DNA of 64,000 nt from Nitrospina sp. (GTDB lineage Bacteria > Nitrospinota > Nitrospinia > Nitrospinales > VA-1): contig JABIAY010000053.1 in NCBI GenBank assembly GCA_018653085.1, positions 1-64,000 on the forward strand. The letters are read 5' to 3'. Positions 1 through 64,000 of this stretch are shown piece by piece. Both the position numbers and the translations under genes were made by a program. The first letter of the stretch is position 1; each line of letters begins with the position of its first letter. The notes below the pieces were generated by a model, which worked only from the letters and a program-made list of their open reading frames with translations, was not told the origin of the DNA and searched no databases.

Positions 1-635
1 GCTACTTGTTTGGGTTCGGTAATGGCGGCGAAGTGTTCGCCCTTTGCCGGGGGGAGTGCGCCACGAAGGTCTCCGGAGACATCGCGCACGGCACGTCCGG
101 TAGCGATGGCATAACGGAAGACCTGTCCACAATTCCCTAAAGCACGGTGCGCGGTTTCAAGAGCACCTCGTTTTTCAATTCGCTGTATTACGGAAAGCAG
201 TTCCGGTGCGGTTATCTGGGCAATCGGTTTGTCACCGATCCAAGGGAATACATCTCGTTCAAGACGACGGATAATCCTGCCGCCGTGATCTGTGGTCCAG
301 TTTGCCGAGTATTTAGCGAACCATTCCCTTGCAATAACTTTAAAACTGTTTCCTCCATTATTTGTTAACTTTTGAGCTTTACGATTTTCACTTGGGTCAA
401 TACCATCTGCTAACAACTTGCGGGATTTGTCACGTCGTTCTCTTGCCACCTTCAAAGTCACGTCAGGGTAAACGCCAAGGGAAAGGCGTTTTTCCTTTCC
501 ATTAAATCTATACTTTAAACGCCACCATTTTCCACCGTTCGGGGAGACTTCCATATATAGGCCGCGTTCATCGTATAGCTTAATAGTTTTATCGCCGGGC
601 TTGGCGTTTCGGATTGTGGTGTTGGTTAGAGACAT
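1..635 (-). CDS. Tyrosine-recombinase integrase, P4/CP4-57 type (5' part, runs off left edge)
   Basis: Integrase that would catalyse site-specific recombination of an island into ssrA. Reading the minus strand from the ATG at 635 gives about 211 open codons without a stop to base 1. The N-terminus (TIRNAKPGDKTIKLYDERGL, then SLGVYPDVTL and GIDPSENRK) matches the DUF4102 arm-DNA-binding domain of P4-like integrases. The middle part (FKVIAREWF, then an FPWIGDKPIAQIT stretch) matches the SAM-like core-binding domain. The catalytic Arg-His-Arg-Tyr domain lies outside the window, so activity cannot be judged. The gene starts 163 bp beyond the tmRNA 3' end and reads away from it, the usual layout of an ssrA-integrated island whose body lies at coordinates below 1. 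Confidence 0.9.
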   Translation of the reverse strand, partial: MSLTNTTIRNAKPGDKTIKLYDERGLYMEVSPNGGKWWRLKYRFNGKEKRLSLGVYPDVTLKVARERRDKSRKLLADGIDPSENRKAQKLTNNGGNSFKVIAREWFAKYSANWTTDHGGRIIRRLERDVFPWIGDKPIAQITAPELLSVIQRIEKRGALETAHRALGNCGQVFRYAIATGRAVRDVSGDLRGALPPAKGEHFAAITEPKQV

Positions 636-730
636 GGGGGCAACTCCTTTTTGGGGCAGGCCAGTAGCCCCCAATTATGCCCCCAGTTGCCCCCGGATGT
701 CAATAAACTCTATGGGGCAACTCTGGACAG
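636..730. promoter_or_regulatory. Cluster of GGGGCAA/TTGCCCC motifs between int and ssrA
   Basis: At least five short related motifs occur in both orientations within about 95 bp: GGGGGCAACTCC, TTGGGGCAGG, GCCCCCAAT, TTGCCCCCGG and GGGGCAACTCTGG. They lie between the integrase start and the ssrA terminator. Their clustering is seen in the sequence. Reading them as integrase arm-type or excisionase sites is inference from position. Confidence 0.4.
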
Positions 731-736
731 GTAAAA

Positions 737-764
737 GCAAAAAACCCAGCAAAATAGCTGGGTT
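737..764 (-). terminator. Rho-independent terminator of ssrA
   Basis: On the minus strand the stem AACCCAGC / GCTGGGTT (743-764), with a six-base loop, is followed by a T-rich run. It lies 34 bp beyond the tmRNA 3' end, in the right orientation to end ssrA transcription. Confidence 0.75.
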
Positions 765-797
765 ATGGACTCTATTGGATTTCCTGGGATGTCAAAT

Positions 798-1156
798 TGG
801 TGGAGGCGGGGGGAATCGAACCCCCGTCCGAAAGGTTTCAATCAAAGGCGTCTACATGCTTATCCTCTATTTTAAATCTCGCTCAAGTCAACTCCCAGAG
901 GCAGGATTAAACTCAAACCAGTTCCTAAGAATCTCGTTCAGTTCGCCCGGAACATGCGACCCAAACCAGTTCACTGAGTGACGTCCGACCCGCTTCCCGT
1001 GAACATGGATGCGGCGGACGGTAACCGGTTAAATTAAGCGGCTACAGCTACATCATAATCGTTGGCGATTATGTAAAAGCCGTTTTTTAACGGGCCAACG
1101 GCATCCCGTGCATGCAACCCTTGTATCAGCTCTCCCGTCGAAACCAGATCGCCCCC
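798..1156 (-). ncRNA. ssrA: tmRNA (transfer-messenger RNA)
   Basis: Rescues stalled ribosomes and tags the truncated peptide for proteolysis. The 5' end GGGGGCG pairs with CGCCTCC before the discriminator A and an encoded CCA at 798-800. The T arm GGGGGTTCGATTCCCCC and the 5' GGTTTCGACGG segment are typical of tmRNA. The tag frame (1034-1066) reads ANDYDVAVAA followed by TAA, preceded by the charged alanine. Length is 359 nt, normal for one-piece tmRNA. Its 3' end faces the integrase gene and probably contains one attachment half-site. A short ORF overlapping this RNA is not a gene. Confidence 0.97.
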
Positions 1157-1184
1157 CGAATTCAGGTAAGGATTTACTACTACT

Positions 1185-1213
1185 AATATATAGTATAAAT
1201 GCTTGGGATTCAA
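1185..1213 (-). promoter_or_regulatory. Sigma70-like promoter of ssrA
   Basis: On the minus strand TTGAAT (1208-1213) and TATATT (1185-1190) are separated by 17 bp. Transcription would start near 1178, giving a precursor with a leader of about 22 nt that RNase P could remove at 1156. This is a prediction from consensus only. Confidence 0.5.
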
Positions 1214-1352
1214 CGGAAACGGTTGGCGTCGTGTCTTCCCAAAGCCCACTGACTGTGGGCAGGGTAAAGACATTGCAATTGCGAGCGGAAGCTCTCCGCA
1301 ACTGTAGTTTTCTTGCAAATATTCCGCATTGGTTTTATCATTTTCACAACTT

Positions 1353-2576
1353 ATGAGCTGTCCTGAAAAAAAATTGTCGATTCTTTCCCTCCAATACCAT
1401 TGTTATCCCGATGAGGTGGGTGGCGCGTGGGGTTTGACCTATGAAGTCAATAAACGTCTGGTGGCCAGAGGACAGACGGTGCACTTGATAACCTGCAAAC
1501 CTGCGGAATCGCTACCAGACTATGAGAAAATCGATGGTGTTCACTGTCATCGTATTTCCCTTAAGGCCAGCAAGGGTTTTATTTCTTTATGGCGAGCCAT
1601 GCGAAAACAGGTCAGCCATATTCTGAGGTCTGGGGAGATTGATCTGGTGCATATTCACAATCCCCTGATTGGCTTTGTGGCTATTCTGTGTCCACAACTA
1701 TGGACGGTCCCCAAGGTCTGCCATTTTCATAGCTCCTGGTACGATGAGGAAAAAATCAATGAGGTGGGTACGGAAAGTTCAGAAATACCGTGGAAACTAA
1801 AAATCAAACTTCAGTTTATCCGGTTAATGGAAGGGGTGGGATATGCCATGTCCCGAACCATTTTCTTTTTGAGTGAATATTCGAAAAACCGTTTTCTAGA
1901 ATACTATACTTGTACTCAACCGGAACTGTGCGTGATCCCAGGTGGTGTAAACATCGAGGAGTTTCATCCGCCAGACTCCAAGGCGACGAGGGACTCGATT
2001 CGGGAAAAATTAAAATTATCGACAGAAATCCCTCTACTGCTAACGGCTCGCCGGTTAGAGCAACGGATGGGATTGGAAAACCTGATTCGCGCGGCGGGCA
2101 TTCTTCATCGCCAAACCCCGGACCTCAAGTTTCAAATGGTGATCACAGGAAGGGGTAGTTTGAAAGACCGACTGGAGCGATTAATTTTGGAGGAGGAGCT
2201 ATCCCATTGTGTTCAACTTGTTGGGCTGGTGCCGCGTGAAACGTTGCCGCTTTATTTTCGCTCTGCTGACTTGTTTATCCTTCCCACGACTGCCATAGAA
2301 GGCTTTGGCCTGGTTACCGCTGAAGCATTGGCCAGTGGACTGCCGGTGATGGGCACTCCTGTAGGGGCGACTGAGGAAATTTTGCAACAGATAGATGAGA
2401 GGCTTCTCTTCAGGCACACATCCCCGGAAGCACTGGCGGAGGGAATTGAAACCTTTTTAAAAACTCCGGAAATTTTTTTGGAAATGAAATCCCGGTGCAG
2501 GGATTTGGCTGTAACTCGTTATTCCTGGGATACGGTAGTAAAAAAAATAGAACAGGAATATTTCAATGTGTTTTAA
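1353..2576 (+). CDS. Glycosyltransferase family 4 (group 1) protein
   Basis: Probably transfers a sugar from a nucleotide-sugar donor during synthesis of a surface glycan or glycolipid. The 407-residue protein has the two-domain GT-B layout. An N-terminal acceptor domain starts with LSLQYHCYPDEVGGAWG, whose glycine turn is typical of GT4 enzymes. The C-terminal donor domain contains LTARRLEQRMGLENLIRAA, VQLVGLVP and the E-x7-E signature region EGFGLVTAEALASGLPV (about residues 310-330). I chose the ATG at 1353; an upstream ATG at 1329 is also in frame and neither has a convincing ribosome site. The stop overlaps the region before the next gene, so the two are probably co-transcribed and could act in the same glycosylation step. 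The substrate cannot be told from sequence. Confidence 0.88.
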   Translation: MSCPEKKLSILSLQYHCYPDEVGGAWGLTYEVNKRLVARGQTVHLITCKPAESLPDYEKIDGVHCHRISLKASKGFISLWRAMRKQVSHILRSGEIDLVHIHNPLIGFVAILCPQLWTVPKVCHFHSSWYDEEKINEVGTESSEIPWKLKIKLQFIRLMEGVGYAMSRTIFFLSEYSKNRFLEYYTCTQPELCVIPGGVNIEEFHPPDSKATRDSIREKLKLSTEIPLLLTARRLEQRMGLENLIRAAGILHRQTPDLKFQMVITGRGSLKDRLERLILEEELSHCVQLVGLVPRETLPLYFRSADLFILPTTAIEGFGLVTAEALASGLPVMGTPVGATEEILQQIDERLLFRHTSPEALAEGIETFLKTPEIFLEMKSRCRDLAVTRYSWDTVVKKIEQEYFNVF

Positions 2577-2583
2577 GGAAAAA

Positions 2584-4674
2584 ATGAACTCCATGAAACC
2601 TAATTCTTTCCATTCGAAATTAATTTTGATAACCGCGATTGGGTTAGTCTATGGAAATACCTTCCTGAGCACTTTTCATTTTGATGACATTCCTTCTATT
2701 CTCGAAAAACCGTGGATTCGGGGATTGGATAAAATTCCACAATTCCTATTTAGTTTTTTCCAGCGCCCGCTGATCATTCTCAGCTTTAATATAAATTATG
2801 CCATCAGTGAGTTTGAAGTATGGAGCTATCACCTGTTCAACATCATGTTTCATGTGTTGGCTACATTGCTGGTTTATCAGCTTGCACGTAGAGCCCTGGA
2901 TTATCTCAAGGAATTTTCCCCTCAAAAAGACTTCGCGTTCCTACCTTTTTTTGCGGCAATGATTTTCGCGTTGCATCCGCTCAGCACTCAGTCCATCACC
3001 TATATCTCAAGCCGCTCTTCGTTGCTAGTCACGGTATTTTATCTGGCATCACTGATTTTATTCTTTAAAGGCTTCCAAACCTGGAAGGTCACCGGACAGA
3101 AAGGGTGGAGCCATTTTTTGGGTTCCGGACTTTGCTTTCTGTTGGGAGGGTTTTCAAAGGAAACTATCGTAACGCTTCCAGCCATGCTTTTTCTTTTTCA
3201 CTTTTATTTTATTTCCCGCCAGACACCCAAAGCCTGGGTCGCAACGAATGCTAAGTGGATTTTTCTTCTGGTAATTCCTCTTCTTGCGTTGGTCGGATAC
3301 AAACAGTTCATGGCAGGTGGGCTTTTATCTGCTTCTTCGGCTCACCTACAGCCGGGAACCTGGTTTTTGACGCAAACCGCAGTCATCCCTTTCGAGTACT
3401 TCAGGAAGATGTTGTTTCCATTCAATATGAATATTGATATTAACTTTCCTATCCTGAGTCACTGGTTGCAACCTTTGAACTGGCTGGGAATGGTTGTGCT
3501 GGGACTGTTTATAACTTTCTGGATTCGAATATCCGCCTGTGTTTCCGCAACGGGTTCGCTTGAGGTTGGGAGACGATGCGTGGGGTTCGGAATGGCCTGG
3601 GTACTGCTCACTTTATTACCCACTTCCAGTTTTATTCCTTTGCTGGATGTGGCAGTAGAGCATAGAACTTATTTGCCTCTGGTCGGTTTTGTTTTTATTT
3701 TTGCCGGAGGTTTTGGCTGTGTACGAATCTGGTGCGAAAAAAGTTTTTCTGGGTTCGCTTTTCCCGTGACAAAGTTGATTGATTTTTGTGCTGTATTAAT
3801 TCTGCTCTGCTTTTCCGTGGGGGTGATAATTCGAAACGGGGACTGGAAAGATGAGGTGACTTTGTGGACCGATGCGAAAAAGAAATCGCCCAACCTTGTC
3901 CGACCCTACAACAATGCAGGGGAGGCATACGACAAACTCGGAAAATATGACGAAGCCATTGCTGAGTTTGAAGGTGCGTTAAAAATAAATCCCAATTATT
4001 TTTTTGGCCTGAACAATCTGGGAAATGTCTATGGCAAACAAAGAAAACTTCCGCAGGCGATTGGTTATTTTCAAAGGGCGTTGGAACAAAAACCTGATTA
4101 CGGTCCGGCACATTATAACCTTGCCCGGGCATTTCACCTTACCGGGAAGCGTCAGGAGGCGGCAGAGTCTTATCGCAAGGCCATAAAATTCAATCCCTAT
4201 TTTGAGCAGGCCTTTTACAATCTGGCTTACCTGGCAATGGAGCTCAGCCTGTTTGATGAGGCTATTCAGAATTTTAATAAATTTTTAGTCATGCAACCCA
4301 ACCACTCGAAAGCCCATTTTGGATTGGGCAATGGCTTGATGATGAAAGGCCATTTGGATCTGGCCTTGGGGGAATATAGAAAGTCGGCTGAACTGGACCC
4401 CAAATTTGCTTTTCCGTATTTGAATATTGCCAATATTCAAATGCAGACTAAAAACATTCCTGCCGCTATTGAAAACTTTGAAAAGGCTCTGACTATCAAT
4501 CCATCAATGCCGGCTGTCCATTTAAGTCTGGGGATGGTCTATCACCAATTCCAGGGGAATAGCGAGAAAACCCTGGGACACCTGAAAGAATCCCTTCGCC
4601 TGGCTCCGGGCCAACCCAAGGCAAAATCTATCCGGTCCCTGATTCAGGAATTGGAAAACAAACAACCGACTTAG
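2584..4674 (+). CDS. Membrane glycosyltransferase-like protein with C-terminal TPR repeats (TMTC-like)
   Basis: The first ~420 residues form a polytopic membrane domain of about ten segments, with HFDD near the N-terminus (about residue 34) and an AVEHRTYLPL segment. Both resemble the GT-C-fold domain of TMTC/O-mannosyltransferase-like proteins. The last ~270 residues are TPR units (for example RPYNNAGEAYDKLGKYDEAIAEF, then repeats ending INPNYFFGLNNLG). Such proteins are thought to transfer lipid-linked sugar to proteins outside the membrane; that activity is inference here. The start at 2584 has AAGGA five bases upstream; the in-frame ATG at 2566 would overlap the preceding gene. It follows a glycosyltransferase gene directly, which supports a joint glycosylation role. 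Confidence 0.8.
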   Translation: MNSMKPNSFHSKLILITAIGLVYGNTFLSTFHFDDIPSILEKPWIRGLDKIPQFLFSFFQRPLIILSFNINYAISEFEVWSYHLFNIMFHVLATLLVYQLARRALDYLKEFSPQKDFAFLPFFAAMIFALHPLSTQSITYISSRSSLLVTVFYLASLILFFKGFQTWKVTGQKGWSHFLGSGLCFLLGGFSKETIVTLPAMLFLFHFYFISRQTPKAWVATNAKWIFLLVIPLLALVGYKQFMAGGLLSASSAHLQPGTWFLTQTAVIPFEYFRKMLFPFNMNIDINFPILSHWLQPLNWLGMVVLGLFITFWIRISACVSATGSLEVGRRCVGFGMAWVLLTLLPTSSFIPLLDVAVEHRTYLPLVGFVFIFAGGFGCVRIWCEKSFSGFAFPVTKLIDFCAVLILLCFSVGVIIRNGDWKDEVTLWTDAKKKSPNLVRPYNNAGEAYDKLGKYDEAIAEFEGALKINPNYFFGLNNLGNVYGKQRKLPQAIGYFQRALEQKPDYGPAHYNLARAFHLTGKRQEAAESYRKAIKFNPYFEQAFYNLAYLAMELSLFDEAIQNFNKFLVMQPNHSKAHFGLGNGLMMKGHLDLALGEYRKSAELDPKFAFPYLNIANIQMQTKNIPAAIENFEKALTINPSMPAVHLSLGMVYHQFQGNSEKTLGHLKESLRLAPGQPKAKSIRSLIQELENKQPT

Positions 4675-4949
4675 GGAAACAGGATCTGGTTTCGGACTAT
4701 ATGCGGAATCCTGAAACGCATATGAATCAATTCAATCTTGACATCCTTTCCTCCAGACTGGGAACAACCTTTATAGTCCATTGAAAAATAGGCGGTTTCT
4801 GCTTCCGCATAGTCATCGAATGTCTGAGTTCCTGTGGACGGATCGTCAACCGGCAAAAAATCCTCCAGCTTGTCATCCCAGTTTCGGGTTGCCAGCAGAA
4901 AGTAGTCTTCCATGGCTATTTTTTTGGCGTTTTCTAACGTAGCGCTCAT
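4671..4949 (-). CDS. Small hypothetical protein
   Basis: A 92-residue soluble protein of unknown family. It begins MSATLENAKKIAMEDYFLLA, then has an acidic middle (LEDFLPVDDPSTGT) and two cysteines bracketing a CSQSGGKDVKI segment. No domain is recognised. A strong ribosome-binding sequence (GGGGAGGAT) lies nine bases upstream of the ATG, which supports it as a real gene. It converges with the TPR protein at 2584-4674, and the two stop codons overlap by four bases. Confidence 0.7.
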   Translation of the reverse strand: MSATLENAKKIAMEDYFLLATRNWDDKLEDFLPVDDPSTGTQTFDDYAEAETAYFSMDYKGCSQSGGKDVKIELIHMRFRIPHIVRNQILFP

Positions 4950-5205
4950 TTTTCTTATCCTCCCCGGTTAAATACAAAAGCCTCCTGATTTTTAATATAT
5001 AGTCTCCCAAACCTGATGTCACGGATTACCTGGGTATTATTTGTCTGGAAATAGATTTTTAAATTTTAATTTGAGAACTTATAATAAGGTTGTGTTTATT
5101 GAGCCCAAATAGAGGGTTTTCTTGATTTTTGTGGGTGCGGGGAATATGTTTTTAAGACCCAAAAATTATCATGGGCCACACCTGAAATTTAGAGAAAGGA
5201 ATTTT

Positions 5206-5703
5206 ATGCGAAGATTGATATGGACCACTGTTTTTTTGATTGCCTTCTCATTGCCTGCCTGGGCCCAGGAGTCTCTTGACAATACGTATTGTAGTGATCA
5301 TCACGGTGCGCGTGTAAAAATTGTCTCTGACTCTTCGGCGCGGAAACTTTCTGAAGCCGGTATGACTGCAACGGGTAGCTCTGTGATCCGGATCAATTCT
5401 GGTCAGCTCAGCAACCTTTCTTCAAATGTCCGTTCGTTCGCGGTTAATTTTTCCTGCGCTAGCCTCACCCTGGGACACCTGGTTAAAGGGGCTCGGGATA
5501 TTTATGAGCACTATGATCAGGTAGGAAACGCCGATTGCTCGGCGGCGGCCAAACTTTTCTATAGTGGACGTTTGGATCTGGAAGGCGTGGTTACCCTGGA
5601 AGAGGAAATCAATCAGTTGACGCGAGAGCAGTGGTCTCATTTTCCAGGACCCGTTCGAGTTGTTTCCCTGAAGGATTCCTGTTCTTTAAAGCCTTTAAAT
5701 TAA
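5206..5703 (+). CDS. Exported hypothetical protein, possibly a degenerate metalloprotease relative
   Basis: A 165-residue secreted protein. The N-terminus is a signal peptide (MRRLIWTTVFLIAF...LPAWAQ, cleaved after about residue 21), and AGAGAAAGGA precedes the ATG at 5206. An in-frame upstream start at 5122 has no ribosome site and would bury the signal peptide. The mature part contains FSCASLTLGH (about residues 88-97), ADCSAAAKLF (about 116-125), and HFPGPVRVVSLKDSC near the end. These positions resemble small periplasmic proteins with HECxHHxLGH, EADCxA and HPPGPxR motifs, but here the zinc-binding histidines and glutamate are absent. Any protease ancestry is a hypothesis. Confidence 0.65.
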   Translation: MRRLIWTTVFLIAFSLPAWAQESLDNTYCSDHHGARVKIVSDSSARKLSEAGMTATGSSVIRINSGQLSNLSSNVRSFAVNFSCASLTLGHLVKGARDIYEHYDQVGNADCSAAAKLFYSGRLDLEGVVTLEEEINQLTREQWSHFPGPVRVVSLKDSCSLKPLN

Positions 5704-5750
5704 TTGATAGCCAGCGAAAGCTAGTGCCAGTTGGCCCCACGCCTAGTGGG
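5704..5750. repeat. Composite-repeat head, inverted, between convergent genes
   Basis: The complement of CCACTAGGCGTGGGGCC lies at 5731-5750, immediately after the TAG stop of the permease gene. It is joined to a CCAGCGAAAGCTAG hairpin-like stretch. It fills the whole 47-bp gap and is a short copy of the repeat found at many gene ends in this window. Confidence 0.75.
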
Positions 5751-6512
5751 CTACGCCGGTCGGTAGCGGTTTTCCAGGTTTTGTACTGCTCGGGATAACA
5801 CAAGGGTGAGAAACAGGTAGGTCAAAGCCACATAGGTATAGGTTTCAAAATAATTAAAATGTTTGGTGGCATATTCATTACCCACTCGCAGGATGTCAGA
5901 AATGGCAAGCACCGAAACCAGGCTGGTGTCTTTCAACATTCCTAACGTTTGATTGCCGACAGCGGGAATAATGGTGCGCAGAGCCTGCGGCAGGATGATC
6001 TGAAACATGGCCTGCTTTTCGTTCATGCCGAGACTGCGAGCGGCCTCGCCCTGTTCTTTGGGAACCGCTTCAATGCCTGCCCGAAACACATCGGCCATAT
6101 AAGCCCCATAGCTGAAGCCGAATCCCGCCACCGCCGCAACCAGCGCGGGCATATGGACGAACTCCCCCAGGGCATAATAAATATAAAACAAAAGCACCAG
6201 TAACGGAATGCCGCGCAAAACCTCGATATAAAAAGATACCGGAACTCGTATGAAAGGATTGTCAGAGAGCTTTCCAAGACCCACCAATAGTCCCACAACA
6301 ATGGCGGATGCGCTCCCCAGCAGGGTGACCAGAAGCGTATAAAATATTCCAGAAGGCAGAAGCGAAAGCAATTCTACATAACCGCCGCTTTGCTCTTTGG
6401 CGATGAAAGCTTCCTTGGCGGGCAGATAAACCAGAAAAATAAAACTCATCAATACCGCAAGGTTCCACGCCCAGGTTTGGGATTTGTTTTGGGGTGGTGA
6501 TGAGGTTGACAT
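5751..6512 (-). CDS. Amino-acid-type ABC transporter permease (HisM/GlnP family)
   Basis: Inner-membrane subunit of an importer. The 253-residue protein has about five to six membrane segments and the family signature EAARSLGMNEKQAMFQIILPQALRTIIPAVGNQ (about residues 165-198), the loop that contacts the ATPase. GIFYTLLVTLLGSASAIVVG is the usual N-terminal helix of the His/Glu/Gln permease family. The start at 6512 follows GGAG and lies immediately after the stop of the binding-protein gene (6515), so the two are translationally close. The stop codon is followed directly by a composite-repeat head. Substrate is unknown, probably a polar amino acid or related compound. Confidence 0.88.
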   Translation of the reverse strand: MSTSSPPQNKSQTWAWNLAVLMSFIFLVYLPAKEAFIAKEQSGGYVELLSLLPSGIFYTLLVTLLGSASAIVVGLLVGLGKLSDNPFIRVPVSFYIEVLRGIPLLVLLFYIYYALGEFVHMPALVAAVAGFGFSYGAYMADVFRAGIEAVPKEQGEAARSLGMNEKQAMFQIILPQALRTIIPAVGNQTLGMLKDTSLVSVLAISDILRVGNEYATKHFNYFETYTYVALTYLFLTLVLSRAVQNLENRYRPA

Positions 6513-6514
6513 AG

Positions 6515-7294
6515 TTACTCCGGAACCTGTGCCGACATCCCCAGGTCCCATTTTTTGTGGAGCCGGGCGAGGGTTCCGTCTTTCAGGATTTTTTGTAAGG
6601 CAGAATTTATCTTCTCTAAAAGTTCGGTGTCTTCTTTGTGAAAAACGATGGCGTAATGCTCGTTGGTCATGATTTCGCCAACCATTTTAATTTTTTCAAA
6701 TAAAGGTTTATTCTGATTTTTATAGAACAGGGTTCCGGTGCTTTCGCCCAGTACCGCGTCAATCTCCCCGTTAATGAGGTCGGCCACGGCGTGCCCGTAC
6801 ATTTGATATCCCTTTTTGCGAACGCCCGGATCTTTTTCCAGAAAAAAATAAGCCGTGGTTCCGATCTGCGCGCCGATTAAAAAATTATTTTTTTTCGCGT
6901 CGGCAAAAGAGTTGATGCCCTCCTGATTTTTGCGCACCACCAGGGCCAAGCCGCTTTTAAGGTAAGGCTCACCAAATGCCATGCGCTCTTTACGTTCCTC
7001 CAGAACGGTGACCGAACTGATCACCATATCGAATTTCCGGGTGATGAGTCCGCCAAATAACCCGGCCCATTCGACATTGATAATATGAATGTCGATTCCG
7101 GCTTCTTTTGCCACGGCCCGTATGAGATCGGGCTCGAATCCGGTTATATCGTTGCCGGCACTCATGAAAGACATGGGCACCAGAGTGGCATCGGTTGCGA
7201 CCAGATAGGTTTTGCCGGAAGGAGAGTTGTCACAACCCGTCATTAAGAAAAATGTGGCGAGGGCAACGAAAATAATTGTCAGGAATCTTTTCAT
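6515..7294 (-). CDS. Substrate-binding lipoprotein, family 3 (polar amino acid type)
   Basis: A 259-residue protein with a lipoprotein signal (FFLMTGC lipobox, about residue 20), so it is probably anchored in the periplasm. The mature domain follows the SBP_bac_3 pattern: YLVATDATLVPMSF, GFEPDLIRAVAKEAG, FDMVISSVTVLEERKERMAFGEPYLKSGLALVV and GEIDAVLGES. The ATG at 7294 places the signal peptide correctly; an upstream in-frame ATG at 7333 would add 13 residues before it. It precedes the permease gene with a two-base gap. A 94-bp hairpin repeat separates it from the ATPase gene upstream. Confidence 0.88.
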   Translation of the reverse strand: MKRFLTIIFVALATFFLMTGCDNSPSGKTYLVATDATLVPMSFMSAGNDITGFEPDLIRAVAKEAGIDIHIINVEWAGLFGGLITRKFDMVISSVTVLEERKERMAFGEPYLKSGLALVVRKNQEGINSFADAKKNNFLIGAQIGTTAYFFLEKDPGVRKKGYQMYGHAVADLINGEIDAVLGESTGTLFYKNQNKPLFEKIKMVGEIMTNEHYAIVFHKEDTELLEKINSALQKILKDGTLARLHKKWDLGMSAQVPE

Positions 7295-7342
7295 TTTAGA
7301 AGTATTTCTTAAAGTAGCAAGGAGCGGATTCAACCATATTGC

Positions 7343-7436
7343 TCCCCCTCATCCTAGCCTTCTCCCTCCAGGGGAGAAGGAACTTTTTGCTCCCTCGCCC
7401 TTGAAGGGAGAGGGTTGGGGTGAGGGTGATTTAATA
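7343..7436. repeat. Double-hairpin palindromic repeat (copy 1; inverted partner at 56703-56796)
   Basis: Two hairpins, CCTTCTCCCTCCAGGGGAGAAGG and CCTCGCCCTTGAAGGGAGAGG, are flanked by CCCCTCATCC and GGTGAGGG arms that can also pair. A near-identical sequence in the opposite orientation lies about 49 kb away. This type of CCCTCACCC...GAGGG repeat is common in many proteobacterial-like genomes. It sits inside the ABC operon and could affect message stability there. Confidence 0.85.
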
Positions 7437-7540
7437 ATGTTTTTCACTTTGTTTGGCAATGCCTCTTCGTGCCCCGAAGGGGTAGAGAGCTGTTACTCAT
7501 TGAGTCCAGCGTCACGCTGGTTGGCCCCACGCCTAGTGGT
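7437..7540. repeat. Composite repeat, inverted, overlapping the ATPase 3' end
   Basis: The complement of the head (7521-7540), a CCAGCGTGACGCTGG hairpin (7506-7520) and a CCCCTTCGGGG-type hairpin (around 7472-7483) follow one another. The head is read in a frame that avoids its TAG, so it adds codons to the ATPase instead of ending it. Confidence 0.8.
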
Positions 7541-8596
7541 GAATACGTCAGCCACTGCGAATAATACCTGTACCGTATCACCGATGGAATATTGCGGACT
7601 GCGAGTTTTGCGTTGCTGTGATGAAATAGTCAGGCTTTGTCCATCGGCAAGCTGCACCTGATACCGGGTATGACTGCCAAAAAAATGTATAGCACGCAGG
7701 GTTCCCTGTAAACTGTTTGTCGGCTCAGTTTGGGGTCGGTCCGGATCAAAAAATAATTTTTCCGGTCGCACGTAACAGGTCTGATTCTTCCGCTCAGAAA
7801 TTTCAGCAACACATTGAATATTTCCAGCAGGCCCCAACGAAACGGTGACCTGGTTGCCCGTTCTCTGTTCCACGTTACCGGTAAGCCTGTTCACCTCGCC
7901 GAGAAATTCGGCGATGAAAGCGGTCTGCGGTTTTTCGTATAATTCGGCAGGTGTGCCCACCTGTTGCAGGCAACCGTTATCCATGATTCCCATACGGGTA
8001 GCCAGACCCATGGCTTCTTCCTGATCGTGAGTGACAAACAGGAAGGTGATGCCCAGCATTTTCTGCATCTCAACCAGTTCTTCACGCAGGTGTTGCCGCA
8101 AGCTGAGGTCCAGCGCAGAGAGAGGTTCATCCAACAAAAGAATTTTTGGGCGATTGATGACGGCACGGGCCAGGGCCACTCTTTGTGCTTCTCCACCGCT
8201 GATCTGTCCGGGGTGGGCATCGCGCAATGCCTGAAGATGGGTGATCTCCAACAGCTCGTCAATGTTTTTGGCGATATCGATTTCAGGGTGTTTGCGGATG
8301 CGAGGTCCAACCGCGATATTATCGTAAACGCTCATATGGGGAAACAGGGCGTAATTTTGAAAGATCAGCCCCACCGGTCTTTGTTCAACTGGCAGGGAGC
8401 CGACATCCTGTCCCGCAATGGCAATGGTTCCGCTGTCGGGAGTCTCGAACCCGGCAATCATCCTGAGCAAGGTGGTTTTGCCGCAACCGCTTCTTCCGAG
8501 CAGGGTGAACCGCTCGCCTGCCTCGATCTCCAGTGAGACATTTTCAACAACGGGTTTCCCGCCAAAAGATTTGCTGATGGAGTCCAACCTGACCAT
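7493..8596 (-). CDS. ABC transporter ATP-binding protein with C-terminal TOBE domain (PotA/FbpC type)
   Basis: Energises the importer encoded downstream. The 367-residue protein shows Walker A GRSGCGKTT (about residues 36-44), Q-loop FQNYALFPHM, signature SGGEAQRVALARA, Walker B ILLLDEPLSALD and switch His in FVTHDQEEA. A TOBE domain follows (about 280-350: CYVRPEKLFF, FFGSHTRYQVQL). TOBE ATPases normally partner polyamine, iron or sugar importers, whereas the neighbours here are amino-acid-type, so this pairing is unusual. The ATG at 8596 begins the MVRLDSISKSFGG core; longer in-frame starts add unrelated sequence. The last ~17 residues (TTRRGANQRDAGLNE) are encoded by the composite repeat. 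Confidence 0.9.
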   Translation of the reverse strand: MVRLDSISKSFGGKPVVENVSLEIEAGERFTLLGRSGCGKTTLLRMIAGFETPDSGTIAIAGQDVGSLPVEQRPVGLIFQNYALFPHMSVYDNIAVGPRIRKHPEIDIAKNIDELLEITHLQALRDAHPGQISGGEAQRVALARAVINRPKILLLDEPLSALDLSLRQHLREELVEMQKMLGITFLFVTHDQEEAMGLATRMGIMDNGCLQQVGTPAELYEKPQTAFIAEFLGEVNRLTGNVEQRTGNQVTVSLGPAGNIQCVAEISERKNQTCYVRPEKLFFDPDRPQTEPTNSLQGTLRAIHFFGSHTRYQVQLADGQSLTISSQQRKTRSPQYSIGDTVQVLFAVADVFTTRRGANQRDAGLNE

Positions 8597-8621
8597 ATAA
8601 AGTATACTGTTAACTAAAAGT

Positions 8622-8650
8622 TTGAAAGGCTTGCAACACGGGTGTATTTT
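8622..8650 (+). promoter_or_regulatory. Putative sigma70 promoter of purD
   Basis: TTGAAA (8622-8627) and TATTTT (8645-8650) are separated by 17 bp, 46 bp before the purD start. Consensus match only. No PurR-like operator was seen. Confidence 0.4.
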
Positions 8651-8695
8651 ATATAAATTCCTACTTGAATCATACCAAGATAATAAGGAGAGACA

Positions 8696-9964
8696 ATGCG
8701 GGTGCTGGTAATAGGAGGTGGAGGCAGAGAACATGCTCTGGTCTGGAAAATCAGCCAGAGCCCGAAAGTGACCGAGGTGTTCTGCGCGCCGGGTAATGCG
8801 GGAACGGCCACAATCGCCACTAATGTTCCGATTCCCGCCGACCAGATCGATCAACTTTTACAGTTCGCCGAGGAAAATGAAATCGGACTCACCGTGGTGG
8901 GACCGGAACAACCCCTTGTGATGGGCATTGTTGACCGCTTTCAGGAAAAAGGCCTGCGGATTTTTGGTCCGAGTGCCCGTGCCGCAGAGCTTGAAGGGAG
9001 CAAGGCGTTCTCCAAAAATATCATGAAAAAATACGGCCTGCTCACAGCGGAATACGAGATATTCACCTCTCATGAGAAGGCCAGAAAATATTTCGATGAA
9101 GAAACCGGACCCATAGTCGTCAAGGCCAGTGGGCTGGCGGCAGGCAAGGGTGTCATCCTGTGCCAGAATGCGCAAGAAGGCAGGGACGCAGTGGACACGA
9201 TCATGAAAGACAAGTCTTTCGGCGAGGCGGGAGATGAAGTGGTCATCGAAGAATTTCTGGAGGGCCCGGAAGTTTCGGTGCTGGCGTTTACCGATGGCAA
9301 TACTGTGCTTCTTATGGATTCGGCGCAGGATCATAAGGCCGCGCTGGATGGCGATAAGGGACCCAACACAGGTGGTATGGGGGCTTATTCTCCGGCTCCG
9401 GTGTTCACCGACATTCTGCGCCAGAAGGTGCGCGACAAAATCATGTTTCCCCTTGTTCGTGCCATGAAGGCGGAAGGCCGACCTTATAAGGGAATTCTTT
9501 ATGCCGGACTGATGCTTACCAAGCATGGACCTAAAATTCTTGAGTTCAATGCCCGCTTCGGAGACCCGGAAACGCAACCGCTTCTCGTCCGTATGGAAAG
9601 TGATATTGTCCCTCTCTTTGAAGCCTGCGTCGATGGAACCCTCGACCAATGTGATTTGCAATGGAAACCGGAATCCTCGGTCTGCGTGGTGATGGCGGCG
9701 AAAGGGTATCCGGGGTCTTATGAAAAAGGCAAAGAGATTTTTGAGCTGGATGAGGCAGGGGCCTTGCCCGACGTTGTGGTCTTTCATGCCGGGACGAAAT
9801 TGGAAGATGGCAAAGTCCTCACAAATGGCGGACGCGTGTTGGGAGTCACCGCGACCGGACCCGATACCGCTTCTGCAATTGCAAAAGCCTATGAGGCAGT
9901 AGGCAAAATCAAATGGGATGGAATCCATTACCGCACAGACATCGGTGCACGGGACAAAAAATAA
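8696..9964 (+). CDS. purD: Phosphoribosylamine-glycine ligase (GAR synthetase)
   Basis: Second step of purine synthesis: joins glycine to 5-phosphoribosylamine with ATP in the cytoplasm. The 422-residue length is normal. The N-domain begins MRVLVIGGGGREHALVWKI, the family signature. The ATP-grasp region contains PIVVKASGLAAGKGVILC (about residues 138-155), EEFLEGPEVSVLAFTDG, and KILEFNARFGDPETQPLL (about 280-297), which carries metal-binding Glu and Asn. AAGGAG lies eight bases upstream of the ATG. A DUF523 gene follows after ten bases and is probably co-transcribed. purM lies far away at 41168, so purine genes are scattered here. Confidence 0.97.
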   Translation: MRVLVIGGGGREHALVWKISQSPKVTEVFCAPGNAGTATIATNVPIPADQIDQLLQFAEENEIGLTVVGPEQPLVMGIVDRFQEKGLRIFGPSARAAELEGSKAFSKNIMKKYGLLTAEYEIFTSHEKARKYFDEETGPIVVKASGLAAGKGVILCQNAQEGRDAVDTIMKDKSFGEAGDEVVIEEFLEGPEVSVLAFTDGNTVLLMDSAQDHKAALDGDKGPNTGGMGAYSPAPVFTDILRQKVRDKIMFPLVRAMKAEGRPYKGILYAGLMLTKHGPKILEFNARFGDPETQPLLVRMESDIVPLFEACVDGTLDQCDLQWKPESSVCVVMAAKGYPGSYEKGKEIFELDEAGALPDVVVFHAGTKLEDGKVLTNGGRVLGVTATGPDTASAIAKAYEAVGKIKWDGIHYRTDIGARDKK

Positions 9965-9974
9965 TTAGCGGAAT

Positions 9975-10463
9975 ATGAAAAAAATCAAGATCGGGGTCAG
10001 CAGTTGTCTGCTTGGCGAACGAGTTCGTTATGACGGGGAGTGCAAACGGAACCAGACCGTGATCGACCTGTTAGGTCAACGGTTCGAAGCGGTGCCGGTC
10101 TGCCCCGAAGTGGAACTGGGAATGGGCGTTCCAAGAGAAGCAGTGCAACTCGTGGCAGGTGACCTTGCACCCTATATGGTGGGTATCGAATCGGGAAAAG
10201 ACTGGACGCAAGCCATGACCGATTTCAGCTCGCAAAAACTACAGGCATTAACGTGCCTGAGTGGATTTATTTTTAAAAGCCGTTCCCCTTCCTGCGGAAC
10301 AGGCAATGTTCCCCTGCACCACGAACAGGAAAAAAGTGCGGGACTGTTCGCCCAGGCCTTCACGAAACATTTCCCCGCTCTTCCTGTTATAGATGAAGAA
10401 CAATTGCAGGATGAAAAAGCCAGGGAAGGTTTTATTGCCCGAGTGATTGAACAGGGAAGATAG
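9975..10463 (+). CDS. DUF523 family protein (TudS-like, possible Fe-S thiouracil desulfurase relative)
   Basis: A 162-residue protein of the DUF523 family. Conserved cysteines appear as VSSCLLGERVRYDG (residues 7-20), VPVCPEVELGMGVPRE and SRSPSCGTGNV. In characterised relatives three such cysteines hold a [4Fe-4S] cluster used to remove sulfur from thiouracil. Whether this protein has that activity is inference. It starts ten bases after purD, which suggests a shared message and perhaps a role in base salvage. It ends with TAG, followed at once by a diverged copy of the composite repeat. Confidence 0.85.
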   Translation: MKKIKIGVSSCLLGERVRYDGECKRNQTVIDLLGQRFEAVPVCPEVELGMGVPREAVQLVAGDLAPYMVGIESGKDWTQAMTDFSSQKLQALTCLSGFIFKSRSPSCGTGNVPLHHEQEKSAGLFAQAFTKHFPALPVIDEEQLQDEKAREGFIARVIEQGR

Positions 10464-10552
10464 CTGGGCAACCACTTGATTCAGCCGAGATAACTTTTGT
10501 TCGCCTACAAAAGCCATTGCCAGTAGAGGGTCCAGCGTCACGCTGGCGCCGG
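10464..10552. repeat. Composite repeat, inverted, filling the gap between convergent genes
   Basis: Read on the minus strand from the stop of the 10553-10936 gene: a CCAGCGTGACGCTGG hairpin (10530-10544), GGCAATGGCTTTTG, then GGCGAACAAAAGTTATCTCGGCT. This is the second module of the dispersed repeat with a few changes. Confidence 0.75.
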
Positions 10553-10936
10553 TTAGTCGAGTTGGGGTTCTTTGTCATCGGCTTCGACATCTTCCATTTG
10601 TTTATCGAAGAGTCGGTGAGCGAGGTACCAGCATCCCCACGAAATAATAACGATGGTACCAATGCCGACACTGGCCCATAGCGCAACATTTCCGGAAGAG
10701 GCTAATCCGCGTAAAAAGACAAAAGCCCCTAGCGGCAAAGCCATCACGAATCCGAAACAGGAAAGAAGCATGGAACTGCGGGCATAATATTTTGGCCGCA
10801 CATCGATATTGAGTTCTGGTAGATATTTTTTATTTTCGGGCAGGGCGGCATCGAGCAGTTCGATCTCGCCGGGACATTTAGGGCAATACTGTCCACCCCA
10901 GAACGCATTTTTGCACTGCAAACAAAACTTGACCAT
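10553..10936 (-). CDS. Membrane protein with N-terminal zinc ribbon
   Basis: A 127-residue protein of unknown function. The N-terminus carries CLQC and CPKC (residues 5-8 and 18-21), a likely zinc ribbon. Two hydrophobic segments follow (about residues 54-74 and 84-106), and the C-terminus is acidic. AGGAAACTC lies just before the ATG. It converges with the DUF523 gene across a composite repeat. Several other small zinc-ribbon membrane proteins occur in the window (14070-14456, 25601-26314), but they share no clear alignment. Confidence 0.75.
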   Translation of the reverse strand: MVKFCLQCKNAFWGGQYCPKCPGEIELLDAALPENKKYLPELNIDVRPKYYARSSMLLSCFGFVMALPLGAFVFLRGLASSGNVALWASVGIGTIVIISWGCWYLAHRLFDKQMEDVEADDKEPQLD

Positions 10937-10996
10937 GAGTTTCCTGTTATTTTTTTGGTTGGTCTTAAGAATACCTCATTTATAATAACCACACAA

Positions 10997-11220
10997 CCGG
11001 GCCTCGCCCGGAGGGGACTAACAAAGGCTTGTCAAGCCGAGATAAATTACTACCAGCTAGACAGGGCTATTGCTTTCTGGCCCCACGCCTAGCCCACTCC
11101 CGTGGGAGGGAATATAGCAATTACTTTTTAAGCCGAGAGAACTCTTTGCTCGCCAGACAGAGCTATTGCTTTCTGGCCCCATGCCTAGTGGCCGGGCCTC
11201 GCCCGGAGAGGACTAACAGG
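10997..11220. repeat. Two inverted composite repeats in tandem
   Basis: Two head complements (11079-11092 and 11174-11191) are each joined to the second module: AAGCCGAGAGAACTCTTTGC at about 11130-11149, and a diverged copy at 11033-11065. Between them is CCCACTCCCGTGGGAGGG. GGGCCTCGCCCGGAG-type hairpins flank the pair on both sides (about 10999-11015 and 11192-11208), as if the unit were bounded by a direct repeat. Confidence 0.8.
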
Positions 11221-11228
11221 GACTCATT

Positions 11229-12032
11229 ATGGAAGATAAAAAACGACTTGTAGTTTTAACTCACGGCGGCGCAGGGTCCGATCCTGCTTTTGCAGACGGA
11301 ACCGCCGTTGCCGGGCAAATGTGCATGATGTCTTTGCAATCCGGCGAACCCACCATCGATGCGGCCTGCCAGGCTGTTACCATTTTAGAGGATGACGGAC
11401 GTTTCAATGCCGGCATCGGGTCGCACAAACGCAACGATGACACCGTGCAGATGGATGCTTCGTGCATGGACAGTTCCGGCACGTTCGGTGCCGTGGCCGC
11501 ATTGGAAGGATTCAAGAATCCGATCCATGTGGCGCGTATTGTCAGCCAGTCCGAATACAAAATACTGGCCGGGCGCGGGGCCAATCAGTTTGCCGCCGAT
11601 CAGGGATGCCAAACTCTGTCACCGGATCAGATCATCGGTACAGGAACCGATTTTTCCACTACCGATACCGTCGGGTGCGTTGTCCGGGCAGGGGATGAGT
11701 TCGCCTGCGCACTCAGTACAGGTGGCATCGATGATGCCATCCCCGGCCGCGTGGGTGATGTTCCGCTTATCGGGTGTGGACTCTATGCCGGGCCCGAAGG
11801 GGCCGTGGCCGCCACCGGTGACGGCGAAGCCATCGCCATGCAAGTGACCGCTTTGCGTGCCTACCAGTTGATCGAACAGGGGATGGACCCGAAAGTCATC
11901 GTCCCGACTGTCATATCGTGGTTCAAAGAAACCACCGCATTCGGAATTATTGTGGTCAGTAAAATCGGATTTTCCGGTGGGGCGAATCGGGGTATGGCCT
12001 GGACCGCCAGCGAAATGCTCCACCACCACTAG
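11229..12032 (+). CDS. Isoaspartyl peptidase / L-asparaginase family protein (Ntn hydrolase)
   Basis: Member of the N-terminal-nucleophile asparaginase family, which self-cleaves before a catalytic threonine and hydrolyses asparagine or isoaspartyl dipeptides. LTHGGAG (residues 10-16), GRFNAGIGS and MDASCMDSSGTFGAVAAL are family motifs. TDTVGCVV (about residues 145-152) contains the probable nucleophile Thr. STGGIDDAIPGRVGDVPLIGCGLYA matches the beta-subunit substrate-binding region. At 267 residues it is shorter than typical (about 310). The ATG follows a weak ribosome site. The protein ends MLHHH, with the last His and TAG inside the composite repeat. Confidence 0.88.
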   Translation: MEDKKRLVVLTHGGAGSDPAFADGTAVAGQMCMMSLQSGEPTIDAACQAVTILEDDGRFNAGIGSHKRNDDTVQMDASCMDSSGTFGAVAALEGFKNPIHVARIVSQSEYKILAGRGANQFAADQGCQTLSPDQIIGTGTDFSTTDTVGCVVRAGDEFACALSTGGIDDAIPGRVGDVPLIGCGLYAGPEGAVAATGDGEAIAMQVTALRAYQLIEQGMDPKVIVPTVISWFKETTAFGIIVVSKIGFSGGANRGMAWTASEMLHHH

Positions 12033-12190
12033 GCGTGGGGCCAGTGTGCCGTCGCTTTATTCGGCGAGCAAAGAGTTGTCTCGGCTCAATCAAGCCTTTG
12101 CCCAGTTCCCTCCCACGGAAGTGGGCTAGGCGTGTGGCGGTGATATTCTTCCACAGCTTTCCTGCCCCGGAGGGGTACAACGAGCAGGGA
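12026..12190. repeat. Composite repeat (full unit) starting inside the asparaginase stop
   Basis: The head CCACTAGGCGTGGGGCCAG (12026-12044) is followed by GGCGAGCAAAGAGTTGTCTC (about 12063-12082), then a second partial head GTGGGCTAGGCGTGTGG (12121-12137) and a CCCCGGAGGGG hairpin near 12165. This is one of the clearest copies. Confidence 0.88.
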
Positions 12191-12261
12191 CTATATCCAG
12201 AAGCGGAATAGTAATAGTTCGCTCATAAAGGTTCTGACCTATTGCCAGCGGTGGCTCGCCG

Positions 12262-12711
12262 CTAGATGCTTTCGAGTTTTACCATGCGTTTAGCTGAAAG
12301 AGTTTCCAGCCATTTTTTAAAAGAGGGATTTTTTGCCAGCAATCGTTGGAAGGTGGATTTGAGTAGAACGAAACAGGTCAGGTTTTTTGTTGCCGTGACG
12401 GTTGCCAGGCGCGGAGCGTAGGTGAGAAAAGCCATTTCCCCAAAAAAGGCACCGGGTCCTAAAGTGGAAACCGCTTTTTTGAGAACAATCATCTTGTTTT
12501 TGGCCACCTTGGCTTTTCCTTTATAGATTAAAAAGCAGGCGTTGGGGGTGTCCCCTTCCTTAAAGACGATGTCTTCGGGTTTGTAGCTGAGCTTATACAT
12601 CTCATTGATCAAAGCTTCCCGTTCGTCGTAGCTGAGCCCGGTAAACACTTCCGCCTTTTTAAATACCTCGGAAATCCAGTCGAACTCTTTCTCGTTAATA
12701 TCTTCGGCCAT
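12262..12711 (-). CDS. Cyclic nucleotide-binding domain protein
   Basis: A 149-residue stand-alone CNBD. FTGLSYDEREALINEMY leads into the beta-roll, with KEGDTPNACFLIYKGKAKV and the phosphate-binding cassette FFGEMAFLTYAPRLATV (about residues 92-108), where the conserved Arg is kept. No DNA-binding or catalytic domain is present, so it may act as a regulatory subunit. AAGGAAATGA precedes the ATG. Three other proteins in the window carry CNBDs (22282, 23005, 31358). Confidence 0.88.
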   Translation of the reverse strand: MAEDINEKEFDWISEVFKKAEVFTGLSYDEREALINEMYKLSYKPEDIVFKEGDTPNACFLIYKGKAKVAKNKMIVLKKAVSTLGPGAFFGEMAFLTYAPRLATVTATKNLTCFVLLKSTFQRLLAKNPSFKKWLETLSAKRMVKLESI

Positions 12712-13111
12712 TCATTTCCTTCCGATCCGTAAAACGCACATTTATATGAATACATTGAGTTTAAAGCTTTTCCCGGTGCATTTTCAAGCCAAAGTTTCGC
12801 GGCCCCCTGGCAGGGGAGCTTCGCATAAGTCGATAAAGGGGAGAAGCGAGATGCTTCGACAGGCTCAGCATGACAACAAAGGGCCTTTTTGTCATTCTGA
12901 GGAACAAAGTGACGAAGAATCTCGGGTTATGCAAAGGTCTCCTTGGCAGGGGAGGAAAATAGCAAGAGCTTGTAAGGCCGAGATAACTATTAGCTAGCGG
13001 TAAAAAGCTATTGCCAGTAGCCACCGGCCGCTTGGCCGGGAGAACTAAGCAGTTGATTTTTGTCGGACAGAGCGTGTAAAGTACATGCCTTCAATCCTAA
13101 AGAGACCCAAT
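12712..13111. repeat. Repeat-filled intergenic region before tRNA-Thr
   Basis: No gene is seen. At 12842-12932 lies a palindromic element, GATGCTTCGACAGGCTCAGC with a diverged inverted counterpart ending GACGAAGAATC, of a type found dispersed in many bacterial genomes. It is flanked by CCTGGCAGGGGAG (about 12805 and 12943). At 12965-13020 is an inverted, diverged second module (GGCCGAGATAACTATTAGCT), followed by a GGCCGCTTGGCCGG hairpin. Confidence 0.7.
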
Positions 13112-13186
<75 letters not shown>

Positions 13187-13480
13187 CTGCTGGCCTTCGG
13201 TCAGCAACCCAGAACCAGGGCCCACCAAAAGGTATTGGTTGTCAGCTATACGTAAATCTCTGATTTATAGATCGCGATTCCTGCCAAAAGTTTTATTTAA
13301 TCCAAAGAAGGGGGACTGCCTGAAAAAAACATTCCTGAAAAAGGACGGGTTGTTCAGCAGGTTTTGCGCGGCACATAGGCCTCTTTTTGGCTATCAGTCG
13401 ATTTATTTTTCTGGTATATAATTGTTTCATCTACTTTTTTCGAAATTTATTCTTAAACACCGCTCTTATCAGGGACACTT

Positions 13481-13993
13481 ATGGAAAAGATTAAAAAGAC
13501 TTCATTTGCCTTAACTATATTTTACTTATTTTCAATTCTGTATTTTGCAACTTCGGTGCAAGCGCAGGCTCAGGGGAAGGCTCAAGGCGCAGGTAAAAAT
13601 AAAATTTGTCCGCAAGTTGCAAAAGAACTGCAGATGCGCATAACAAGCCTAAAGAAGGTTCATAAAGGCATGTATAACTCCATTTATTCTTCCCTGCCTT
13701 CAGATCGCATTGACAGATACAATCGCCACGTCAATATCCTCGTAGGCAACCTTGACCGCGAAGTTAACCTTATGAAAGGGTTACTGGAGAAATTACAGCA
13801 ACGCGACCAAATGTGTTACGAGAGGGCGAAAGGGTTATCCCCCCATATACAAGCGATGCATGAGGTTCAGGCAGGCATCTACAAGGCAATATTTGATAGC
13901 AATACCGGCAACTACAAAAAGCTTGTTGAAAAATTTGGGCGTCAAGTAAAGGATATATCAGGCGAACTCGATAAACACTTCCCTCGCTCCTAG
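13481..13993 (+). CDS. Exported helical hypothetical protein
   Basis: A 170-residue protein with a signal peptide (hydrophobic residues 9-27, cleavage near VQAQA). The mature part begins with a low-complexity AQGKAQGAGK stretch. A mainly helical region follows with two cysteines (about residues 44 and 107) and a repeated pattern: KKVHKGMYNSIYSS and HEVQAGIYKAIFDS look like two related halves. No known family was recognised. A periplasmic helical-bundle role is plausible but not shown. AGGGACACTT precedes the ATG. Confidence 0.65.
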   Translation: MEKIKKTSFALTIFYLFSILYFATSVQAQAQGKAQGAGKNKICPQVAKELQMRITSLKKVHKGMYNSIYSSLPSDRIDRYNRHVNILVGNLDREVNLMKGLLEKLQQRDQMCYERAKGLSPHIQAMHEVQAGIYKAIFDSNTGNYKKLVEKFGRQVKDISGELDKHFPRS

Positions 13994-14018
13994 GGAATCT
14001 ATTGATCCCATTCGTCGC

Positions 14019-14034
14019 CGCCCCTGTCGGGGCG
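14019..14034. terminator. Possible bidirectional hairpin between convergent genes
   Basis: CGCCCC TGTC GGGGCG forms a six-pair stem between the ends of the genes at 13993 and 14070. There is no clear T run on either side, so termination is only suggested by position. Confidence 0.35.
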
Positions 14035-14069
14035 AATAGGAAAGGCCCCATCTACCACTGATTTTAAAT

Positions 14070-14456
14070 TTATCGTATCAGGTCTTCTTCGGTGGCATCT
14101 AGTAATTCCAGATGATAGCTGCAAAACAAATTGGGCTTTATAACCATAAAAAAACCAAGGAGACCTATGAACCAGGTTAAAATCATTACATGATTTTGAT
14201 AGGCTCCCCCTTGTTCATAAGAAACGTTTAGGGTGAATCCCGCGAGCATCACTAAAATGCCAATAAGATGTAGATTTGAAGCAATTAAGCCAAATTTCGA
14301 AATTCCATGGCAGTGAGGACAAATAAAAACCTTTTGGTTGATCCCGTTCAACTTGATTCGAACGTGATTTTTATTTTTTGCCGGGAAAAAATTAACTGTT
14401 AAATATAACCAATCCAGGCGGCTTAATTTATGTTCGGCGCATTTAGGACAAATCAT
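14070..14456 (-). CDS. Zinc-ribbon membrane protein
   Basis: A 128-residue hypothetical protein starting MICPKCAEHKL, with a second pair CPHC at about residues 47-50. Together these form a likely zinc ribbon. Two membrane helices follow (about residues 62-79 and 92-107), then a short acidic tail. The function is unknown. The start is the first ATG, without a clear ribosome site. Confidence 0.68.
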   Translation of the reverse strand: MICPKCAEHKLSRLDWLYLTVNFFPAKNKNHVRIKLNGINQKVFICPHCHGISKFGLIASNLHLIGILVMLAGFTLNVSYEQGGAYQNHVMILTWFIGLLGFFMVIKPNLFCSYHLELLDATEEDLIR

Positions 14457-14662
14457 TATTTAATTTGGGTTAGTAACCAAAAGTGTTTACAAATTTAGTA
14501 GGTAGGGGAAACAATGTCAAACTATTTCAAACAACCTCTGAGTTACAGTTGACGAAAAGATTTTCAGCTTTCATTCCATTATAACACTCCTAATTTATCC
14601 CATCTTGTCTATTGCCATCACTTGCAATAGAATAGCCAGTTCTAATATTGTAAATCACCCCA

Positions 14663-14685
14663 GCCCCTCTTTGTGAAAGAGGGGC
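14663..14685. repeat. Perfect 10-bp hairpin upstream of the ArsC-like gene
   Basis: GCCCCTCTTT GTG AAAGAGGGGC forms a perfect stem 18 bp before the ArsC-like start. Preceding CACCCCA makes it resemble the CCCC...GGGG hairpin repeats elsewhere. It could be a terminator remnant or a repeat. No other gene sits in 14457-14703. Confidence 0.55.
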
Positions 14686-14703
14686 CCATTAGATAATTAA
14701 ATC

Positions 14704-15054
14704 ATGTCTATAACTATTTATCACAATCCGAAATGTTCCAAATCGCGGCAGACTCTTGAGTTGCTGGGAGAACACGGTGTTACGCCGGTTATTATTGAGT
14801 ATCTTGAATCCCCGCCGAGCGCAGAAAAGTTGCGAGAGATTCTTTCTCTGCTGGGGTTTTCACCGCGTGATCTTCTGCGTAAGAAAGAAGATGAGTATGC
14901 TGAGTGTGGGCTCGACAACTCTGCCTTATCTGATGACGAGCTGATCGATTGCATGATCAAGAATCCTATTTTGATAGAACGTCCTATAGTGCTGGCTAAT
15001 GGTAAAGCGGCGATAGGCCGTCCACCGGAACAGGTGCTGGAAATTCTCCACTAG
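14704..15054 (+). CDS. ArsC-family arsenate reductase-like protein (glutaredoxin-dependent type)
   Basis: The 116-residue protein has the thioredoxin-fold ArsC/Spx layout. HNPKCSKSRQTLELL (residues 7-21) holds the single catalytic Cys in the HNPxCxxSR motif. LIERPIVLANGKAAIGRPPE (about residues 90-109) contains the RP-GRP anion-site residues. It would reduce arsenate using glutathione and glutaredoxin, if the substrate is arsenate. No ars operon genes adjoin it, so another thiol-transfer role is possible. It ends Leu-His-stop (CTC CAC TAG), with the stop inside a composite repeat. Confidence 0.88.
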   Translation: MSITIYHNPKCSKSRQTLELLGEHGVTPVIIEYLESPPSAEKLREILSLLGFSPRDLLRKKEDEYAECGLDNSALSDDELIDCMIKNPILIERPIVLANGKAAIGRPPEQVLEILH

Positions 15055-15185
15055 GCGTGGGGCCAGCGTGCCATCGCTTTTTCTGGCGAGCAAAGAGTTA
15101 TCTCGGCTTAAAAAGTAATTGCTATATTTACCCCTTCGGGGCACGAAGGTTGGGGGAAAATATAACGCCCTCCCTCGCTAGAGGG
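15048..15185. repeat. Composite repeat (full unit) at the ArsC-like gene end
   Basis: The head (15048-15066), CGTGCCATCGC spacer, GGCGAGCAAAGAGTTATCTC module and AAAAAGTAATTGCTAT tail are followed by a CCCCTTCGGGG hairpin (15132-15142) and a CCCTCCCTCGCTAGAGGGTGGG hairpin (about 15169-15189). It is the best-preserved unit in the window. Confidence 0.9.
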
Positions 15186-15192
15186 TGGGCGG

Positions 15193-15375
15193 TTAGATTT
15201 CTTCGTCGATGCGGGTGATGCGGCCCACGAAGTATTTATGGCGGAAGTCTTTTTCGGAGTCTTCCTTCTTTTTGGATATGACAAGCAGAGATTTCAGCGA
15301 CCGTTTGGGGCGGCCCTTTTCATCGTGCAGTGGGGTTTCTCTGGGGACTTTTTTGATTTCATCGAGAATTTTCAT
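15193..15375 (-). CDS. Small basic hypothetical protein
   Basis: A 60-residue charged protein (MKILDEIKKVPRETPLHDEK...), lysine-rich in the middle and ending GRITRIDEEI. GGAG lies six bases before the ATG at 15375; an in-frame ATG at 15387 is also possible. No family recognised. It sits between a composite repeat and the HD-GYP gene. Confidence 0.55.
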   Translation of the reverse strand: MKILDEIKKVPRETPLHDEKGRPKRSLKSLLVISKKKEDSEKDFRHKYFVGRITRIDEEI

Positions 15376-15504
15376 CTCAAACTCCATCGGTTTTTTTCTA
15401 TATCCTTTCTTAGCGGCACTAATCCTGATAAATTAACGCTAAACCACCCCAGGGCAGGAAATGTGGGAATATCGGCGGCTCATTTGCGCAAGTTGTTTCT
15501 GTGA

Positions 15505-16920
15505 TTACGTTATGGCCTCTGCCGAGGTTTCGGAGTAGCGGGCTCGGATTTCCAGAATTTCCGGCAAAATCGAGATGAACTTGTCTACCAGGTCCGGATC
15601 GAAGTGTTTGCCCTTTTCTCGTTTCAGTAATTCGATGGCGTCTTCCACCGTCCACGCTTCCTTGTAGGGACGTACGGATGTTAGCGCGTCGAACACATCG
15701 CAAACGGGGACGATGCGTCCGGCAATGGAAATCCCCTCTCCTTTCAATCCATTCGGGTAACCCGTTCCGTCATATTTCTCGTGATGCGTTGCGGCGATCT
15801 CTTGTGCCAGCTGGATGATTTGCGAATCGCCGCCAGACAGGATGGACACGCCGATATTGACATGGGTTTTCATGTTTAACCATTCTTCATCATCGAGTTT
15901 TCCAGGTTTGAGAAGGATGCTGTCGCGGATACCGATCTTTCCCACATCGTGCATGGGGCTTGCCTGCAGGATGAGGTCGCATTGTTCTTCAGGGAGTTTG
16001 GCGGCCCTTGCCAGCGCCGCGCTGTAGTTGGACATGCGTATGACGTGCATTCCGGTTTCGTTGTCGCGGTATTCCGCCGCGCGACCGAGCCGTACAACGA
16101 TTTCCCGCCGCGCTTTTTCCAGTTCACGGTTGCGTTTTTTAAGCATCTCGATCATCCAGTTGGTGTAGTGTCCCATCACAGAGAATTCGTCTTGACTGCT
16201 GATCATCACGTGCTGGTCCAGGTTGCCATTGGAGACCGCTTCCATCGAAGCATTTTGGTTGTGGAAGAACTGTTTCAGATTCCGGCAGAAGGAAACAATG
16301 AGGTTGACCATTTCCGCCAGGATGACGGAGCCGACAAACAGCAGTTCCTGTAGAAAGAAGAAGCTCCCCTGGCCGTAATTGTCCTGTCCCAGATCTATGA
16401 ACCAGTACAAGTCTTTGAGGAAGACGAGGAACATGATGCTGGTCATGAAGATCAAGGAGAACACCGCCACTGCGGTAAGCTTGGCAGTTATGGGGAAGGT
16501 CACTTTGGCGGATTCTATGTTCCCGGTGACGAGATCGGGATCTTCGGCGATGAGCTTCTGCCGCTCGAGTGCCATATCGCAGGCGATGAAGAATCCGAAC
16601 ATGGTGCAACCGAGGTACACCTTGGCGTTGTTGCCGAGACTGGCATCATTTTCGAAGCTATTGTACCAGCCCAGTGCCAAGGCACCGACTACAAACAAAG
16701 CCAATTCCAATAAGAACTGGAACTGTGATTGTTTTTGCCATACGGTTTTTAAAACGATCGATTTGACCAGGAGCGGTCTTATAAGGAACAGAACCGTGAA
16801 CACCACGACTAGCCTGAGGGACCACTCAAGTTTGCCGATGGTTTCCAGCAATGGGCAGACCTTTTCGCCATAAAACGCCAGGGCAACGATTGAGAAGATG
16901 TAGTGCACGGTAACCCGCAT
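15505..16920 (-). CDS. Membrane HD-GYP domain protein (cyclic-di-GMP phosphodiesterase type)
   Basis: Probably degrades cyclic-di-GMP at the inner membrane. The 471-residue protein has about six membrane segments in the first ~200 residues, then a linker resembling HAMP (NGNLDQHVMISSQDEFSVMG) and a short coiled segment. The HD-GYP domain follows: PMHDVGKIGIRD (about residues 322-333, the HD pair), the helix HVNIGVSILSG, HHEKYDGTGYPNGLKG (the GYP motif) and PVCDVFDALTSVRPYK. All metal ligands expected from the motifs are present. GGAGACAAATC precedes the ATG. A CheY-like gene lies upstream on the same strand and may belong to the same signalling unit. Confidence 0.92.
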   Translation of the reverse strand: MRVTVHYIFSIVALAFYGEKVCPLLETIGKLEWSLRLVVVFTVLFLIRPLLVKSIVLKTVWQKQSQFQFLLELALFVVGALALGWYNSFENDASLGNNAKVYLGCTMFGFFIACDMALERQKLIAEDPDLVTGNIESAKVTFPITAKLTAVAVFSLIFMTSIMFLVFLKDLYWFIDLGQDNYGQGSFFFLQELLFVGSVILAEMVNLIVSFCRNLKQFFHNQNASMEAVSNGNLDQHVMISSQDEFSVMGHYTNWMIEMLKKRNRELEKARREIVVRLGRAAEYRDNETGMHVIRMSNYSAALARAAKLPEEQCDLILQASPMHDVGKIGIRDSILLKPGKLDDEEWLNMKTHVNIGVSILSGGDSQIIQLAQEIAATHHEKYDGTGYPNGLKGEGISIAGRIVPVCDVFDALTSVRPYKEAWTVEDAIELLKREKGKHFDPDLVDKFISILPEILEIRARYSETSAEAIT

Positions 16921-17080
16921 GATTTGTCTCCTCGATTGTTTGGATATGGGTTCTATTTTACATGAAGGTGATTCAGTTGTTATGAAAAGGTAGTCGGAAT
17001 ACGGGCCAGATTCTTACAACGGCGAGCAGACTTCCTTGCAACAGGGGTTTGGATGATTGAATGGTCGCTGACGGTAGGGC

Positions 17081-17452
17081 TTAGTCGATTTTCCCCAGCT
17101 TTTCTTTGAACAAGTCTGGACTGGCGGGTTTAACGATGTAGTCAAGAGCACCTTCATCGATGGCTTCCTGTTGACGTTTTTCATCTTTAGTGGAGGTGAC
17201 CATGACGAACGGTATGTTCTGGAGGGTGGAGTTTTTTTTGACTTTTCTAAGAAGCTGGATGCCATTCAGTTCCGGCATTTCCCAATCGCAGAGGATCAGG
17301 TCAATTTCGCCTTCTTCCAGTTTGGAATAGGCATCGTTGCCGTCTCCGGCGACTTCTATATTTTGGAATCCTGCCTGTTTCAGTTGAGCGACACATATTG
17401 CTCGCTGGAACTGAGAATCTTCGACGACTAAAATCTTTTTATTAAAATCCAT
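17081..17452 (-). CDS. CheY-like single-domain response regulator
   Basis: A 123-residue receiver domain. ILVVEDSQ (acidic pocket), LILCDWEMPELNG with the phosphoacceptor Asp at about residue 53, VTSTKDE (switch Ser/Thr) and YIVKPASP (conserved Lys) are all present. There is no output domain, so it acts on a partner. GGGGAG lies about eleven bases upstream of the ATG at 17452. The HD-GYP protein 160 bp downstream on the same strand is a plausible partner. Confidence 0.93.
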   Translation of the reverse strand: MDFNKKILVVEDSQFQRAICVAQLKQAGFQNIEVAGDGNDAYSKLEEGEIDLILCDWEMPELNGIQLLRKVKKNSTLQNIPFVMVTSTKDEKRQQEAIDEGALDYIVKPASPDLFKEKLGKID

Positions 17453-17739
17453 GACAGCAAACTCTCCCCAGATTTGCCTGTTAGGTATTAAGAACATCTA
17501 ATTATAGTTCAAATTGTAGTTTAGGTGGGGGATATTTCAACGAATAATTTGGAGGGAGTCCATCAGGCGTGGGGCCAGTGCATGTGATATTTTATTTTAG
17601 TTTTTTTGCTCGTTTCGGGCATGAAGGCAAGTGAAAAGGGCATCACATCTGCCCGAAGAGGCACGGCTGGCGAGCCGATCAGGTTGGCACCTGGTGGTTG
17701 CCTGGAGAAAATTATCGAATGAATAGAGATGCTTTTTAT
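17453..17739. repeat. Intergenic region with a degenerate composite repeat
   Basis: Contains CATCAGGCGTGGGGCCAG (17561-17578), a head with one change that removes the TAG. The rest is diverged and includes GGCTGGCGAGCC (about 17668) and GGCACCTGGTGGTTGCC (about 17685), which are hairpin-forming. No gene seen. Confidence 0.6.
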
Positions 17740-17907
17740 TCACCCCTCATAGCGGTCCATCAACTGGTTGCGGGTTAATTCCACCATCGCATCGATTTCT
17801 CTCTGGCGTTTTATTTCCAGATACTTTTTTTTGCGTGGGCGGACCCTTTTTGCCGGCAAAGGGTTTCTGTCTTGAATATGGATGTTGGGTTGATTCATTC
17901 CTTTCAT
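17740..17907 (-). CDS. Small basic protein, third gene of a tiny-protein operon
   Basis: A 55-residue protein with a basic centre (LPAKRVRPRKKKYLEIKRQ) and a charged helical tail ending MDRYEG. GGAGGGCACC directly precedes the ATG. The start overlaps the stop of the upstream small gene as ATGA, indicating translational coupling. The family is unknown. The basic stretch could bind nucleic acid or acidic lipid, but this is only composition-based. Confidence 0.7.
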   Translation of the reverse strand: MKGMNQPNIHIQDRNPLPAKRVRPRKKKYLEIKRQREIDAMVELTRNQLMDRYEG

Positions 17908-18116
17908 GGTGCCCTCCTTGCGACAAGTTTGTCGGGGAACAGCGGATTTTTGATATAGGAGTTCAAGCAGTCTATAAGCAGAAATGCGGCCTTCAACTCG
18001 TTCTGCTTTCTTGCCAGCGGATCAAAGAAATCGCTTGGAATCCGATTGCTTTTGGTAGCAAAGGATTTGTCGAGATCAGCAGGAGCTTTTAAAAGTTTCA
18101 AATTAGTGGTTTTCAT
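17904..18116 (-). CDS. Small helical protein, second gene of a tiny-protein operon
   Basis: A 70-residue protein (MKTTNLKLLKAPADLDKSF...), with a helical segment KQNELKAAFLLIDCLNSYI. The ATG at 18116 follows AGGAGGTAT; a longer in-frame start at 18206 would overlap the upstream small gene. It overlaps the next gene by ATGA. No known family was recognised. It is probably soluble. Confidence 0.68.
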   Translation of the reverse strand: MKTTNLKLLKAPADLDKSFATKSNRIPSDFFDPLARKQNELKAAFLLIDCLNSYIKNPLFPDKLVARRAP

Positions 18117-18189
18117 AGTCCTGATACCTCCTGTCTTATATTCATAAGATGCAGGAGAATGAAAAAAGTTGGCACGATTTAACATGTAT

Positions 18190-18351
18190 CTATAAAATTT
18201 CTTCAACCAGGGAACTGATTTTAAACTTGATCATTAACTGAGCCATGATCAGCGCCCCAAGCAGGTTGCCCTCTTTAAGCCGTTGGAGGCAACAGGCTTT
18301 TGCCAGTCTGGACCGAACATGGTTTAAATTGATGTAATGATTGGACGACAT
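18190..18351 (-). CDS. Small helical protein, first gene of a tiny-protein operon
   Basis: A 53-residue protein (MSSNHYINLNHVRSRLAKAC...), mostly amphipathic helix, with adjacent cysteines at 20-21 and a hydrophobic stretch LLGALIMAQLMIKF. GGGGAGGTAAAT directly before the ATG is the strongest ribosome site in this region. It ends TAG 73 bp before the next small gene. Too short for usual gene-calling cut-offs. Function unknown. Confidence 0.65.
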   Translation of the reverse strand: MSSNHYINLNHVRSRLAKACCLQRLKEGNLLGALIMAQLMIKFKISSLVEEIL

Positions 18352-18369
18352 ATTTACCTCCCCATTAAG

Positions 18370-18552
18370 TTAATAAACCGGGGCATGCTTCTCTATAACA
18401 AGAGCAAAGTTCATACCAAAATATTCCATCCTGGGGACATTTCGGTAAGAGCCGATAATGCAATATGTTTCAGGATTTACTCTGTTTTCGTGGCAGGTTC
18501 GGGATGACAAGATTCCCGGATTTTTTACAGTGCGGTCCAAAACTATGTTCAT
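18370..18552 (-). CDS. Possible small ORF upstream of the tiny-protein operon
   Basis: An open frame of 60 codons (MNIVLDRTVKNPGILSS...) ending 18 bp before the next small gene. It lacks a recognisable ribosome site and any known motif, so it may be spurious. It is listed because of its position and strand. Confidence 0.3.
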   Translation of the reverse strand: MNIVLDRTVKNPGILSSRTCHENRVNPETYCIIGSYRNVPRMEYFGMNFALVIEKHAPVY

Positions 18553-18596
18553 TTTGGGACTCGGTCGGGACGGTTTTAAACGTTCTGTGATACGAT

Positions 18597-19331
18597 GTGC
18601 GCAAATTTATGGATGAGGCATCTAAGACAGAAAAAATACGCGGACGGGAATTTCTGGAAAAATATTTTTCCGGCAAGGTTCTGGACATTGGTTGTGGCGA
18701 CAATCTGGTTGTTCCCAACGCTGTTCCATTTGATAAGGAGCAGGGCGATGCTCAGAACATCTTGAATTTCCTCAGTCCTGAGACTTTTGATTGTGTGCAT
18801 AGCAGTCATTCGCTGGAACATATGGGAGATGTGCCCAAAGCTTTGGAACAATGGTGGCAGCTGGTGAAACCGGGCGGGGTGATGATCATCGTTGTATCCG
18901 ACGAAGACTTATATGAGCAAGGAGTCTGGCCGAGTTTGTTTAACCGGGAGCACGCAGCTACTTTCAGGTTTGATAAATTCGAATCATGGTCTCCGGCTTC
19001 ATTTGATCTGGGCGAGTTATGTTCTGCTTTGTCCGGAGCCGAAGTGGTTTCCATCGAGTGCCAGGATCAGGGTTATAACTACTCCCTTAAAAGCCATGGA
19101 CTGGGTAGGATGGGAAAATTTTTCATGCGCCTGAACCGATCTATTATCAAAAGGCTGAACCGAAATCAGAAAATGTTGAAAAAACTGGGATTGAATCCGC
19201 AGGCGCAAAAAGACCGGGTCAACTTGATTTCGGTCAAACTCGGAGCCTTGATCGACCAGACCCTTGAAGAAGCAGTGGCGCAAATTCAAGTGGTTTTGCG
19301 AAAAGCGGACGACAAACCCCCACCTTCCTGA
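18597..19331 (+). CDS. Class I SAM-dependent methyltransferase
   Basis: The 244-residue protein has a Methyltransf_11-like core. KVLDIGCGDN (about residues 27-36) is the SAM-binding glycine loop, FDCVHSSHSLEHMGDVPKALEQWWQLVKPGGVMIIVV contains motifs II-III. The C-terminal ~90 residues are basic and helical (SIIKRLNRNQKMLKKLGL). The frame begins at a GTG at 18597; an ATG at 18609 is also possible. Substrate is unknown; the region is not an obvious operon. It converges with nothing nearby and is followed by about 190 bp without a gene. Confidence 0.85.
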   Translation: MRKFMDEASKTEKIRGREFLEKYFSGKVLDIGCGDNLVVPNAVPFDKEQGDAQNILNFLSPETFDCVHSSHSLEHMGDVPKALEQWWQLVKPGGVMIIVVSDEDLYEQGVWPSLFNREHAATFRFDKFESWSPASFDLGELCSALSGAEVVSIECQDQGYNYSLKSHGLGRMGKFFMRLNRSIIKRLNRNQKMLKKLGLNPQAQKDRVNLISVKLGALIDQTLEEAVAQIQVVLRKADDKPPPS

Positions 19332-19523
19332 AAAAGTATCCCCGGTTTTTCAACCTCACCTTGCTCCGGATAATCCACCTCATAAAAAAATACCCACTGA
19401 TATTTCATAATATCGAAGAATAGATTAGTATATGGGTGACAACCATCGGGGAAAACCTGCTTTCGGCAAGCGCCGAAGGTCCTGCCCCGGTATACCCTGA
19501 TTTTCATTTTGGAACCTGTCGCA

Positions 19524-20042
19524 ATGGCTCGTAAAAGTCGAGAAACAGAAAGGCCGGCAAGGCGTAGAAAAAAAAACGCAGACACCCCTGCTCCACGGAC
19601 TCCTCCTAAAAAGAAAAGTTCGCCGGTAGTCACCATTGTTATGGCGCTGGTGGTGGTGGCCATCACTTGGGCGGTTCTGGTCAAAGATGATGGCAAGATT
19701 CCCAGCGGGAAAATCGCTCCTGCTATTGTAGGAGCTCTGGATCAGGTCTATCTGGGTTGTACGGTGTATTGGTTTAACAAGGGGGGGCACCTTCCCTGCG
19801 GCCAGGATATTGCCGATAGAATACACGACTCAGAGACTGGGGATATAAAAGTAGCCGTAACCAATGACCTGCGCAAAGATTTTTCCGCAACCGGTAGACA
19901 TGTTGCGGACTCAATGATTTTTCGTGTTGATAGCGATGGAGAAATTTTTATTAAAGCTAAAGAATGTGAAACCAATATCGATTCACTCGTTGTTTCAAAG
20001 ATAAATTTCCCAGAGCTCGAAGCTCAATGTAAACCCAAGTGA
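19524..20042 (+). CDS. Membrane-anchored hypothetical protein
   Basis: A 172-residue protein with a very basic N-terminal tail (KSRETERPARRRKKN and PPKKKSS), one membrane segment (about residues 36-52, VVTIVMALVVVAITWAV) and a C-terminal domain. That domain contains GCTVYWFNKGGHLPCGQDI and a final cysteine pair, suggesting a disulfide in the periplasm. No family recognised. The ATG at 19524 was chosen over an in-frame TTG at 19509. Confidence 0.65.
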   Translation: MARKSRETERPARRRKKNADTPAPRTPPKKKSSPVVTIVMALVVVAITWAVLVKDDGKIPSGKIAPAIVGALDQVYLGCTVYWFNKGGHLPCGQDIADRIHDSETGDIKVAVTNDLRKDFSATGRHVADSMIFRVDSDGEIFIKAKECETNIDSLVVSKINFPELEAQCKPK

Positions 20043-20404
20043 TCCCACCTTCCTAACAGGGTTTTTGTTGAGTTATAAATTTTTTTCTAAAAGAAATCTC
20101 GGCAGTAGCAATTTTTTATCCCGCCAAAAAGTTATAAAAAAAAACAATCATTAATAATAAAGGTTAAATTTTTAACCGCTTTTTTGTGGGGGGGGCTGTT
20201 GCTCCTCTTTGAGGGAAGTGTTTTTTTAATTTTCAAACCGTTAAAAAATCGTTTATTAACCCTCTGATTTTAAAATATTTAAACCGATTGGTACCGATGG
20301 TATTCATTTTGCTCTTTGTTTTGTGTCACCCAAAATATCAGGTGACAGGTTTCTCATTTTCCTGATTGTGGGAAATGGGACAAAACTTTAAGGGGGCTCG
20401 TATC
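20043..20404. other. Intergenic region: AT-rich, with terminator-like hairpin
   Basis: No gene seen. GGTTAAA TT TTTAACC (20162-20177), followed by GCTTTTTT, looks like a rho-independent terminator for the preceding gene. GTCACC (20325-20330) and GGTGAC (20341-20346) form a second hairpin near the next gene. AATCTCGGCAGTAGCAATT near 20093 is a short remnant of the composite repeat. Confidence 0.5.
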
Positions 20405-20884
20405 ATGGGTATTGAAGAGGTTGGTTATTTATTATTATGGGCTCTGGTGTTTCTTTTCTGCTGTGGGTGTTATTGGAAGAACAGGCTCATGCTGGTGACC
20501 GGGCTGATGCTTGCAATGCCTTTATATGGATGCGCGGCGGGCCAGGTTATGGTTGCCTCTTATGAAGATGAGAGTGCAAATTGTGTTCAACTGGAAAAGG
20601 AATTGGCAGTGGCGCAGACGAGAATGCAAAAACTGGAAGCTACCGATTCTACAGGAAGGGATATCCGAAACTTTTTATTAGGAGTGGGTGGGTTCATCAT
20701 CCCGCCACTTGGGATCGTAAACGCGGCTTTGTTTTTGACAGACTCTTACGCGGCGGATTACTCAGAGAAAAAGACTTTGAAAAACCGTTATAACAATATG
20801 GTGATGATCAGCCAGGGACAGGGATGCGGGTCGAAATACGCATTGATTCCCATAGAAAGGGAAAGCGAAGAACCTAACGCATAG
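20405..20884 (+). CDS. Membrane or lipoprotein-like hypothetical protein
   Basis: A 159-residue protein with an N-terminal hydrophobic helix (about residues 6-22). A second hydrophobic stretch ends MPLYGCAAG, which looks like a lipobox, so translation from a later internal start could yield a lipoprotein. A coiled-coil segment (NCVQLEKELAVAQTRMQKLEAT) and a glycine-rich hydrophobic segment (FLLGVGGFIIPPLGIVNAALF) follow. GGGGG lies upstream of the ATG at 20405. No family recognised. Confidence 0.6.
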   Translation: MGIEEVGYLLLWALVFLFCCGCYWKNRLMLVTGLMLAMPLYGCAAGQVMVASYEDESANCVQLEKELAVAQTRMQKLEATDSTGRDIRNFLLGVGGFIIPPLGIVNAALFLTDSYAADYSEKKTLKNRYNNMVMISQGQGCGSKYALIPIERESEEPNA

Positions 20885-20916
20885 TAAAGCCGGGGTCTGT
20901 GTTTTCCCTTCTAGCT

Positions 20917-21237
20917 TCAGGCAAAGAAGAAGTCGGCGATGATAGCGGGAAAAAATTGCGGTAGTAAATGATAAAAGGCGCCCAGCACGATCAATTGTAC
21001 GAAACCCAAAACCCAAATCCATTTCAGAACGGTATGCGGGACATATTGTTCATGCCGGGTACATTTTTTAGTGACCGCAAAAAAGCTCCCGACATAGATG
21101 CCGGTAAAAACCAGGGCTAAACCGATGGCTCCCCCCCCTCCCCATTTGAACATTGCCCAGAGAATGTATTTCATGGCAAATAAGGTGGCGCAGGAAACAA
21201 CGGTTAAAAGCAGAAAACAAATCGCGAAACTTTTCAT
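20917..21237 (-). CDS. Small membrane protein
   Basis: A 106-residue protein with three or four membrane helices and a KKCTRHEQYVPH loop between the second and third. It follows the ankyrin gene by 20 bp on the same strand and is probably its operon partner. No family recognised. The ATG at 21237 was preferred to an in-frame TTG two codons earlier. Confidence 0.65.
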   Translation of the reverse strand: MKSFAICFLLLTVVSCATLFAMKYILWAMFKWGGGGAIGLALVFTGIYVGSFFAVTKKCTRHEQYVPHTVLKWIWVLGFVQLIVLGAFYHLLPQFFPAIIADFFFA

Positions 21238-21257
21238 TATCAAAGGGGAAGACAGGG

Positions 21258-22274
21258 TTACAGTTTGGCGCCATGGCGTTTGAGCAGGTTGGCAATATCC
21301 ATATTTCCGTTGGCGATAGCAATATGAAGCGGGCTTCGACCATCTGCCCCTTTCGCATTCACGTCAGCTCCGTGAAAAATGAAAAGCCGGGTGATCTTCT
21401 GTTGGTCCCACTTTGCGGCTTCATGAAGTGGGGTTTGGCCATCGTTATCCGGATGGTGAACCGGAGCACCATTGCGAATTAAAAACTTGGCAGTGCTCAG
21501 GTGGCCCTTTTCTGCCGTCCAATGCAGGACCGAGCGGCCCAATCTGTCTCTGGCACCGATGTCTGCTCCCTCCTTGAGTAAAAGTTTTACGAGATACATA
21601 TTTCCCTGGGCGGCAGAGGAGTGTAATGGAGTGGCGCCCCAATCTGAACGATTGTTTACGTTTGCCCCTCTTTCAATCAATGCACGGCTAACTTTGGTAC
21701 TACCCTGATCGGTTGCCAGGTGGAGAGGGGTGTAGCCATAATTATCTTTAGCCTCCAGTTCGGCACCCTGGTCAAGAAGCACAGGTACTAGTCTATCCAG
21801 GTCTTCCAGTGCCGACACATGCAGGGGAGTCAGGCCTTCGTGGTCGGGAAGATTGACATTTGCCCCCCGTTTCAGCAAGAGGCGGACAAAACTGAGCCGG
21901 TTGTGGAATACAGCCTGGTAAAGTGGTGTGATGCTTCGGTTGTCCTGCGCATTGATATCGAGCCCGATGAGCAATCGTCTGGCCCGGCCCAGGTCTCCAC
22001 TCTCAATGACGTTGAGTAATTGTTTGTGGGTTGCAGGCGAAGAAGGAACGTCTCTTTGGCCTGCAGAAATTTCTGAGGTCAAATTAAGCGGTTTGGTTTC
22101 AGGTGGGGGCATGGAGGCGGGTAAACCGGTAGCGGCAGGGCCAAGGTCCTCAAAGAGGGGGGCCGGGGGACCCGCGATGAGGTTTTTTTTATCGACTCCG
22201 GCAAAAGCCAGCCCCGTCCCTAACATTACAAGGGATAAAAAACCGGCAAACCCTATTTTCCATTCATGACCCAT
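21258..22274 (-). CDS. Exported ankyrin-repeat protein
   Basis: A 338-residue protein with a signal peptide (residues 1-24, ending GLAFAG), a short linker and about eight ankyrin repeats (for example DHEGLTPLHVSALED, DNYGYTPLHLATDQG, DNDGQTPLHEAAKWD). Each repeat keeps the TPLH turn or a variant. Ankyrin arrays bind proteins, and an exported one would do so in the periplasm or at the surface. The start at 22274 lies just beyond the stop of the upstream CNBD gene (22282), suggesting one message with the CNBD pair and the small membrane protein downstream. Confidence 0.88.
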   Translation of the reverse strand: MGHEWKIGFAGFLSLVMLGTGLAFAGVDKKNLIAGPPAPLFEDLGPAATGLPASMPPPETKPLNLTSEISAGQRDVPSSPATHKQLLNVIESGDLGRARRLLIGLDINAQDNRSITPLYQAVFHNRLSFVRLLLKRGANVNLPDHEGLTPLHVSALEDLDRLVPVLLDQGAELEAKDNYGYTPLHLATDQGSTKVSRALIERGANVNNRSDWGATPLHSSAAQGNMYLVKLLLKEGADIGARDRLGRSVLHWTAEKGHLSTAKFLIRNGAPVHHPDNDGQTPLHEAAKWDQQKITRLFIFHGADVNAKGADGRSPLHIAIANGNMDIANLLKRHGAKL

Positions 22275-22281
22275 AAAACGA

Positions 22282-22917
22282 TCACTCAAAGGTGAGTTTT
22301 TTCTTTAACGCGCTATTCAACGCTTTCAATTTTTTATTTTCAGCTTCGAGTTTCTCAGCTCTTTTTTTGCAGTAGGAATAAAGTTCCCGGGCACCATTCC
22401 ACATTTTGGTCGAGACCATGTAACCGGTCTTCAATTTATCGGTTGTGTTTTTTAACAGCAGTTCGAGGAACCGATCCAGCAGTTCGTGATTCTGTTCGGT
22501 AATGCCCCAGTCAATTTCCACCACTTCAGCACTTTTGTCTTTAGGTGCTTCCACCGTAGCGGTCCGCCCCTGAGCATCTACGACCGTTTGTTCGCCAAAA
22601 CAGGTGACAGGTTTGATATGAGCGAGAATCTTGTCACCGGAGCGGATACGGGCCTCGCCCTTCAATAACCAGAAAACGGTGCTCTCAATATCCCCCTGAT
22701 TAATAATGATTTCGTTGGGCTCGAAAGTCTTGTAGCGGATATAGGCATTTTCTTCCGGGCCAGCCAATTGAGAGATTTCCTTTAATATTTCTTCATCTTC
22801 CGAAAAAATTTCCGTAAAAAACGGAATTTGCTGAAAAACAGAAATCGCGACAGGAAACTTCGCCGTTTGTTTTTTATTAGCCTTCCTTAGTAAGGTCAGC
22901 AAAATTTTATCATTCAC
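22282..22917 (-). CDS. Cyclic nucleotide-binding domain protein, tandem paralogue A
   Basis: A 211-residue protein starting at a GTG preceded by AGGAGAGAC. The CNBD occupies the middle (FEPNEIIINQGDIESTVFWLLKGEARI, then the phosphate cassette CFGEQTVVDAQGRTATVEA), with a C-terminal coiled coil (KKRAEKLEAENKKLKALNSALKKKL). No effector domain is visible; the coiled coil suggests dimerisation or partner binding. It is a clear duplicate of the gene at 23005-23637, roughly two-thirds identical by eye. Confidence 0.88.
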   Translation of the reverse strand: MNDKILLTLLRKANKKQTAKFPVAISVFQQIPFFTEIFSEDEEILKEISQLAGPEENAYIRYKTFEPNEIIINQGDIESTVFWLLKGEARIRSGDKILAHIKPVTCFGEQTVVDAQGRTATVEAPKDKSAEVVEIDWGITEQNHELLDRFLELLLKNTTDKLKTGYMVSTKMWNGARELYSYCKKRAEKLEAENKKLKALNSALKKKLTFE

Positions 22918-23004
22918 CCAGTCTCTCCTGGTTCGTGCGAGGTTAAATAGCGCTCTGCGGGTAGCGATTCCCTTGGCTTGAGAAATCGCTCTGGGTTCTC
23001 TTTG

Positions 23005-23637
23005 TTATAAGTTAAGTTTTTTCCTTAGCGCAAAATTCATCGCCTTCATTTTTTTATTGTCAGTTTCGAGTTCCTCAATTCTTTTTCTGTAGGCAGAATT
23101 TTGGTCGCGGGCTCCTTCCATCATTCTGCCTGAGACCATGTAAGCGGTTTTCAATTTATCGGCGGTACTTTTCAAGAGCAGTTCGAGGAACCTGCTTCGC
23201 AGTCCATCGTCCTGTTCAGTAATGCTCCAGTCAATTTCCACCACATCAGCATCGCTACCCTCAGCCACTTCTACCGTAGCAGTCCGCCCCTGAGCATCCA
23301 CGACCGTTTGTTCGCCAAAACAGGTGATAGGTTTGACCTGGGCGAGAACCCTATTGCCGGAGCGAATGAGGGCCTCGCCTTTTAATAACCAGAAAACGGT
23401 GGTCTCAACACCCCCCTGTTGGACAATGATTTCTCCAGGTTTGAAGGTTTTGTAGCGGATGTAGGGGGTGTTATCCGAGTCGGCTAGGTGGGAGATTTCT
23501 TTTAATATTTCCTCATCGTTAGAAAAAAATTCAGTAAAAAAAGGAACTTGCCGCAAAACAGAAGTTGAAACAGGGAATTTCGCAGTTCTCTTCTTGTTGA
23601 ATTTTTTTAGAACGTCCATCAAACTTTTATCGTCCAC
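23005..23637 (-). CDS. Cyclic nucleotide-binding domain protein, tandem paralogue B
   Basis: A 210-residue paralogue of the downstream gene, with the same order: short N-terminal helix with AKFPVSTSVLRQVPFF, CNBD with CFGEQTVVDAQGRTATVEV, and coiled-coil tail (KRIEELETDNKKMKAMNFALRKKL). The start is GTG with AGGAGAGACGAG. The phosphate-cassette core is identical in both copies, while the segment just after it differs (EGSDADV versus KDKSAEV). The duplication could be recent, or preserved for heteromer formation. Confidence 0.88.
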   Translation of the reverse strand: MDDKSLMDVLKKFNKKRTAKFPVSTSVLRQVPFFTEFFSNDEEILKEISHLADSDNTPYIRYKTFKPGEIIVQQGGVETTVFWLLKGEALIRSGNRVLAQVKPITCFGEQTVVDAQGRTATVEVAEGSDADVVEIDWSITEQDDGLRSRFLELLLKSTADKLKTAYMVSGRMMEGARDQNSAYRKRIEELETDNKKMKAMNFALRKKLNL

Positions 23638-23694
23638 CTCGTCTCTCCTGATCCGTGTGAGTTCATTTTAAAACATTTTAGAGATGCCCATCAG

Positions 23695-24006
23695 TTATTT
23701 TTTTGTTTTCAGGAAAAGGGCATAAAAGATGAAACTGCCCAAGCTCAATTTGAATACCAGGCTTCCCCAGAATTGCAGGGGCTGGGTTTCCATGAATATT
23801 TTCACTTCCCCCTCTTGAATATTAAACGATCTCATCTCTCCTGTATAAAGCATTTTAAAACTGGAAAAGATCAATAGCGCGGCAAACGCGAAAAACACAT
23901 AATTGATTGCGCTTTTCTGGTGATCGGGAAAGTGAAGATAGTTCGCCAGAAAGCTTAGAAGGATGAGAATAACGATGCCTACGGTGATGAAGGTGGTTGT
24001 GTCCAT
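23695..24006 (-). CDS. Small membrane protein
   Basis: A 103-residue protein with three predicted helices (residues about 5-24, 33-50 and 79-98) and a short polar segment KMLYTGEMRSFNIQEGEVKIF between the second and third. Unknown family. It lies 44 bp downstream of the marC-like gene on the same strand and may be co-transcribed with it. Confidence 0.68.
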   Translation of the reverse strand: MDTTTFITVGIVILILLSFLANYLHFPDHQKSAINYVFFAFAALLIFSSFKMLYTGEMRSFNIQEGEVKIFMETQPLQFWGSLVFKLSLGSFIFYALFLKTKK

Positions 24007-24050
24007 TTTTCAGCGATTAAGAATGTTTTTGTCGCATAGCCGGTCAAAAC

Positions 24051-24671
24051 TCAAGACAGGCCGGGAAGAAGAACTTTTAATGCTTCGGCGATGATTCCTA
24101 TCGCCAGACTGCCCAGGAGCAGACCCATGACCTGAGTGATAAATTTGATTCCTGCCTTGCCCAGGATTTTTAAGATCCTGTTTGCGAGTTTTAAAGAGAC
24201 CCAAATTAGAATGCCTATCAGAACAAATTCTACAATAGATATTAGTTTAGCCGACCATAGGGTGAATTCGCTGGATTGAATGATCACGGAGCTTATGGCG
24301 GCGGGTCCAATGAAAAGGGGGAAAGTCATGGGCATAAAAGCAATATCCCCTTTAATATCCTCTTCCTCGGAAAATAAGTTAGAGATTTTGTTGTTTGTAA
24401 GCATGGTGAAGGCGATATAGACCAGGAAAATTCCGCCTATCAGTTTGAAAGCCGGAATTTGAATGCCGAAAAAAACCACAATATTTTTTCCGAATAAAAA
24501 AGACAGGGTCAGTAAAGCTACTGAAGCACAACAGGTTTTGAAAATTATCGTATTGTGCTCTTCATCGGTTTTGTTGGCGGTCAGGGAAATGTAAACAGGA
24601 AGGTTGCCAATGGGGTCAATAATGGCCAATAAAATCACAAAAGTTTTTATAAGTTCTGTGATGTCGGTCAT
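24051..24671 (-). CDS. MarC family integral membrane protein
   Basis: A 206-residue protein with six membrane helices. FVILLAIIDPIGNLPVYISLT (residues 11-31) and the repeat-related GPAAISSVIIQS (about 123-134) are MarC/UPF0056 signatures. Members were once linked to multiple antibiotic resistance, but their transport role is unresolved. GGAGGTGTG lies before the ATG. The family name is secure; the substrate is not. Confidence 0.92.
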   Translation of the reverse strand: MTDITELIKTFVILLAIIDPIGNLPVYISLTANKTDEEHNTIIFKTCCASVALLTLSFLFGKNIVVFFGIQIPAFKLIGGIFLVYIAFTMLTNNKISNLFSEEEDIKGDIAFMPMTFPLFIGPAAISSVIIQSSEFTLWSAKLISIVEFVLIGILIWVSLKLANRILKILGKAGIKFITQVMGLLLGSLAIGIIAEALKVLLPGLS

Positions 24672-24826
24672 TTTTTACACACCTCCACATTACTTTTTTT
24701 CTGCAATTTTTTTTATTTTACTTTGTTAATGATAAGCTTGATTTTGTGCATTGACAAAATTATATTTTGGTCTAGATTGTATCCGGTCAATGTGTTTGTC
24801 CTCGTAATTTTCCTGCAGAATTTTTT

Positions 24827-25075
24827 ATGCCCTCATTTGTTTATGGTTGCGAAGAATGTGCTACCGAACTGCGGTTCCTGGTTTCCTTTGCTTTGGATGA
24901 GAATATAGGTATTCATTGTCCCAAATGTAATGACGTGAAGAAGTTTAAACTGGAACGAGAAGGAAATGTGGGTGAGGACTGGTATTCAAATATTTTGATT
25001 AAAAACAAGAAACGGCGGGATGAAGATGGCCTTTACAAAAAATCCCCTGAGAGAGAGCAGATCCTTGCCAGTTGA
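24827..25075 (+). CDS. FmdB-like zinc-ribbon protein
   Basis: An 82-residue protein. MPSFVYGCEECATELRFLVSF resembles the start of FmdB-type putative regulatory proteins, and CPKC at about residues 32-35 completes a four-cysteine zinc site. The C-terminus is charged. The ribosome site is weak. Function is unknown; FmdB members are implicated in regulation only by association. Confidence 0.65.
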   Translation: MPSFVYGCEECATELRFLVSFALDENIGIHCPKCNDVKKFKLEREGNVGEDWYSNILIKNKKRRDEDGLYKKSPEREQILAS

Positions 25076-25084
25076 GAAAAGCCC

Positions 25085-25528
25085 TCAGTCGGCATTGGTG
25101 GTGGGATCATAGCTTTCCAGCCCAAACAGGTTCATGTAATAAGCGAATGTGTTTTTGACCGTAATAATACCCACCACCTTGCCTTGATCCGTGACGGTGA
25201 TATGTCGCGTATTGTGGTCCGTCATAAATTCCGCAGCTTCAAGAATATGATTATTATGGTCCAGGGTGTAAAGAGGTTGGCTCATGATCTCGGATACGAG
25301 AGTCGATAACGGGAGCCCGGCCCCTACCACCTTGCGTGTGAAATCCCTTTCCGTAATGATACCAACGTGATTTTCATTTTCAGTTATGAGAATGGCACTG
25401 GCATTTTCCGTATCCATTAAATGTGCGGCTTCCTGAATGGTGGTTTTCGCATCTACGCTGATGACGGGGGTGGTCATGAAATCCCCTAGTTTTTCTTTTG
25501 GGTGTTCAGATTGCGGAAATCCTGTCAT
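25085..25528 (-). CDS. Tandem CBS-domain protein
   Basis: The 147-residue protein is a single Bateman module of two CBS domains: MTTPVISVDAKTTIQEAAHLM, then MSQPLYTLDHNNHILEAAEFM. HVGIITERDFTRKVV and KVVGIITVKNTFAY are the matching domain ends. Such modules bind adenosine nucleotides and sense energy state. No effector domain is fused, so the partner is unknown. GGAGACTGCC precedes the ATG. Confidence 0.92.
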   Translation of the reverse strand: MTGFPQSEHPKEKLGDFMTTPVISVDAKTTIQEAAHLMDTENASAILITENENHVGIITERDFTRKVVGAGLPLSTLVSEIMSQPLYTLDHNNHILEAAEFMTDHNTRHITVTDQGKVVGIITVKNTFAYYMNLFGLESYDPTTNAD

Positions 25529-25600
25529 GGCAGTCTCCTGTGGTTTTTTTCAGAGGTTCCCTCAGAGGTTCCCCTTGTTGTCAAGATTTTCAAGTCCATT

Positions 25601-26314
25601 TTATCCCTTTTTGTGAGTGGCTTGCCAACTTTTATATAGCCAGGCCCATGTCAGGAAAATTCCCGCCCAGCCCAGGTAAAACATTATTTTTGATAGGCCC
25701 TGATCAACGCCCCATAAATCAAAGCGGTTGAATAGATTGCGCCAGTCGTGTGCCTCCAGATCCAATCCCCCGATCAGAGGAAGTTTTAAGAAGCGACCAT
25801 CTGCCATGTAAATACTCACATCAATAAAATTGCCGAAGAACCAAAGCAGGGCGAAGGCGGTTCCCGTTCGGTCTCTTTGATGAAAAAAGGATGCAAAGAC
25901 GACAAAAGGAATCAGGCATTGATTCAGGCTTCCTCCAAGAATAGCCAGGGTATCGTTGCCGAAAACCGCAAAGAGGGCGTGCCCCGCTTCATGGAACACG
26001 AGGTTTACATTATGTACCATGCCGGTAAATACAGACCAGCCTTCAATCAACGTTGTTTTGGGGAAAAAGATAATGTGCAGTAAAAATAAAAGCGAAAGAA
26101 AAATGAATGCAGGAGTCGTAACCGGTTTCCAGGGTCGGGTTAAAAAAGGAAACCATGTTTTTTCAGTCGGGCTTTTTTCTTCGATTTCAATATTGTTCTT
26201 ATTGCTGATTGTGTCCTGTCGATCCAAAGAGGCCTGGTATTTGGCAAAGATCAGCCCACAATGAGCACAGCTTTTTGCGTCGGGTTGCTCAAACTGGCAT
26301 TTAGGGCAAATCAT
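25601..26314 (-). CDS. Zinc-ribbon membrane protein with HEAGH motif (M50-like)
   Basis: The 237-residue protein begins MICPKCQFEQPDAKSCAHCG, a four-cysteine ribbon. A soluble linker with EEKSPTEKTW leads to about four membrane helices. VNLVFHEAGHALFAVFG (HEAGH at about residues 108-112) lies at a membrane boundary, as in M50 site-2-type proteases. An obvious NPDG motif is missing, so catalysis is uncertain. I chose the ATG at 26314; a longer in-frame start adds 52 residues that look non-coding. Confidence 0.75.
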   Translation of the reverse strand: MICPKCQFEQPDAKSCAHCGLIFAKYQASLDRQDTISNKNNIEIEEKSPTEKTWFPFLTRPWKPVTTPAFIFLSLLFLLHIIFFPKTTLIEGWSVFTGMVHNVNLVFHEAGHALFAVFGNDTLAILGGSLNQCLIPFVVFASFFHQRDRTGTAFALLWFFGNFIDVSIYMADGRFLKLPLIGGLDLEAHDWRNLFNRFDLWGVDQGLSKIMFYLGWAGIFLTWAWLYKSWQATHKKG

Positions 26315-26651
26315 TGTGAGCCTGGAGGAAAAGGTAAAAGTATAATACCAAGGATGACACCCTTTCACCGGTCCGGTTGAAAAAGAACTGGCTTTTAATA
26401 AGTACCTGTTATATAATGGCAAATACTGTAAGTGATTTAGCCGTCTAGAGAATGACAGGTGTATTGCCAAAACTACTGATTTTTGGTTGAGTAGCTCCCG
26501 GATCCTCGGTTGTCTGATTTATCTCCCCCGTTTTCTCATTTAAGCTCAAATCCTATTTTTATCAATTATAGCGTTCTCAAGCTTAGGTTTTGAGCTCGAT
26601 CTATCGGACTGGCCCACGTTCTGAGTCAGCCAAACAACCAAAAGGAAAAAT
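26315..26651. other. Intergenic region upstream of the RhlE-like helicase
   Basis: No gene seen in these 337 bp. It holds the divergent promoters, an ATATAATGG stretch near 26412 and the long inverted repeat listed separately. A gene upstream on the minus strand starts at 26314. Confidence 0.5.
26543..26596 (+). promoter_or_regulatory. Long stem-loop in the helicase 5' leader
   Basis: AGCTCAAATCCTA (26543-26555) and TAGGTTTTGAGCT (26584-26596) can pair with one mismatch around a 28-nt loop, 56 nt before the start codon. RNA-helicase messages often carry structured leaders for autoregulation; that role here is inference. Confidence 0.45.
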
Positions 26652-28004
26652 ATGTTAATGCAATCACCAACCGTGGGCTTTGATGCCCTCAACCTTATCG
26701 ACCCTATTTGCCGCGCTGTTCGTGATGAGGAGTATACCTCCCCCACACCGATTCAGCAGAAGGCTATTCCGCATCTTTTAGAAGGCCGGGATCTTTTAGG
26801 ATGCGCACAAACCGGAACAGGAAAAACGGCGGCCTTTGCCTTGCCTATATTACATCTCTTGTCAGAGGGAGATCAGGCTTCCGGATCCAAGAGCCCGCGC
26901 GCGCTGGTGCTCACACCCACCCGTGAACTGGCTTTGCAGATCAGTGACAGTTTTCGTGTTTATGGTCGCCACTTGAATTTAAAGCAGGCATTGGTGTTTG
27001 GCGGAGTGAGCCCGAAGCCACAAATTAATGCCTTGAGGCGGGGAGTAGATATTGTGATAGCCACCCCGGGCAGGCTGATCGACTTGTATAATCAGAGATG
27101 CCTGCGTCTGGATAAAATAGAGGTGCTTGTGCTCGACGAGGCCGATCGCATGCTGGATATGGGGTTCTTGCCTGACATCAGAAAAATTTACTCGATGACA
27201 CCCAAAAACCGCCAGTCTATGTTGTTTTCCGCCACGCTTCCTGATGATATCCTGCGCTTGACCAAGGATTTTCTCAGCGATCCGGTGCGGGTTTCTGTGA
27301 ATCCACCGGCCAGTACTGTGGAAAAAATAGATCAGCGGGTTTTGTTTGTGGATCGCGAGAACAAAGGAGCTTTGCTGGAATCTGTTCTTCAGGACGAGGA
27401 TATCGACAAAGTGCTGGTGTTCGCCCGTACCAAGCATGGCGCGAACCGAATTGTCAAGAACCTGGGAAAGGCCCGGATCAAGGCGGATGCGATACATGGT
27501 AATAAATCCCAGGCGGCGCGTATGGAAGCGTTGAAAAAGTTTCGTGCCGGAACACTCCAGGTGCTGGTGGCTACCGATATCGCATCGCGGGGTTTGGATG
27601 TCGATGGGATCACCCATGTCATCAATTATGAGCTTCCTAATGAGGCTGAAAGTTATGTTCACCGCATAGGAAGAACAGCAAGGGCGGGAGCGGTTGGCGT
27701 TGCCCTTTCTTTCTGCGATGCCGGGGAAAAGGGTTATCTGCGCCAGATTGAGAGCACCATCAACAGGACGGTAAGCGTTATAGATGACCATCCCTACCAT
27801 TCGGAGTCTATTGCCTCCAAACGAGTGAGTGCGAGTGGTGGTAAAGCCGGAGGAAAATTTTCATCCCGGCGTTATGGCAATCACACTACTGGGTCCAGAT
27901 CTTCCGGAGGCCCGGGGAAAAACCAAAATCGGAAAAAACATTTTTCGTCAAAACCCGGAAAGAGAACCCGGAGCCGTGCTCCCAGAGCAGTAGCGAGCCA
28001 CTAG
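26652..28004 (+). CDS. rhlE: DEAD-box ATP-dependent RNA helicase, RhlE type
   Basis: The 450-residue protein unwinds RNA, probably in ribosome assembly or mRNA turnover. Motifs run in order: TPIQQKAIP (Q motif), AQTGTGKTA (Walker A), PTRELALQI (Ia), TPGR (Ib), VLDEADRMLDMGF (II), FSATLP (III), LVATDIASRGLDVDG and HRIGRTARAG (VI). A basic, Gly/Ser/Arg-rich tail of about 65 residues follows, as in RhlE. AAGGAAAAAT precedes the ATG. The protein ends Ser-His-stop (CAC TAG). This stop lies in an extra copy of GCCACTA directly before a composite-repeat head. Confidence 0.93.
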   Translation: MLMQSPTVGFDALNLIDPICRAVRDEEYTSPTPIQQKAIPHLLEGRDLLGCAQTGTGKTAAFALPILHLLSEGDQASGSKSPRALVLTPTRELALQISDSFRVYGRHLNLKQALVFGGVSPKPQINALRRGVDIVIATPGRLIDLYNQRCLRLDKIEVLVLDEADRMLDMGFLPDIRKIYSMTPKNRQSMLFSATLPDDILRLTKDFLSDPVRVSVNPPASTVEKIDQRVLFVDRENKGALLESVLQDEDIDKVLVFARTKHGANRIVKNLGKARIKADAIHGNKSQAARMEALKKFRAGTLQVLVATDIASRGLDVDGITHVINYELPNEAESYVHRIGRTARAGAVGVALSFCDAGEKGYLRQIESTINRTVSVIDDHPYHSESIASKRVSASGGKAGGKFSSRRYGNHTTGSRSSGGPGKNQNRKKHFSSKPGKRTRSRAPRAVASH

Positions 28005-28185
28005 CCACTAGGCGTGGGGCCAGAGTGCCATCGCTTTATTTGGCGAGCAAAGAGTTGTCTCGGTTGAAAGAGCCATTGCTATCTGCCCCCCCTGCTAAGG
28101 GGCTAGGCACCGGCGAGCCGCCGGTGGCAACGAGCACGTGATATTTTTCCTTAGCCCTCATGCCCCGAAGGGGTACTGAGGGGCC
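27999..28185. repeat. Composite repeat at the helicase gene end
   Basis: The head (28005-28023) is preceded by a second GCCACTA that holds the helicase stop. A GTGCCATCGC spacer, GGCGAGCAAAGAGTTGTCTC module and GCCATTGCTATCTGCC tail follow. Beyond lie CCGGCGAGCCGCCGGTGGC and CCCCGAAGGGG hairpins, reaching to the start of the next gene. Confidence 0.88.
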
Positions 28186-28194
28186 ACGGACCTC

Positions 28195-28683
28195 ATGAAG
28201 TTTTCTCGCCCCCTGATCAAAGCGTTCCTGATTTTTCCAATGAATGTAATGGGGGTCATCCCTGCGTTTCTGATCTGGTGTTCGCGGCCCGGAGGAGTGC
28301 TGGAGCGTTTCCCATATAGTTTCAGTAATGTAAGATCTTTGGTAGCAATGTTGTTGATCGCAGTAGGAGCAGGGTTATGCTGGAAAACGGTTTCCCTGTT
28401 CACCGAGTATGGTGAAGGAACCCCGGCCCCGTTTGACCCGCCCAGAAAACTGGTAATCCGGGGGCCTTATGTTTATACGCGTAACCCCATGATGGTTGCA
28501 GTTTGCCTGGTGTTATCAGGAGAAGCCCTGCTTTTTGCCTCGGTTCCTTTAGGAATATGGTTCTTGATTTTTCTCGGCTTGTGCCTGATTCTCATTCCGC
28601 TTTGGGAGGAGCCGGATCTGGAAAAAAGATTCGGCGAATCTTACCGGCAATACAAACAAAAAGTCCCTCGCTGGCTCCACTAG
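28195..28683 (+). CDS. Isoprenylcysteine carboxyl methyltransferase-like membrane methyltransferase
   Basis: The 162-residue protein has about four membrane segments. The SAM-binding C-terminal signature GPYVYTRNPMMVAVCLVLSGEALLF (about residues 89-113) and EEPDLEKRFGESYRQYKQKVPRWLH are diagnostic of the ICMT/PEMT-like family. Bacterial members methylate small or lipid substrates that are seldom known. The first ATG is used; the ribosome site is poor. The last codons are CTC CAC TAG, with the stop in a variant composite repeat. Confidence 0.88.
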   Translation: MKFSRPLIKAFLIFPMNVMGVIPAFLIWCSRPGGVLERFPYSFSNVRSLVAMLLIAVGAGLCWKTVSLFTEYGEGTPAPFDPPRKLVIRGPYVYTRNPMMVAVCLVLSGEALLFASVPLGIWFLIFLGLCLILIPLWEEPDLEKRFGESYRQYKQKVPRWLH

Positions 28684-28790
28684 GCGCCGGCCAGCGTGAC
28701 GCTGGATTCAATTTGCAATTGTTTTATTTGGCTAGCAAGAGGTATAGACGGCTTGATGAGCTCTTGCCAGTTGCCCCTGCGGCTAGCAGT
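28677..28790. repeat. Composite repeat, variant head with hairpin
   Basis: CCACTAGGCGCCGGCCAGCG (28677-28696) merges into a CCAGCGTGACGCTGG hairpin. TTGGCTAGCAAGAGGTATAGACGGCTTGATGAG is a diverged second module. It sits between the ICMT-like gene and a 54-codon gene. Confidence 0.75.
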
Positions 28791-28798
28791 GGTTTTTT

Positions 28799-28963
28799 AT
28801 GAGTGATGATGAAGAAGAAAAATACGGTCTGATGGATTGGGTTGGAACTGCGATAGGTATCGTGGTTGCCGGATTCATCATTTTTATTTTGATCTGGCCT
28901 CTGATTGACCCTACGCCTGACAAGTCTTCTACGCTAAAAGAAAATATTCAAAAAATGAAATAA
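28799..28963 (+). CDS. Single-pass small membrane protein
   Basis: A 54-residue protein with an acidic N-terminus (MSDDEEEKYG), one membrane helix (about residues 16-34) and a short polar tail. There is no strong ribosome site. The composition and clear membrane segment suggest a real gene. Function unknown. Confidence 0.6.
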   Translation: MSDDEEEKYGLMDWVGTAIGIVVAGFIIFILIWPLIDPTPDKSSTLKENIQKMK

Positions 28964-28970
28964 GAGGTTC

Positions 28971-29687
28971 TCACTCGAATGGCGGCTGGGTTTTGCGCAG
29001 ATAGTCCTCATCTGTTAGATTCATTCTTCCTTTGATAAAGGCTTTTTTTCTTTCGGCTATGGCAATAGCCTGATCGTCATTTTTTTCTTTTCCCAGTCGT
29101 TTGGAGATTTCAATTTCCTTAATAGCATTTTTCCAATCCTTCAGTTCTTCGTATACGCTGATCAAATTCAGATGCGCCTGCATGTGGTTTGGGTTGATCG
29201 CGAGTACCTTCTGATAGTATTCGGCGGCTTCCTGATTTTTCTGGTGGTACCAGTATTCCAGAGCGATTTTAAAAAGAATTTCAGTGTCATTTGGTTGCAG
29301 AGGCTCGGCCTTTAAGAATTCTGCCACGGCCAGATCGTTGCGGGTCATTTTAGAATAGACATTCCCCAACCCCACTCGGGCCTGTAAATTTTTGGGTTCC
29401 ATCGCCAGGACCTTGTTGAAAGATTCGATCGCCTCTTGTCTTTGGTCCGCTTCATCGTAGACCAATCCCATCCGGATATAAGCGGGAACAAATTGAGTAT
29501 CCAACTCCAGTGCCTGGCGCAAAATATCAATGGCCTCGTCATAGGCTCCGATTCTTTGTTTATCAATAGCCATTTGAATCATGGTGTTGGGGTCGGAAGA
29601 CTCAATCGGTGTCTTAGTACTATCATCAGTTTCTCCGCAACCTGCTAACAAGAGACAGAGAAATATTGTTTTAAGGTTTAATGGCAT
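28971..29687 (-). CDS. TPR-repeat lipoprotein
   Basis: The 238-residue protein has a lipoprotein signal (FLCLLLAGC, lipobox Cys at about residue 17) and about five TPR units (DEAIDILRQALELDTQFVPAYIRMG, QEAIESFNKVLAMEPKNLQARVGLG, and similar). It is probably a periplasmic scaffold. The ATG at 29687 was chosen over an in-frame TTG two codons earlier. It converges with the 54-codon gene with an eight-base gap. Confidence 0.85.
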   Translation of the reverse strand: MPLNLKTIFLCLLLAGCGETDDSTKTPIESSDPNTMIQMAIDKQRIGAYDEAIDILRQALELDTQFVPAYIRMGLVYDEADQRQEAIESFNKVLAMEPKNLQARVGLGNVYSKMTRNDLAVAEFLKAEPLQPNDTEILFKIALEYWYHQKNQEAAEYYQKVLAINPNHMQAHLNLISVYEELKDWKNAIKEIEISKRLGKEKNDDQAIAIAERKKAFIKGRMNLTDEDYLRKTQPPFE

Positions 29688-29826
29688 ACGCAAATAATAC
29701 GAATCCTTTCCTTGGGAAAAATATCGAATAACAGAGATACTCTTTAATAATATCTCAAGGTCTAATATAATTATAGGACTTTATATGGGGTATAGCCCTC
29801 GACCAAAATAGTAACAGGAAAAAACA

Positions 29827-30063
29827 ATGTCGTATGAACTTCCATATACAGAGAATGCAGAGGGGAAATTTGCGGTTCCCTGCCAGATTAAACTTGCTCA
29901 AGATTGCGTGCAGTTGGGAGAATTTTGTGAAAGCAAGGCAGACGCACGTCACTGGGTTGAAGAAGAATGCTGGATTTTTTCCGGTGAGGGTTATTTGTGC
30001 GAACGCTGCCATGAGCAAGTTATGCGTAACATCGCAAAACTATCAACAAAAAAAATGAACTAA
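29827..30063 (+). CDS. Small cysteine-containing hypothetical protein
   Basis: A 78-residue protein with CQ, CV and CE positions early and CERCHEQV near the end, a possible metal site. AACAGGAAAAAACA precedes the ATG. No family recognised. The stop is followed at once by a composite repeat whose head reads CGCTAGGCGCGGGGCCAG. Confidence 0.6.
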   Translation: MSYELPYTENAEGKFAVPCQIKLAQDCVQLGEFCESKADARHWVEEECWIFSGEGYLCERCHEQVMRNIAKLSTKKMN

Positions 30064-30222
30064 CCGCTAGGCGCGGGGCCAGCGTGCCATCGCTTTCTCT
30101 GGCGAGCAAAGAGTTGTCTCGGTTTGACGAGGTCTTGCCCTCTGCCTCCCTCGCTAGAGGGTGGCTAGTAACAAGCTATCTCGGCTTAATGAGTTCTTGC
30201 AACATTTCCTCCCACGAGAGTG
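30063..30222. repeat. Composite repeat with a second partial module
   Basis: A variant head (30065-30082), CGTGCCATCGC spacer and GGCGAGCAAAGAGTTGTCTC module are followed by CCCTCGCTAGAGGG. A second partial module, AACAAGCTATCTCGGCTTAA, comes next, then CCTCCCACGAGAGTGGG. It fills the gap up to the DUF389 gene. Confidence 0.85.
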
Positions 30223-30238
30223 GGTATAATGGAATTCT
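30223..30238 (+). promoter_or_regulatory. TATAAT box placed eight bases before the DUF389 start
   Basis: GGTATAATGGAATTCT ends directly at the ATG at 30239. With a -10 box here, transcription would begin at or next to the start codon, giving a leaderless message. No matching -35 box is evident. Speculative. Confidence 0.3.
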
Positions 30239-31228
30239 ATGAAACTGATTGAAGTGATCACGGATGCTCAGAACCTCAAGCCGGTTACCAGCATCGCTGA
30301 ACAGCACAACTCCGAGATCAACTGGGTAGGTTCTGCGGATGAGCAGGGCCGACAGTTGATCCGTATCCTTGTCAGTGACGAGGATCGACAGTCGGTGCTG
30401 GATGCTCTGCAGGGTTTGTTGGGGGAGACTTCAAAGATTCTCGTTTTATCGCTGGAAGCCGTGCTTCCGAGAAAAGAGCCCGACCCTTCTGATAAGGAAA
30501 CAAATGAAGCGGTGACTACCACCCGTGAAGAGCTCTATAGCGAAATAGAAAAAAACGCGAGACTCGACTCCACCTATCTGTTATTGGTATTTTTATCTAC
30601 CATAGTGGTGGCAATTGGTTTGATTGAGGACAATGTCGCAGTGGTGATTGGTGCCATGGTCATCGCTCCTCTTCTGGGTCCCAATATTGCGCTTGCCCTG
30701 GGTGCCGCATTGGGCGATATGCCGCTGATGTGGAAAGCGATCAAAACCACCCTGGCGGGAATTGCATTGGCATTATTTCTTTCAGTGATCCTCGGAATTT
30801 TTTATCCCCTCAATTTAGACAGCCATGAATTAATGGCTCGTACCGATGTGGGCTTGGACTCAGTTGTTTTGGCGCTGGCTTCCGGAGCCGCCGCTGTGAT
30901 TTCGCTGACAACGGGCCTTGCGAGTGTGCTGGTCGGGGTGATGGTCGCTGTGGCCTTATTGCCTCCTACTGCTACCCTTGGAATCATGTTGGGTTCGGGG
31001 CAGGTAAAACTTGCTGTAGGGGCCGCTTTGTTACTGGCTGTGAATATTGTGTGCGTAAACCTGGCGGCAAAGATTGTGTTCTGGATCCGTGGTGTTAAAC
31101 CACGTAGTTGGCTGGAAAAACAAAAAGCCAACCAGTCCATGGTGACTTATCTGGTCATCTGGGTTCTTTCCCTTACGTTTCTTTTAGTGGTGATTTTTAT
31201 TCGCAAAGGATTACTGAAAGGTTTCTGA
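30239..31228 (+). CDS. DUF389 / TIGR00341 family membrane protein
   Basis: The 329-residue protein has an N-terminal soluble ferredoxin-like domain (~100 residues, starting MKLIEVITDAQNLKPVTSIA), then about six membrane helices. LIEDNVAVVIGAMVIAPLLGPNIALALGAALGD (about residues 127-159) is the family core. GLASVLVGVMVAVALLPPTATLGIMLG follows in the second half. The function of this family is unknown; transport is suggested by topology. It precedes the antiporter by 130 bp on the same strand. Confidence 0.88.
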   Translation: MKLIEVITDAQNLKPVTSIAEQHNSEINWVGSADEQGRQLIRILVSDEDRQSVLDALQGLLGETSKILVLSLEAVLPRKEPDPSDKETNEAVTTTREELYSEIEKNARLDSTYLLLVFLSTIVVAIGLIEDNVAVVIGAMVIAPLLGPNIALALGAALGDMPLMWKAIKTTLAGIALALFLSVILGIFYPLNLDSHELMARTDVGLDSVVLALASGAAAVISLTTGLASVLVGVMVAVALLPPTATLGIMLGSGQVKLAVGAALLLAVNIVCVNLAAKIVFWIRGVKPRSWLEKQKANQSMVTYLVIWVLSLTFLLVVIFIRKGLLKGF

Positions 31229-31259
31229 GAAAGCAGAAAAAGAGCAGGCAATGATTTGC

Positions 31260-31313
31260 ATGGAATATTTTGAACCACACCAACTCTTATAGATAGACAG
31301 CAAATTTTTTTGC
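31260..31313 (+). promoter_or_regulatory. Conserved leader/promoter element, copy 1 (antiporter)
   Basis: ATGGAATATTTTGAACC, then CCAACTCTTATAGATA and a AAATTTTTTT run. About four in five bases match the copy at 34131-34186 upstream of the DUF1538 operon. TTATAGATA may contain a -10 box. The matching gene ends in neither case explain the similarity. Confidence 0.65.
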
Positions 31314-31357
31314 CGATGGTGGGCTCCGCAAATCCAGTCAAATAAGAGGGAGATCCC

Positions 31358-33844
31358 TTGGAACCAATCTGGTTACCCGTATTAGGGCTTAGCGGCTTGT
31401 TAGGGCTGGCTGTTCTAATGTATCCAGCCTCGCATCGCCTTAGTATTCCGTACACAGTTTTGTTGGCGATCACTGGTTGCCTTCTCGGTTACTTCGCAGA
31501 ATGGGGAGTTGACCTGCGGCACCTTGGAATCATCGGTGATTTTCTCGGTAGTCTGAACTCCTTCAGTATTTCCTCGGATGCAGTCCTTTTTATCTTCCTT
31601 CCTGTTCTGGTTTTTGAGGCCGCGTTGGGAATTGATGCGCATCGATTAATAGATGACATTGCCCCAATCCTTTTGCTTGCAGTTATCGGGCTTATAATTT
31701 CGGCCTTCATGGTGGGTTATACGCTTCACTGGGTATCCGGTGTTTCACTTATTGCCTGCCTGCTATTAGGTGCCATAGTGTCTGCGACGGATCCTGTAGC
31801 GGTAATGGCAATATTCAAAGAACTACAGGCTCCAAAAAGATTGACGGTTTTGGTAGAAGGTGAAAGCCTGTTTAACGATGCTACCGCAATAGTTCTGTTT
31901 GGAATTTTGTCCGCCGTGCTATTGGGGAATTCCGATGGAGATATTTTTTCCGGGGTTCAATCTTTTTTTAAAGTTTTTCTGTTAGGGCTTCTGGTCGGCG
32001 TAGCCATCGGTTACGGTTTCTGTTCCGTTTTATCTGCAATGGGGAAATACCCTCTCGTCCAAATTACTCTTACCTTATCGCTGGCCTATTTTTCTTTCAT
32101 TCTTGCCGAGCATTACCTGCATGTTTCAGGAGTCATGGCTGTGGTGGGTTCTGCTTTAGTAGTAGGTTCTTTTGGTCATGCGACCCTTTCTCACGAAACC
32201 TGGGAAAAACTGCATGAAACATGGGACCATTTTGCCTTTTGGGCTAATTCGATCATATTTGTTCTGGTAGGAATGATCGTTCCAAGAATCATGGGAAGTA
32301 TCAGCCTGAATGAATGGTTTCTGCTTGGAGTATTGGTGCTGATCGCATTCGGAGCACGGGCTTTGGTCCTCTTTGGCGTGCTCCCCCTATTCGAAAGAAA
32401 ACATTCAGCGGCAAAAATTAGTCTGGCCTATAAAGGGGTCATGCTTTGGGGTGGTCTTCGGGGAGCTGTTTCGTTGGCCCTGGCATTATCCATTATGGAA
32501 AACGTATTATTCGCTCCAGAAACACAAAGGTTTATTGGAGTGATGGTTACGGGGTTTGTCTTTTTTACCCTGCTGGTCAATGCAACAACCACTGGGGCGG
32601 CGCTGAAGTTATTTGGATTAGATCAGCTTGATCCCGTTGACCAGATAATCCGCAGTCGGGCTCTCAAACATTCATTGACTCAATTTCAAAATGCTCTGAA
32701 AAACAAAGCCAAAGAGCACAATATAAAGTCTGAGTTATCCGATAGCATTCTCAAACAATACCGGGAGGATGAAGAAGCGGTTAATAAATCACTGGCCGGG
32801 TCCAGGGAGCTTTCTGAAAATGATTGGATTCGGGTAGGCCTTTTTGATTTATGCGCTCTTGAAAAAGCAGGCTACCTTAAACAGTTTGAGGAAGGTTTTA
32901 TCTCCACCTATATCGTCCGTCGAATTTTAGCGCAAGCGGAAGATATGCTGGATGGTTTGCAAACTGGAGATGCCCGGGAGGGGTATAAAAAATCCTCAAC
33001 AAAAATTTTAGCATTCAATTGGAGATTTCATTTGGCACTTACCCTTCACCGTAGGTTTGGATATAGCAAAGGACTTTCAACGCATCTTGCTGACCGCTTT
33101 GAAATTCTGCTCTCCAGTCAAACAGTGATGAAAGAAAACTTATTAACCGCACTCCCAAAAATGGAACCTCTGATTGGGAAAAAATCCAGAGAAACTTTGC
33201 AGGCTTTAATCGAAAGCCGTCTCCAAAAAACAGAGCAGGCCTTACATATGCTCCAACTGCAGTACCCGGATTATTTTCTGATGTTGCAAAAACGTTATTT
33301 AAGTTATTTGGCGATAAGGCTTCAGGAAGCGGATTACGAGCAACTACGCGAGGAAGCGGTTATCAGTGGAGAGGTATTTAAAAATCTGGAAGCGGGTCTG
33401 GAGGCTCGGATTCGGAAAATTCGATCGCGCCCGGCTTTGGACCTTCATCTGGAACCTGAAAAACTGGTGCGGTGCGTTTCCTTGTTTTCGGATTTTCCCC
33501 CTGACCGGTTAAATCATATATCCCGGCTTCTGAAACCCATGCTGGCAGTTCCTGATGAAATAATTTTTAAAGAGGGAGAAATCGGGCATGCTATGTACTT
33601 TATTTCCTCCGGTTGTGTTGAGGTGGAAGTTCAACCAGAACCCGTTCGTTTGGGGAGCGGAGAGTTTTTTGGTGAAATTGCGTTGATCAAAAATAATCCC
33701 AGAACTTCTACAGTAAAAGCCCTGGGGTTCTGCGATCTGCTTGTCCTCAGTGACTCTGATTTCAAGTTATTTTTAGATGATAATCCTGAAATTCGACAAA
33801 CCCTGTCCGAAACTGCTGATAGGAGAATTGAAATGGACCACTAG
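31358..33844 (+). CDS. CPA1 Na+/H+ antiporter with C-terminal cyclic nucleotide-binding domain
   Basis: The 828-residue protein resembles plant SOS1-type antiporters. Residues 1-410 form 12 or so helices with the cation site SATDPVAVMAIFKEL (about residues 144-158) and VEGESLFNDATAIVLFG. A long helical cytoplasmic region follows (about 420-700). The last part is a CNBD (FKEGEIGHAMYFISSG, FFGEIALIKNNPRTSTVKA), so exchange may be gated by a cyclic nucleotide. The start is TTG, supported by GAGGGAG upstream; the first helix would be cut if a later ATG were used. It ends Asp-His-stop with the TAG inside a composite repeat. Confidence 0.92.
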   Translation: MEPIWLPVLGLSGLLGLAVLMYPASHRLSIPYTVLLAITGCLLGYFAEWGVDLRHLGIIGDFLGSLNSFSISSDAVLFIFLPVLVFEAALGIDAHRLIDDIAPILLLAVIGLIISAFMVGYTLHWVSGVSLIACLLLGAIVSATDPVAVMAIFKELQAPKRLTVLVEGESLFNDATAIVLFGILSAVLLGNSDGDIFSGVQSFFKVFLLGLLVGVAIGYGFCSVLSAMGKYPLVQITLTLSLAYFSFILAEHYLHVSGVMAVVGSALVVGSFGHATLSHETWEKLHETWDHFAFWANSIIFVLVGMIVPRIMGSISLNEWFLLGVLVLIAFGARALVLFGVLPLFERKHSAAKISLAYKGVMLWGGLRGAVSLALALSIMENVLFAPETQRFIGVMVTGFVFFTLLVNATTTGAALKLFGLDQLDPVDQIIRSRALKHSLTQFQNALKNKAKEHNIKSELSDSILKQYREDEEAVNKSLAGSRELSENDWIRVGLFDLCALEKAGYLKQFEEGFISTYIVRRILAQAEDMLDGLQTGDAREGYKKSSTKILAFNWRFHLALTLHRRFGYSKGLSTHLADRFEILLSSQTVMKENLLTALPKMEPLIGKKSRETLQALIESRLQKTEQALHMLQLQYPDYFLMLQKRYLSYLAIRLQEADYEQLREEAVISGEVFKNLEAGLEARIRKIRSRPALDLHLEPEKLVRCVSLFSDFPPDRLNHISRLLKPMLAVPDEIIFKEGEIGHAMYFISSGCVEVEVQPEPVRLGSGEFFGEIALIKNNPRTSTVKALGFCDLLVLSDSDFKLFLDDNPEIRQTLSETADRRIEMDH

Positions 33845-34125
33845 GCGTGGGGCCAGTACTGCATTGCCCGTCAAGCAGGCTAAGCCCTCAAGCGCAATAC
33901 TTTTATATCCCCTCCCTTCATAGGGAGGGGCCTGGGGAGGGTTGGCTGACTTCTGCTTTTTGCTACTTCGTGCCCCGAAGGGGTAGTGCTTTAATAGTTC
34001 CCCCTGATAAGGGGGATTGAGGGGGTTTGAACAAATCAGTAGTTTTGTTGGCGAGTAGCGAGTTGTCTCGGCGCAACGAGCCCTTGCTATCTGCCTCCGG
34101 TGGCTCACTGGAGAAAAAAAGACGC
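33838..34125. repeat. Composite repeat plus additional hairpin repeats
   Basis: 33838-33945 begins with the head and is almost identical (about 8 changes in 108) to 60240-60347. Then come CCCCGAAGGGG (about 33971), CCCCCTGATAAGGGGG (about 34002) and a diverged module TTGGCGAGTAGCGAGTTGTC (34050-34069). The whole gap between the antiporter and the copy-2 leader consists of repeats; no gene is seen. Confidence 0.88.
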
Positions 34126-34130
34126 ATTGT

Positions 34131-34186
34131 ATGGAATATTCTGAATCGTGCCAACTCTTATAAATACAGGGACTAAAATTTTTTTC
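34131..34186 (+). promoter_or_regulatory. Conserved leader/promoter element, copy 2 (DUF1538 operon)
   Basis: ATGGAATATTCTGAATC, CCAACTCTTATAAATA and AAAATTTTTTT match copy 1 at 31260-31313. It lies 21 bp before the DUF1538 start and probably carries a promoter (TATAAA) or a shared regulator site. Confidence 0.65.
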
Positions 34187-34206
34187 AACTGATTCGGGTA
34201 GGTTAA

Positions 34207-35973
34207 ATGGCTCATAAAATCCGGTTTGGAGACTTCGTAAGAGAGGTCAGTCTCAAGCAAAACTCTCTTTCTTATAATTCGTTAACCCCTGCGCCTGTTG
34301 TTGATGAAAGTGGGGAGGAAATTCCCTATCGTCCCACAAAGCTACAACTCCGCGGTATTGACATGTACCGGCTGCTCGGTCCTTATGTGGGCCTGCGTCT
34401 TTTAAATCAGGTGAAGGCCGTTGTTCCCCTTGCGCTCTATCTTTTCCTGTTTCAGGTTTTCATTCTCCGCCAAAATGTATTGGAGCACGGAGTCATCACA
34501 GCAGGGTTGCTGGCGGTTATCCTGGGCCTGATGATTTTTCTGGAAGGTCTGAAACTGGGTCTCATGCCTTTTGGGGAAGTGATCGGCAACACCTTGCCTA
34601 AAAAATCCAGACTTGAGGTTGTTTTATTCATCGCGTTTTTACTGGGCATCGGAGTCACCTTTGCCGAGCCGGCGATCGGGGCACTCCAGGCAGTGGGGTC
34701 CATTGTTGATGTACGCAAAGCGCCCTATCTTTATACCTTGCTTAATAATTGGAGCGGTTCCCTGGTTCTGGTGGTTGGCATCGGTGTTGGGCTGGCGGCG
34801 GTTTTGGGCACCATGCGTTTTCTCAACGGCTGGAGTCTCAAGCCTATGATTTATGGCGCCCTGATTCCTACGCTGGGATTGACGGTGTTTTGCATGATGG
34901 ACCCGGAACTGAACAAGATTCTGGGCTTGGCCTGGGATTGCGGGGCCGTGACCACGGGCCCGGTCACTGTTCCTCTGGTTTTGTCTCTGGGCATTGGAAT
35001 CGCCGCCGCGGCAGGAAAGGGTAATTCTTCTTTATCCGGTTTTGGCATTGTGACCCTGGCATCGCTCTTTCCCATCATCGGTGTGATGGGACTGGCGATT
35101 TATGTATCGATGATTGTCAGCCCGGAAGCCATCATCGCGGCGAGTCAGGTTGTGGTAGAGCAGGCAGGCACAAGTTGGTTGCAGGAGACTCCCTATGTTG
35201 AGATCCTTTCCGGTGCCCGCTCTATTGTTCCCTTGGTTCTCTTTTTATTCCTGGTTCTCAAACTACTGTTGCGGGAAAAAGTCCATGAACCGGGAATCCT
35301 TATTTATGGCCTTTTCCTTGCCCTGATTGGAATGATCGTGTTCAACGTTGGTTTGACTTATGGTCTCGCCAAATTGGGTAGCCAATCTGGAAGTTTTGTG
35401 CCTGCGGCTTTTGCCCAGTTGGAAAACGTAGCGGGTTCCCCTTTATACACATACTCGTTGGGAGTTTTCATTGCCCTGTTTTTCGCGTGGATACTGGGCT
35501 TCGGAGCTACCCTGGCAGAACCGGCATTAAATGCTCTGGGTCAGACGGTAGAAAATCTCACCAACGGGGTTTTCCGGAAAAGCATGCTCATGATGGCGGT
35601 TTCAACGGGTGTTGGTTTTGGCATAAGCCTGGGAGTGCTGAAAATTATTTTTGAAATTCCGATTTCTTACTTTTTATTACCCGGTTATACCCTGGCTATT
35701 GTGCTCACCGCGTTTTCTTCCGAAGAATTTGTTAATGTGGCCTGGGACAGTGCCGGGGTGACTACGGGGCCGGTCACGGTTCCTCTTGTGTTGGCCATGG
35801 GTTTAGGGTTTGGCAACGCGGTTCAGGCTGTCGAAGGCTTTGGCATTTTATCCATGGCTTCCATCTGCCCGATCTTGTCGGTGTTAATCATGGGTATCTG
35901 GATTCAGTTCAAAACCCGGAGAGCTAATTTGAAGCGGGTAAACATTTTGAAAGGACAGGAGGCTGTAGCATGA
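34207..35973 (+). CDS. DUF1538 family membrane protein (internally duplicated)
   Basis: The 588-residue protein has two homologous membrane halves. Each carries a FAEPAIGALQAVG or LAEPALNALGQTV motif and the repeated TTGPVTVPLVL (about residues 256-266 and 518-528). Such internal duplication with inverted or parallel halves is typical of transporters. DUF1538 proteins have no proven substrate. The gene overlaps the following PII-like gene by ATGA, indicating tight coupling with a nitrogen- or carbon-sensing protein. An upstream element is shared with the antiporter gene. Confidence 0.9.
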   Translation: MAHKIRFGDFVREVSLKQNSLSYNSLTPAPVVDESGEEIPYRPTKLQLRGIDMYRLLGPYVGLRLLNQVKAVVPLALYLFLFQVFILRQNVLEHGVITAGLLAVILGLMIFLEGLKLGLMPFGEVIGNTLPKKSRLEVVLFIAFLLGIGVTFAEPAIGALQAVGSIVDVRKAPYLYTLLNNWSGSLVLVVGIGVGLAAVLGTMRFLNGWSLKPMIYGALIPTLGLTVFCMMDPELNKILGLAWDCGAVTTGPVTVPLVLSLGIGIAAAAGKGNSSLSGFGIVTLASLFPIIGVMGLAIYVSMIVSPEAIIAASQVVVEQAGTSWLQETPYVEILSGARSIVPLVLFLFLVLKLLLREKVHEPGILIYGLFLALIGMIVFNVGLTYGLAKLGSQSGSFVPAAFAQLENVAGSPLYTYSLGVFIALFFAWILGFGATLAEPALNALGQTVENLTNGVFRKSMLMMAVSTGVGFGISLGVLKIIFEIPISYFLLPGYTLAIVLTAFSSEEFVNVAWDSAGVTTGPVTVPLVLAMGLGFGNAVQAVEGFGILSMASICPILSVLIMGIWIQFKTRRANLKRVNILKGQEAVA

Positions 35974-36362
35974 GCCTGAGAGAGATCACGGTTCTAACGG
36001 ACATCGCATTGATCACCTGTATTGTGCAACGAGGGGTGGCCGACACGATCATCCAGGCGGCCCGCGAAGCGGGAGCCCAGGGAGCAACGGTTCACTTTGC
36101 ACGGGGCATGGGGGTGAGAGAACGGCTTGGCATTCTGGGGGTTGCTGTGGAAGTGGAAAAAGAGGTTATCGATATTGTTGTTTCCAAGGAACAGGTGGAA
36201 CGTGTTTTTGAGCGAATGTATCTGGCAGGAAATCTCGATACACCGGGAATGGGGATCATGTACATCACATCGCTGGAAAAGGCGGCGACTTATATACCGC
36301 CGGATGTTCTGGGTAAATTCTCATCTGATAAAGATGAAAAGGCTCCAAAAGAATCCTGCTGA
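35970..36362 (+). CDS. PII-like signalling protein, first of two
   Basis: The 130-residue protein has the PII fold pattern: TVLTDIALITCIVQRGVADTIIQAAREAGAQGATVHFARGMG, then the second beta-alpha-beta unit VEKEVIDIVVSKEQVERVFERMYLAGNLDTPGMGIMYIT. The T-loop region is short and lacks the uridylylated Tyr context of GlnB. It overlaps the DUF1538 gene by four bases, so it probably binds or regulates that membrane protein, as GlnK does for AmtB. That partnership is inference. Confidence 0.85.
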   Translation: MSLREITVLTDIALITCIVQRGVADTIIQAAREAGAQGATVHFARGMGVRERLGILGVAVEVEKEVIDIVVSKEQVERVFERMYLAGNLDTPGMGIMYITSLEKAATYIPPDVLGKFSSDKDEKAPKESC

Positions 36363-36368
36363 GGTTTT

Positions 36369-36704
36369 ATGGAAAATAATTCTGGCAAAGATATAAAACG
36401 CATTACCTGCTTTCTACCTAAAGGAGCGGGCATTCGTCTTGTCGAAATGTTGCACGTTGAAAAAAATATTGATGCAACCAATGTGCATACCGGAAGGGGA
36501 TTGCGTACCGTGGAGAGCGTTAAAGACTATGGAGCCTGGTCTGAGCAGGATGTGTTGACCGTTGTGGTAGACGCTGAACGGGCCGAAGAAGTTTTTGAGT
36601 TTATTTTTTTTCAAGGGGAACTTAATAAACCAGGCGGCGGTTTCATTTACCTGACCCCATTGATCAAGGCCTCGCATTACACCCTGCCCAGTATAGAGGG
36701 CTGA
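36369..36704 (+). CDS. PII-like signalling protein, second of two
   Basis: The 111-residue protein keeps the same layout (ITCFLPKGAGIRLVEMLHVEKNIDATNVHTGRG, then TVVVDAERAEEVFEFIFFQGELNKPGGGFIYLTPL). It is clearly diverged from the first copy. It starts six bases after the first PII stop. Having two PII-like subunits suggests a hetero-oligomer or two signals acting on one channel. Confidence 0.82.
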   Translation: MENNSGKDIKRITCFLPKGAGIRLVEMLHVEKNIDATNVHTGRGLRTVESVKDYGAWSEQDVLTVVVDAERAEEVFEFIFFQGELNKPGGGFIYLTPLIKASHYTLPSIEG

Positions 36705-36799
36705 AAAAGTATCTGGATTTTAGAGCGCAATTGTCCTAATCTGTAAACATAAAAATAAAATTTTGCAGGCAAATCAAAAAATAATTGGGAGAGATTTGT

Positions 36800-37093
36800 A
36801 TGCCTACAGACTTTCAAGACCCCATCACTTCTTTTCTTGCCGATAAATCCTTTGCGGTTCCATTGAGTCAGGTTCTTCTGTTTACTTTGTTGATGACGCT
36901 GTGCATGCTTTTTGGCAGGCACAAACTGGGCTTGATGGTATCCTACGCATTTGTGTTTTACTGGGGATTTGTTTTTAACAGAAGCTATTTTATCGATTTG
37001 TTGGGCAATACCAATACGGGTCTTTACAGCTATGCCGTGTTCGGGTTTCTCATGGCAGTGCTTGCTGTCATAGGAATGTTTAAAAAAAGTTGA
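36800..37093 (+). CDS. Small membrane protein at the end of the DUF1538-PII operon
   Basis: A 97-residue protein with three membrane helices and no recognised family. GGGAGAGATTTGT lies directly before the ATG at 36800. It is 95 bp after the second PII gene on the same strand and may be co-transcribed. Confidence 0.65.
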   Translation: MPTDFQDPITSFLADKSFAVPLSQVLLFTLLMTLCMLFGRHKLGLMVSYAFVFYWGFVFNRSYFIDLLGNTNTGLYSYAVFGFLMAVLAVIGMFKKS

Positions 37094-37111
37094 GGGGGAA
37101 AATAGAAGGAG

Positions 37112-37915
37112 CTATTCTGCGAGCTTGTATTTTTTCACGATCAGTCTTCTCATATCCCGGGATTTTCCAGCCCAGAAAAAGGTACCCAAGTCCTTATAAT
37201 ACTCCAGGGCGAGATCAACATGTTCCAAGGCTTTTTGTCCGTTGTTCATGTTGGCATAAACTACTGCCATGTTGTAATGAATGCCTGGGACGTGATCATC
37301 CAGCTTCATAGCCATATCCAGATATTTTTTAGCAGAGGCATAATCCTTATTCTTTATGTACCCTGCAGACAGCTTTTTTAGAGTATCCACATTTTCAGGT
37401 GCAAATTTATGCGCTTCCAGCAAGACCTGAATCCCTGCTTTAATCTTTCCCTGTCGCAGGTAGATGTCCCCGATCACACGGTAGGGGGCTTGTAATTGAG
37501 GATTTTGTTTCAAAGCTTGCCGGGACAACTTCAGCGCTTCGTTGAACTCTCTGCGGCTATAATGGACCTCGGCCAATATGGCCTTCGCCTCTGGCAAAGT
37601 GGGGTCAATTGCAAGAATTTCGTTTGCTCTTTCCCTGGCTTTTAACTCCTGCCCGGTCTGGATCAATACTTCCGCATAGAAATACAGAGCTTCAACATCT
37701 TCGGGGTATTGCGCCAGAAAATATTCCACGTTACTTTTAGCCTTGTCGAAGTTTTCTTCCGAGAAAGCTTTTCTTGCCTCCTCCATTTTGGCGCGATCAG
37801 GTTCATCGCTGTCCTCGCCACCGCAAGAGATCAGAAGACAAATCGAAAGCAAAAGGATGAACTTAAAAAACGGGGATTTGTTTTCCAGGCATCGTGTGGA
37901 GGAATGAAGATTCAT
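37112..37915 (-). CDS. TPR-repeat lipoprotein
   Basis: The 267-residue protein has a lipobox (LLISCGG, Cys at about residue 32) and about six TPR units (FDKAKSNVEYFLAQYPEDVEALYFYAEVL, FNEALKLSRQALKQNPQLQAPYRVIG, and so on). It is similar in plan to the lipoprotein at 28971. The first 14 residues before the hydrophobic core are unusually long for a signal peptide, so a later start cannot be excluded. Confidence 0.83.
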   Translation of the reverse strand: MNLHSSTRCLENKSPFFKFILLLSICLLISCGGEDSDEPDRAKMEEARKAFSEENFDKAKSNVEYFLAQYPEDVEALYFYAEVLIQTGQELKARERANEILAIDPTLPEAKAILAEVHYSRREFNEALKLSRQALKQNPQLQAPYRVIGDIYLRQGKIKAGIQVLLEAHKFAPENVDTLKKLSAGYIKNKDYASAKKYLDMAMKLDDHVPGIHYNMAVVYANMNNGQKALEHVDLALEYYKDLGTFFWAGKSRDMRRLIVKKYKLAE

Positions 37916-38133
37916 AGATTTAGCAATGGGTATCGAATGAGTGAATAAAGATTGGCAAAATGGGCTGATTTATTAGTTTTTCATGGGCTTAGAAGGTTAA
38001 GTATAGTTTGAAACATCGGTTTGTCAATAGCTCTGAGGATTTTAAAAGAACTTATGATGGCATTTCTAACCTTTTTTGCGAGCCTACAACCTGTAGGTTG
38101 CTGAATAAGGCCAAGGTAACATCATTTAAGGAT

Positions 38134-38553
38134 TCATTCTCCGATCAAATGCAAAATGATCTCTCTTTTATGAGCATGGGTGCGGTGCTCGAACAGGTAA
38201 ATTCCCTGCCAGATTCCCAAGCTCGGTTTATTGTCTTGCACCGGTATGGACAACTGGGTCTGGGTGAGCGCGGACCGGACATGCGCTGGCATGTCGTCTG
38301 GACCTTCCGCCTGGTGTTGAAAAAGTGAATCGCCATCGGGAACCAACCGGTTAAAAAACCGGTTTAAATCGTCCAGGACATCCGGGTCGGCGTTTTCCTG
38401 AATCAGCAAAGATGCCGAGGTATGGGGGATAAATAGTGTTAACAGTCCGGATCGAATATCCTGCTCGCGGACCCAACTGCAAACCTCACGGTTTACGCAA
38501 TAAATACCGCGCCCCTGCGTTGAAACTGAAAACTTAAACTGCACTTGTTTCAT
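38134..38553 (-). CDS. YjbQ/UPF0047 family protein
   Basis: The 139-residue protein matches YjbQ along its full length: FSVSTQGRGIYCVNREVC, LLTLFIPHTSASLLIQENADPDV with the conserved HTSA motif and IPVQDNKPSLGIWQGIYLFEHR. Family members have weak secondary thiamin-phosphate-synthase activity; the true role is unsettled. GAGGTTGGGAA precedes the ATG. Confidence 0.93.
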   Translation of the reverse strand: MKQVQFKFSVSTQGRGIYCVNREVCSWVREQDIRSGLLTLFIPHTSASLLIQENADPDVLDDLNRFFNRLVPDGDSLFQHQAEGPDDMPAHVRSALTQTQLSIPVQDNKPSLGIWQGIYLFEHRTHAHKREIILHLIGE

Positions 38554-38712
38554 TTCCCAACCTCAAAATCTATGATTTATAGCCTTTTATCGGATTCCCG
38601 CTCTCGACTTTGAGGGGATTTCAGGATATCATTTTAAAACCTTAACCGTGTACCACGCCATAATGGACGAACTGAGGCGTAGGTTCAAAAAAATTTTCCA
38701 GGGGAGCCGAAT

Positions 38713-40143
38713 ATGCCTTTACCCGCTGATAAGGAAGTAAGTTTTAGGGAAAGTGTCAACCTGTGCTGTGATCTGGCCATGGCCACTCTGGATATTCCGG
38801 AAGGTATGGCTAAATATATCCGGAATGTGAACAATGTTTATCAGGTTCGATTCCCGGTTAAAATCAAAGGAGAGATTGAAACTTTCATCGGGTGGCGAGC
38901 GGTCCACAGTGACCATAAATTGCCTGCCAAAGGTGGCATCCGTTTTGCCCCAAACGTTAACCAGGACGAAGTGGAAGCTCTTGCGGCTTTGATGTCTTAC
39001 AAATGTTCGTTGGTGGATGTGCCGTTCGGCGGGTCAAAAGGCGGGCTACTGATTGACCCAAGAAATTATGACCGTGACGAGATGGAGCGCATCACTCGGC
39101 GCTTTGCCTTCGAGTTGATCCAAAAGGATTATATCGGGTCGGGAACGAATGTTCCGGCTCCCGACATGGGTACCGGTCAGCGCGAGATGGCCTGGATAGT
39201 CAGCACCTATGCCGCCCACTGTCCCGGTGATATTGACCACATGGGCTGTGTGACCGGAAAACCGGTTACGATGGGAGGCATTCGTGGGCGGGTGGAAGCA
39301 ACAGGGCGGGGTGTTGTGTTCGGTCTCAGGGAATTTTTTCGCCACCCTGAAGATGTCAAACGGGCTAAATTGGAAGGAAACTCCCTGGAAGGAAAAAAAG
39401 TGATTATCCAGGGATTGGGCAATGTCGGTTACTACACGGCCAGCATTCTTCAGGAAGAAGATGGCGCAAAAATCGTTGCCATCCTGGAATGGGACGGTGC
39501 TCTGGTTGACCCCAAAGGCCTTGATGTAAATGATGTTTTTCAGTACAAATGCGATAACAAAGGCGGGGTGAAAGGGTACCCCAGGGCGGAATACGTTGAG
39601 GATAGTAAATCGCTTCTGGAGATGGAATGCGATATTCTCATTCCCGCCGCGATGGAGGCCGTGATCAACCGGGGTAATGCCGCCAAAATTAAAGCGAAGT
39701 TGATTGGCGAAGCCGCGAATGGACCGGTCACATTTGCCGCTGAAACGGTACTAAAAGAAAAAGGGGTCGTCATTATTCCCGATGTATATCTCAATGCCGG
39801 AGGCGTGACGGTTTCTTATTTCGAATGGATTAAAAATCTCTCGCATATCCGGTTCGGTCGCATGAACCGAAGATATGAAGAAGGCCAGAGCCAGCTTTTG
39901 ATAGAAGCTATAGAAAAAACCGGAAACAAGGTTCCAGTGGAACTGGTGGAAAAACTCAGCCAGGGCGCGGATGAAATCGCATTGGTCCGATCCGGACTCG
40001 ATGACACCATGCGTAAAGCCTTTCAGGATATTCGCGAACGCTTCTGGTCTAATGAGAAAATTCCCAATTACCGAACCGCGGCTATGGCGATTGCTATTGA
40101 AAAAATCCACACCAGTTACCGCACTATGGGAATCTACCCTTAG
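38713..40143 (+). CDS. gdhA: Glutamate dehydrogenase (Glu/Leu/Phe/Val dehydrogenase family)
   Basis: Interconverts glutamate and 2-oxoglutarate plus ammonia. The 476-residue protein has the substrate-domain motifs LPAKGGIRFAPNVN (about residues 74-87, catalytic Lys), DVPFGGSKGGL and VPAPDMGTGQREMAWI. The NAD(P)-binding motif VIIQGLGNVGYYTA is at about 231-244. It is longer than usual enzymes (about 420-450) through insertions near the C-terminus. CCAGGGGAGC precedes the ATG. A diverged repeat follows the stop. The nearby PII-like genes deal with nitrogen signals, but no operon link exists. Confidence 0.95.
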   Translation: MPLPADKEVSFRESVNLCCDLAMATLDIPEGMAKYIRNVNNVYQVRFPVKIKGEIETFIGWRAVHSDHKLPAKGGIRFAPNVNQDEVEALAALMSYKCSLVDVPFGGSKGGLLIDPRNYDRDEMERITRRFAFELIQKDYIGSGTNVPAPDMGTGQREMAWIVSTYAAHCPGDIDHMGCVTGKPVTMGGIRGRVEATGRGVVFGLREFFRHPEDVKRAKLEGNSLEGKKVIIQGLGNVGYYTASILQEEDGAKIVAILEWDGALVDPKGLDVNDVFQYKCDNKGGVKGYPRAEYVEDSKSLLEMECDILIPAAMEAVINRGNAAKIKAKLIGEAANGPVTFAAETVLKEKGVVIIPDVYLNAGGVTVSYFEWIKNLSHIRFGRMNRRYEEGQSQLLIEAIEKTGNKVPVELVEKLSQGADEIALVRSGLDDTMRKAFQDIRERFWSNEKIPNYRTAAMAIAIEKIHTSYRTMGIYP

Positions 40144-40230
40144 CGGCGAACCGCCGCAGGCAACTGGCAATAGCTTTATCTTCCGGGCAAGGCGTATTGG
40201 CGGCTTAATAAGTCATTGCTCACTGCCTTG
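40141..40230. repeat. Diverged composite repeat after gdhA
   Basis: TTAGCGGCGAACCGCCGCAGGC starts at the stop codon and forms a hairpin. GGCAATAGCTTTATCTTCCGG and GGCGTATTGGCGGCTTAATAAG resemble a decayed second module. Confidence 0.55.
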
Positions 40231-40236
40231 GATCGG

Positions 40237-40701
40237 TCAACCGGTTCCGCATTCATGACCCGACTCAAAGCACAGGCCATCCGGGGTTCCTCCTTCGGAC
40301 ACGATTTTGAGGAGAGGAAGCGCATGCTCTTTCCAGCCCTGTCCAAAGGAATCGGCGGCAGATTTTAAACGCACATTGTAATGGCGAAGCGTTAGTTGAG
40401 TGCCGTTATTGCCTTTGGGTTTCAGGATAATTTCTACCGTTGATTCACCTGGCTCCAGGCCTTCTATTCCACCCCAGTTGAAAACTACTTTTTCGTAGGG
40501 AACAACCTCTACATATTGTCCCCGACAGTCGGCGGTTTCATCTTTTTTGGCGACACGAAAAATACCACCGGGTTTGGCATCGGCTTCCACCACTTCTCCA
40601 AACCATTCCTTCATTTTGCCTTGTTCAGTCAGATAGGAAAATACAATTTCAGGTTTAGCCTGAATGGTTATTTCTCTAATCAGTTCATACGAGTCGGTCA
40701 T
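40237..40701 (-). CDS. SRPBCC / AHSA1-like domain protein
   Basis: The 154-residue protein is a START-like domain (IREITIQAKPEIVFSYLTEQGKMKEWFG, GGIFRVAKKDETADCRGQYVEVVPYEKVVFNWG, ESTVEIILKPKGNNGTQLTLRHYNV), a hydrophobic-ligand-binding fold. The start overlaps the stop of the ArsR gene as ATGA, so it is probably translated with its regulator. ArsR plus AHSA1 pairs are common; function is usually unknown. Confidence 0.88.
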   Translation of the reverse strand: MTDSYELIREITIQAKPEIVFSYLTEQGKMKEWFGEVVEADAKPGGIFRVAKKDETADCRGQYVEVVPYEKVVFNWGGIEGLEPGESTVEIILKPKGNNGTQLTLRHYNVRLKSAADSFGQGWKEHALPLLKIVSEGGTPDGLCFESGHECGTG

Positions 40702-41012
40702 GATTTTCTCCGTTTTTCTTCTTTTTCTGCGGCGGCCTTCAGTTTTTCGAGACGCGGGTCCCAAAAATCTTCCAACAGAATTTTCAAACCAGCAAACCCT
40801 TGTGGTCGTATCCGGTAAATTCGGCTTGTTCCTGCACGCCGTTCCACAAGGAGTCCGGCTTTTTTGAGCACCCCAATATGCTGGGAAACGGCAGGACGGG
40901 TGAGGCCCTTAAAATTACCGGCAATTTCCCCTGCGCTCATCTCGGACTTGCGCACCAATTGCAAAATCGTAAACCGGGTTGGCTCGGCCATGGCTTGTAA
41001 GGCTTCAAACAT
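40698..41012 (-). CDS. ArsR-family transcriptional regulator
   Basis: The 104-residue winged-helix protein contains TRFTILQLVRKSEMSAGEIAGNF and the recognition helix TRPAVSQHIGVLKKAGLL (about residues 38-55). The basic tail is KLKAAAEKEEKRRKS. No metal-binding CxC motif is seen, so it is not a typical metal sensor. It overlaps the SRPBCC gene, and a palindrome lies in its own promoter, suggesting autoregulation. Confidence 0.93.
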   Translation of the reverse strand: MFEALQAMAEPTRFTILQLVRKSEMSAGEIAGNFKGLTRPAVSQHIGVLKKAGLLVERRAGTSRIYRIRPQGFAGLKILLEDFWDPRLEKLKAAAEKEEKRRKS

Positions 41013-41018
41013 GAATAT

Positions 41019-41047
41019 ATGTTAGTATAGACTTACGTAAGTGTCAA
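41019..41047 (-). promoter_or_regulatory. ArsR promoter with overlapping operator palindrome
   Basis: On the minus strand TTGACA (41042-41047) and TAACAT (41019-41024) are separated by 17 bp. The spacer contains the perfect palindrome ACTTACGTAAGT (41031-41042). The -10 box lies only six bases before the ATG, so the message may be leaderless. The palindrome is a likely site for the ArsR protein itself. Confidence 0.65.
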
Positions 41048-41167
41048 CTTAAATATAAGGTATTTTTTTGGAGTGCAGGAAAAATCAAATCGCATTACTC
41101 TTTGGCCCGGCGCGTGATATGATACGCGCCCAGTATCTTTTCAAAGACTTTTCAAACAGGATAGTTC

Positions 41168-42253
41168 ATGCCCGAATCTTCTGAATACGATAAGAGTGGT
41201 GTTTCCAGCCAGGGAGCAGAAACGGCGCTTTCAGGTTTACTCAAACATGTTTTGCCGACGCGGAAATTCAGCGAACATTACCCGCTTGCCGCAGACATCG
41301 GTTATTTTGCCAACGTCATAGACCTGGGTAACGGAGAAGGCATCGCCTTTGGTACCGATGGGGTTGGAACAAAGATCATTGTCGCCGAATTGCTCGGTCG
41401 TTATGACACCATTGGTATTGATTGTGTCGCGATGAACGTCAACGATGTCATTTGCGTTGGTGCGCGACCGGTGAGTATGGTGGACTATATTGCCTGCTCA
41501 CATACGGATCCTGAAGTTTTTAGTCAGTTGGGTCAGGGGCTGGCAGAAGGAGCTTGGCAGTCGGGCATCAGCATTTCCGGCGGTGAGATTTCGCAGATCA
41601 AAGAAATTATCTCGGGCATTGATCTCATTGGTGCCTGCATCGGTCACGTTCCCCTTAACCGGGTCAACACCGGAAAGAATATCCAACCGGGAAACCTGAT
41701 TGTTGGCCTGGCTTCCAGCGGGGTGCACTCGAACGGTTTGACTTTGGCCCGCAGGGTATTGCTGGGAGACAGCCTCGAAGAACAGAAATCGCGCGTCAAT
41801 GATTATGAGGAATTTTTAGGCCAGACCCTGGGCGAGGCCCTGCTCGAACCGACCCGGATTTATGTAAAACCGGTTTTGGAAATGCTCGATGAAGAAATAG
41901 ATCTCAAGGCAATGGTCCATATAACCAGTGGCGGATTCTGTAACCTGAACCGGGTGGAAAGCGACAACATTCGTTTTGTCATCGATACCCTGCAACCGGT
42001 TCCTGAAATTTTTAATCTTATTCAGGATCGTGGCGGGGTGAGTGAAGCGGAAATGTTTGAAGTGTTCAATATGGGTACGGGCTTCTGCGTCATTGTTGAA
42101 GGCACAAAAGAAGTCGAAGCGATTACCGAAATCTGCAAAAGCCATGACCTTCCCTGCCAGGTCATCGGTCATATCGAAGCTTGCCAGGGCAAAGAAGTTT
42201 CCCTCCCGCAAAAACAACTCACAGGCAAAGGCAGTAGCTTCAAACCAGCGTGA
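41168..42253 (+). CDS. purM: Phosphoribosylformylglycinamidine cyclo-ligase (AIR synthetase)
   Basis: Fifth step of purine synthesis: ATP-dependent ring closure to AIR. The 361-residue protein has FGTDGVGTKIIVAELLGRYDTIGIDCVAMNVNDVICVGARPV (about residues 60-101), QSGISISGGEISQI, GLASSGVHSNGLTLARRVL (about 179-197) and ITSGGFCNLNRV, all PurM motifs. The ATG at 41168 has ACAGGATAGTTC upstream. The C-terminal tail (SSFKPA) ends where a CCAGCGTGACGCTGG repeat hairpin begins. Confidence 0.95.
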   Translation: MPESSEYDKSGVSSQGAETALSGLLKHVLPTRKFSEHYPLAADIGYFANVIDLGNGEGIAFGTDGVGTKIIVAELLGRYDTIGIDCVAMNVNDVICVGARPVSMVDYIACSHTDPEVFSQLGQGLAEGAWQSGISISGGEISQIKEIISGIDLIGACIGHVPLNRVNTGKNIQPGNLIVGLASSGVHSNGLTLARRVLLGDSLEEQKSRVNDYEEFLGQTLGEALLEPTRIYVKPVLEMLDEEIDLKAMVHITSGGFCNLNRVESDNIRFVIDTLQPVPEIFNLIQDRGGVSEAEMFEVFNMGTGFCVIVEGTKEVEAITEICKSHDLPCQVIGHIEACQGKEVSLPQKQLTGKGSSFKPA

Positions 42254-42305
42254 CGCTGGACCCAGATTTTTCTACCCCTTCGGGGCAAGCAAGAACTGGG
42301 TACTA
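42244..42305. repeat. Hairpin repeats at the purM stop
   Basis: CCAGCGTGACGCTGG overlaps the purM stop codon. A CCCCTTCGGGG hairpin (about 42276-42286) follows. Another partial copy, GTCCAGCGTCACGCGGG, is at 42620-42636. The first two could act as a terminator. Confidence 0.6.
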
Positions 42306-42493
42306 TTTTTATTTTGCGTTACTTTTTTTATACATACTGCCAGACGCTTGATGTTTTTATCAATATCCCCAAAAAACCAAATGGACTAAAAAATCGGCTC
42401 TTATAAGCCAATTTGATGTGGTTCGGTGTTTTGGCACAAGGCCTGCAGAATCTACCAACATAAACCAATTTTGTTTCAACGGGGAGATTAGGC

Positions 42494-42592
42494 ATGTCTG
42501 TGACTGCGAGAAAAGTATTGCTTCAGGTAGGGTATTACGCCGTTCTTATTATGGGGATGTTTGTGTTTGCCAACCCGTCCATTTTTTCCTAG
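42494..42592 (+). CDS. Very small hydrophobic protein
   Basis: A 32-codon frame (MSVTARKVLLQVGYYAVLIM...) encoding one membrane helix, with GGGGAG correctly spaced eight bases before the ATG. It resembles the tiny membrane subunits or regulators often missed in annotation. No family recognised. Confidence 0.5.
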   Translation: MSVTARKVLLQVGYYAVLIMGMFVFANPSIFS

Positions 42593-42642
42593 GTAATCGC
42601 AACGAGTGGTTTGCTCATTGGGTCCAGCGTCACGCGGGTTTC

Positions 42643-42951
42643 TCAAACCATGGTTTTTATGACAGAGGGACCGAGGAAGGGAAATTTTTTCTCAAGAAAA
42701 TAAGGATCATCTCCCGCCTTCCTTGCCTGAAGCTCCTCGGAAAAGAAAATATTCTTAATATCCTCCGGCCTTTTAAATTCTGGCAGGCCGCTCTTTTCAG
42801 AGTCCGATTTTTCAGTGCTGAAGGAAGCTCTGATGATTTGCAGTTCGATCAGAATTTTTGCGAAGTCCCCACCTGCCACCGCATCGGCTTTTTTTCTTTG
42901 CTCGGGGGTGAGATCATTTAGGCAAGAACATTTTGAGCTTACAGGTTCCAT
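42643..42951 (-). CDS. Small hypothetical protein
   Basis: A 102-residue charged protein starting MEPVSSKCSCLNDLTPEQRKK, with a CSC motif and no membrane segment. AAAGGT precedes the ATG directly. No family recognised. An opposite-strand frame across the same region appears spurious. Confidence 0.55.
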   Translation of the reverse strand: MEPVSSKCSCLNDLTPEQRKKADAVAGGDFAKILIELQIIRASFSTEKSDSEKSGLPEFKRPEDIKNIFFSEELQARKAGDDPYFLEKKFPFLGPSVIKTMV

Positions 42952-43039
42952 ACCTTTATTGACGGCTTAAATCGGGATATCTTGAACCTAAAGTGTCCTT
43001 AAAAATGGGAGCAGAACAAACCTATTGATTTTATGTCGT

Positions 43040-43849
43040 CTATTCCGAGCGGATGTTCCCTGTCTCGGGCAGAGTCCGGTATTCATTGCCCGGAATGGGA
43101 GATTGGGATTCCATCTTTTCATGGGCGTGAGCATGACTGTCTTCCGGGAATGTAAACTCATCCGGATTGACGGTATGTGAATATCCATGCATCTGCATTA
43201 AAAATAAAAATGCTCCCGCAACAATCAGTCCGTTATTTGAGACGTTACTGATTTGCAGGAAAGACTGAGTGCGCCGCCATTTAAACAGCAGGGCAACCAT
43301 TAAACATAAAGCACTTATTTGCCCTAACTCAATCCCCAGGTTAAAGGAAAGGATTCGCCATATAATTCCTTCCTCCCCTAAAGGCAATTGCTGAAGCCTT
43401 GTGGACAATCCCAATCCGTGAATCAGGCCAAATATAAAAACGGCCCAAGTCAGATTAGGTGACTTTTCAAAAAATTTGCGGAATCCGCCAATATTTTCAT
43501 ACCCGATATAACAAACGCTCAAGGCGATCACGGCATCAATCAAAAAGTAGTTCACGGTAACCCCCATTAAGGTTGCTGTGACGAGGGTTACGCTGTGCCC
43601 TATTGTAAAGGCGGTGATGGTCTTGACCACATCCATGAAGGTAGTTAGAAAAAAGACAATGCCAAAGACAAACAAAAGATGATCGTAGCCTGTCAACATA
43701 TGGGTCGCGCCGATCTCCATGAACTGGAGATTCCCTCCCTGAAGAATCGTTTGCTTTTCTGCTTCTGACATCCCATGCGCATAAGCATAGGTGGCCCCGA
43801 ACAAAAACAAGGCAACGAAAAATATTTGATTTAAAAAAGTCTTATTCAT
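43040..43849 (-). CDS. HupE/UreJ-family membrane protein
   Basis: The 269-residue protein has a signal peptide (cleaved near YAYAHG) and about six helices. FMEIGATHMLTGYDHLLFVFGIVFFL (about residues 43-68), AFTIGHSVTLV and FGLIHGLGLSTRL are family motifs, including conserved His and Asp. HupE and UreJ proteins are linked to nickel uptake, but no hydrogenase or urease genes are nearby. A His-rich C-terminal tail (EDSHAHAHEKME) may bind metal. Confidence 0.88.
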   Translation of the reverse strand: MNKTFLNQIFFVALFLFGATYAYAHGMSEAEKQTILQGGNLQFMEIGATHMLTGYDHLLFVFGIVFFLTTFMDVVKTITAFTIGHSVTLVTATLMGVTVNYFLIDAVIALSVCYIGYENIGGFRKFFEKSPNLTWAVFIFGLIHGLGLSTRLQQLPLGEEGIIWRILSFNLGIELGQISALCLMVALLFKWRRTQSFLQISNVSNNGLIVAGAFLFLMQMHGYSHTVNPDEFTFPEDSHAHAHEKMESQSPIPGNEYRTLPETGNIRSE

Positions 43850-43980
43850 AGATATCTGGCACTCCCCTTATGTAGAACCTCATTGATGTGGATCAATAAG
43901 GAAGCGGTTATCGGCCAATACTATAGTAAAATAACCGGCATAAACAGCAAATATCCATCAGGAGCGGGGTATATTAAAAA

Positions 43981-45486
43981 ATGAGCTTAATGACCGCCAG
44001 ACCCTCTTCCGCTAAATTCGTTGTGGAAGATCCCTGTTTCCTTGATGTCGATCAACGTCTTGGTTGGCAAAGCCAGTTCGGTAACAACCATCCGCTAAAA
44101 CTGGAAATTGGTTTTGGCATGGGAGATTTCTTAATTGAAATGGCGACCCGAGAACCGCAAAGCAATTTTGTCGGCATAGATTTTTCTCAACATGGAATCA
44201 GAAAAATACTGGCGCGAATTCAAACCCATCAATTAAAAAATATTCGCGTTGTTCATGGAGATGTGCGGGAAAAAATCCCTCTTCTGTTTCACGATGGAGA
44301 ACTGGATACGGTCTATATAAATTTCCCCGATCCCTGGCCGAGAAAAAGGCATTTTAAACGCAGATTGATCAAGCCTGCTTTGGTGAAGTCGATCGCGCAG
44401 AAACTGGCTCCACAAGGCCGGGTTTATCTGGCCACCGACAGCGAGCCCTATGCCCTGGAAAGTCTCGAATATTTTAATGCGGAGCCTTTCTTCCAAAATG
44501 CGAATCCGGAAGTGGGCTTTTTCGCAGATCGTGACCACCTGCCGAAAACAAAATATGAAAAGAGTTTTATTTATGCCGGGGATAAAATCTGTTATCTGGA
44601 ATATTTTCGAGCGGATGAGAATGGCGGGCTCCTCAACAGGGAAGAAAGCGACAAGCTGAATCCACCTGAAGAGAAGTCGATGAGCAACGATGAACTGCTG
44701 ATTAAAAAATTTACCAAAGCAGAAGCTAAAGCGCAGGATGCCTGCGACCTTAAACAAGTTGCTGATAATTTGGCCGAAGCGGGGGACAAACAATGGGCCA
44801 AAAAAGTTTATAAAAAAGCCGAGGACAAAGCGGAAGACAGTCTGGACCTAAATTGGCTGGCATATAGTATTTGTGTAGTACTCGATGATAAAGACTGGGC
44901 CAGGGAGTTATACAAAAAGGCAGAAGACCAAAGCGAAAGCAGTCTGGATTTCAATTGGCTGGCGTATAGCATTTCGGAAACCCTGGGCGATAGCGATTGG
45001 GTGGAAAAGTTATTCCAGAAAGCCGAGAGCGCACCGGAAAATATTCGTGAACTCTGTGATCTTGCCGGTAGTATTTTAGAAATATTTGGTGACAGGCAAT
45101 GGGGAATAAAAGTTTATAAAAAAGCCGAAGGCCTGGCAGAAGAGTATTCTGATTTCTATGAGCTTGCCGGTAACATCTATGTGAAACTTGACGACAGAGA
45201 TTGGACGAGAAAATTATTCGAGAAAGCCGAAGGCAAGGCGGGAGATTGCAGTGACTTTCTTGGCCTGGCCGAGCACATTTGTGCAAACCTGGAGGACAAG
45301 GAATGGGCCAAAAAAGTTTATGCTAAAGCGGAAAGCCTGGCTGAGGACAGTGGAGATTTTTGTGAACTCGCCGAAAGCCTGAGTAAACAACTAGGGGATG
45401 ATGAATGGGCAAAGCAGGTCTATCTAAAAGTTGAAAGCAAGACGAAAGACTCTTTGAACCTCAAACGTCCCATTGGCGAGGCATAG
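43981..45486 (+). CDS. trmB: tRNA (guanine-N7)-methyltransferase fused to seven 34-residue repeats
   Basis: Residues 1-215 form TrmB, which makes m7G46 in tRNA. LEIGFGMGDFLIEMA is the SAM loop, VGIDFSQHGI comes next, and INFPDPWPRKRHFKRRL (about residues 111-127) is the TrmB signature. TrmB normally ends here. Instead a linker and seven repeats of exactly 34 residues follow (about 257-494), with pattern D-hydrophobic-x-x-LA-x(7-8)-D-x-x-W-x-x-x-hydrophobic-x-KAE. The length matches TPR/Sel1-like alpha-hairpins. No stop or frameshift separates the parts. The repeat tail may bind tRNA or proteins; its role is unknown. Confidence 0.9.
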   Translation: MSLMTARPSSAKFVVEDPCFLDVDQRLGWQSQFGNNHPLKLEIGFGMGDFLIEMATREPQSNFVGIDFSQHGIRKILARIQTHQLKNIRVVHGDVREKIPLLFHDGELDTVYINFPDPWPRKRHFKRRLIKPALVKSIAQKLAPQGRVYLATDSEPYALESLEYFNAEPFFQNANPEVGFFADRDHLPKTKYEKSFIYAGDKICYLEYFRADENGGLLNREESDKLNPPEEKSMSNDELLIKKFTKAEAKAQDACDLKQVADNLAEAGDKQWAKKVYKKAEDKAEDSLDLNWLAYSICVVLDDKDWARELYKKAEDQSESSLDFNWLAYSISETLGDSDWVEKLFQKAESAPENIRELCDLAGSILEIFGDRQWGIKVYKKAEGLAEEYSDFYELAGNIYVKLDDRDWTRKLFEKAEGKAGDCSDFLGLAEHICANLEDKEWAKKVYAKAESLAEDSGDFCELAESLSKQLGDDEWAKQVYLKVESKTKDSLNLKRPIGEA

Positions 45487-45537
45487 TTAGCGGGTTTGCC
45501 CGATAACAGAAATTAAAATTTGATTCTTGGGAAAAAT

Positions 45538-46053
45538 ATGAACTATTCAAAGCCATTATTTACCGAGCATGAAATTAAGGCCAGGGTCAAGGAGATCGCC
45601 GAAACTATTACAAAAGATTACAAGGGCAAGGATGTTTTGGTGGTGGGTGTCCTCAAGGGGGCTTGCGTATTCCTATCTGATCTCATACGGCTTATTGATT
45701 TGCCCGTTACTGTTGATTTCGTTATTGCTTCAAGTTATGTTAAAAGCGAATCATCCCGAGACATACAAATTCATTATAGTATGAGAGAGGCTGTCAAAAA
45801 TAAGGCGGTCCTCATTGTTGAGGATATTGTTGATACAGGTTTTACTGCTAAACACCTTATAGATCTGATAGCCAGTAAATCCCCGGAATCTATTAAAGTC
45901 TGCACGCTTTTGAATAAGAAAGACAGAAGGCGGGTAGAGGTGCCTTTGGATTATGTTGGTTTTGAAATTCCGGATTTGTTTGTTGTGGGCTATGGGATGG
46001 ATTATGAAAATCAATTCAGAAACCTTCCCTTTGTTAAAGTGATTGAAGTTTAA
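45538..46053 (+). CDS. hpt: Hypoxanthine phosphoribosyltransferase
   Basis: Salvages hypoxanthine or guanine to the nucleotide using PRPP. The 171-residue protein has VLVVGVLKGACVFLSDLIR (PPi loop), VDFVIASSYV, and the PRPP motif VLIVEDIVDTGFTAKHL (about residues 94-110). GIGMDYE is represented by VGYGMDYENQFRNLPFV near the end. The ATG at 45538 has GGGAAAAAT upstream; an earlier in-frame start at 45520 is less likely. The adjacent binding protein of the BMP family often binds nucleosides, which fits purine salvage. Confidence 0.93.
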   Translation: MNYSKPLFTEHEIKARVKEIAETITKDYKGKDVLVVGVLKGACVFLSDLIRLIDLPVTVDFVIASSYVKSESSRDIQIHYSMREAVKNKAVLIVEDIVDTGFTAKHLIDLIASKSPESIKVCTLLNKKDRRRVEVPLDYVGFEIPDLFVVGYGMDYENQFRNLPFVKVIEV

Positions 46054-46179
46054 ACTTGATTTATTTGTTAGAGGAATCCTGAAGAGGACTTTGCCTGTTC
46101 TCGCATATGTGGGTGAGAAAGACGGTGTTTTCAAAGATTCTCTTGTTCCTTTAGAATTAATTTTAGGTTGCTGATTAAC

Positions 46180-47268
46180 ATGATAAAAAAAACAACCCTT
46201 ATTTTGTTAATGTTTTTATTTGCACTTTTTGACCTGTTTCAAACAGGTGCAAATGCCAAAGAACTCAAGGTTGGGTTCATTTATTTGTCATCGGCTAAAG
46301 ATGCAGGTTGGTCTTATTCTCATGATCTTGGTCGACAAAGGGTTTCGAAAATACCTGGGGTTACCACAAACTTTGTGGAGTCAATAAATGATAGAGAGAG
46401 TACTTATATTGAACCCGTAATTCGTCATATGGCGCAAAGTAACTATGATTTAATATTTGCCACAAGTTATGGTTATTCAGATGCGGTTCTTAAGCTAGCA
46501 CCCCAATTTCCTAACGTGATTTTTATGCACTGCGGAGGTAATTCACCAGGGGCAAGTAATATGGGTACCTATTATGGCCGCATGTATGAAGCACGATATT
46601 TAACGGGGATGGTTGCCGGTGGAATGACACGCAGTAATATTATCGGTTATGTGGCGGCGTACCCCATTCAGGAGGTTGTCAGGGGGATAAACGCTTTTGC
46701 GCTGGGTGTTTGGGAGGTAAACCCCGATGCCAGAATATTGGTCCGTTGGACAAAAGACTGGAATAATCCTCTCAAAGAAAAACAGGTTGCCAGTGAATTG
46801 ATAGAGCTGAACGCGGATGTCTTAACTCAGCATCAGGATTCCCCTGCTATTCAGATAGTGGCGGAAAAACGGGGCGTTTATTCCATTGGGCATAATCATG
46901 ATATGAGTTCTTTTGCTCCGAAAGCCCATCTCACCGCATCCATTTGGAATTGGGGTAAAGTTTATGCAAACGTTATTCAAGCGGTTTCAGATGGCAGTTG
47001 GAAAAGTGAAAACATTTGGTGGGGGCTTGAAAAAGGTTTGGTTGATATCGCTTCTTTCGGACCCATGGTTCCTGAAAAACTGAGGGAAAAGGTGCTCCGC
47101 AAGAAGAAAGATATTATTTCTAATAAATTTTCAGTATTCACCGGACCGCTTTTGGATCAGGAGGGAAATGTTAAGGTTGTCGCGGGAAAACAGGCCACAG
47201 ATGAGGAACTCCTGATGATGGATTGGTTTTTAAAAGGGGTTGTTGGAAAGGCAGACTCCAAAAACTAA
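46180..47268 (+). CDS. BMP-family substrate-binding protein (PnrA/Med type)
   Basis: The 362-residue exported protein has a signal peptide (hydrophobic residues 7-20, cleavage near ANAKE) and no lipobox. The BMP domain has LKVGFIYLSSAKDAGWSYSHDLGRQRV, IEPVIRHMAQSNYDLIFATSYGYSD, FMHCGGN and GYVAAYPIQEVVRGINAFALGVWEVNP. Such proteins bind purine nucleosides or related compounds. No permease or ATPase follows; a sensor kinase gene starts 76 bp downstream, so it may serve as a periplasmic sensor subunit. Confidence 0.9.
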   Translation: MIKKTTLILLMFLFALFDLFQTGANAKELKVGFIYLSSAKDAGWSYSHDLGRQRVSKIPGVTTNFVESINDRESTYIEPVIRHMAQSNYDLIFATSYGYSDAVLKLAPQFPNVIFMHCGGNSPGASNMGTYYGRMYEARYLTGMVAGGMTRSNIIGYVAAYPIQEVVRGINAFALGVWEVNPDARILVRWTKDWNNPLKEKQVASELIELNADVLTQHQDSPAIQIVAEKRGVYSIGHNHDMSSFAPKAHLTASIWNWGKVYANVIQAVSDGSWKSENIWWGLEKGLVDIASFGPMVPEKLREKVLRKKKDIISNKFSVFTGPLLDQEGNVKVVAGKQATDEELLMMDWFLKGVVGKADSKN

Positions 47269-47343
47269 AGAAATCGATTAACAGGTGTTGGGCACCCTAA
47301 TATAATCCGAAGGGCTGGAGGTCGCAGAGGTAAAGTATTAATT

Positions 47344-49827
47344 ATGTCTATCCGATTAAAGCTGTGGATTCAAACTCTGATTCCAATATTATTTATTGCT
47401 GTTTTTGGAATTATTTCCATGCTGTGGATAACCTATTCCCAGCAGCGCAAATTAATCCACGAAACCTTAATTTCAAATAATAACCAACTGGAAAATGAAA
47501 TTAAATTTACCGCGAATAATTTTGAAAAAACCCTGTCCGATCATGTCAATAAAAAACAATTTGTCAATCCTGCCCGCGCATTATTCAAAATAACCGATAG
47601 CATTGCGGGTTTAAAAAAGACCTTCCAATGTAAAGCCATATCCCAGCTCCAGCAATTACTACGAAACGAAGAGTTTGATTGGGTTGCTCTTTATGATCTT
47701 GATGGCATAGTCTCTCGCGCTGAAAAAGATGCAATTTATGTGACCGGTCCACTCAAGGGTGGCAGGAAATATTACACTCCTGCCGCAACATCCGTTTTAC
47801 ATCAATGCTCTTCTATTGAGTGGCGGCGGGTTGAATTCCATTCAGAATTGCAGAAGAAAATAGACATCCCTTCTAATCAGTTAATAAATTTTTCAGTTGA
47901 TGAAGGAGCATTAATCCTGACTGGAGTTATTCCAGTAAAAGATATGCTATTCAAGGATGGAGAAGAAAGTTTGAATTCCATCGGTGCTATTTTCTTAAAA
48001 CAAAGTCTTGCAAATGATTTTATGGAAAAATTTTCTAATAAAACTTCTTTGGCGGGTGATATTTTTTCGCTAACAGGCGAAAACATTGCGGGATCACAGG
48101 TTGGTAAAATCAAGGATTTGCCCATTGATATCAAAAATAAATTTGATGGGAAGTTGTTTGCCGAAATTAATTTTGGCGGCGATGATTATTTTATGTTGGT
48201 CCGCACCTATTATCACCACGGCAAGCCTGCTTTCCTGATGGCCTCATATAGCTCGAAAGAAACAGTAATCAGCAATAGTAAGAACGTATTATTTCTGCAG
48301 ATTGCAGGGTTAGTTGCCGGCGTGATTATTGCTACTTTAATAGCTCTGTTTACCGGAAGATTTATTGCTGTCCCAATTCGAAAGATAATTGGGCAAATGG
48401 ACGAGATCGCCAGTGAAAAACGTTTTGCAGGTCGGGTAGAAGTTAAATCTCAAGATGAGTTGGGCAAATTAGCCGAAGCATTTAATAAAATGGCAAGAAT
48501 ATTAGAAACCAGAGATTCTGAAATTTCTGGTTATGTAAATGAACTTGATAAGATGAATAAGGTTTTAACCGAACGGAGTAAAAACCTGGAAAAAACAGTG
48601 GAGGGGAGTGAAAATAAATACCAGACCTTATCAGATCAATTGACCGCGATTATTAAGGGAACTGCCTCTGATACGGGAGAAGAATTTTTCAGATCTCTCG
48701 TGAAAAATTTAGCCGAGGCGCTCAATGTTCGGTATGCGTTTATTGGAGTCCTGCAGAAAGATTCTTTAGATGAAATTCAGACCTTAGCTTTATGGGACGG
48801 TCAGAAGTTTGTAGATAGTTTTAGCTATAATATGACCGGTGGGCCCTGTGCGCTAACTCTGGAAAGCAGAATCAAATTTTATCCCCATAAAGTGCAAAAC
48901 CTGTTTCCTGATGATCCTTATTTAGCCGAATGGAAAATTGATAGTTATTTAGGGGTGCGTTTATTAGATTCCGCAGGAAAAGCCCTGGGAGTTTTAGCCG
49001 TAATGGATGAAAAACCCATGGACAATACGGTTAACGCTGAATCTATAATCACCATTTTCTCTACCAGGGCCGAAGCTGAGATTGAGAGACTTTTCGCCAT
49101 GAATAAGTTAAACAATTATGCCAAAGAGTTAGAGCGAAGCAATGCGGAGCTTACAAACTTTGCTTCGATCGCTTCTCATGATTTAGTTGAGCCTCTTCGA
49201 AAGATAAATGCCTTTGGGGAGCGTTTGAAAAGAAGGTTGGCACATGCAGATGATGAGAGTGTTCATGATATTAATCGTATGCAAGATGGAACAGTTCGTA
49301 TGCAAGGGCTCATTGACGACTTGCTGAATTACGCAAAGGTAACCACCAAGGCTCAACCATTTGAAACGGTTAATATTAATCAAATTATAGATGAAGCTTT
49401 GTATTGTCTGGAGGGCAGTATTTATGAGTCCAAAGGTGTTGTTGAAATAGAGGCCTTGCCAATGGTGGAAGCAGACCCCATTCAGATTCGGCAGTTATTT
49501 CAGAATTTAATTGGGAATTCTCTTAAATACTGCGAAAAAGGAGTGGCCCCTGTTGTTCATATTTTTAGTCAACCCGCGCCCGATGATAAAATAAATATTT
49601 TTATAAAAGATAATGGAATTGGATTTGAGGAAGAATATGCAGACAAGATTTTTGGATTATTCCGGAGGTTGCATGGAAAAGGTGAATATAGTGGAACGGG
49701 AATGGGGTTGGCCATCTGTAGGAAAATTGTTGAACGCCATGGCGGAACCCTTAGAGCGGAGAGTGTTTTAGGAGAAGGCTCAACCTTCATTGTCACTCTC
49801 CCCAAAAAACAAAACCTGGAAAATTAA
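47344..49827 (+). CDS. Hybrid-input sensor histidine kinase (periplasmic sensor, HAMP, GAF, HisKA, HATPase)
   Basis: The 827-residue inner-membrane kinase has helices at about residues 7-30 and 318-342, flanking a ~290-residue periplasmic domain. HAMP follows (FTGRFIAVPIRKIIGQMDEIA), then a coiled coil (about 380-430), a GAF-like domain (about 435-600; VRYAFIGVL, GGPCALTLES), an H-box FASIASHDLVEPLRKINAFGERL (about residue 615, the phospho-His), N-box NLIGNSLKYC, G1 DNGIGFEEEYADKIFGLF and G2 GTGMGLAICRKI. It probably senses the neighbouring BMP protein's ligand. No response regulator is adjacent. Confidence 0.93.
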   Translation: MSIRLKLWIQTLIPILFIAVFGIISMLWITYSQQRKLIHETLISNNNQLENEIKFTANNFEKTLSDHVNKKQFVNPARALFKITDSIAGLKKTFQCKAISQLQQLLRNEEFDWVALYDLDGIVSRAEKDAIYVTGPLKGGRKYYTPAATSVLHQCSSIEWRRVEFHSELQKKIDIPSNQLINFSVDEGALILTGVIPVKDMLFKDGEESLNSIGAIFLKQSLANDFMEKFSNKTSLAGDIFSLTGENIAGSQVGKIKDLPIDIKNKFDGKLFAEINFGGDDYFMLVRTYYHHGKPAFLMASYSSKETVISNSKNVLFLQIAGLVAGVIIATLIALFTGRFIAVPIRKIIGQMDEIASEKRFAGRVEVKSQDELGKLAEAFNKMARILETRDSEISGYVNELDKMNKVLTERSKNLEKTVEGSENKYQTLSDQLTAIIKGTASDTGEEFFRSLVKNLAEALNVRYAFIGVLQKDSLDEIQTLALWDGQKFVDSFSYNMTGGPCALTLESRIKFYPHKVQNLFPDDPYLAEWKIDSYLGVRLLDSAGKALGVLAVMDEKPMDNTVNAESIITIFSTRAEAEIERLFAMNKLNNYAKELERSNAELTNFASIASHDLVEPLRKINAFGERLKRRLAHADDESVHDINRMQDGTVRMQGLIDDLLNYAKVTTKAQPFETVNINQIIDEALYCLEGSIYESKGVVEIEALPMVEADPIQIRQLFQNLIGNSLKYCEKGVAPVVHIFSQPAPDDKINIFIKDNGIGFEEEYADKIFGLFRRLHGKGEYSGTGMGLAICRKIVERHGGTLRAESVLGEGSTFIVTLPKKQNLEN

Positions 49828-49871
49828 CATATTGAAGCCGAGCAGGTTTATCTAAAAGCCGTTGCACATTG

Positions 49872-49905
49872 CCCCCGCAGCTAGTGCGGGGGGATTTAAT
49901 TTTAA
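49872..49905. terminator. Bidirectional terminator between convergent genes
   Basis: CCCCCGCA GCTAG TGCGGGGG (49872-49892) forms an eight-pair GC stem followed by ATTTAATTTTAATT. It lies between the kinase stop (49827) and the SDR stop (49906). A T-rich stretch on the plus side and the stem's symmetry suit both directions. Confidence 0.7.
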
Positions 49906-50637
49906 TTAAGTTCTACCGTGAACATAACCGCCATCGACTGGCAGGATTATGCCTGTGGTAAAACTCGCGGTTGCAAGGTGAATCACCGCCTCGGTAATTT
50001 CCTGCACTTCACCCACCCGGTTCATTAAAGCTACGCCTCCAAAGGCATCGACATCCGCATCGCCATAAAGAGGTGTTCTGATAGCACCGGGAGCAACAGC
50101 ATTCACCTGGATGTTGTCGACTGCAAGCTCGCTGGCGAGACTGGTTGTCAATGCGTGGACGCCTCCTTTGGTGATCAGCGCCGCGCTCGCAGGCAGGCTG
50201 GCCATTGAATGTGTGATGAGCACGGTACCGATGTTGACGATACTGCCGCCGCCCTGTTTCTTCATCTGCCTGACAACTGCCTGTGTTACGAAATAGGTTC
50301 CTTTCAGGTTGATGTGGATATATTTATCGATATCTTCCTCGGTATTTTCCAGGAATGGTTTCGCTCCAAAGATCCCGGCATTGTTGACGAGCACATCTGC
50401 ACTGTCGAATCGTTCAACCGCCGTGCGGACCAACTTTTCCCCAGTCTCTTTATTACCGATATCTCCCGGCACGATGGCAATCCTTTTTTCATCGCCCAGT
50501 TTTTGGGCCGCGTTAGCGAGCTTCTCGCTGTTGCGTGCATTCATAACGATATTGGAGCCTCGCTCGAGGAATCCCCTGGCGACATCGAGTCCGATACCGC
50601 TTGATGCACCTGTGATTAATACTGTTTTGGTTGTCAT
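49906..50637 (-). CDS. Short-chain dehydrogenase/reductase lacking the catalytic tyrosine
   Basis: The 243-residue protein has the Rossmann motif TGASSGIG (residues 8-15), NNAG (about 87-90) and the downstream NAVAPGAIRTPL segment. The usual YxxxK is replaced by ALITK, and NISS by NIGT, so two of the three catalytic residues are changed. It may bind NAD(P) without normal reductase activity, or use another residue. It is the third gene of an operon after DsrE and PNPOx. Confidence 0.9.
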   Translation of the reverse strand: MTTKTVLITGASSGIGLDVARGFLERGSNIVMNARNSEKLANAAQKLGDEKRIAIVPGDIGNKETGEKLVRTAVERFDSADVLVNNAGIFGAKPFLENTEEDIDKYIHINLKGTYFVTQAVVRQMKKQGGGSIVNIGTVLITHSMASLPASAALITKGGVHALTTSLASELAVDNIQVNAVAPGAIRTPLYGDADVDAFGGVALMNRVGEVQEITEAVIHLATASFTTGIILPVDGGYVHGRT

Positions 50638-50655
50638 TTAATTTTCTCCTTTAAT

Positions 50656-51234
50656 TTAGATTGTTTCAATCTGGTCTAATTTCACCAGGCCTTTTTGAAT
50701 CTCTTCTTTTGTATAACGGGGAGTTATATGTTGCGGGCAGTTCCAGTCAAAGGCATGGACCTTAAAGATAAAGAATCGTTCAATAGTGGCTTCGTAATCC
50801 GGCATTTTAAATTTTTCCAGCAACTCAGGATGGTCGGCGGCGTGAAGCACTTCCGCTTCTGCCCAGATTTTTAATCTCTGCTGTTGGGTGTAATCCATAA
50901 GAAAAAGGACAGTCTTCTTAGTGGCGTTAAAATTTCCCGTGCTGATGTATTGCCCGTTGCCTCGGAAATCGGCAAATCCAATTGTGTTTTCATCAATGAC
51001 TTTTAAAAATCCTTTGGGTCCGCCACGAAACTGCATATACGGCCAACCGTTTTCACCTACCGAAGACATATAAAAACTGTCCCTGTCTTTGATATAAGCC
51101 TTTTCCTGCCAGGTGAGCGTGTTGCGAAATTCATCTCTACTCTCCATCTTTTGATAAGGGGCCCGGGTGCCATATTTTTCCTGAACTTTTCGGACACTGT
51201 CGTTGAACGCGAATTCCATAAAATGTTTTGCCAT
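50656..51234 (-). CDS. Pyridoxamine 5'-phosphate oxidase-like flavoprotein
   Basis: The 192-residue protein is a split-barrel, putative FMN-binding protein of the PNPOx-like superfamily. RDSFYMSSVGENGWPYMQFRGGPKGFLKVIDENTIGFADFRGNGQYISTGNF (about residues 50-102) is the conserved FMN-binding strand set, followed by KTVLFLMDYTQQQRLKIWAEAEV. It is unlikely to be the true vitamin B6 enzyme because the length and C-terminus differ. The ATG at 51234 follows AAGGAAACC. It lies between the DsrE and SDR genes in one operon. Confidence 0.85.
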   Translation of the reverse strand: MAKHFMEFAFNDSVRKVQEKYGTRAPYQKMESRDEFRNTLTWQEKAYIKDRDSFYMSSVGENGWPYMQFRGGPKGFLKVIDENTIGFADFRGNGQYISTGNFNATKKTVLFLMDYTQQQRLKIWAEAEVLHAADHPELLEKFKMPDYEATIERFFIFKVHAFDWNCPQHITPRYTKEEIQKGLVKLDQIETI

Positions 51235-51295
51235 GACTTGGTTTCCTTTTTTCAAAAGTTGAAAGCATATCCCCCGCATAAAGCCTTATTTGTTT

Positions 51296-51658
51296 TCAGA
51301 ATGTGAGGACATTAAATCCCTGCTCTTGTAATTTGCTGAGGCTGGGAAGCCCGGTTGTTTTTGGCACCGAGTTATCCTTGATCAGGTCGTAGCCGTTGGT
51401 GTTGGCACCGAATACATCGGCACAGGCGCAGGAAACTCCCGTGATCTTGTCGGCAACGGCTTCAAACAATTCGTGCGCAGGATGATCTTCTTTCTCCAGC
51501 ACTTCAGGCCATCTCGTACCGGTGCCTTGAAACAGAATGGATACTTCCTTGCCAGCATTTTTGTAATCGTAAGCTGTGGCCAGGGCATTGAAGACTCGCC
51601 CTAAAGATTCTTCTGATTCGTTTTTGGGGTCCGAAAGAACAACGATTGCGGTTTTCAT
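51296..51658 (-). CDS. DsrE/F-like protein
   Basis: The 120-residue protein has the DsrE fold (TAIVVLSDPKNESEESLGRVFNALATAYDYKNAGKEVSILFQGTGTRW). CACADVFG near residue 85 provides two candidate active cysteines. DsrE-family proteins transfer sulfur or act as NAD/thiol-linked partners; this copy is of the stand-alone peroxiredoxin-like or sulfur-relay type and cannot be assigned precisely. GAGGAAATCAAA precedes the ATG. It is the first gene of a three-gene, sigma54-promoted operon. Confidence 0.85.
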   Translation of the reverse strand: MKTAIVVLSDPKNESEESLGRVFNALATAYDYKNAGKEVSILFQGTGTRWPEVLEKEDHPAHELFEAVADKITGVSCACADVFGANTNGYDLIKDNSVPKTTGLPSLSKLQEQGFNVLTF

Positions 51659-51726
51659 TTTGATTTCCTCAAATTTTAGTTTCAAAGTTATGCCGAGTTC
51701 TGTGTCGGCTTTTATGGATTGTATAG

Positions 51727-51742
51727 AGCAGTTTCTGTGCCA
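51727..51742 (-). promoter_or_regulatory. Sigma54-type promoter for the DsrE-PNPOx-SDR operon
   Basis: On the minus strand TGGCAC AGAAA CTGCT matches the -24/-12 consensus, with GG and GC separated by exactly ten bases. It lies 69 bp before the DsrE start. The divergent gene encodes a sigma54 activator, which supports its function. Confidence 0.85.
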
Positions 51743-51813
51743 AAAATAAAATTTGCATATAACCCGTTATTTTTAAATAAGTTATAGGTTTTTGTGGTGC
51801 TGTCAGAGAGTGT

Positions 51814-51840
51814 CGAAATTTCGTTATTAGCGAAATTTAG
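51814..51840. promoter_or_regulatory. Probable activator-binding sites (UAS)
   Basis: CGAAATTTCG (51814-51823) is a perfect palindrome, and CGAAATTTAG (51831-51840) is a near copy 17 bp further. They sit 75-100 bp upstream of the sigma54 -24 box and just before the activator gene, the usual place for enhancer sites. Whether the activator also represses itself is unknown. Confidence 0.65.
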
Positions 51841-51906
51841 CTAATAAAATTTATATTTTAACGATTTTTCGTGGATTCGAAAGGTCGATGGGAATATACT
51901 AAAACC

Positions 51907-53379
51907 ATGAAACCGGACTCAAAGAGCAGCCCACAATCGGAACCGCAGGAATTAAAAGAAGCTCTGCACCTGAACAAGTTGATCCTGGAATCGGCGGGAG
52001 AGGGAATCTACGGTATTGACCTTGAAGGAATGACGACCTTTATCAACCCGGCGGCAGAAAAGATGACCGGATACTCGGCCCAGGAAATGATCGACAACTG
52101 TCAGCACAAGCTGGTTCATCATTCGAGGCCGGATGGAACTCCCTATCCTCAAGAGGAATGCCCCATCTACGCCGCATTCCGAAAGGGAAAGGTGTTTCAC
52201 ACATCAGAAGAAGTTTTTTGGCGCAAAGATGGCACCCCCTTCCCGGTAGAGTATGTCAGCACTCCCATTTACGAAAATATGAAACTAAAGGGCGCGGTGG
52301 TTGTCTTTAAAGATTTAACCGAGCGAAAGCGGGCCGAAGAGGAAATCCAATGTTTGCGTCGTCAATTGGAATTGGAAAACGCCTATCTCAATGAAGAGGT
52401 GCTGGATGCCCAGGCCTATGGAGATATTATTGGTGGCAGTCCCGCATTGGAAACCCTCTTGCGACAGATCGCAATGGTGGGTCCTACCGATGCCAGCGTT
52501 CTCATTACAGGCGAGTCGGGAACCGGCAAGGAACTTGTGGCTCGGGAAATCCATAACCGCAGTTCGCGTAGCTCGCGCACCATGATCAAAGTCAATTGCG
52601 CTTCTATTCCAAAGGAACTTTATGAGAGCGAGTTCTTTGGGCACGTGAAGGGTGCTTTCACAGGCGCTATAAAAGACAGGGCAGGGCGATTCCAACTTGC
52701 TGACGGGGGAACTTTATTTCTTGATGAGATCGGGGAAGTTCCTTTAGACCTTCAGAGCAAACTTTTGCGTGTGTTGCAGGAAGGAACCTTTGAAAGGATC
52801 GGTGATGAAAAGACTCTGCAGGCAGATGTGCGAATCATAGCGGCAACGAACCGATCTTTAAAAGAAGAGGTGGAAACAAAACGTTTTCGTCAGGACCTTT
52901 ATTACCGTTTAAATGTATTTCCCATAGAGGTTCCGCCACTGCGCTCTCGAAAAGAAGACATCCCGATGCTGGCCTCAAGTTTTCTTGAGCTGGCCTCGAG
53001 AAAATTAAAACTGCCTCTTCCCAAACTGACCCAGGCGAATATGATTGCGCTACAAGGTTACGATTGGCCGGGCAATGTGCGAGAGTTACAAAACGTGATT
53101 GAACGAGCCGTAATAACTTCGCGGTCAGGTAAAGTTTCATTCAATCTAGCCAAAGAAAACAAACAATACCCCGCGGCTAAGGCGAAGCAGGCGGATGCAA
53201 AAGTCAGTATTCTCACTGAAGAAGAAATGAAATTGCGTGATCGGGAGAATATATTGAATGCCTTGAATCAGTGTAACTGGAAGATCACAGGAACAGATGG
53301 CGCCGCAGAGCAATTGGCAATGAAACCCACCACGCTACACTCAAAAATTAAAAAGATGGGCCTTAAAAGACCGAGTTAG
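51907..53379 (+). CDS. PAS domain sigma54-dependent transcriptional activator (NtrC family)
   Basis: The 490-residue protein has a PAS domain (about residues 22-135; [31 protein letters not shown]), a linker and the AAA+ domain. [15 protein letters not shown] (Walker A, about 201-215), GAFTGA (sigma54 contact), [15 protein letters not shown] (Walker B) and the Arg-finger region [20 protein letters not shown] and [20 protein letters not shown] follow. A Fis-type helix-turn-helix is at the end ([21 protein letters not shown]). The PAS domain likely senses a small ligand or redox state. The ATG at 51907 was chosen; a GTG at 51871 is also in frame. It faces the DsrE operon. Confidence 0.94.
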
Positions 53380-53387
53380 CTGGTCCA

Positions 53388-54752
53388 CTAGTGGGGAAAA
53401 AATTTGGCAAGGAAGACGATGCCAACGGCAATGGGGGTGATATAGCGGATGAGGAACCCCCAGCTTTGCGCCCAGGGAAACCCAAACTTGTTTTCATGTT
53501 TCTCGATTTCCTCATGCGCGTTTTTTGTACCCCACACCCAGCCCACGAAAACCGCCATCAACATGCCGCCTAAAGGCAAAAGGTAGTTGGAAGCGATGTT
53601 ATCGATATGATCGAAAAAGTTCATGCCGAACAGTTTTGCATCTGCCATTACGCCGAACGACAAACCGCTGGGAACGCCAAACGCGAAAATCGCGAAGCCA
53701 ACAAGCAGAACAGCTTTTTTCCGTTCCCATCCGAGCTGGTCAATGAAGTAGGCCACGACCACTTCCAATAAAGAAATTCCTGATGTGATAGCGGCAATGG
53801 CCAGCAGGATGAAAAAGATAACGGCTACACCATGACCGAGCGGCATATCGGCAAACACCGTAGGTAGAACGCTGAAAACCAGCCCAGGGCCTTCGGTGGG
53901 TTCGAGTCCCATCGCGAATACCGCTGGGAAAATGACCATGCCGACCATAAGTGCGATGAGTGTGTCGAACATCACCACATAAACGGTGGAAGAGGCCAGA
54001 CTTTCTTTGTCCGACAGGTAACTGCCGTAAGTGATCATGCACCCCATCCCCAAACTGAGTGAAAAGAAAGCTTGCCCCAGTGCAATGAGCACCACGTTGG
54101 CGTTGATCTTGCTAAAGTCAGGAGTCAAATAAAAGGCAACGCCTTCCATCGCGCCATCAAGAGTGAGTGCGCGGAGCATCAGCAGAAGCAGGATGACGAC
54201 CAGAGTTGGCATGAGGATGTCGCAGGCTTTTTCAATGCCGCCATGCACGCCTCTTAAGACGATGGCGATACAGGTCCCCATGAACAGCGCGTGGTAGAAA
54301 AGAACCTCCCATGTGTTTCCTATAAAATTTCCAAAAAACTCTCCCGCTTCTTTGGGGGAAGGAAACGCCAGCACGGAGCCGGTGATGGATTTTGCCACGT
54401 AAGCGAATGTCCAGCCGCCAACGACCCCGTAAAAGGAGAGGATGAAGAACCCGGCTAGCACGCCCATATAACCGATGCCGATCCAGGGCGAATTGGGTTT
54501 GAGTTGGTCGAACGCGCCGACAGGATTGCGGTTGGTTTTTCGGCCCAGGGTAAATTCAGCCAGCATGATGGGGGTGCCGATCACGAAGATGCAAACCAGA
54601 TAAATGAGCACAAACGCTCCGCCGCCGTTTTGCCCTACTATATAAGGAAACTTCCAGATATTGCCGAGTCCGACTGCGGAACCGGAAGCGGCCAGGATGA
54701 ATCCCATACGACTGCCCCAGAACCCGCGCTGATTATTGTTTTCGGTCTTCAT
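53388..54752 (-). CDS. Sodium:neurotransmitter symporter family (NSS/SNF) transporter
   Basis: The 454-residue protein has about 11-12 helices. GFILAASGSAVGLGNIWKFPYIVGQNGGGAFVLIYLVC (about residues 12-50) contains the Na+/substrate unwound helix 1, and SLSLGMGCMITYGSYL is the helix 6-7 signature. Members such as LeuT carry amino acids with sodium. Substrate not assignable. It converges with the sigma54 activator eight bases apart and shares none of its regulation. Confidence 0.93.
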   Translation of the reverse strand: MKTENNNQRGFWGSRMGFILAASGSAVGLGNIWKFPYIVGQNGGGAFVLIYLVCIFVIGTPIMLAEFTLGRKTNRNPVGAFDQLKPNSPWIGIGYMGVLAGFFILSFYGVVGGWTFAYVAKSITGSVLAFPSPKEAGEFFGNFIGNTWEVLFYHALFMGTCIAIVLRGVHGGIEKACDILMPTLVVILLLLMLRALTLDGAMEGVAFYLTPDFSKINANVVLIALGQAFFSLSLGMGCMITYGSYLSDKESLASSTVYVVMFDTLIALMVGMVIFPAVFAMGLEPTEGPGLVFSVLPTVFADMPLGHGVAVIFFILLAIAAITSGISLLEVVVAYFIDQLGWERKKAVLLVGFAIFAFGVPSGLSFGVMADAKLFGMNFFDHIDNIASNYLLPLGGMLMAVFVGWVWGTKNAHEEIEKHENKFGFPWAQSWGFLIRYITPIAVGIVFLAKFFPH

Positions 54753-54799
54753 GCAAATGGGGGTATATTTTTAGAATATGATGTTTCATCAGGTGGCGT

Positions 54800-56659
54800 A
54801 TGGTTTGCGCCAACCTCTGGTCGGGTTTTTCTCCATTGGAAAATAAAATAAAAAAAATCATAGAGAATATTCCCAAGCTACCCGGAATTTATATCATGAA
54901 GGATTCCCGGGCGGAAATTCTTTATATAGGCAAGGCCAAAATTCTGAGAAACCGTGTGCGCTCCTATTTCCAGAATTCGCGCACACTTCATCCCAGGACA
55001 AGAATGTTTCTGGATAAAGTCCGTGATATCAAGTTCTTGACCACGAAGACAGAAGCCGAGGCACTGATTCTCGAAAGTAATTTCGTAAAGAAACACCAGC
55101 CTCGCTACAACGTCCTGCTTAAAGACGACAAGCATTACCCCTATATACGTTTGACGACACAGGAAAAATTTCCACGGCTGGAGGTGGTGCGCCGGGTACG
55201 CAAAGATCGGGCGACCTATTTTGGCCCTTACACCATGGTCAAGGAAGTCCGGGAAACGATTCGGCTGATCTACAAAATCTTTCCACTTCGCCAGAGTAAA
55301 GACAAGCTGGACGGACAACCGATGCGCCGCCCTTGCCTCAACCACCAAATGGGCCGGTGCCTTGCCCCGTGTGCCGGAAAGGTTTCCCCCGGTGAATATG
55401 AAAAAGTGGTGGAGGGTGTCGAGTGGTTTCTCAAGGGGAAAAACGCCACGCTTCTGAAAAATCTGAAAGCGGGGATGGAATCGGCATCTCAAGAGATGCG
55501 TTACGAAGAAGCCGCGATATTCCGCGACAAAATCCAGGCTGTGCAAACGGTGCTGGACAAACAGAAGATCATCTCCACCTCTATGCAGGATCAGGATGTC
55601 ATCGCCTATTGTTCCGAGAAAGATCAGGCTATGGCGCAGGTCCTGATCATCCGTGCCGGAAAAATGCTGAGTGAAAAAATATTCAAACTGAAATCGCAAA
55701 ACGAAATGGAAGAAGATGAAACGCTGGCTTCTTTTCTCAAACAGTATTATGCGGAAGAGGTGGCTCTGCCTGCCGAAATATTATTGCCCCACCCTGTTGA
55801 AGACTCCGGCTTGATCGCCGACTGGTTGTCGGAAAAAAAGGGAACCCGGGTGAAGCTCGAAATTCCTGTAATCGGGAAAAAACGCGACCTGGTGAGAATG
55901 GCAGAAGAAAATGCTCGTTTCGCCATGAGAATGGAGCGCGACAAGGGAGATGTGGGTACCCGTTCGTTGGAAGAACTGCAAACGGCTCTGGGCCTGAAAC
56001 ATTTTCCTGAAGTGATTGAAGGATTCGATTTGTCCAACATATCCGGGAGCCATGCAGTGGGCTCCATGGTGGTGTTTGAAAACGCTATGGCGGAAAAATC
56101 AAAATATCGCCGCTACAAAATCTCCAGCGTAAAAGGCATTGACGATTATGCCATGCTCAGGGAGGTGATGACCCGCCGTTATCATCGTCTCCTTGATGAA
56201 GGAAAGCCTCTGCCCAACCTGGTGCTCATTGATGGAGGCAAAGGCCATTTGAATTCCGGTCGTGAGGTTTTTGAGGCTTTGGGGCTTCTTGATCGGGTGG
56301 ACCTGGCCTGCATCGCCAAGGGAAAATATCGCAACAACCTGAAAACGGATGAGGTTTATTTGCTACAGAAAAAGGACCCAGTGCTATTTAAAGAGAACTC
56401 CCCCTCCCGGTTTCTCATGCAACGCATTCGTGATGAGGCGCACCGGTTTGCCATTTCCTATCACCGCCGACTGCGGGGCAAGGAGGCTTTGAGCTCACCG
56501 CTGGAAAATATTCCGGGAATCGGGAAAAAACGCCGGTTACTGCTTTTACAGCAGTTTGGCAGTCTGGAAAATATCCGTAACGCATCTGTAGAGGAACTGG
56601 TGGCATTGCCGGGAATCACCCGGTCTCTGGCAGAAAAACTGCGTACAAATACCGGCTAA
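54800..56659 (+). CDS. uvrC: UvrABC excinuclease subunit C
   Basis: Makes both incisions around DNA damage. The 619-residue protein has the GIY-YIG nuclease domain (PGIYIMKDSRAEILYIGKAKILRNRVRSYF, about residues 28-57), a four-cysteine-like CLNHQMGRCLAPC segment (about 179-191), the UVR segment (AGMESASQEMRYEEAAIFRDKIQAV, about 222-246), the RNase H-like nuclease domain (EGFDLSNISGSHAVGSMVVFENA, about 412-434), and paired HhH motifs near the end (NIPGIGKKRRLLLLQQFG). The ATG at 54800 follows AGGTGGCGT; a TTG at 54836 would drop 12 residues. Confidence 0.96.
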   Translation: MVCANLWSGFSPLENKIKKIIENIPKLPGIYIMKDSRAEILYIGKAKILRNRVRSYFQNSRTLHPRTRMFLDKVRDIKFLTTKTEAEALILESNFVKKHQPRYNVLLKDDKHYPYIRLTTQEKFPRLEVVRRVRKDRATYFGPYTMVKEVRETIRLIYKIFPLRQSKDKLDGQPMRRPCLNHQMGRCLAPCAGKVSPGEYEKVVEGVEWFLKGKNATLLKNLKAGMESASQEMRYEEAAIFRDKIQAVQTVLDKQKIISTSMQDQDVIAYCSEKDQAMAQVLIIRAGKMLSEKIFKLKSQNEMEEDETLASFLKQYYAEEVALPAEILLPHPVEDSGLIADWLSEKKGTRVKLEIPVIGKKRDLVRMAEENARFAMRMERDKGDVGTRSLEELQTALGLKHFPEVIEGFDLSNISGSHAVGSMVVFENAMAEKSKYRRYKISSVKGIDDYAMLREVMTRRYHRLLDEGKPLPNLVLIDGGKGHLNSGREVFEALGLLDRVDLACIAKGKYRNNLKTDEVYLLQKKDPVLFKENSPSRFLMQRIRDEAHRFAISYHRRLRGKEALSSPLENIPGIGKKRRLLLLQQFGSLENIRNASVEELVALPGITRSLAEKLRTNTG

Positions 56660-56939
56660 TCCGCATATTGCATGAGTATTAGCTAGCATAGAAGAAAAAC
56701 CCTATTAAATCACCCTCACCTCAATCCTCTCCCCTCAAGGGAGAGGAAGCAAAAAGTCCCTTCTCCCCTGGAGGGAGAAGGCTAGGATGAGGGGGACTAC
56801 AAAGATTAAGTCCTTTCCTTATCCATTTGCTCATGCAATATGCAGGCTAAACTAATTTTTCGGTTTTGCCGATAAGACAGCATGTATAATGCATGGTCTG
56901 GGAACCTGGTTTCCTACATGATTCAGGAGGGTAAAACGA
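56660..56939. repeat. Intergenic region with double-hairpin repeat (copy 2 at 56703-56796)
   Basis: 56703-56796 is the inverted, near-identical partner of the repeat at 7343-7436: two hairpins, CCTCTCCCCTCAAGGGAGAGG and CCTTCTCCCCTGGAGGGAGAAGG. The rest of the 280-bp gap holds the promoter region of the next gene; nothing else is seen. Confidence 0.85.
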
Positions 56940-57683
56940 ATGCGTGGTATTTCAAAAATAACGGGTTGTCTTTTGAGCGGGATTTTTTTGCTGAGTTGGG
57001 TTTCTGCCCCCGGAGCAAGTGAGGTATCAGACAAGTTTTTAAACGAGGCCAAAACGCTGGCAAATCTGGAAGACGATTTTTTCAAAAAGCGTTTGAACAA
57101 TGACTTAAAGGGGGCTTATAGCCATCAGCACCCTGTCTATAAAGAAAAAATCTCGATAGAAGAGTTTTTATATTTTGAGGGCCGAGTGGCATCGGATTAC
57201 CGAGGTGGAACCGGGGCCCATATTTCGGGGAGCATGCTACCGACTCTGGAGCACATTAAAAAGAATCCGAGTAAAAGGGATGTCCTTGGTTTTCCCCGTC
57301 CCTACCATTACAAGTGGTACAAGAATCCTTTTATCACAGTACAGCGTTATTCCCTGGATCGGGTTTCCATCAGCGAGGATGGCCAATACGCGATGGTGGA
57401 GATCACGCTCAGAGGCAGGGAACGATTGAACCCCGCACTGGTAAGAGGAGATATTGTGTTTGACATGACCCGTCCCCATATTGACTATTGGGAAAAGGTG
57501 GACGGGAAATGGGTGATAACGGTGTTGGTTGATCGCACTTCAATAAGCGGTGGAATGAAAACCTTGTATCTTATCCCTAACAATAATGATGCCTGGGAAA
57601 AGAAGGAATATGTCCATATTGACCCGGGTAGTTTGCTGGCAGAGCCCGATCCCGTGCGTCATGCCTTGAATGGAAAGCATTAA
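56940..57683 (+). CDS. Exported hypothetical protein
   Basis: The 247-residue protein has a signal peptide (to about residue 27, near APGAS). The mature part (SEVSDKFLNEAKTLANLEDDFFKK... then a YHYKWYKNPFITVQRYSLDRVSISEDGQYAMVEITLRGRERLN segment) resembles NTF2-like or DUF4440-like folds but is not recognised securely. CAGGAGGGTAAAACGA precedes the ATG. A DegT-family aminotransferase follows after six bases and is probably co-transcribed. Confidence 0.7.
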   Translation: MRGISKITGCLLSGIFLLSWVSAPGASEVSDKFLNEAKTLANLEDDFFKKRLNNDLKGAYSHQHPVYKEKISIEEFLYFEGRVASDYRGGTGAHISGSMLPTLEHIKKNPSKRDVLGFPRPYHYKWYKNPFITVQRYSLDRVSISEDGQYAMVEITLRGRERLNPALVRGDIVFDMTRPHIDYWEKVDGKWVITVLVDRTSISGGMKTLYLIPNNNDAWEKKEYVHIDPGSLLAEPDPVRHALNGKH

Positions 57684-57689
57684 TTCCCA

Positions 57690-58847
57690 ATGAGCGTTGA
57701 CCTGCCGTTTCATAAGTCCTGGTTGGGCGAAGAGGAGCACCGGGAAGTTGAAGATACCCTGAACTCCGGCTGGCTGACAACAGGTCCCAAAACCCAAAAA
57801 TTCGAAGAAGCTTTTAAGGATTATATCGGCTGCAAACATGCGGTGGCCTTGAACTCGTGCACGGCAGGATTGAACCTGGCACTTACGGTGCAGGGGTTTG
57901 CCGATGGGGATGAGGTCATCACTACACCGATGACGTTCCCCGCCACCGCGAATGTGATCCTTCTGCAGAGATTGAAACCGGTTTTTGCCGATATCGAACC
58001 GGGAACCCTCACTATTGATCCTAAAAAAATAGAAGCTAAAATCACTCCCCGTACCCGCGCCATCATCCCTGTTCATTTCGCCGGTCATCCTTGTGATATG
58101 ACCCCCATTCAGGAATTGGCAGACCGGCATAAACTGGTCATCATTGAAGATGCGGCCCATGCGCTGGAGTCTCGATACAAGGGACAAAAAATCGGCAACC
58201 TCGGCAATGCTACGGCCTTCAGTTTTTATGCCAACAAAAATATTACTACCGGCGAAGGCGGTATGCTGGTAACCAATGACGATGCCCTTGCCGAGACCTT
58301 TCGTATTATGCGGTTGCAGGGGATAAGCCGCGATGCCTGGAAACGCTATGGCAAAAGCGGATTCTCTCATTGGGAGCAAACTCTGGCCGGGCATAAATGC
58401 AATATGCCCGATCTCAACGCCTCAATCGGATTGCACCAGATTAAAAAAGTGGAGCAGTTCATGACGTTGCGCAGAAAATATGTAGCGATGTATGATCGCG
58501 CTTTCGCCGATGTTGAGGAACTGGAAACTCAGACTGTCCGGGACTATGCCACCCACGCCCACCATATTTATGTGATCGCTCTTCATTTGGAACGCCTGAC
58601 CATAGACCGCGATGGATTTCTGGATGCCATTCAATCTACAGGTATCGGGGTAGCCCTGCATTATGTGGCTTTACACCTGCAACCTTATTATGTGAAAAAC
58701 TTCAACACCAAGCCTCAGGATTTTCCCATCGCGTCCAATTATTCCGAACGGGTTATCAGCCTTCCCTTATACCCAAAAATGTCCTCCGCAGATGTTGAGC
58801 GCGTGATCGGGACAGTAAAAGACCTCATCAAAAAATTCAGGAAATAA
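57690..58847 (+). CDS. DegT/DnrJ/EryC1/StrS-family aminotransferase
   Basis: PLP-dependent sugar aminotransferase, usually making amino-dideoxy sugars for surface glycans. The 385-residue protein has PFHKSWLGEEEHREVEDTLNSGWLTTGPKTQKFEEAF at the N-terminus, LNSCTAGLNLAL, IEDAAHALESRYKGQKIGNLG (PLP site) and FSFYANKNITTGEGGMLVTND, where the Lys in ANKN (about residue 185) binds PLP. The start follows the preceding gene by six bases. No other nucleotide-sugar genes adjoin; a glycosyltransferase pair lies far upstream at 1353-4674. Confidence 0.94.
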   Translation: MSVDLPFHKSWLGEEEHREVEDTLNSGWLTTGPKTQKFEEAFKDYIGCKHAVALNSCTAGLNLALTVQGFADGDEVITTPMTFPATANVILLQRLKPVFADIEPGTLTIDPKKIEAKITPRTRAIIPVHFAGHPCDMTPIQELADRHKLVIIEDAAHALESRYKGQKIGNLGNATAFSFYANKNITTGEGGMLVTNDDALAETFRIMRLQGISRDAWKRYGKSGFSHWEQTLAGHKCNMPDLNASIGLHQIKKVEQFMTLRRKYVAMYDRAFADVEELETQTVRDYATHAHHIYVIALHLERLTIDRDGFLDAIQSTGIGVALHYVALHLQPYYVKNFNTKPQDFPIASNYSERVISLPLYPKMSSADVERVIGTVKDLIKKFRK

Positions 58848-58960
58848 GCGGCGAGCCGCCGGTGGCAGTTGGCAATGGCTCGTTGACCGAGACAACTTTT
58901 TGCTAGCCAGCAAAAGTTATTTTTCATTTCCTCCGGGCGTTGCCCGGTGCCCGGTGGTAT
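58848..58960. repeat. Inverted, diverged composite repeat after the aminotransferase
   Basis: GCGGCGAGCCGCCGGTGGCA (58850-58869) is a hairpin, followed by GGCAATGGCTCGTTGACCGAG, TTTGCTAGCCAGCAAAAG and a GGGCGTTGCCCGG hairpin. The middle is an inverted copy of the second module with several changes. Confidence 0.7.
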
Positions 58961-58968
58961 AACGTGTC

Positions 58969-60246
58969 ATGGACAAGTTGATATCCTTTTTAAAAGAGAA
59001 ATTTGACAGGCAGTTATCCCGTATAAAAGAGTTCATCGCCGAACTCATTCGTATAGGTGATAAAAGCCCTGCCCCTGAAGAGGCTCCCCTGCGTTCTCCC
59101 TCCGAGCTCAAGATCCTTGCGGAAGTGCTCAAGGGAACACTGCAAAAAAATCCGAAAGACATTAAAGCTTTGTACAATCTGGGAGGGGTGTATATAGAAA
59201 TGCACCGGTATGGAGATGCCATCACTCCTTTGCGGGAACTGGTGAAAATTGCGCCTGACCATAAAAGCGGACGTTTGCAGTTGGGGCGGGCGCAGATGGA
59301 AATGGGTCGTGATGAATCTGCTCTGGAAAATCTTGAGGAGGCGCTTCGTCTTGATCCGGAAAGTCAGATGGTCAAAAAGGTTCTTTGTCAGGCTCACAGC
59401 AACCTGTCCACCGCATACGGGAGAATAAAGAACCAGAAACAGTCCGAGCACCATTTTCATGAAGCAATAAAAATCATCCCCGATTTTGGCCCGGCCCATC
59501 TTTCAATGGGAATCTGTTACACGGAGCTCGGGCGTTACAAAGAAGCTTTGGCTAAAATCAAAGAAGCCTTGAAGCTGGATAAGAATCTGGCGGTGGAGGC
59601 GAATTACCGTTTTGGTGAAGTGTATACCAAGCTTAAAGACACGAAAAAAGCCATCAAGCATTATAAGGAAGCCGTTTCGGTGGACCCTTCTGCCGCCATG
59701 CCCAACCTGAGGTTGGGTATGCTTTATTTCAAATTAAAAAAATATGAAGAGGCGGTGGAGCCATTACGAAAGTCGATCAAGCAAAGTCCCAAATACGCGG
59801 CGGAAGGTTATTTCAGGCTTGGCACATCATTGATGAAGCTCAAACGCTACAAGCCTGCGGAAGAGCCTTTACGCAAGGCGGTGGAGCTGAGTCCGGATAA
59901 CGAGGTCGCCAACGATGCTTTGGCCGATAACCTTTTCCAGCTCAGCACTTTTTTAGGTGACGATGCAAAACCGGGAGAGAAAGTTGATCTATTGCGAGAG
60001 GTCACTTTTTATAATCCTGAACATATCGAAGCCCATGAACAGCTCAGCAATGCTTACGATGAAATCTTGAATGGCACGAAGGCCATTACCCACTCCATCA
60101 TTGTCCAGCGGTTTTTAGTTGAAAAGAAAATGATGAAACAACTTGCGAAATCCCGTGAAAGTTTGCAGGCACTCTACAAAAAATACAAAACAGGCCCCGA
60201 AGACTTCAGGAAAGTCATCACCCCCCGCAAATCCTACCACCACTAG
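58969..60246 (+). CDS. TPR-repeat protein
   Basis: The 425-residue protein has a short N-terminal helical region, then about eight TPR units (TLQKNPKDIKALYNLGGVYIEMHRYGDAI, DESALENLEEALRLDPESQMVKKVL, and similar). There is no signal peptide or membrane segment, so it is probably cytoplasmic. The last residues are SYHH, with the final His and TAG inside a composite repeat. The C-terminal ~90 residues (after DALADNLFQLS) are helical but not TPR-like. Confidence 0.88.
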   Translation: MDKLISFLKEKFDRQLSRIKEFIAELIRIGDKSPAPEEAPLRSPSELKILAEVLKGTLQKNPKDIKALYNLGGVYIEMHRYGDAITPLRELVKIAPDHKSGRLQLGRAQMEMGRDESALENLEEALRLDPESQMVKKVLCQAHSNLSTAYGRIKNQKQSEHHFHEAIKIIPDFGPAHLSMGICYTELGRYKEALAKIKEALKLDKNLAVEANYRFGEVYTKLKDTKKAIKHYKEAVSVDPSAAMPNLRLGMLYFKLKKYEEAVEPLRKSIKQSPKYAAEGYFRLGTSLMKLKRYKPAEEPLRKAVELSPDNEVANDALADNLFQLSTFLGDDAKPGEKVDLLREVTFYNPEHIEAHEQLSNAYDEILNGTKAITHSIIVQRFLVEKKMMKQLAKSRESLQALYKKYKTGPEDFRKVITPRKSYHH

Positions 60247-60555
60247 GCGTGGGGCCAACACTGCATTACCCGTAAAGCAGGCTGAGTACTCAAGCGCAAT
60301 ACTTTTATATCCCCTCCCTTCATAGGGAGGGGCTTGGGGAGGGTTGGATCCCCCCCCCTTGTTTTATAAAGAGGGAGTTAAAATTCAAATCACTTTTGCC
60401 CGTCATCGCGAGCCGTGAAGCGGCGTGGCGATCCAGGTTCTGGATTGCTCTGCTCGCGACGATGGCAACCCCCTCAGTCCCCCTTATCAGGGGGAGGTTT
60501 AGCTTTCGGCGGTCGCGATAGCGTCATCGCCATGTTGGCTCCACGCCTAGTGGGC
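60240..60555. repeat. Repeat-filled intergenic region bounded by two facing composite-repeat heads
   Basis: 60240-60347 is the near-identical partner of 33838-33945. Then comes a CGTCATCGCGAGCCGTGAAG palindrome family (60399-60466, a type seen in many genomes), CCCCCTTATCAGGGGG (60479-60494) and an inverted head GGCTCCACGCCTAGTGGG (60537-60554). The two heads point towards each other and enclose about 300 bp. No gene seen. Confidence 0.88.
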
Positions 60556-60575
60556 TGTGGTTGAAAAAGGTTTTC

Positions 60576-61538
60576 TTACCCTATGTTCTGAAAAATTCGT
60601 ATGAGTTTCTCCACTGAGCCGGATTGCAGGGCCTGGAAAATTTTTTCTACCTGATTGGACAATTCTTTTTCGCTGTGGAATTTCAGTTCCAGTTTCAATT
60701 CGTTACTCTCAAACGTTTCCTGAAACTTGAGACGGGTTTTATCATCCAGTTTCATTTCATCGAGAGCGCGCGCCACCTGTTTTTTTAAATCCGACAAAAC
60801 CGGATAGCGCAGATTGTAAAGATGCTGGTGGATTGGGTCATACATTTGCGGGGAGGTCTTATCAGCAGTGGATAAGATTTTGTCAGTGGCTGTGATTACC
60901 TGAGCGGGAGAGTTGCCATCGCGATGCGCGATTTCATCAATCAACTCCAGAAGTTCTCGCCACTTGTTGACTCCGGGATTTAATTTAGAGAACAGGTTTT
61001 CTGCCGAATCCCGGCTTTCTTCATCCCAGTTATAGAAAATACGGAACGTTTTGAGCGGAACCCGGGCTCGGTGCAGGAGTTTTTGTAATCCACAGTCCAG
61101 TTGATGAACCGCAAGATAGTCTGAAGCCAGTTTTTTACTGCGCTCCAGTTCCAGTAAAGGCATATACTCTGTAATAATGGTTGCATCAGTAACCCCGGCA
61201 TCCTTAAACTTGTTAAGGATGATTCCTTTTTCGATATCGCTATAATGCCGTTGCCCGAAGTTCTCGTTCAGGTTGATGACCAGTCGTGAGGCATCATCTA
61301 TTTCAGGTATGATGAAGGCGGGGATGTTTGTTAATCCGCATCGGGGTGCCGCCTGAAAACGCTTGTGCCCACTGACTATGGCGTAACGATTTCCGTTCGG
61401 GCAGACGGAAATAGGGTGCCGGATGCCGATCACTTTGATCGAGTCCATTAACTTTTCCGGGCAACCGTCCAGCGAGAAATCCGTCAACCGGTCTTCAGGG
61501 TTGATATCTGTTAACGCAATTTCCGAAATAGGTTTCAT
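60576..61538 (-). CDS. ParB-like nuclease-domain protein
   Basis: The 320-residue protein has the ParB/Srx N-domain: DSIKVIGIRHPISVCPNGNRYAIVSGHKRFQAAPRCGLTNIPAFII (about residues 30-77), including the GHKR nucleotide-binding box. The rest is helical (HTH-like and coiled regions), and no ParA partner lies nearby. It may be a stand-alone regulator or nucleotide-binding protein rather than a partition protein. Its ATG overlaps that of the divergent FGE-like gene in the four bases CATG. Confidence 0.82.
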   Translation of the reverse strand: MKPISEIALTDINPEDRLTDFSLDGCPEKLMDSIKVIGIRHPISVCPNGNRYAIVSGHKRFQAAPRCGLTNIPAFIIPEIDDASRLVINLNENFGQRHYSDIEKGIILNKFKDAGVTDATIITEYMPLLELERSKKLASDYLAVHQLDCGLQKLLHRARVPLKTFRIFYNWDEESRDSAENLFSKLNPGVNKWRELLELIDEIAHRDGNSPAQVITATDKILSTADKTSPQMYDPIHQHLYNLRYPVLSDLKKQVARALDEMKLDDKTRLKFQETFESNELKLELKFHSEKELSNQVEKIFQALQSGSVEKLIRIFQNIG

Positions 61539-62466
61539 GCAATTGATTCAAACAAGATTATGGAACAGTGTCTTCAGTTTGTTTCTTGTTTTAATTCTTT
61601 CCGGTTGTCTGGAAAAAATTCCTGAAGGCATGGTTCTGATTCCTTCGGGAGAGTTTACCATTGGAACCGACCAGATTGATGAGGAAAACCACGCACTTAT
61701 GTTGGGACTGAACAAGCCCTGGTTTGCCGATGAGTCCCCTGAGCGGCGCATCGACATTCCCGACTTCTACATCGACCGTTACGAGGTTACAAATTTAAAA
61801 TACTATATTTATTGTCAGGCCACGGACCACAAACCGCCGCGTTATTGGAAGGGGCAGAAGTTTCCCGAAGGGCAAGATCATTTCCCGGTGACCGAAGTGA
61901 ATTATTTTGATGCCAGTGGTTACGCGAAATGGGCAGGCAAGCGATTGCCCACCGAAACAGAGTGGGAAAAAGCCGCAAGGGGTCGAGCCGGGTTCATCTA
62001 CCCCTGGGGAGATGATTTCATATCCGGCGTGGCCAATCTCAGCCTTTCCCCGAGAACGAAAACAGGTCAGGGCCTCAAACCGGTGGGCAGTTTCCCCAAA
62101 AGCGCCAGTCCTTACAAGGTTCAGGACATGGTTGGCAACGTTTGGGAATGGGTGTGGGAGTATTATCAGCCTTATCCCGGAAACACGTTTAAGGCTCCGG
62201 CCTATGAAAAGAAGCAGATCGTGGTGCGGGGATTGTCATATATGGGAGTGGGACATTTCAGCAAAAAGGAGTTTTTAAAGGTTGTTTCCCTTAAAGCTCG
62301 CGCCTCTTACCGCGAACATCTCAGCCCATTGGCTCGGAAAAAGGATGTGGGCTTTCGATGCGCGAAGGACCGCCCCCCATTCATGCAAAGGGTTTTCGGA
62401 GTCAAGGCATCCCAACCTGATGCCAGCGGAGGCTCCCCGCTTGAATCCAAGGCTAATTCAAGGTAG
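61537..62466 (+). CDS. FGE/SUMF1-domain lipoprotein
   Basis: The 309-residue protein has a lipoprotein signal (LVLILSGC, lipobox Cys at about residue 23). A formylglycine-generating-enzyme-like domain follows: MVLIPSGEFTIGTDQ, DFYIDRYEVTN, PVTEVNYFDASGYAKWAGKRLPTETEWEKAARG, YPWGD, and NVWEWVWEYY, with GFRCAKD near the end. These are classic SUMF1-type motifs, but most bacterial members are of other or unknown function; the copper-ligand cysteines of true FGE are not evident. The ATG at 61537 gives the clean lipobox. Confidence 0.87.
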   Translation: MQLIQTRLWNSVFSLFLVLILSGCLEKIPEGMVLIPSGEFTIGTDQIDEENHALMLGLNKPWFADESPERRIDIPDFYIDRYEVTNLKYYIYCQATDHKPPRYWKGQKFPEGQDHFPVTEVNYFDASGYAKWAGKRLPTETEWEKAARGRAGFIYPWGDDFISGVANLSLSPRTKTGQGLKPVGSFPKSASPYKVQDMVGNVWEWVWEYYQPYPGNTFKAPAYEKKQIVVRGLSYMGVGHFSKKEFLKVVSLKARASYREHLSPLARKKDVGFRCAKDRPPFMQRVFGVKASQPDASGGSPLESKANSR

Positions 62467-62529
62467 GTTGAGGTTTTCAGGGGGCACCCTGATAATATTT
62501 TTTTGGGAATTTTTTACATAGGTATTTGA

Positions 62530-63783
62530 ATGAAAATTTATTATTTCATAATCCTTTTATTTTTTATTTTATTGTTACCTGTAAACGGGTCAGCTCAGGA
62601 TGATCTCCTGGAAATCCTTCGCGATAATGGAACCATCACCCCGGGGCAATACGAAAAATTGAAGCGTGAGAAAAAGGCCCCCGTTGGTAAAAGGGTCGAA
62701 GAGGGATTCCGGCAAAAATCGCAGGACTTCAAGTTTCGCATTGGCGGTCGCATACAACTGGATGCCGCGGTTTATGATGAGGAAGACCGGGATTTGGGAA
62801 GCGGAACCAAAGTCCGTCGAGCGCGGCTGTTTTTCACCGGAAAAGTTTATGGGGACTGGAAGTTCAAATCACAGCTTGATTTTGCTGGCAATGCGGTTTC
62901 TATCAAAGATGCCTACATCGCTTATACCGGTTTTGAGAAAATGGTCGTCAAGGTGGGTAACTTCAAGGAACCTTTCAGTCTCGATGAGATGAGCAGTTCC
63001 AAGTACACTCCTCTTATGGAAAAGGCGATGGCGGTTACCTTTGCGCCGGGACGAAATATTGGTGTGGGAGTTTTTACTTATGGAGGTCAGTGGGCTGCGG
63101 CCGGCGGAGTTTTCGGGGAAGGCCCGGGAGACTCTCGAGTTGACGGGGAGGGTTATGGCGTGACCGGCAGACTGACTTTTTCTCCTGTTCATGAAAAAAC
63201 ACAGGCGGTTCACCTGGGTGTTGCGGTGGCTTTTCGGGGGGTATCCGATGACACGCAGAGTGTGAGTTTCAGCTCCAAACCCGAATCGTCGGTGACGTCA
63301 GTCAGTCTTGTAGATACAGGAGATATTGGTCAGGCATTTTCTTATGTCAACTCTGTGGTGGAAGGGGCAGTGGTGCGGGGTCCGTTTTCCGTGCAGGGAG
63401 AATATTTCCACTCAACTGTCAGGCGAAGGGCCAATTTCCCCAATGTGGATTTTCAGGGCAGTTATATTTTAGCCAGTTGGTTTTTAACCGGCGAGTCGCG
63501 GAATTATAAATATAAGGGCGGAGCGTTCTCGCGGATAAAACCCAACAACAATGCGGGGCGGGGCGGACTGGGTGCCTGGGAAGTGGCTCTGCGATATAGC
63601 CAGATTGATTTGAATGATGGTGTTATCCTTGGAGGAGAAGAGGAAAACATAACACTCGGCCTCAATTGGTATGTCAACCCTTTGATCCGGTTCATGGCTA
63701 ATTTGGTTTTCATCGATACTGACCCGAAAGCCGGGAACGAAGATGCCGCCGCATTCCAAATGCGGGCGCAAATTGATTTTTAA
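62530..63783 (+). CDS. OprP/OprO-type phosphate-selective porin
   Basis: Outer-membrane beta-barrel. The 417-residue protein has a signal peptide (ending NGSAQ) and a short coiled segment (LLEILRDNGTITPGQYEKLKREKK). The Porin_O_P barrel follows: FKFRIGGRIQLDAAVYDEED, VRRARLFFTGKVYGDWKFKSQLDFAG, VGNFKEPFSLDEMSSSKYTPLMEKA and a final strand ending IDF. The C-terminal Phe is typical of outer-membrane proteins. A PhnD-like binding-protein gene starts 17 bp downstream, which fits phosphate or phosphonate uptake. Confidence 0.93.
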   Translation: MKIYYFIILLFFILLLPVNGSAQDDLLEILRDNGTITPGQYEKLKREKKAPVGKRVEEGFRQKSQDFKFRIGGRIQLDAAVYDEEDRDLGSGTKVRRARLFFTGKVYGDWKFKSQLDFAGNAVSIKDAYIAYTGFEKMVVKVGNFKEPFSLDEMSSSKYTPLMEKAMAVTFAPGRNIGVGVFTYGGQWAAAGGVFGEGPGDSRVDGEGYGVTGRLTFSPVHEKTQAVHLGVAVAFRGVSDDTQSVSFSSKPESSVTSVSLVDTGDIGQAFSYVNSVVEGAVVRGPFSVQGEYFHSTVRRRANFPNVDFQGSYILASWFLTGESRNYKYKGGAFSRIKPNNNAGRGGLGAWEVALRYSQIDLNDGVILGGEEENITLGLNWYVNPLIRFMANLVFIDTDPKAGNEDAAAFQMRAQIDF

Positions 63784-63800
63784 AAATAACCGGTCAAGTT

Positions 63801-64000
63801 ATGAAACTTAAATGGTTCAGTATTCCTGCATTCTTATTCCTGTTTTTGGTTATGGGGTCATCGCCGGGTTTCCCTGATGATCTCGGGTCGAACCTGCCAG
63901 ACAAAAAACAGGAGTCCGTTTCACCCAGAAAAGCAACTCTGGTGATCGGAAGGGTGAGCGCCAACCCCAAAAAACACTATGTCAGGTTAAAAGGAGTGGT
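63801..64000 (+). CDS. PhnD-like phosphate/phosphonate-binding protein (5' part, runs off right edge)
   Basis: The first 66 codons encode a signal peptide (hydrophobic residues 7-20), a linker (DDLGSNLPDKKQES) and ATLVIGRVSANPKKHYVRLKG. The last segment resembles the start of PhnD/SsuA-type periplasmic binding domains. It follows the porin gene by 17 bp and probably shares its message. The rest lies outside the window. Confidence 0.7.
   Translation, partial: MKLKWFSIPAFLFLFLVMGSSPGFPDDLGSNLPDKKQESVSPRKATLVIGRVSANPKKHYVRLKGV

Follow-up and report, generated by a model that had tools for sequence, protein, structure and literature searches.

A second, repeat-bearing TrmB-type tRNA methyltransferase in several genera of Nitrospinota

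In this work, the window is a DNA stretch of 64,000 nucleotides from Nitrospina sp. (assembly GCA_018653085.1, contig JABIAY010000053.1, positions 1-64,000, forward strand). It carries a gene in which a TrmB methyltransferase domain is joined, through a poorly conserved linker, to an arm of seven 34-residue repeats. The features of this gene are as follows, with the evidence for each given in brackets.

43981..45486, + strand: whole gene, 501 aa and stop, TrmB paralog with a predicted C-terminal TPR-like solenoid (single open frame)
43981..44601, + strand: TrmB methyltransferase domain, residues 1-207, family match 28-203 (TIGR00091, PF02390, Foldseek)
44329..44331, + strand: Asp117 codon, equivalent of E. 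coli TrmB Asp144 (alignment to 3dxx; invariant in 22 fused proteins)
44602..44682, + strand: poorly conserved linker, residues 208-234 (column identity, omega, pLDDT)
44686..44730, + strand: predicted N-terminal capping helix of the solenoid, residues 236-250 (AlphaFold model)
44737..44838, + strand: repeat 1, residues 253-286 (predicted helices and repeat scoring, as for all repeats below)
44839..44940, + strand: repeat 2, residues 287-320, NWLAYS motif
44941..45042, + strand: repeat 3, residues 321-354, NWLAYS motif
45043..45144, + strand: repeat 4, residues 355-388, near-invariant RELCDLA motif
45145..45246, + strand: repeat 5, residues 389-422
45247..45348, + strand: repeat 6, residues 423-456
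45349..45450, + strand: repeat 7, residues 457-490

The first part of the fused protein was recognized by the curated TrmB equivalog model TIGR00091 (150.8 bits, cut-off 112.65, 2.9e-44) and by Pfam PF02390 (7.2e-48). Together with the seven scored units lying in the same 501-aa frame, these matches bear out the first-pass annotation, which had described TrmB followed in frame by seven repeats. Mean column identity among the fused proteins is 0.79 in the TrmB part and 0.69-0.81 in the repeats, but only 0.40 in the linker, where AlphaFold confidence (pLDDT) is low at residues 215-231.

In a set of 60 related genomes and the window's own, the full fused architecture was read in one frame in 22 genomes (the window genome and 21 relatives), all of different species, with protein lengths of 476-592 aa. 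This recurrence, which the first-pass annotation had proposed to look for, rules out the assembly error that it had considered as an alternative. It had also pointed to the MSND segment (about residue 234) as a possible separate start giving two proteins; the Met, however, is present only in the window and its closest relative (L003), while the equivalent segment elsewhere reads LSND, VSND, ISND, KSND, LNND etc. (E also occurs), with no conserved Met and with the frame unbroken.

A profile of the repeat matched 32 of 77 Nitrospinota genomes, 30 of them through the fused gene and two weakly (G055 and G059); the G055 match (G055:C153), once read, looks like a receiver-TPR protein. Divided by genus code, the fused gene is present in 12/16 genomes of g1, 8/9 of g6, 8/8 of g7, 1/1 of g9 and 1/1 of g16. 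Apart from these two weak matches, no further carrier of the repeat was obtained: among the proteins of its own genome only the fused gene matched, and none was found in viral contigs, phages or plasmids. A scan of 85,000 species, done with a pair of narrow peptide patterns drawn from repeats 2 and 3, by which distant relatives could be missed, returned 29 loci, 28 titled Nitrospina, Nitrospinaceae or Nitrospinota and one titled Emcibacteraceae. In the latter (L070, JAJFIR010000037.1) the neighbours of the fused gene match the Nitrospinota ones, and the contig is probably misbinned. Uncultivated marine nitrite oxidisers are among the carriers, most of which are metagenome-assembled genomes; one is named LS_NOB. 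The fused gene is absent from three same-genus relatives (G005, G006 and G007) and is therefore not essential in all. Several genera of Nitrospinota share the fusion as an accessory gene, a fact that, like the presence of an ordinary TrmB beside it, had escaped the first-pass annotation.

In g1 and g6 the fused gene occupies a variable slot near genes for HupE/UreJ, an AIR-synthase (PurM-like) and an SNF symporter, and the gene next along is a putative uvrC. In G007 the HupE gene, the symporter gene and the gene after it are present with no fusion between them, and in G006 the symporter side is likewise present without the fusion. The slot, bounded by HupE/UreJ and the SNF symporter, spans 43040-54752 in the window and its cargo differs per genome: here it includes a phosphoribosyltransferase, a Bmp-type binding protein, a histidine kinase and more, in other genomes kinase fragments or other short genes. 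In g7 the fused gene lies in a different neighbourhood, where (L039 10302-14512; L077) paralogous small proteins sharing an NGDGT(V/I)SD/TD motif are encoded in a row near it.

An ordinary TrmB is encoded in the same genome on another contig (G000:C43) by a 225-codon frame whose product is 68% identical to the fused copy; both proteins exceed the TIGR00091 cut-off. Among 23 genomes carrying the fused gene, the ordinary TrmB was undetected in four (G004, G015, G030 and G031), about what the summed incompleteness of the 23 genomes (~3.3 genomes) predicts. Replacement of the ordinary enzyme by the fused one is thus unsupported, and the latter was added, not swapped in. One further genome (G028; f1 g8, 96% complete) gave no TrmB match whatever at E 0.001.

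The maximum-likelihood tree built on TrmB domains unites all 22 fused copies in a single clade (99/94). This clade groups with ordinary TrmB copies from g1 and g6 (100/100), while the ordinary TrmB of g7, g9 and g16 is placed elsewhere. Inside a genus, fused TrmB domains are less alike than ordinary ones; for g1 median identities are 77% and 85%, respectively, the ordinary being the more similar in 45/45 pairs. Between g1 and g7, g9 or g16 the relation is reversed, the fused domain being the more similar in 49/50 pairs. Such a reversal suggests that one ancestral fusion spread horizontally, and from the sequences it looks as if the gene has passed between genera in this way. The AU test (p 0.11) does not reject an old duplication followed by losses, though the identities favour transfer.

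The catalytic and tRNA-binding residues described for E. coli TrmB are D144, H151, R154, R155, D180, T217 and E220, and replacement of D144 by Ala abolishes activity (PMC10130221). In the alignment to 3dxx they correspond to D117, H124, R127, R128, D153, T190 and E193 of the window copy, which keeps all seven, plus the equivalent of T179; the equivalent of E. coli Arg26 falls outside the aligned part. Throughout the 22 fused copies variation was noticed only at R127 (E. coli R154; L in one) and T190 (E. coli T217; S in two), with Asp117 unchanged. Omega is ~0.1 in the TrmB half as well as in the repeat half, and in the linker mostly 0.2-0.65, above both halves in nearly all pairs; these values show similar purifying selection on both domains. 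Beside the T190/E193 motif, Ser195 (44563-44565) and Tyr198 (44572-44574) are fixed or nearly so in the fused copies; at both sites the ordinary TrmB of g1 and g6 has Asn (in 17/18 at the site of Tyr198). From the retained residues we infer that the methyltransferase half probably still methylates tRNA.

The periodicity of the C-terminal part is strict in length but not in sequence. Spacing between the seven scoring units equals 34 in 6/6 intervals, so the "exact 34-residue repeats" of the first-pass annotation are exact as to their length; at an offset of 34, however, only 89 positions of the tail (37%) are identical. This is still far above offsets other than multiples of 34 (~2-12%) and above 2000 shuffled tails, which reached at most 33 matches at the same offset. 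When phased on predicted helices the units cover residues 253-490, with the capping helix (236-250) ahead of them. Almost no tandem repeats were found by a DNA repeat search, as expected for old and diverged repeats.

The TPR consensus is W4-L7-G8-Y11-A20-F24-A27-P32. In the arm, L7, A8 and V/I/L11 are present, as are the helix-B Ala, Tyr and Ala, shifted by one, while W4 and P32 are absent and a conserved Trp stands ahead of the helix-B Ala. The closest sequence models are weak TPR matches: the window repeats reach 17.9 bits with Pfam TPR_8, under the cut-off of 25.7, and for this reason we call the arm TPR-like and do not assign it to the TPR family; the repeats of relatives reach TPR_2 at 1e-8. 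Membership in the PPR family is not indicated either, as the unit has 34 residues against 35 in PPR. The first-pass annotation had compared the repeats to TPR/Sel1 hairpins; the TPR side of this comparison agrees with the models described below, while for Sel1 no match was listed for the window protein, nor was this model among the top families of its relatives.

An AlphaFold model built with the family alignment (mean pLDDT 85.8, pTM 0.81) contains a TrmB fold and 15 helices, i.e. the cap and seven hairpins, and the arm modelled alone reaches pLDDT 93. Structure prediction, suggested with the first-pass annotation, thus returned both a TrmB fold and a TPR-like solenoid. For the first half the best Foldseek match was E. 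coli TrmB 3dxz (E 1.1e-14). For the arm it was the consensus/designed 8-repeat TPR superhelix CTPR8 (8chy), followed closely by designed RNA-binding proteins of the PPR type and by other TPR proteins. TM-scores of the top arm matches were only ~0.35-0.48, so the geometry of the superhelix differs. The arm is accordingly predicted by these models to be a TPR-like solenoid of helical hairpins, each unit contributing a pair of antiparallel helices to the stack. As a pTM of 0.81 is hard to reach without a fixed relative orientation, the model also suggests that the TrmB domain and the arm are packed in a defined way.

To rank groove positions we used the 22 related sequences, with the register taken from predicted helices, and scored positions that differ between repeats yet are fixed between species. 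The top-ranked positions were 6, 2, 1, 5 and 9. In TPR co-crystals peptides are contacted at positions 2, 5, 6, 9, 12 and 13, with 33 and 34 on the same face (PMC1261162), and this set of eight outscores random sets in the arm (permutation p 0.0025). Its score of 0.75 is nearly equalled by registers shifted by 1 and 2 (0.71 and 0.67), because the ligand positions cluster mostly on one helix. At positions 2, 5, 6 and 9 repeats 2 and 3 have Leu, Asn, Trp and Tyr, the groove Asn and Trp being N291/W292 and N325/W326, while in repeats 4 to 7 position 6, position 9 or both are acidic. The arm as a whole is acidic in 22/22 members (pI 4.4-5.8, net charge -5 to -28). An acidic arm with a conserved groove that is first aromatic and then acidic favours docking of a protein or a basic peptide over RNA binding. 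Of the two functions that the first-pass annotation had offered for the arm, docking therefore stays plausible and RNA binding becomes the less likely one.

The explanation that we prefer, and consider somewhat better than an even chance, is that of an active TrmB paralog with a TPR-like protein-docking arm, next to an ordinary TrmB doing the housekeeping methylation. According to it, a lineage-specific second tRNA (guanine-46-N7) methyltransferase TrmB would have gained a C-terminal solenoid of seven hairpins, whose concave groove, offering Asn-Trp/Tyr pockets (repeats 2-3) and acidic side chains (repeats 4-7), may hold a partner protein or basic peptide. The arm would then bring the methyltransferase to the bound partner, with housekeeping methylation left to the ordinary enzyme. 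A more far-reaching proposal, rather doubtful at present, is a horizontally spread accessory m7G methyltransferase with an in-cis targeting subunit, an independent counterpart of METTL1-WDR4 that would direct methylation to a partner complex or a tRNA subset.

Direct binding of tRNA by the arm, raising affinity or selecting a tRNA subset in a one-chain version of the role that WDR4/Trm82 has for METTL1/Trm8, seems to us improbable. It draws on the eukaryotic non-catalytic repeat subunit, which touches tRNA and raises the affinity for it (PMC10130221: ~90 nM, as compared with ~6 uM in E. coli TrmB), on the C-terminal extension of A. aeolicus TrmB, which influences fidelity (PMC6320965), and on the designed PPR proteins among the Foldseek matches; but the negative charge of every member, the Asp/Glu residues in the conserved groove of repeats 4-7 and a unit one residue shorter than that of PPR all speak against it. 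The same acidity could serve autoinhibition, with the arm folded against the positive, tRNA-binding surface of its own TrmB and the enzyme kept off until its release by a partner. The defined two-domain packing suggested by the pTM would suit such an arrangement, while a variable linker modelled at low confidence would not, and we hold it more doubtful still. Least probable among these alternatives is that the fused copy lost tRNA methylation, the TrmB fold being a scaffold only or methylating another substrate. The faster divergence of the fused than of the ordinary TrmB in g1 (77% vs 85%, 45/45 pairs) and the clade-specific S195 and Y198 adjoining the T190/E193 motif are consistent with such a loss; against it stand omega of ~0.1 and the catalytic residues that could be compared, of which the window copy retains every one and the 21 remaining copies nearly every one.

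Both building blocks of the fused protein are known. The fold and catalytic residues are those of E. coli TrmB (3dxx/3dxz) and B. subtilis TrmB (2fca), and the same reaction is likely; the crystallised chains of these enzymes, however, have ~213-218 residues and no solenoid, whereas the fused second copy has seven TPR-like repeats. With the TPR domains of CTPR8 (8chy) and G055:C153 the arm shares 34-residue hairpins, Leu7, a small residue at 8, a hydrophobic one at 11 and the Ala/aromatic/Ala of helix B, but it differs by having neither Trp4 nor Pro32, by the Trp before the helix-B Ala and by the shift of helix B by one residue relative to helix A.

TrmB has been extended or fused otherwise before. 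The thermophilic enzyme of Aquifex aeolicus is also C-terminally extended, by an element of stability and fidelity for which the accessible text of PMC6320965 does not describe a solenoid. In the models NF010719 (396-position TrmB model) and NF002421 (PrmC-TrmB, 524 positions) TrmB is joined to further sequence too, in these cases placed in front, the TrmB match starting at model positions 120 and 347, respectively; the arm matches neither. METTL1-WDR4 and Trm8-Trm82 likewise combine a TrmB-family catalytic subunit with a repeat protein, but WDR4/Trm82 is a seven-bladed beta-propeller on a separate chain, while the arm of the fused TrmB is an acidic alpha-solenoid predicted within the same chain. 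Our literature search found no paper on TrmB together with Nitrospina, and none combining TrmB, tetratricopeptide, fusion, methyltransferase and tRNA; a conserved second TrmB copy with a repeat arm, seemingly moving between genera, is absent from the literature searched.

Bacterial TrmB has generally been studied as a compact lone enzyme, while in eukaryotes a separate repeat protein is required. A conserved second TrmB bearing an arm would offer a natural experiment on the ways in which tRNA-modifying enzymes gain targeting or regulation. Among the known nitrite oxidisers of the ocean water column, marine Nitrospinota are described as the most dominant (PMC10839748), and the role of the fused TrmB may bear on translation control in these bacteria.
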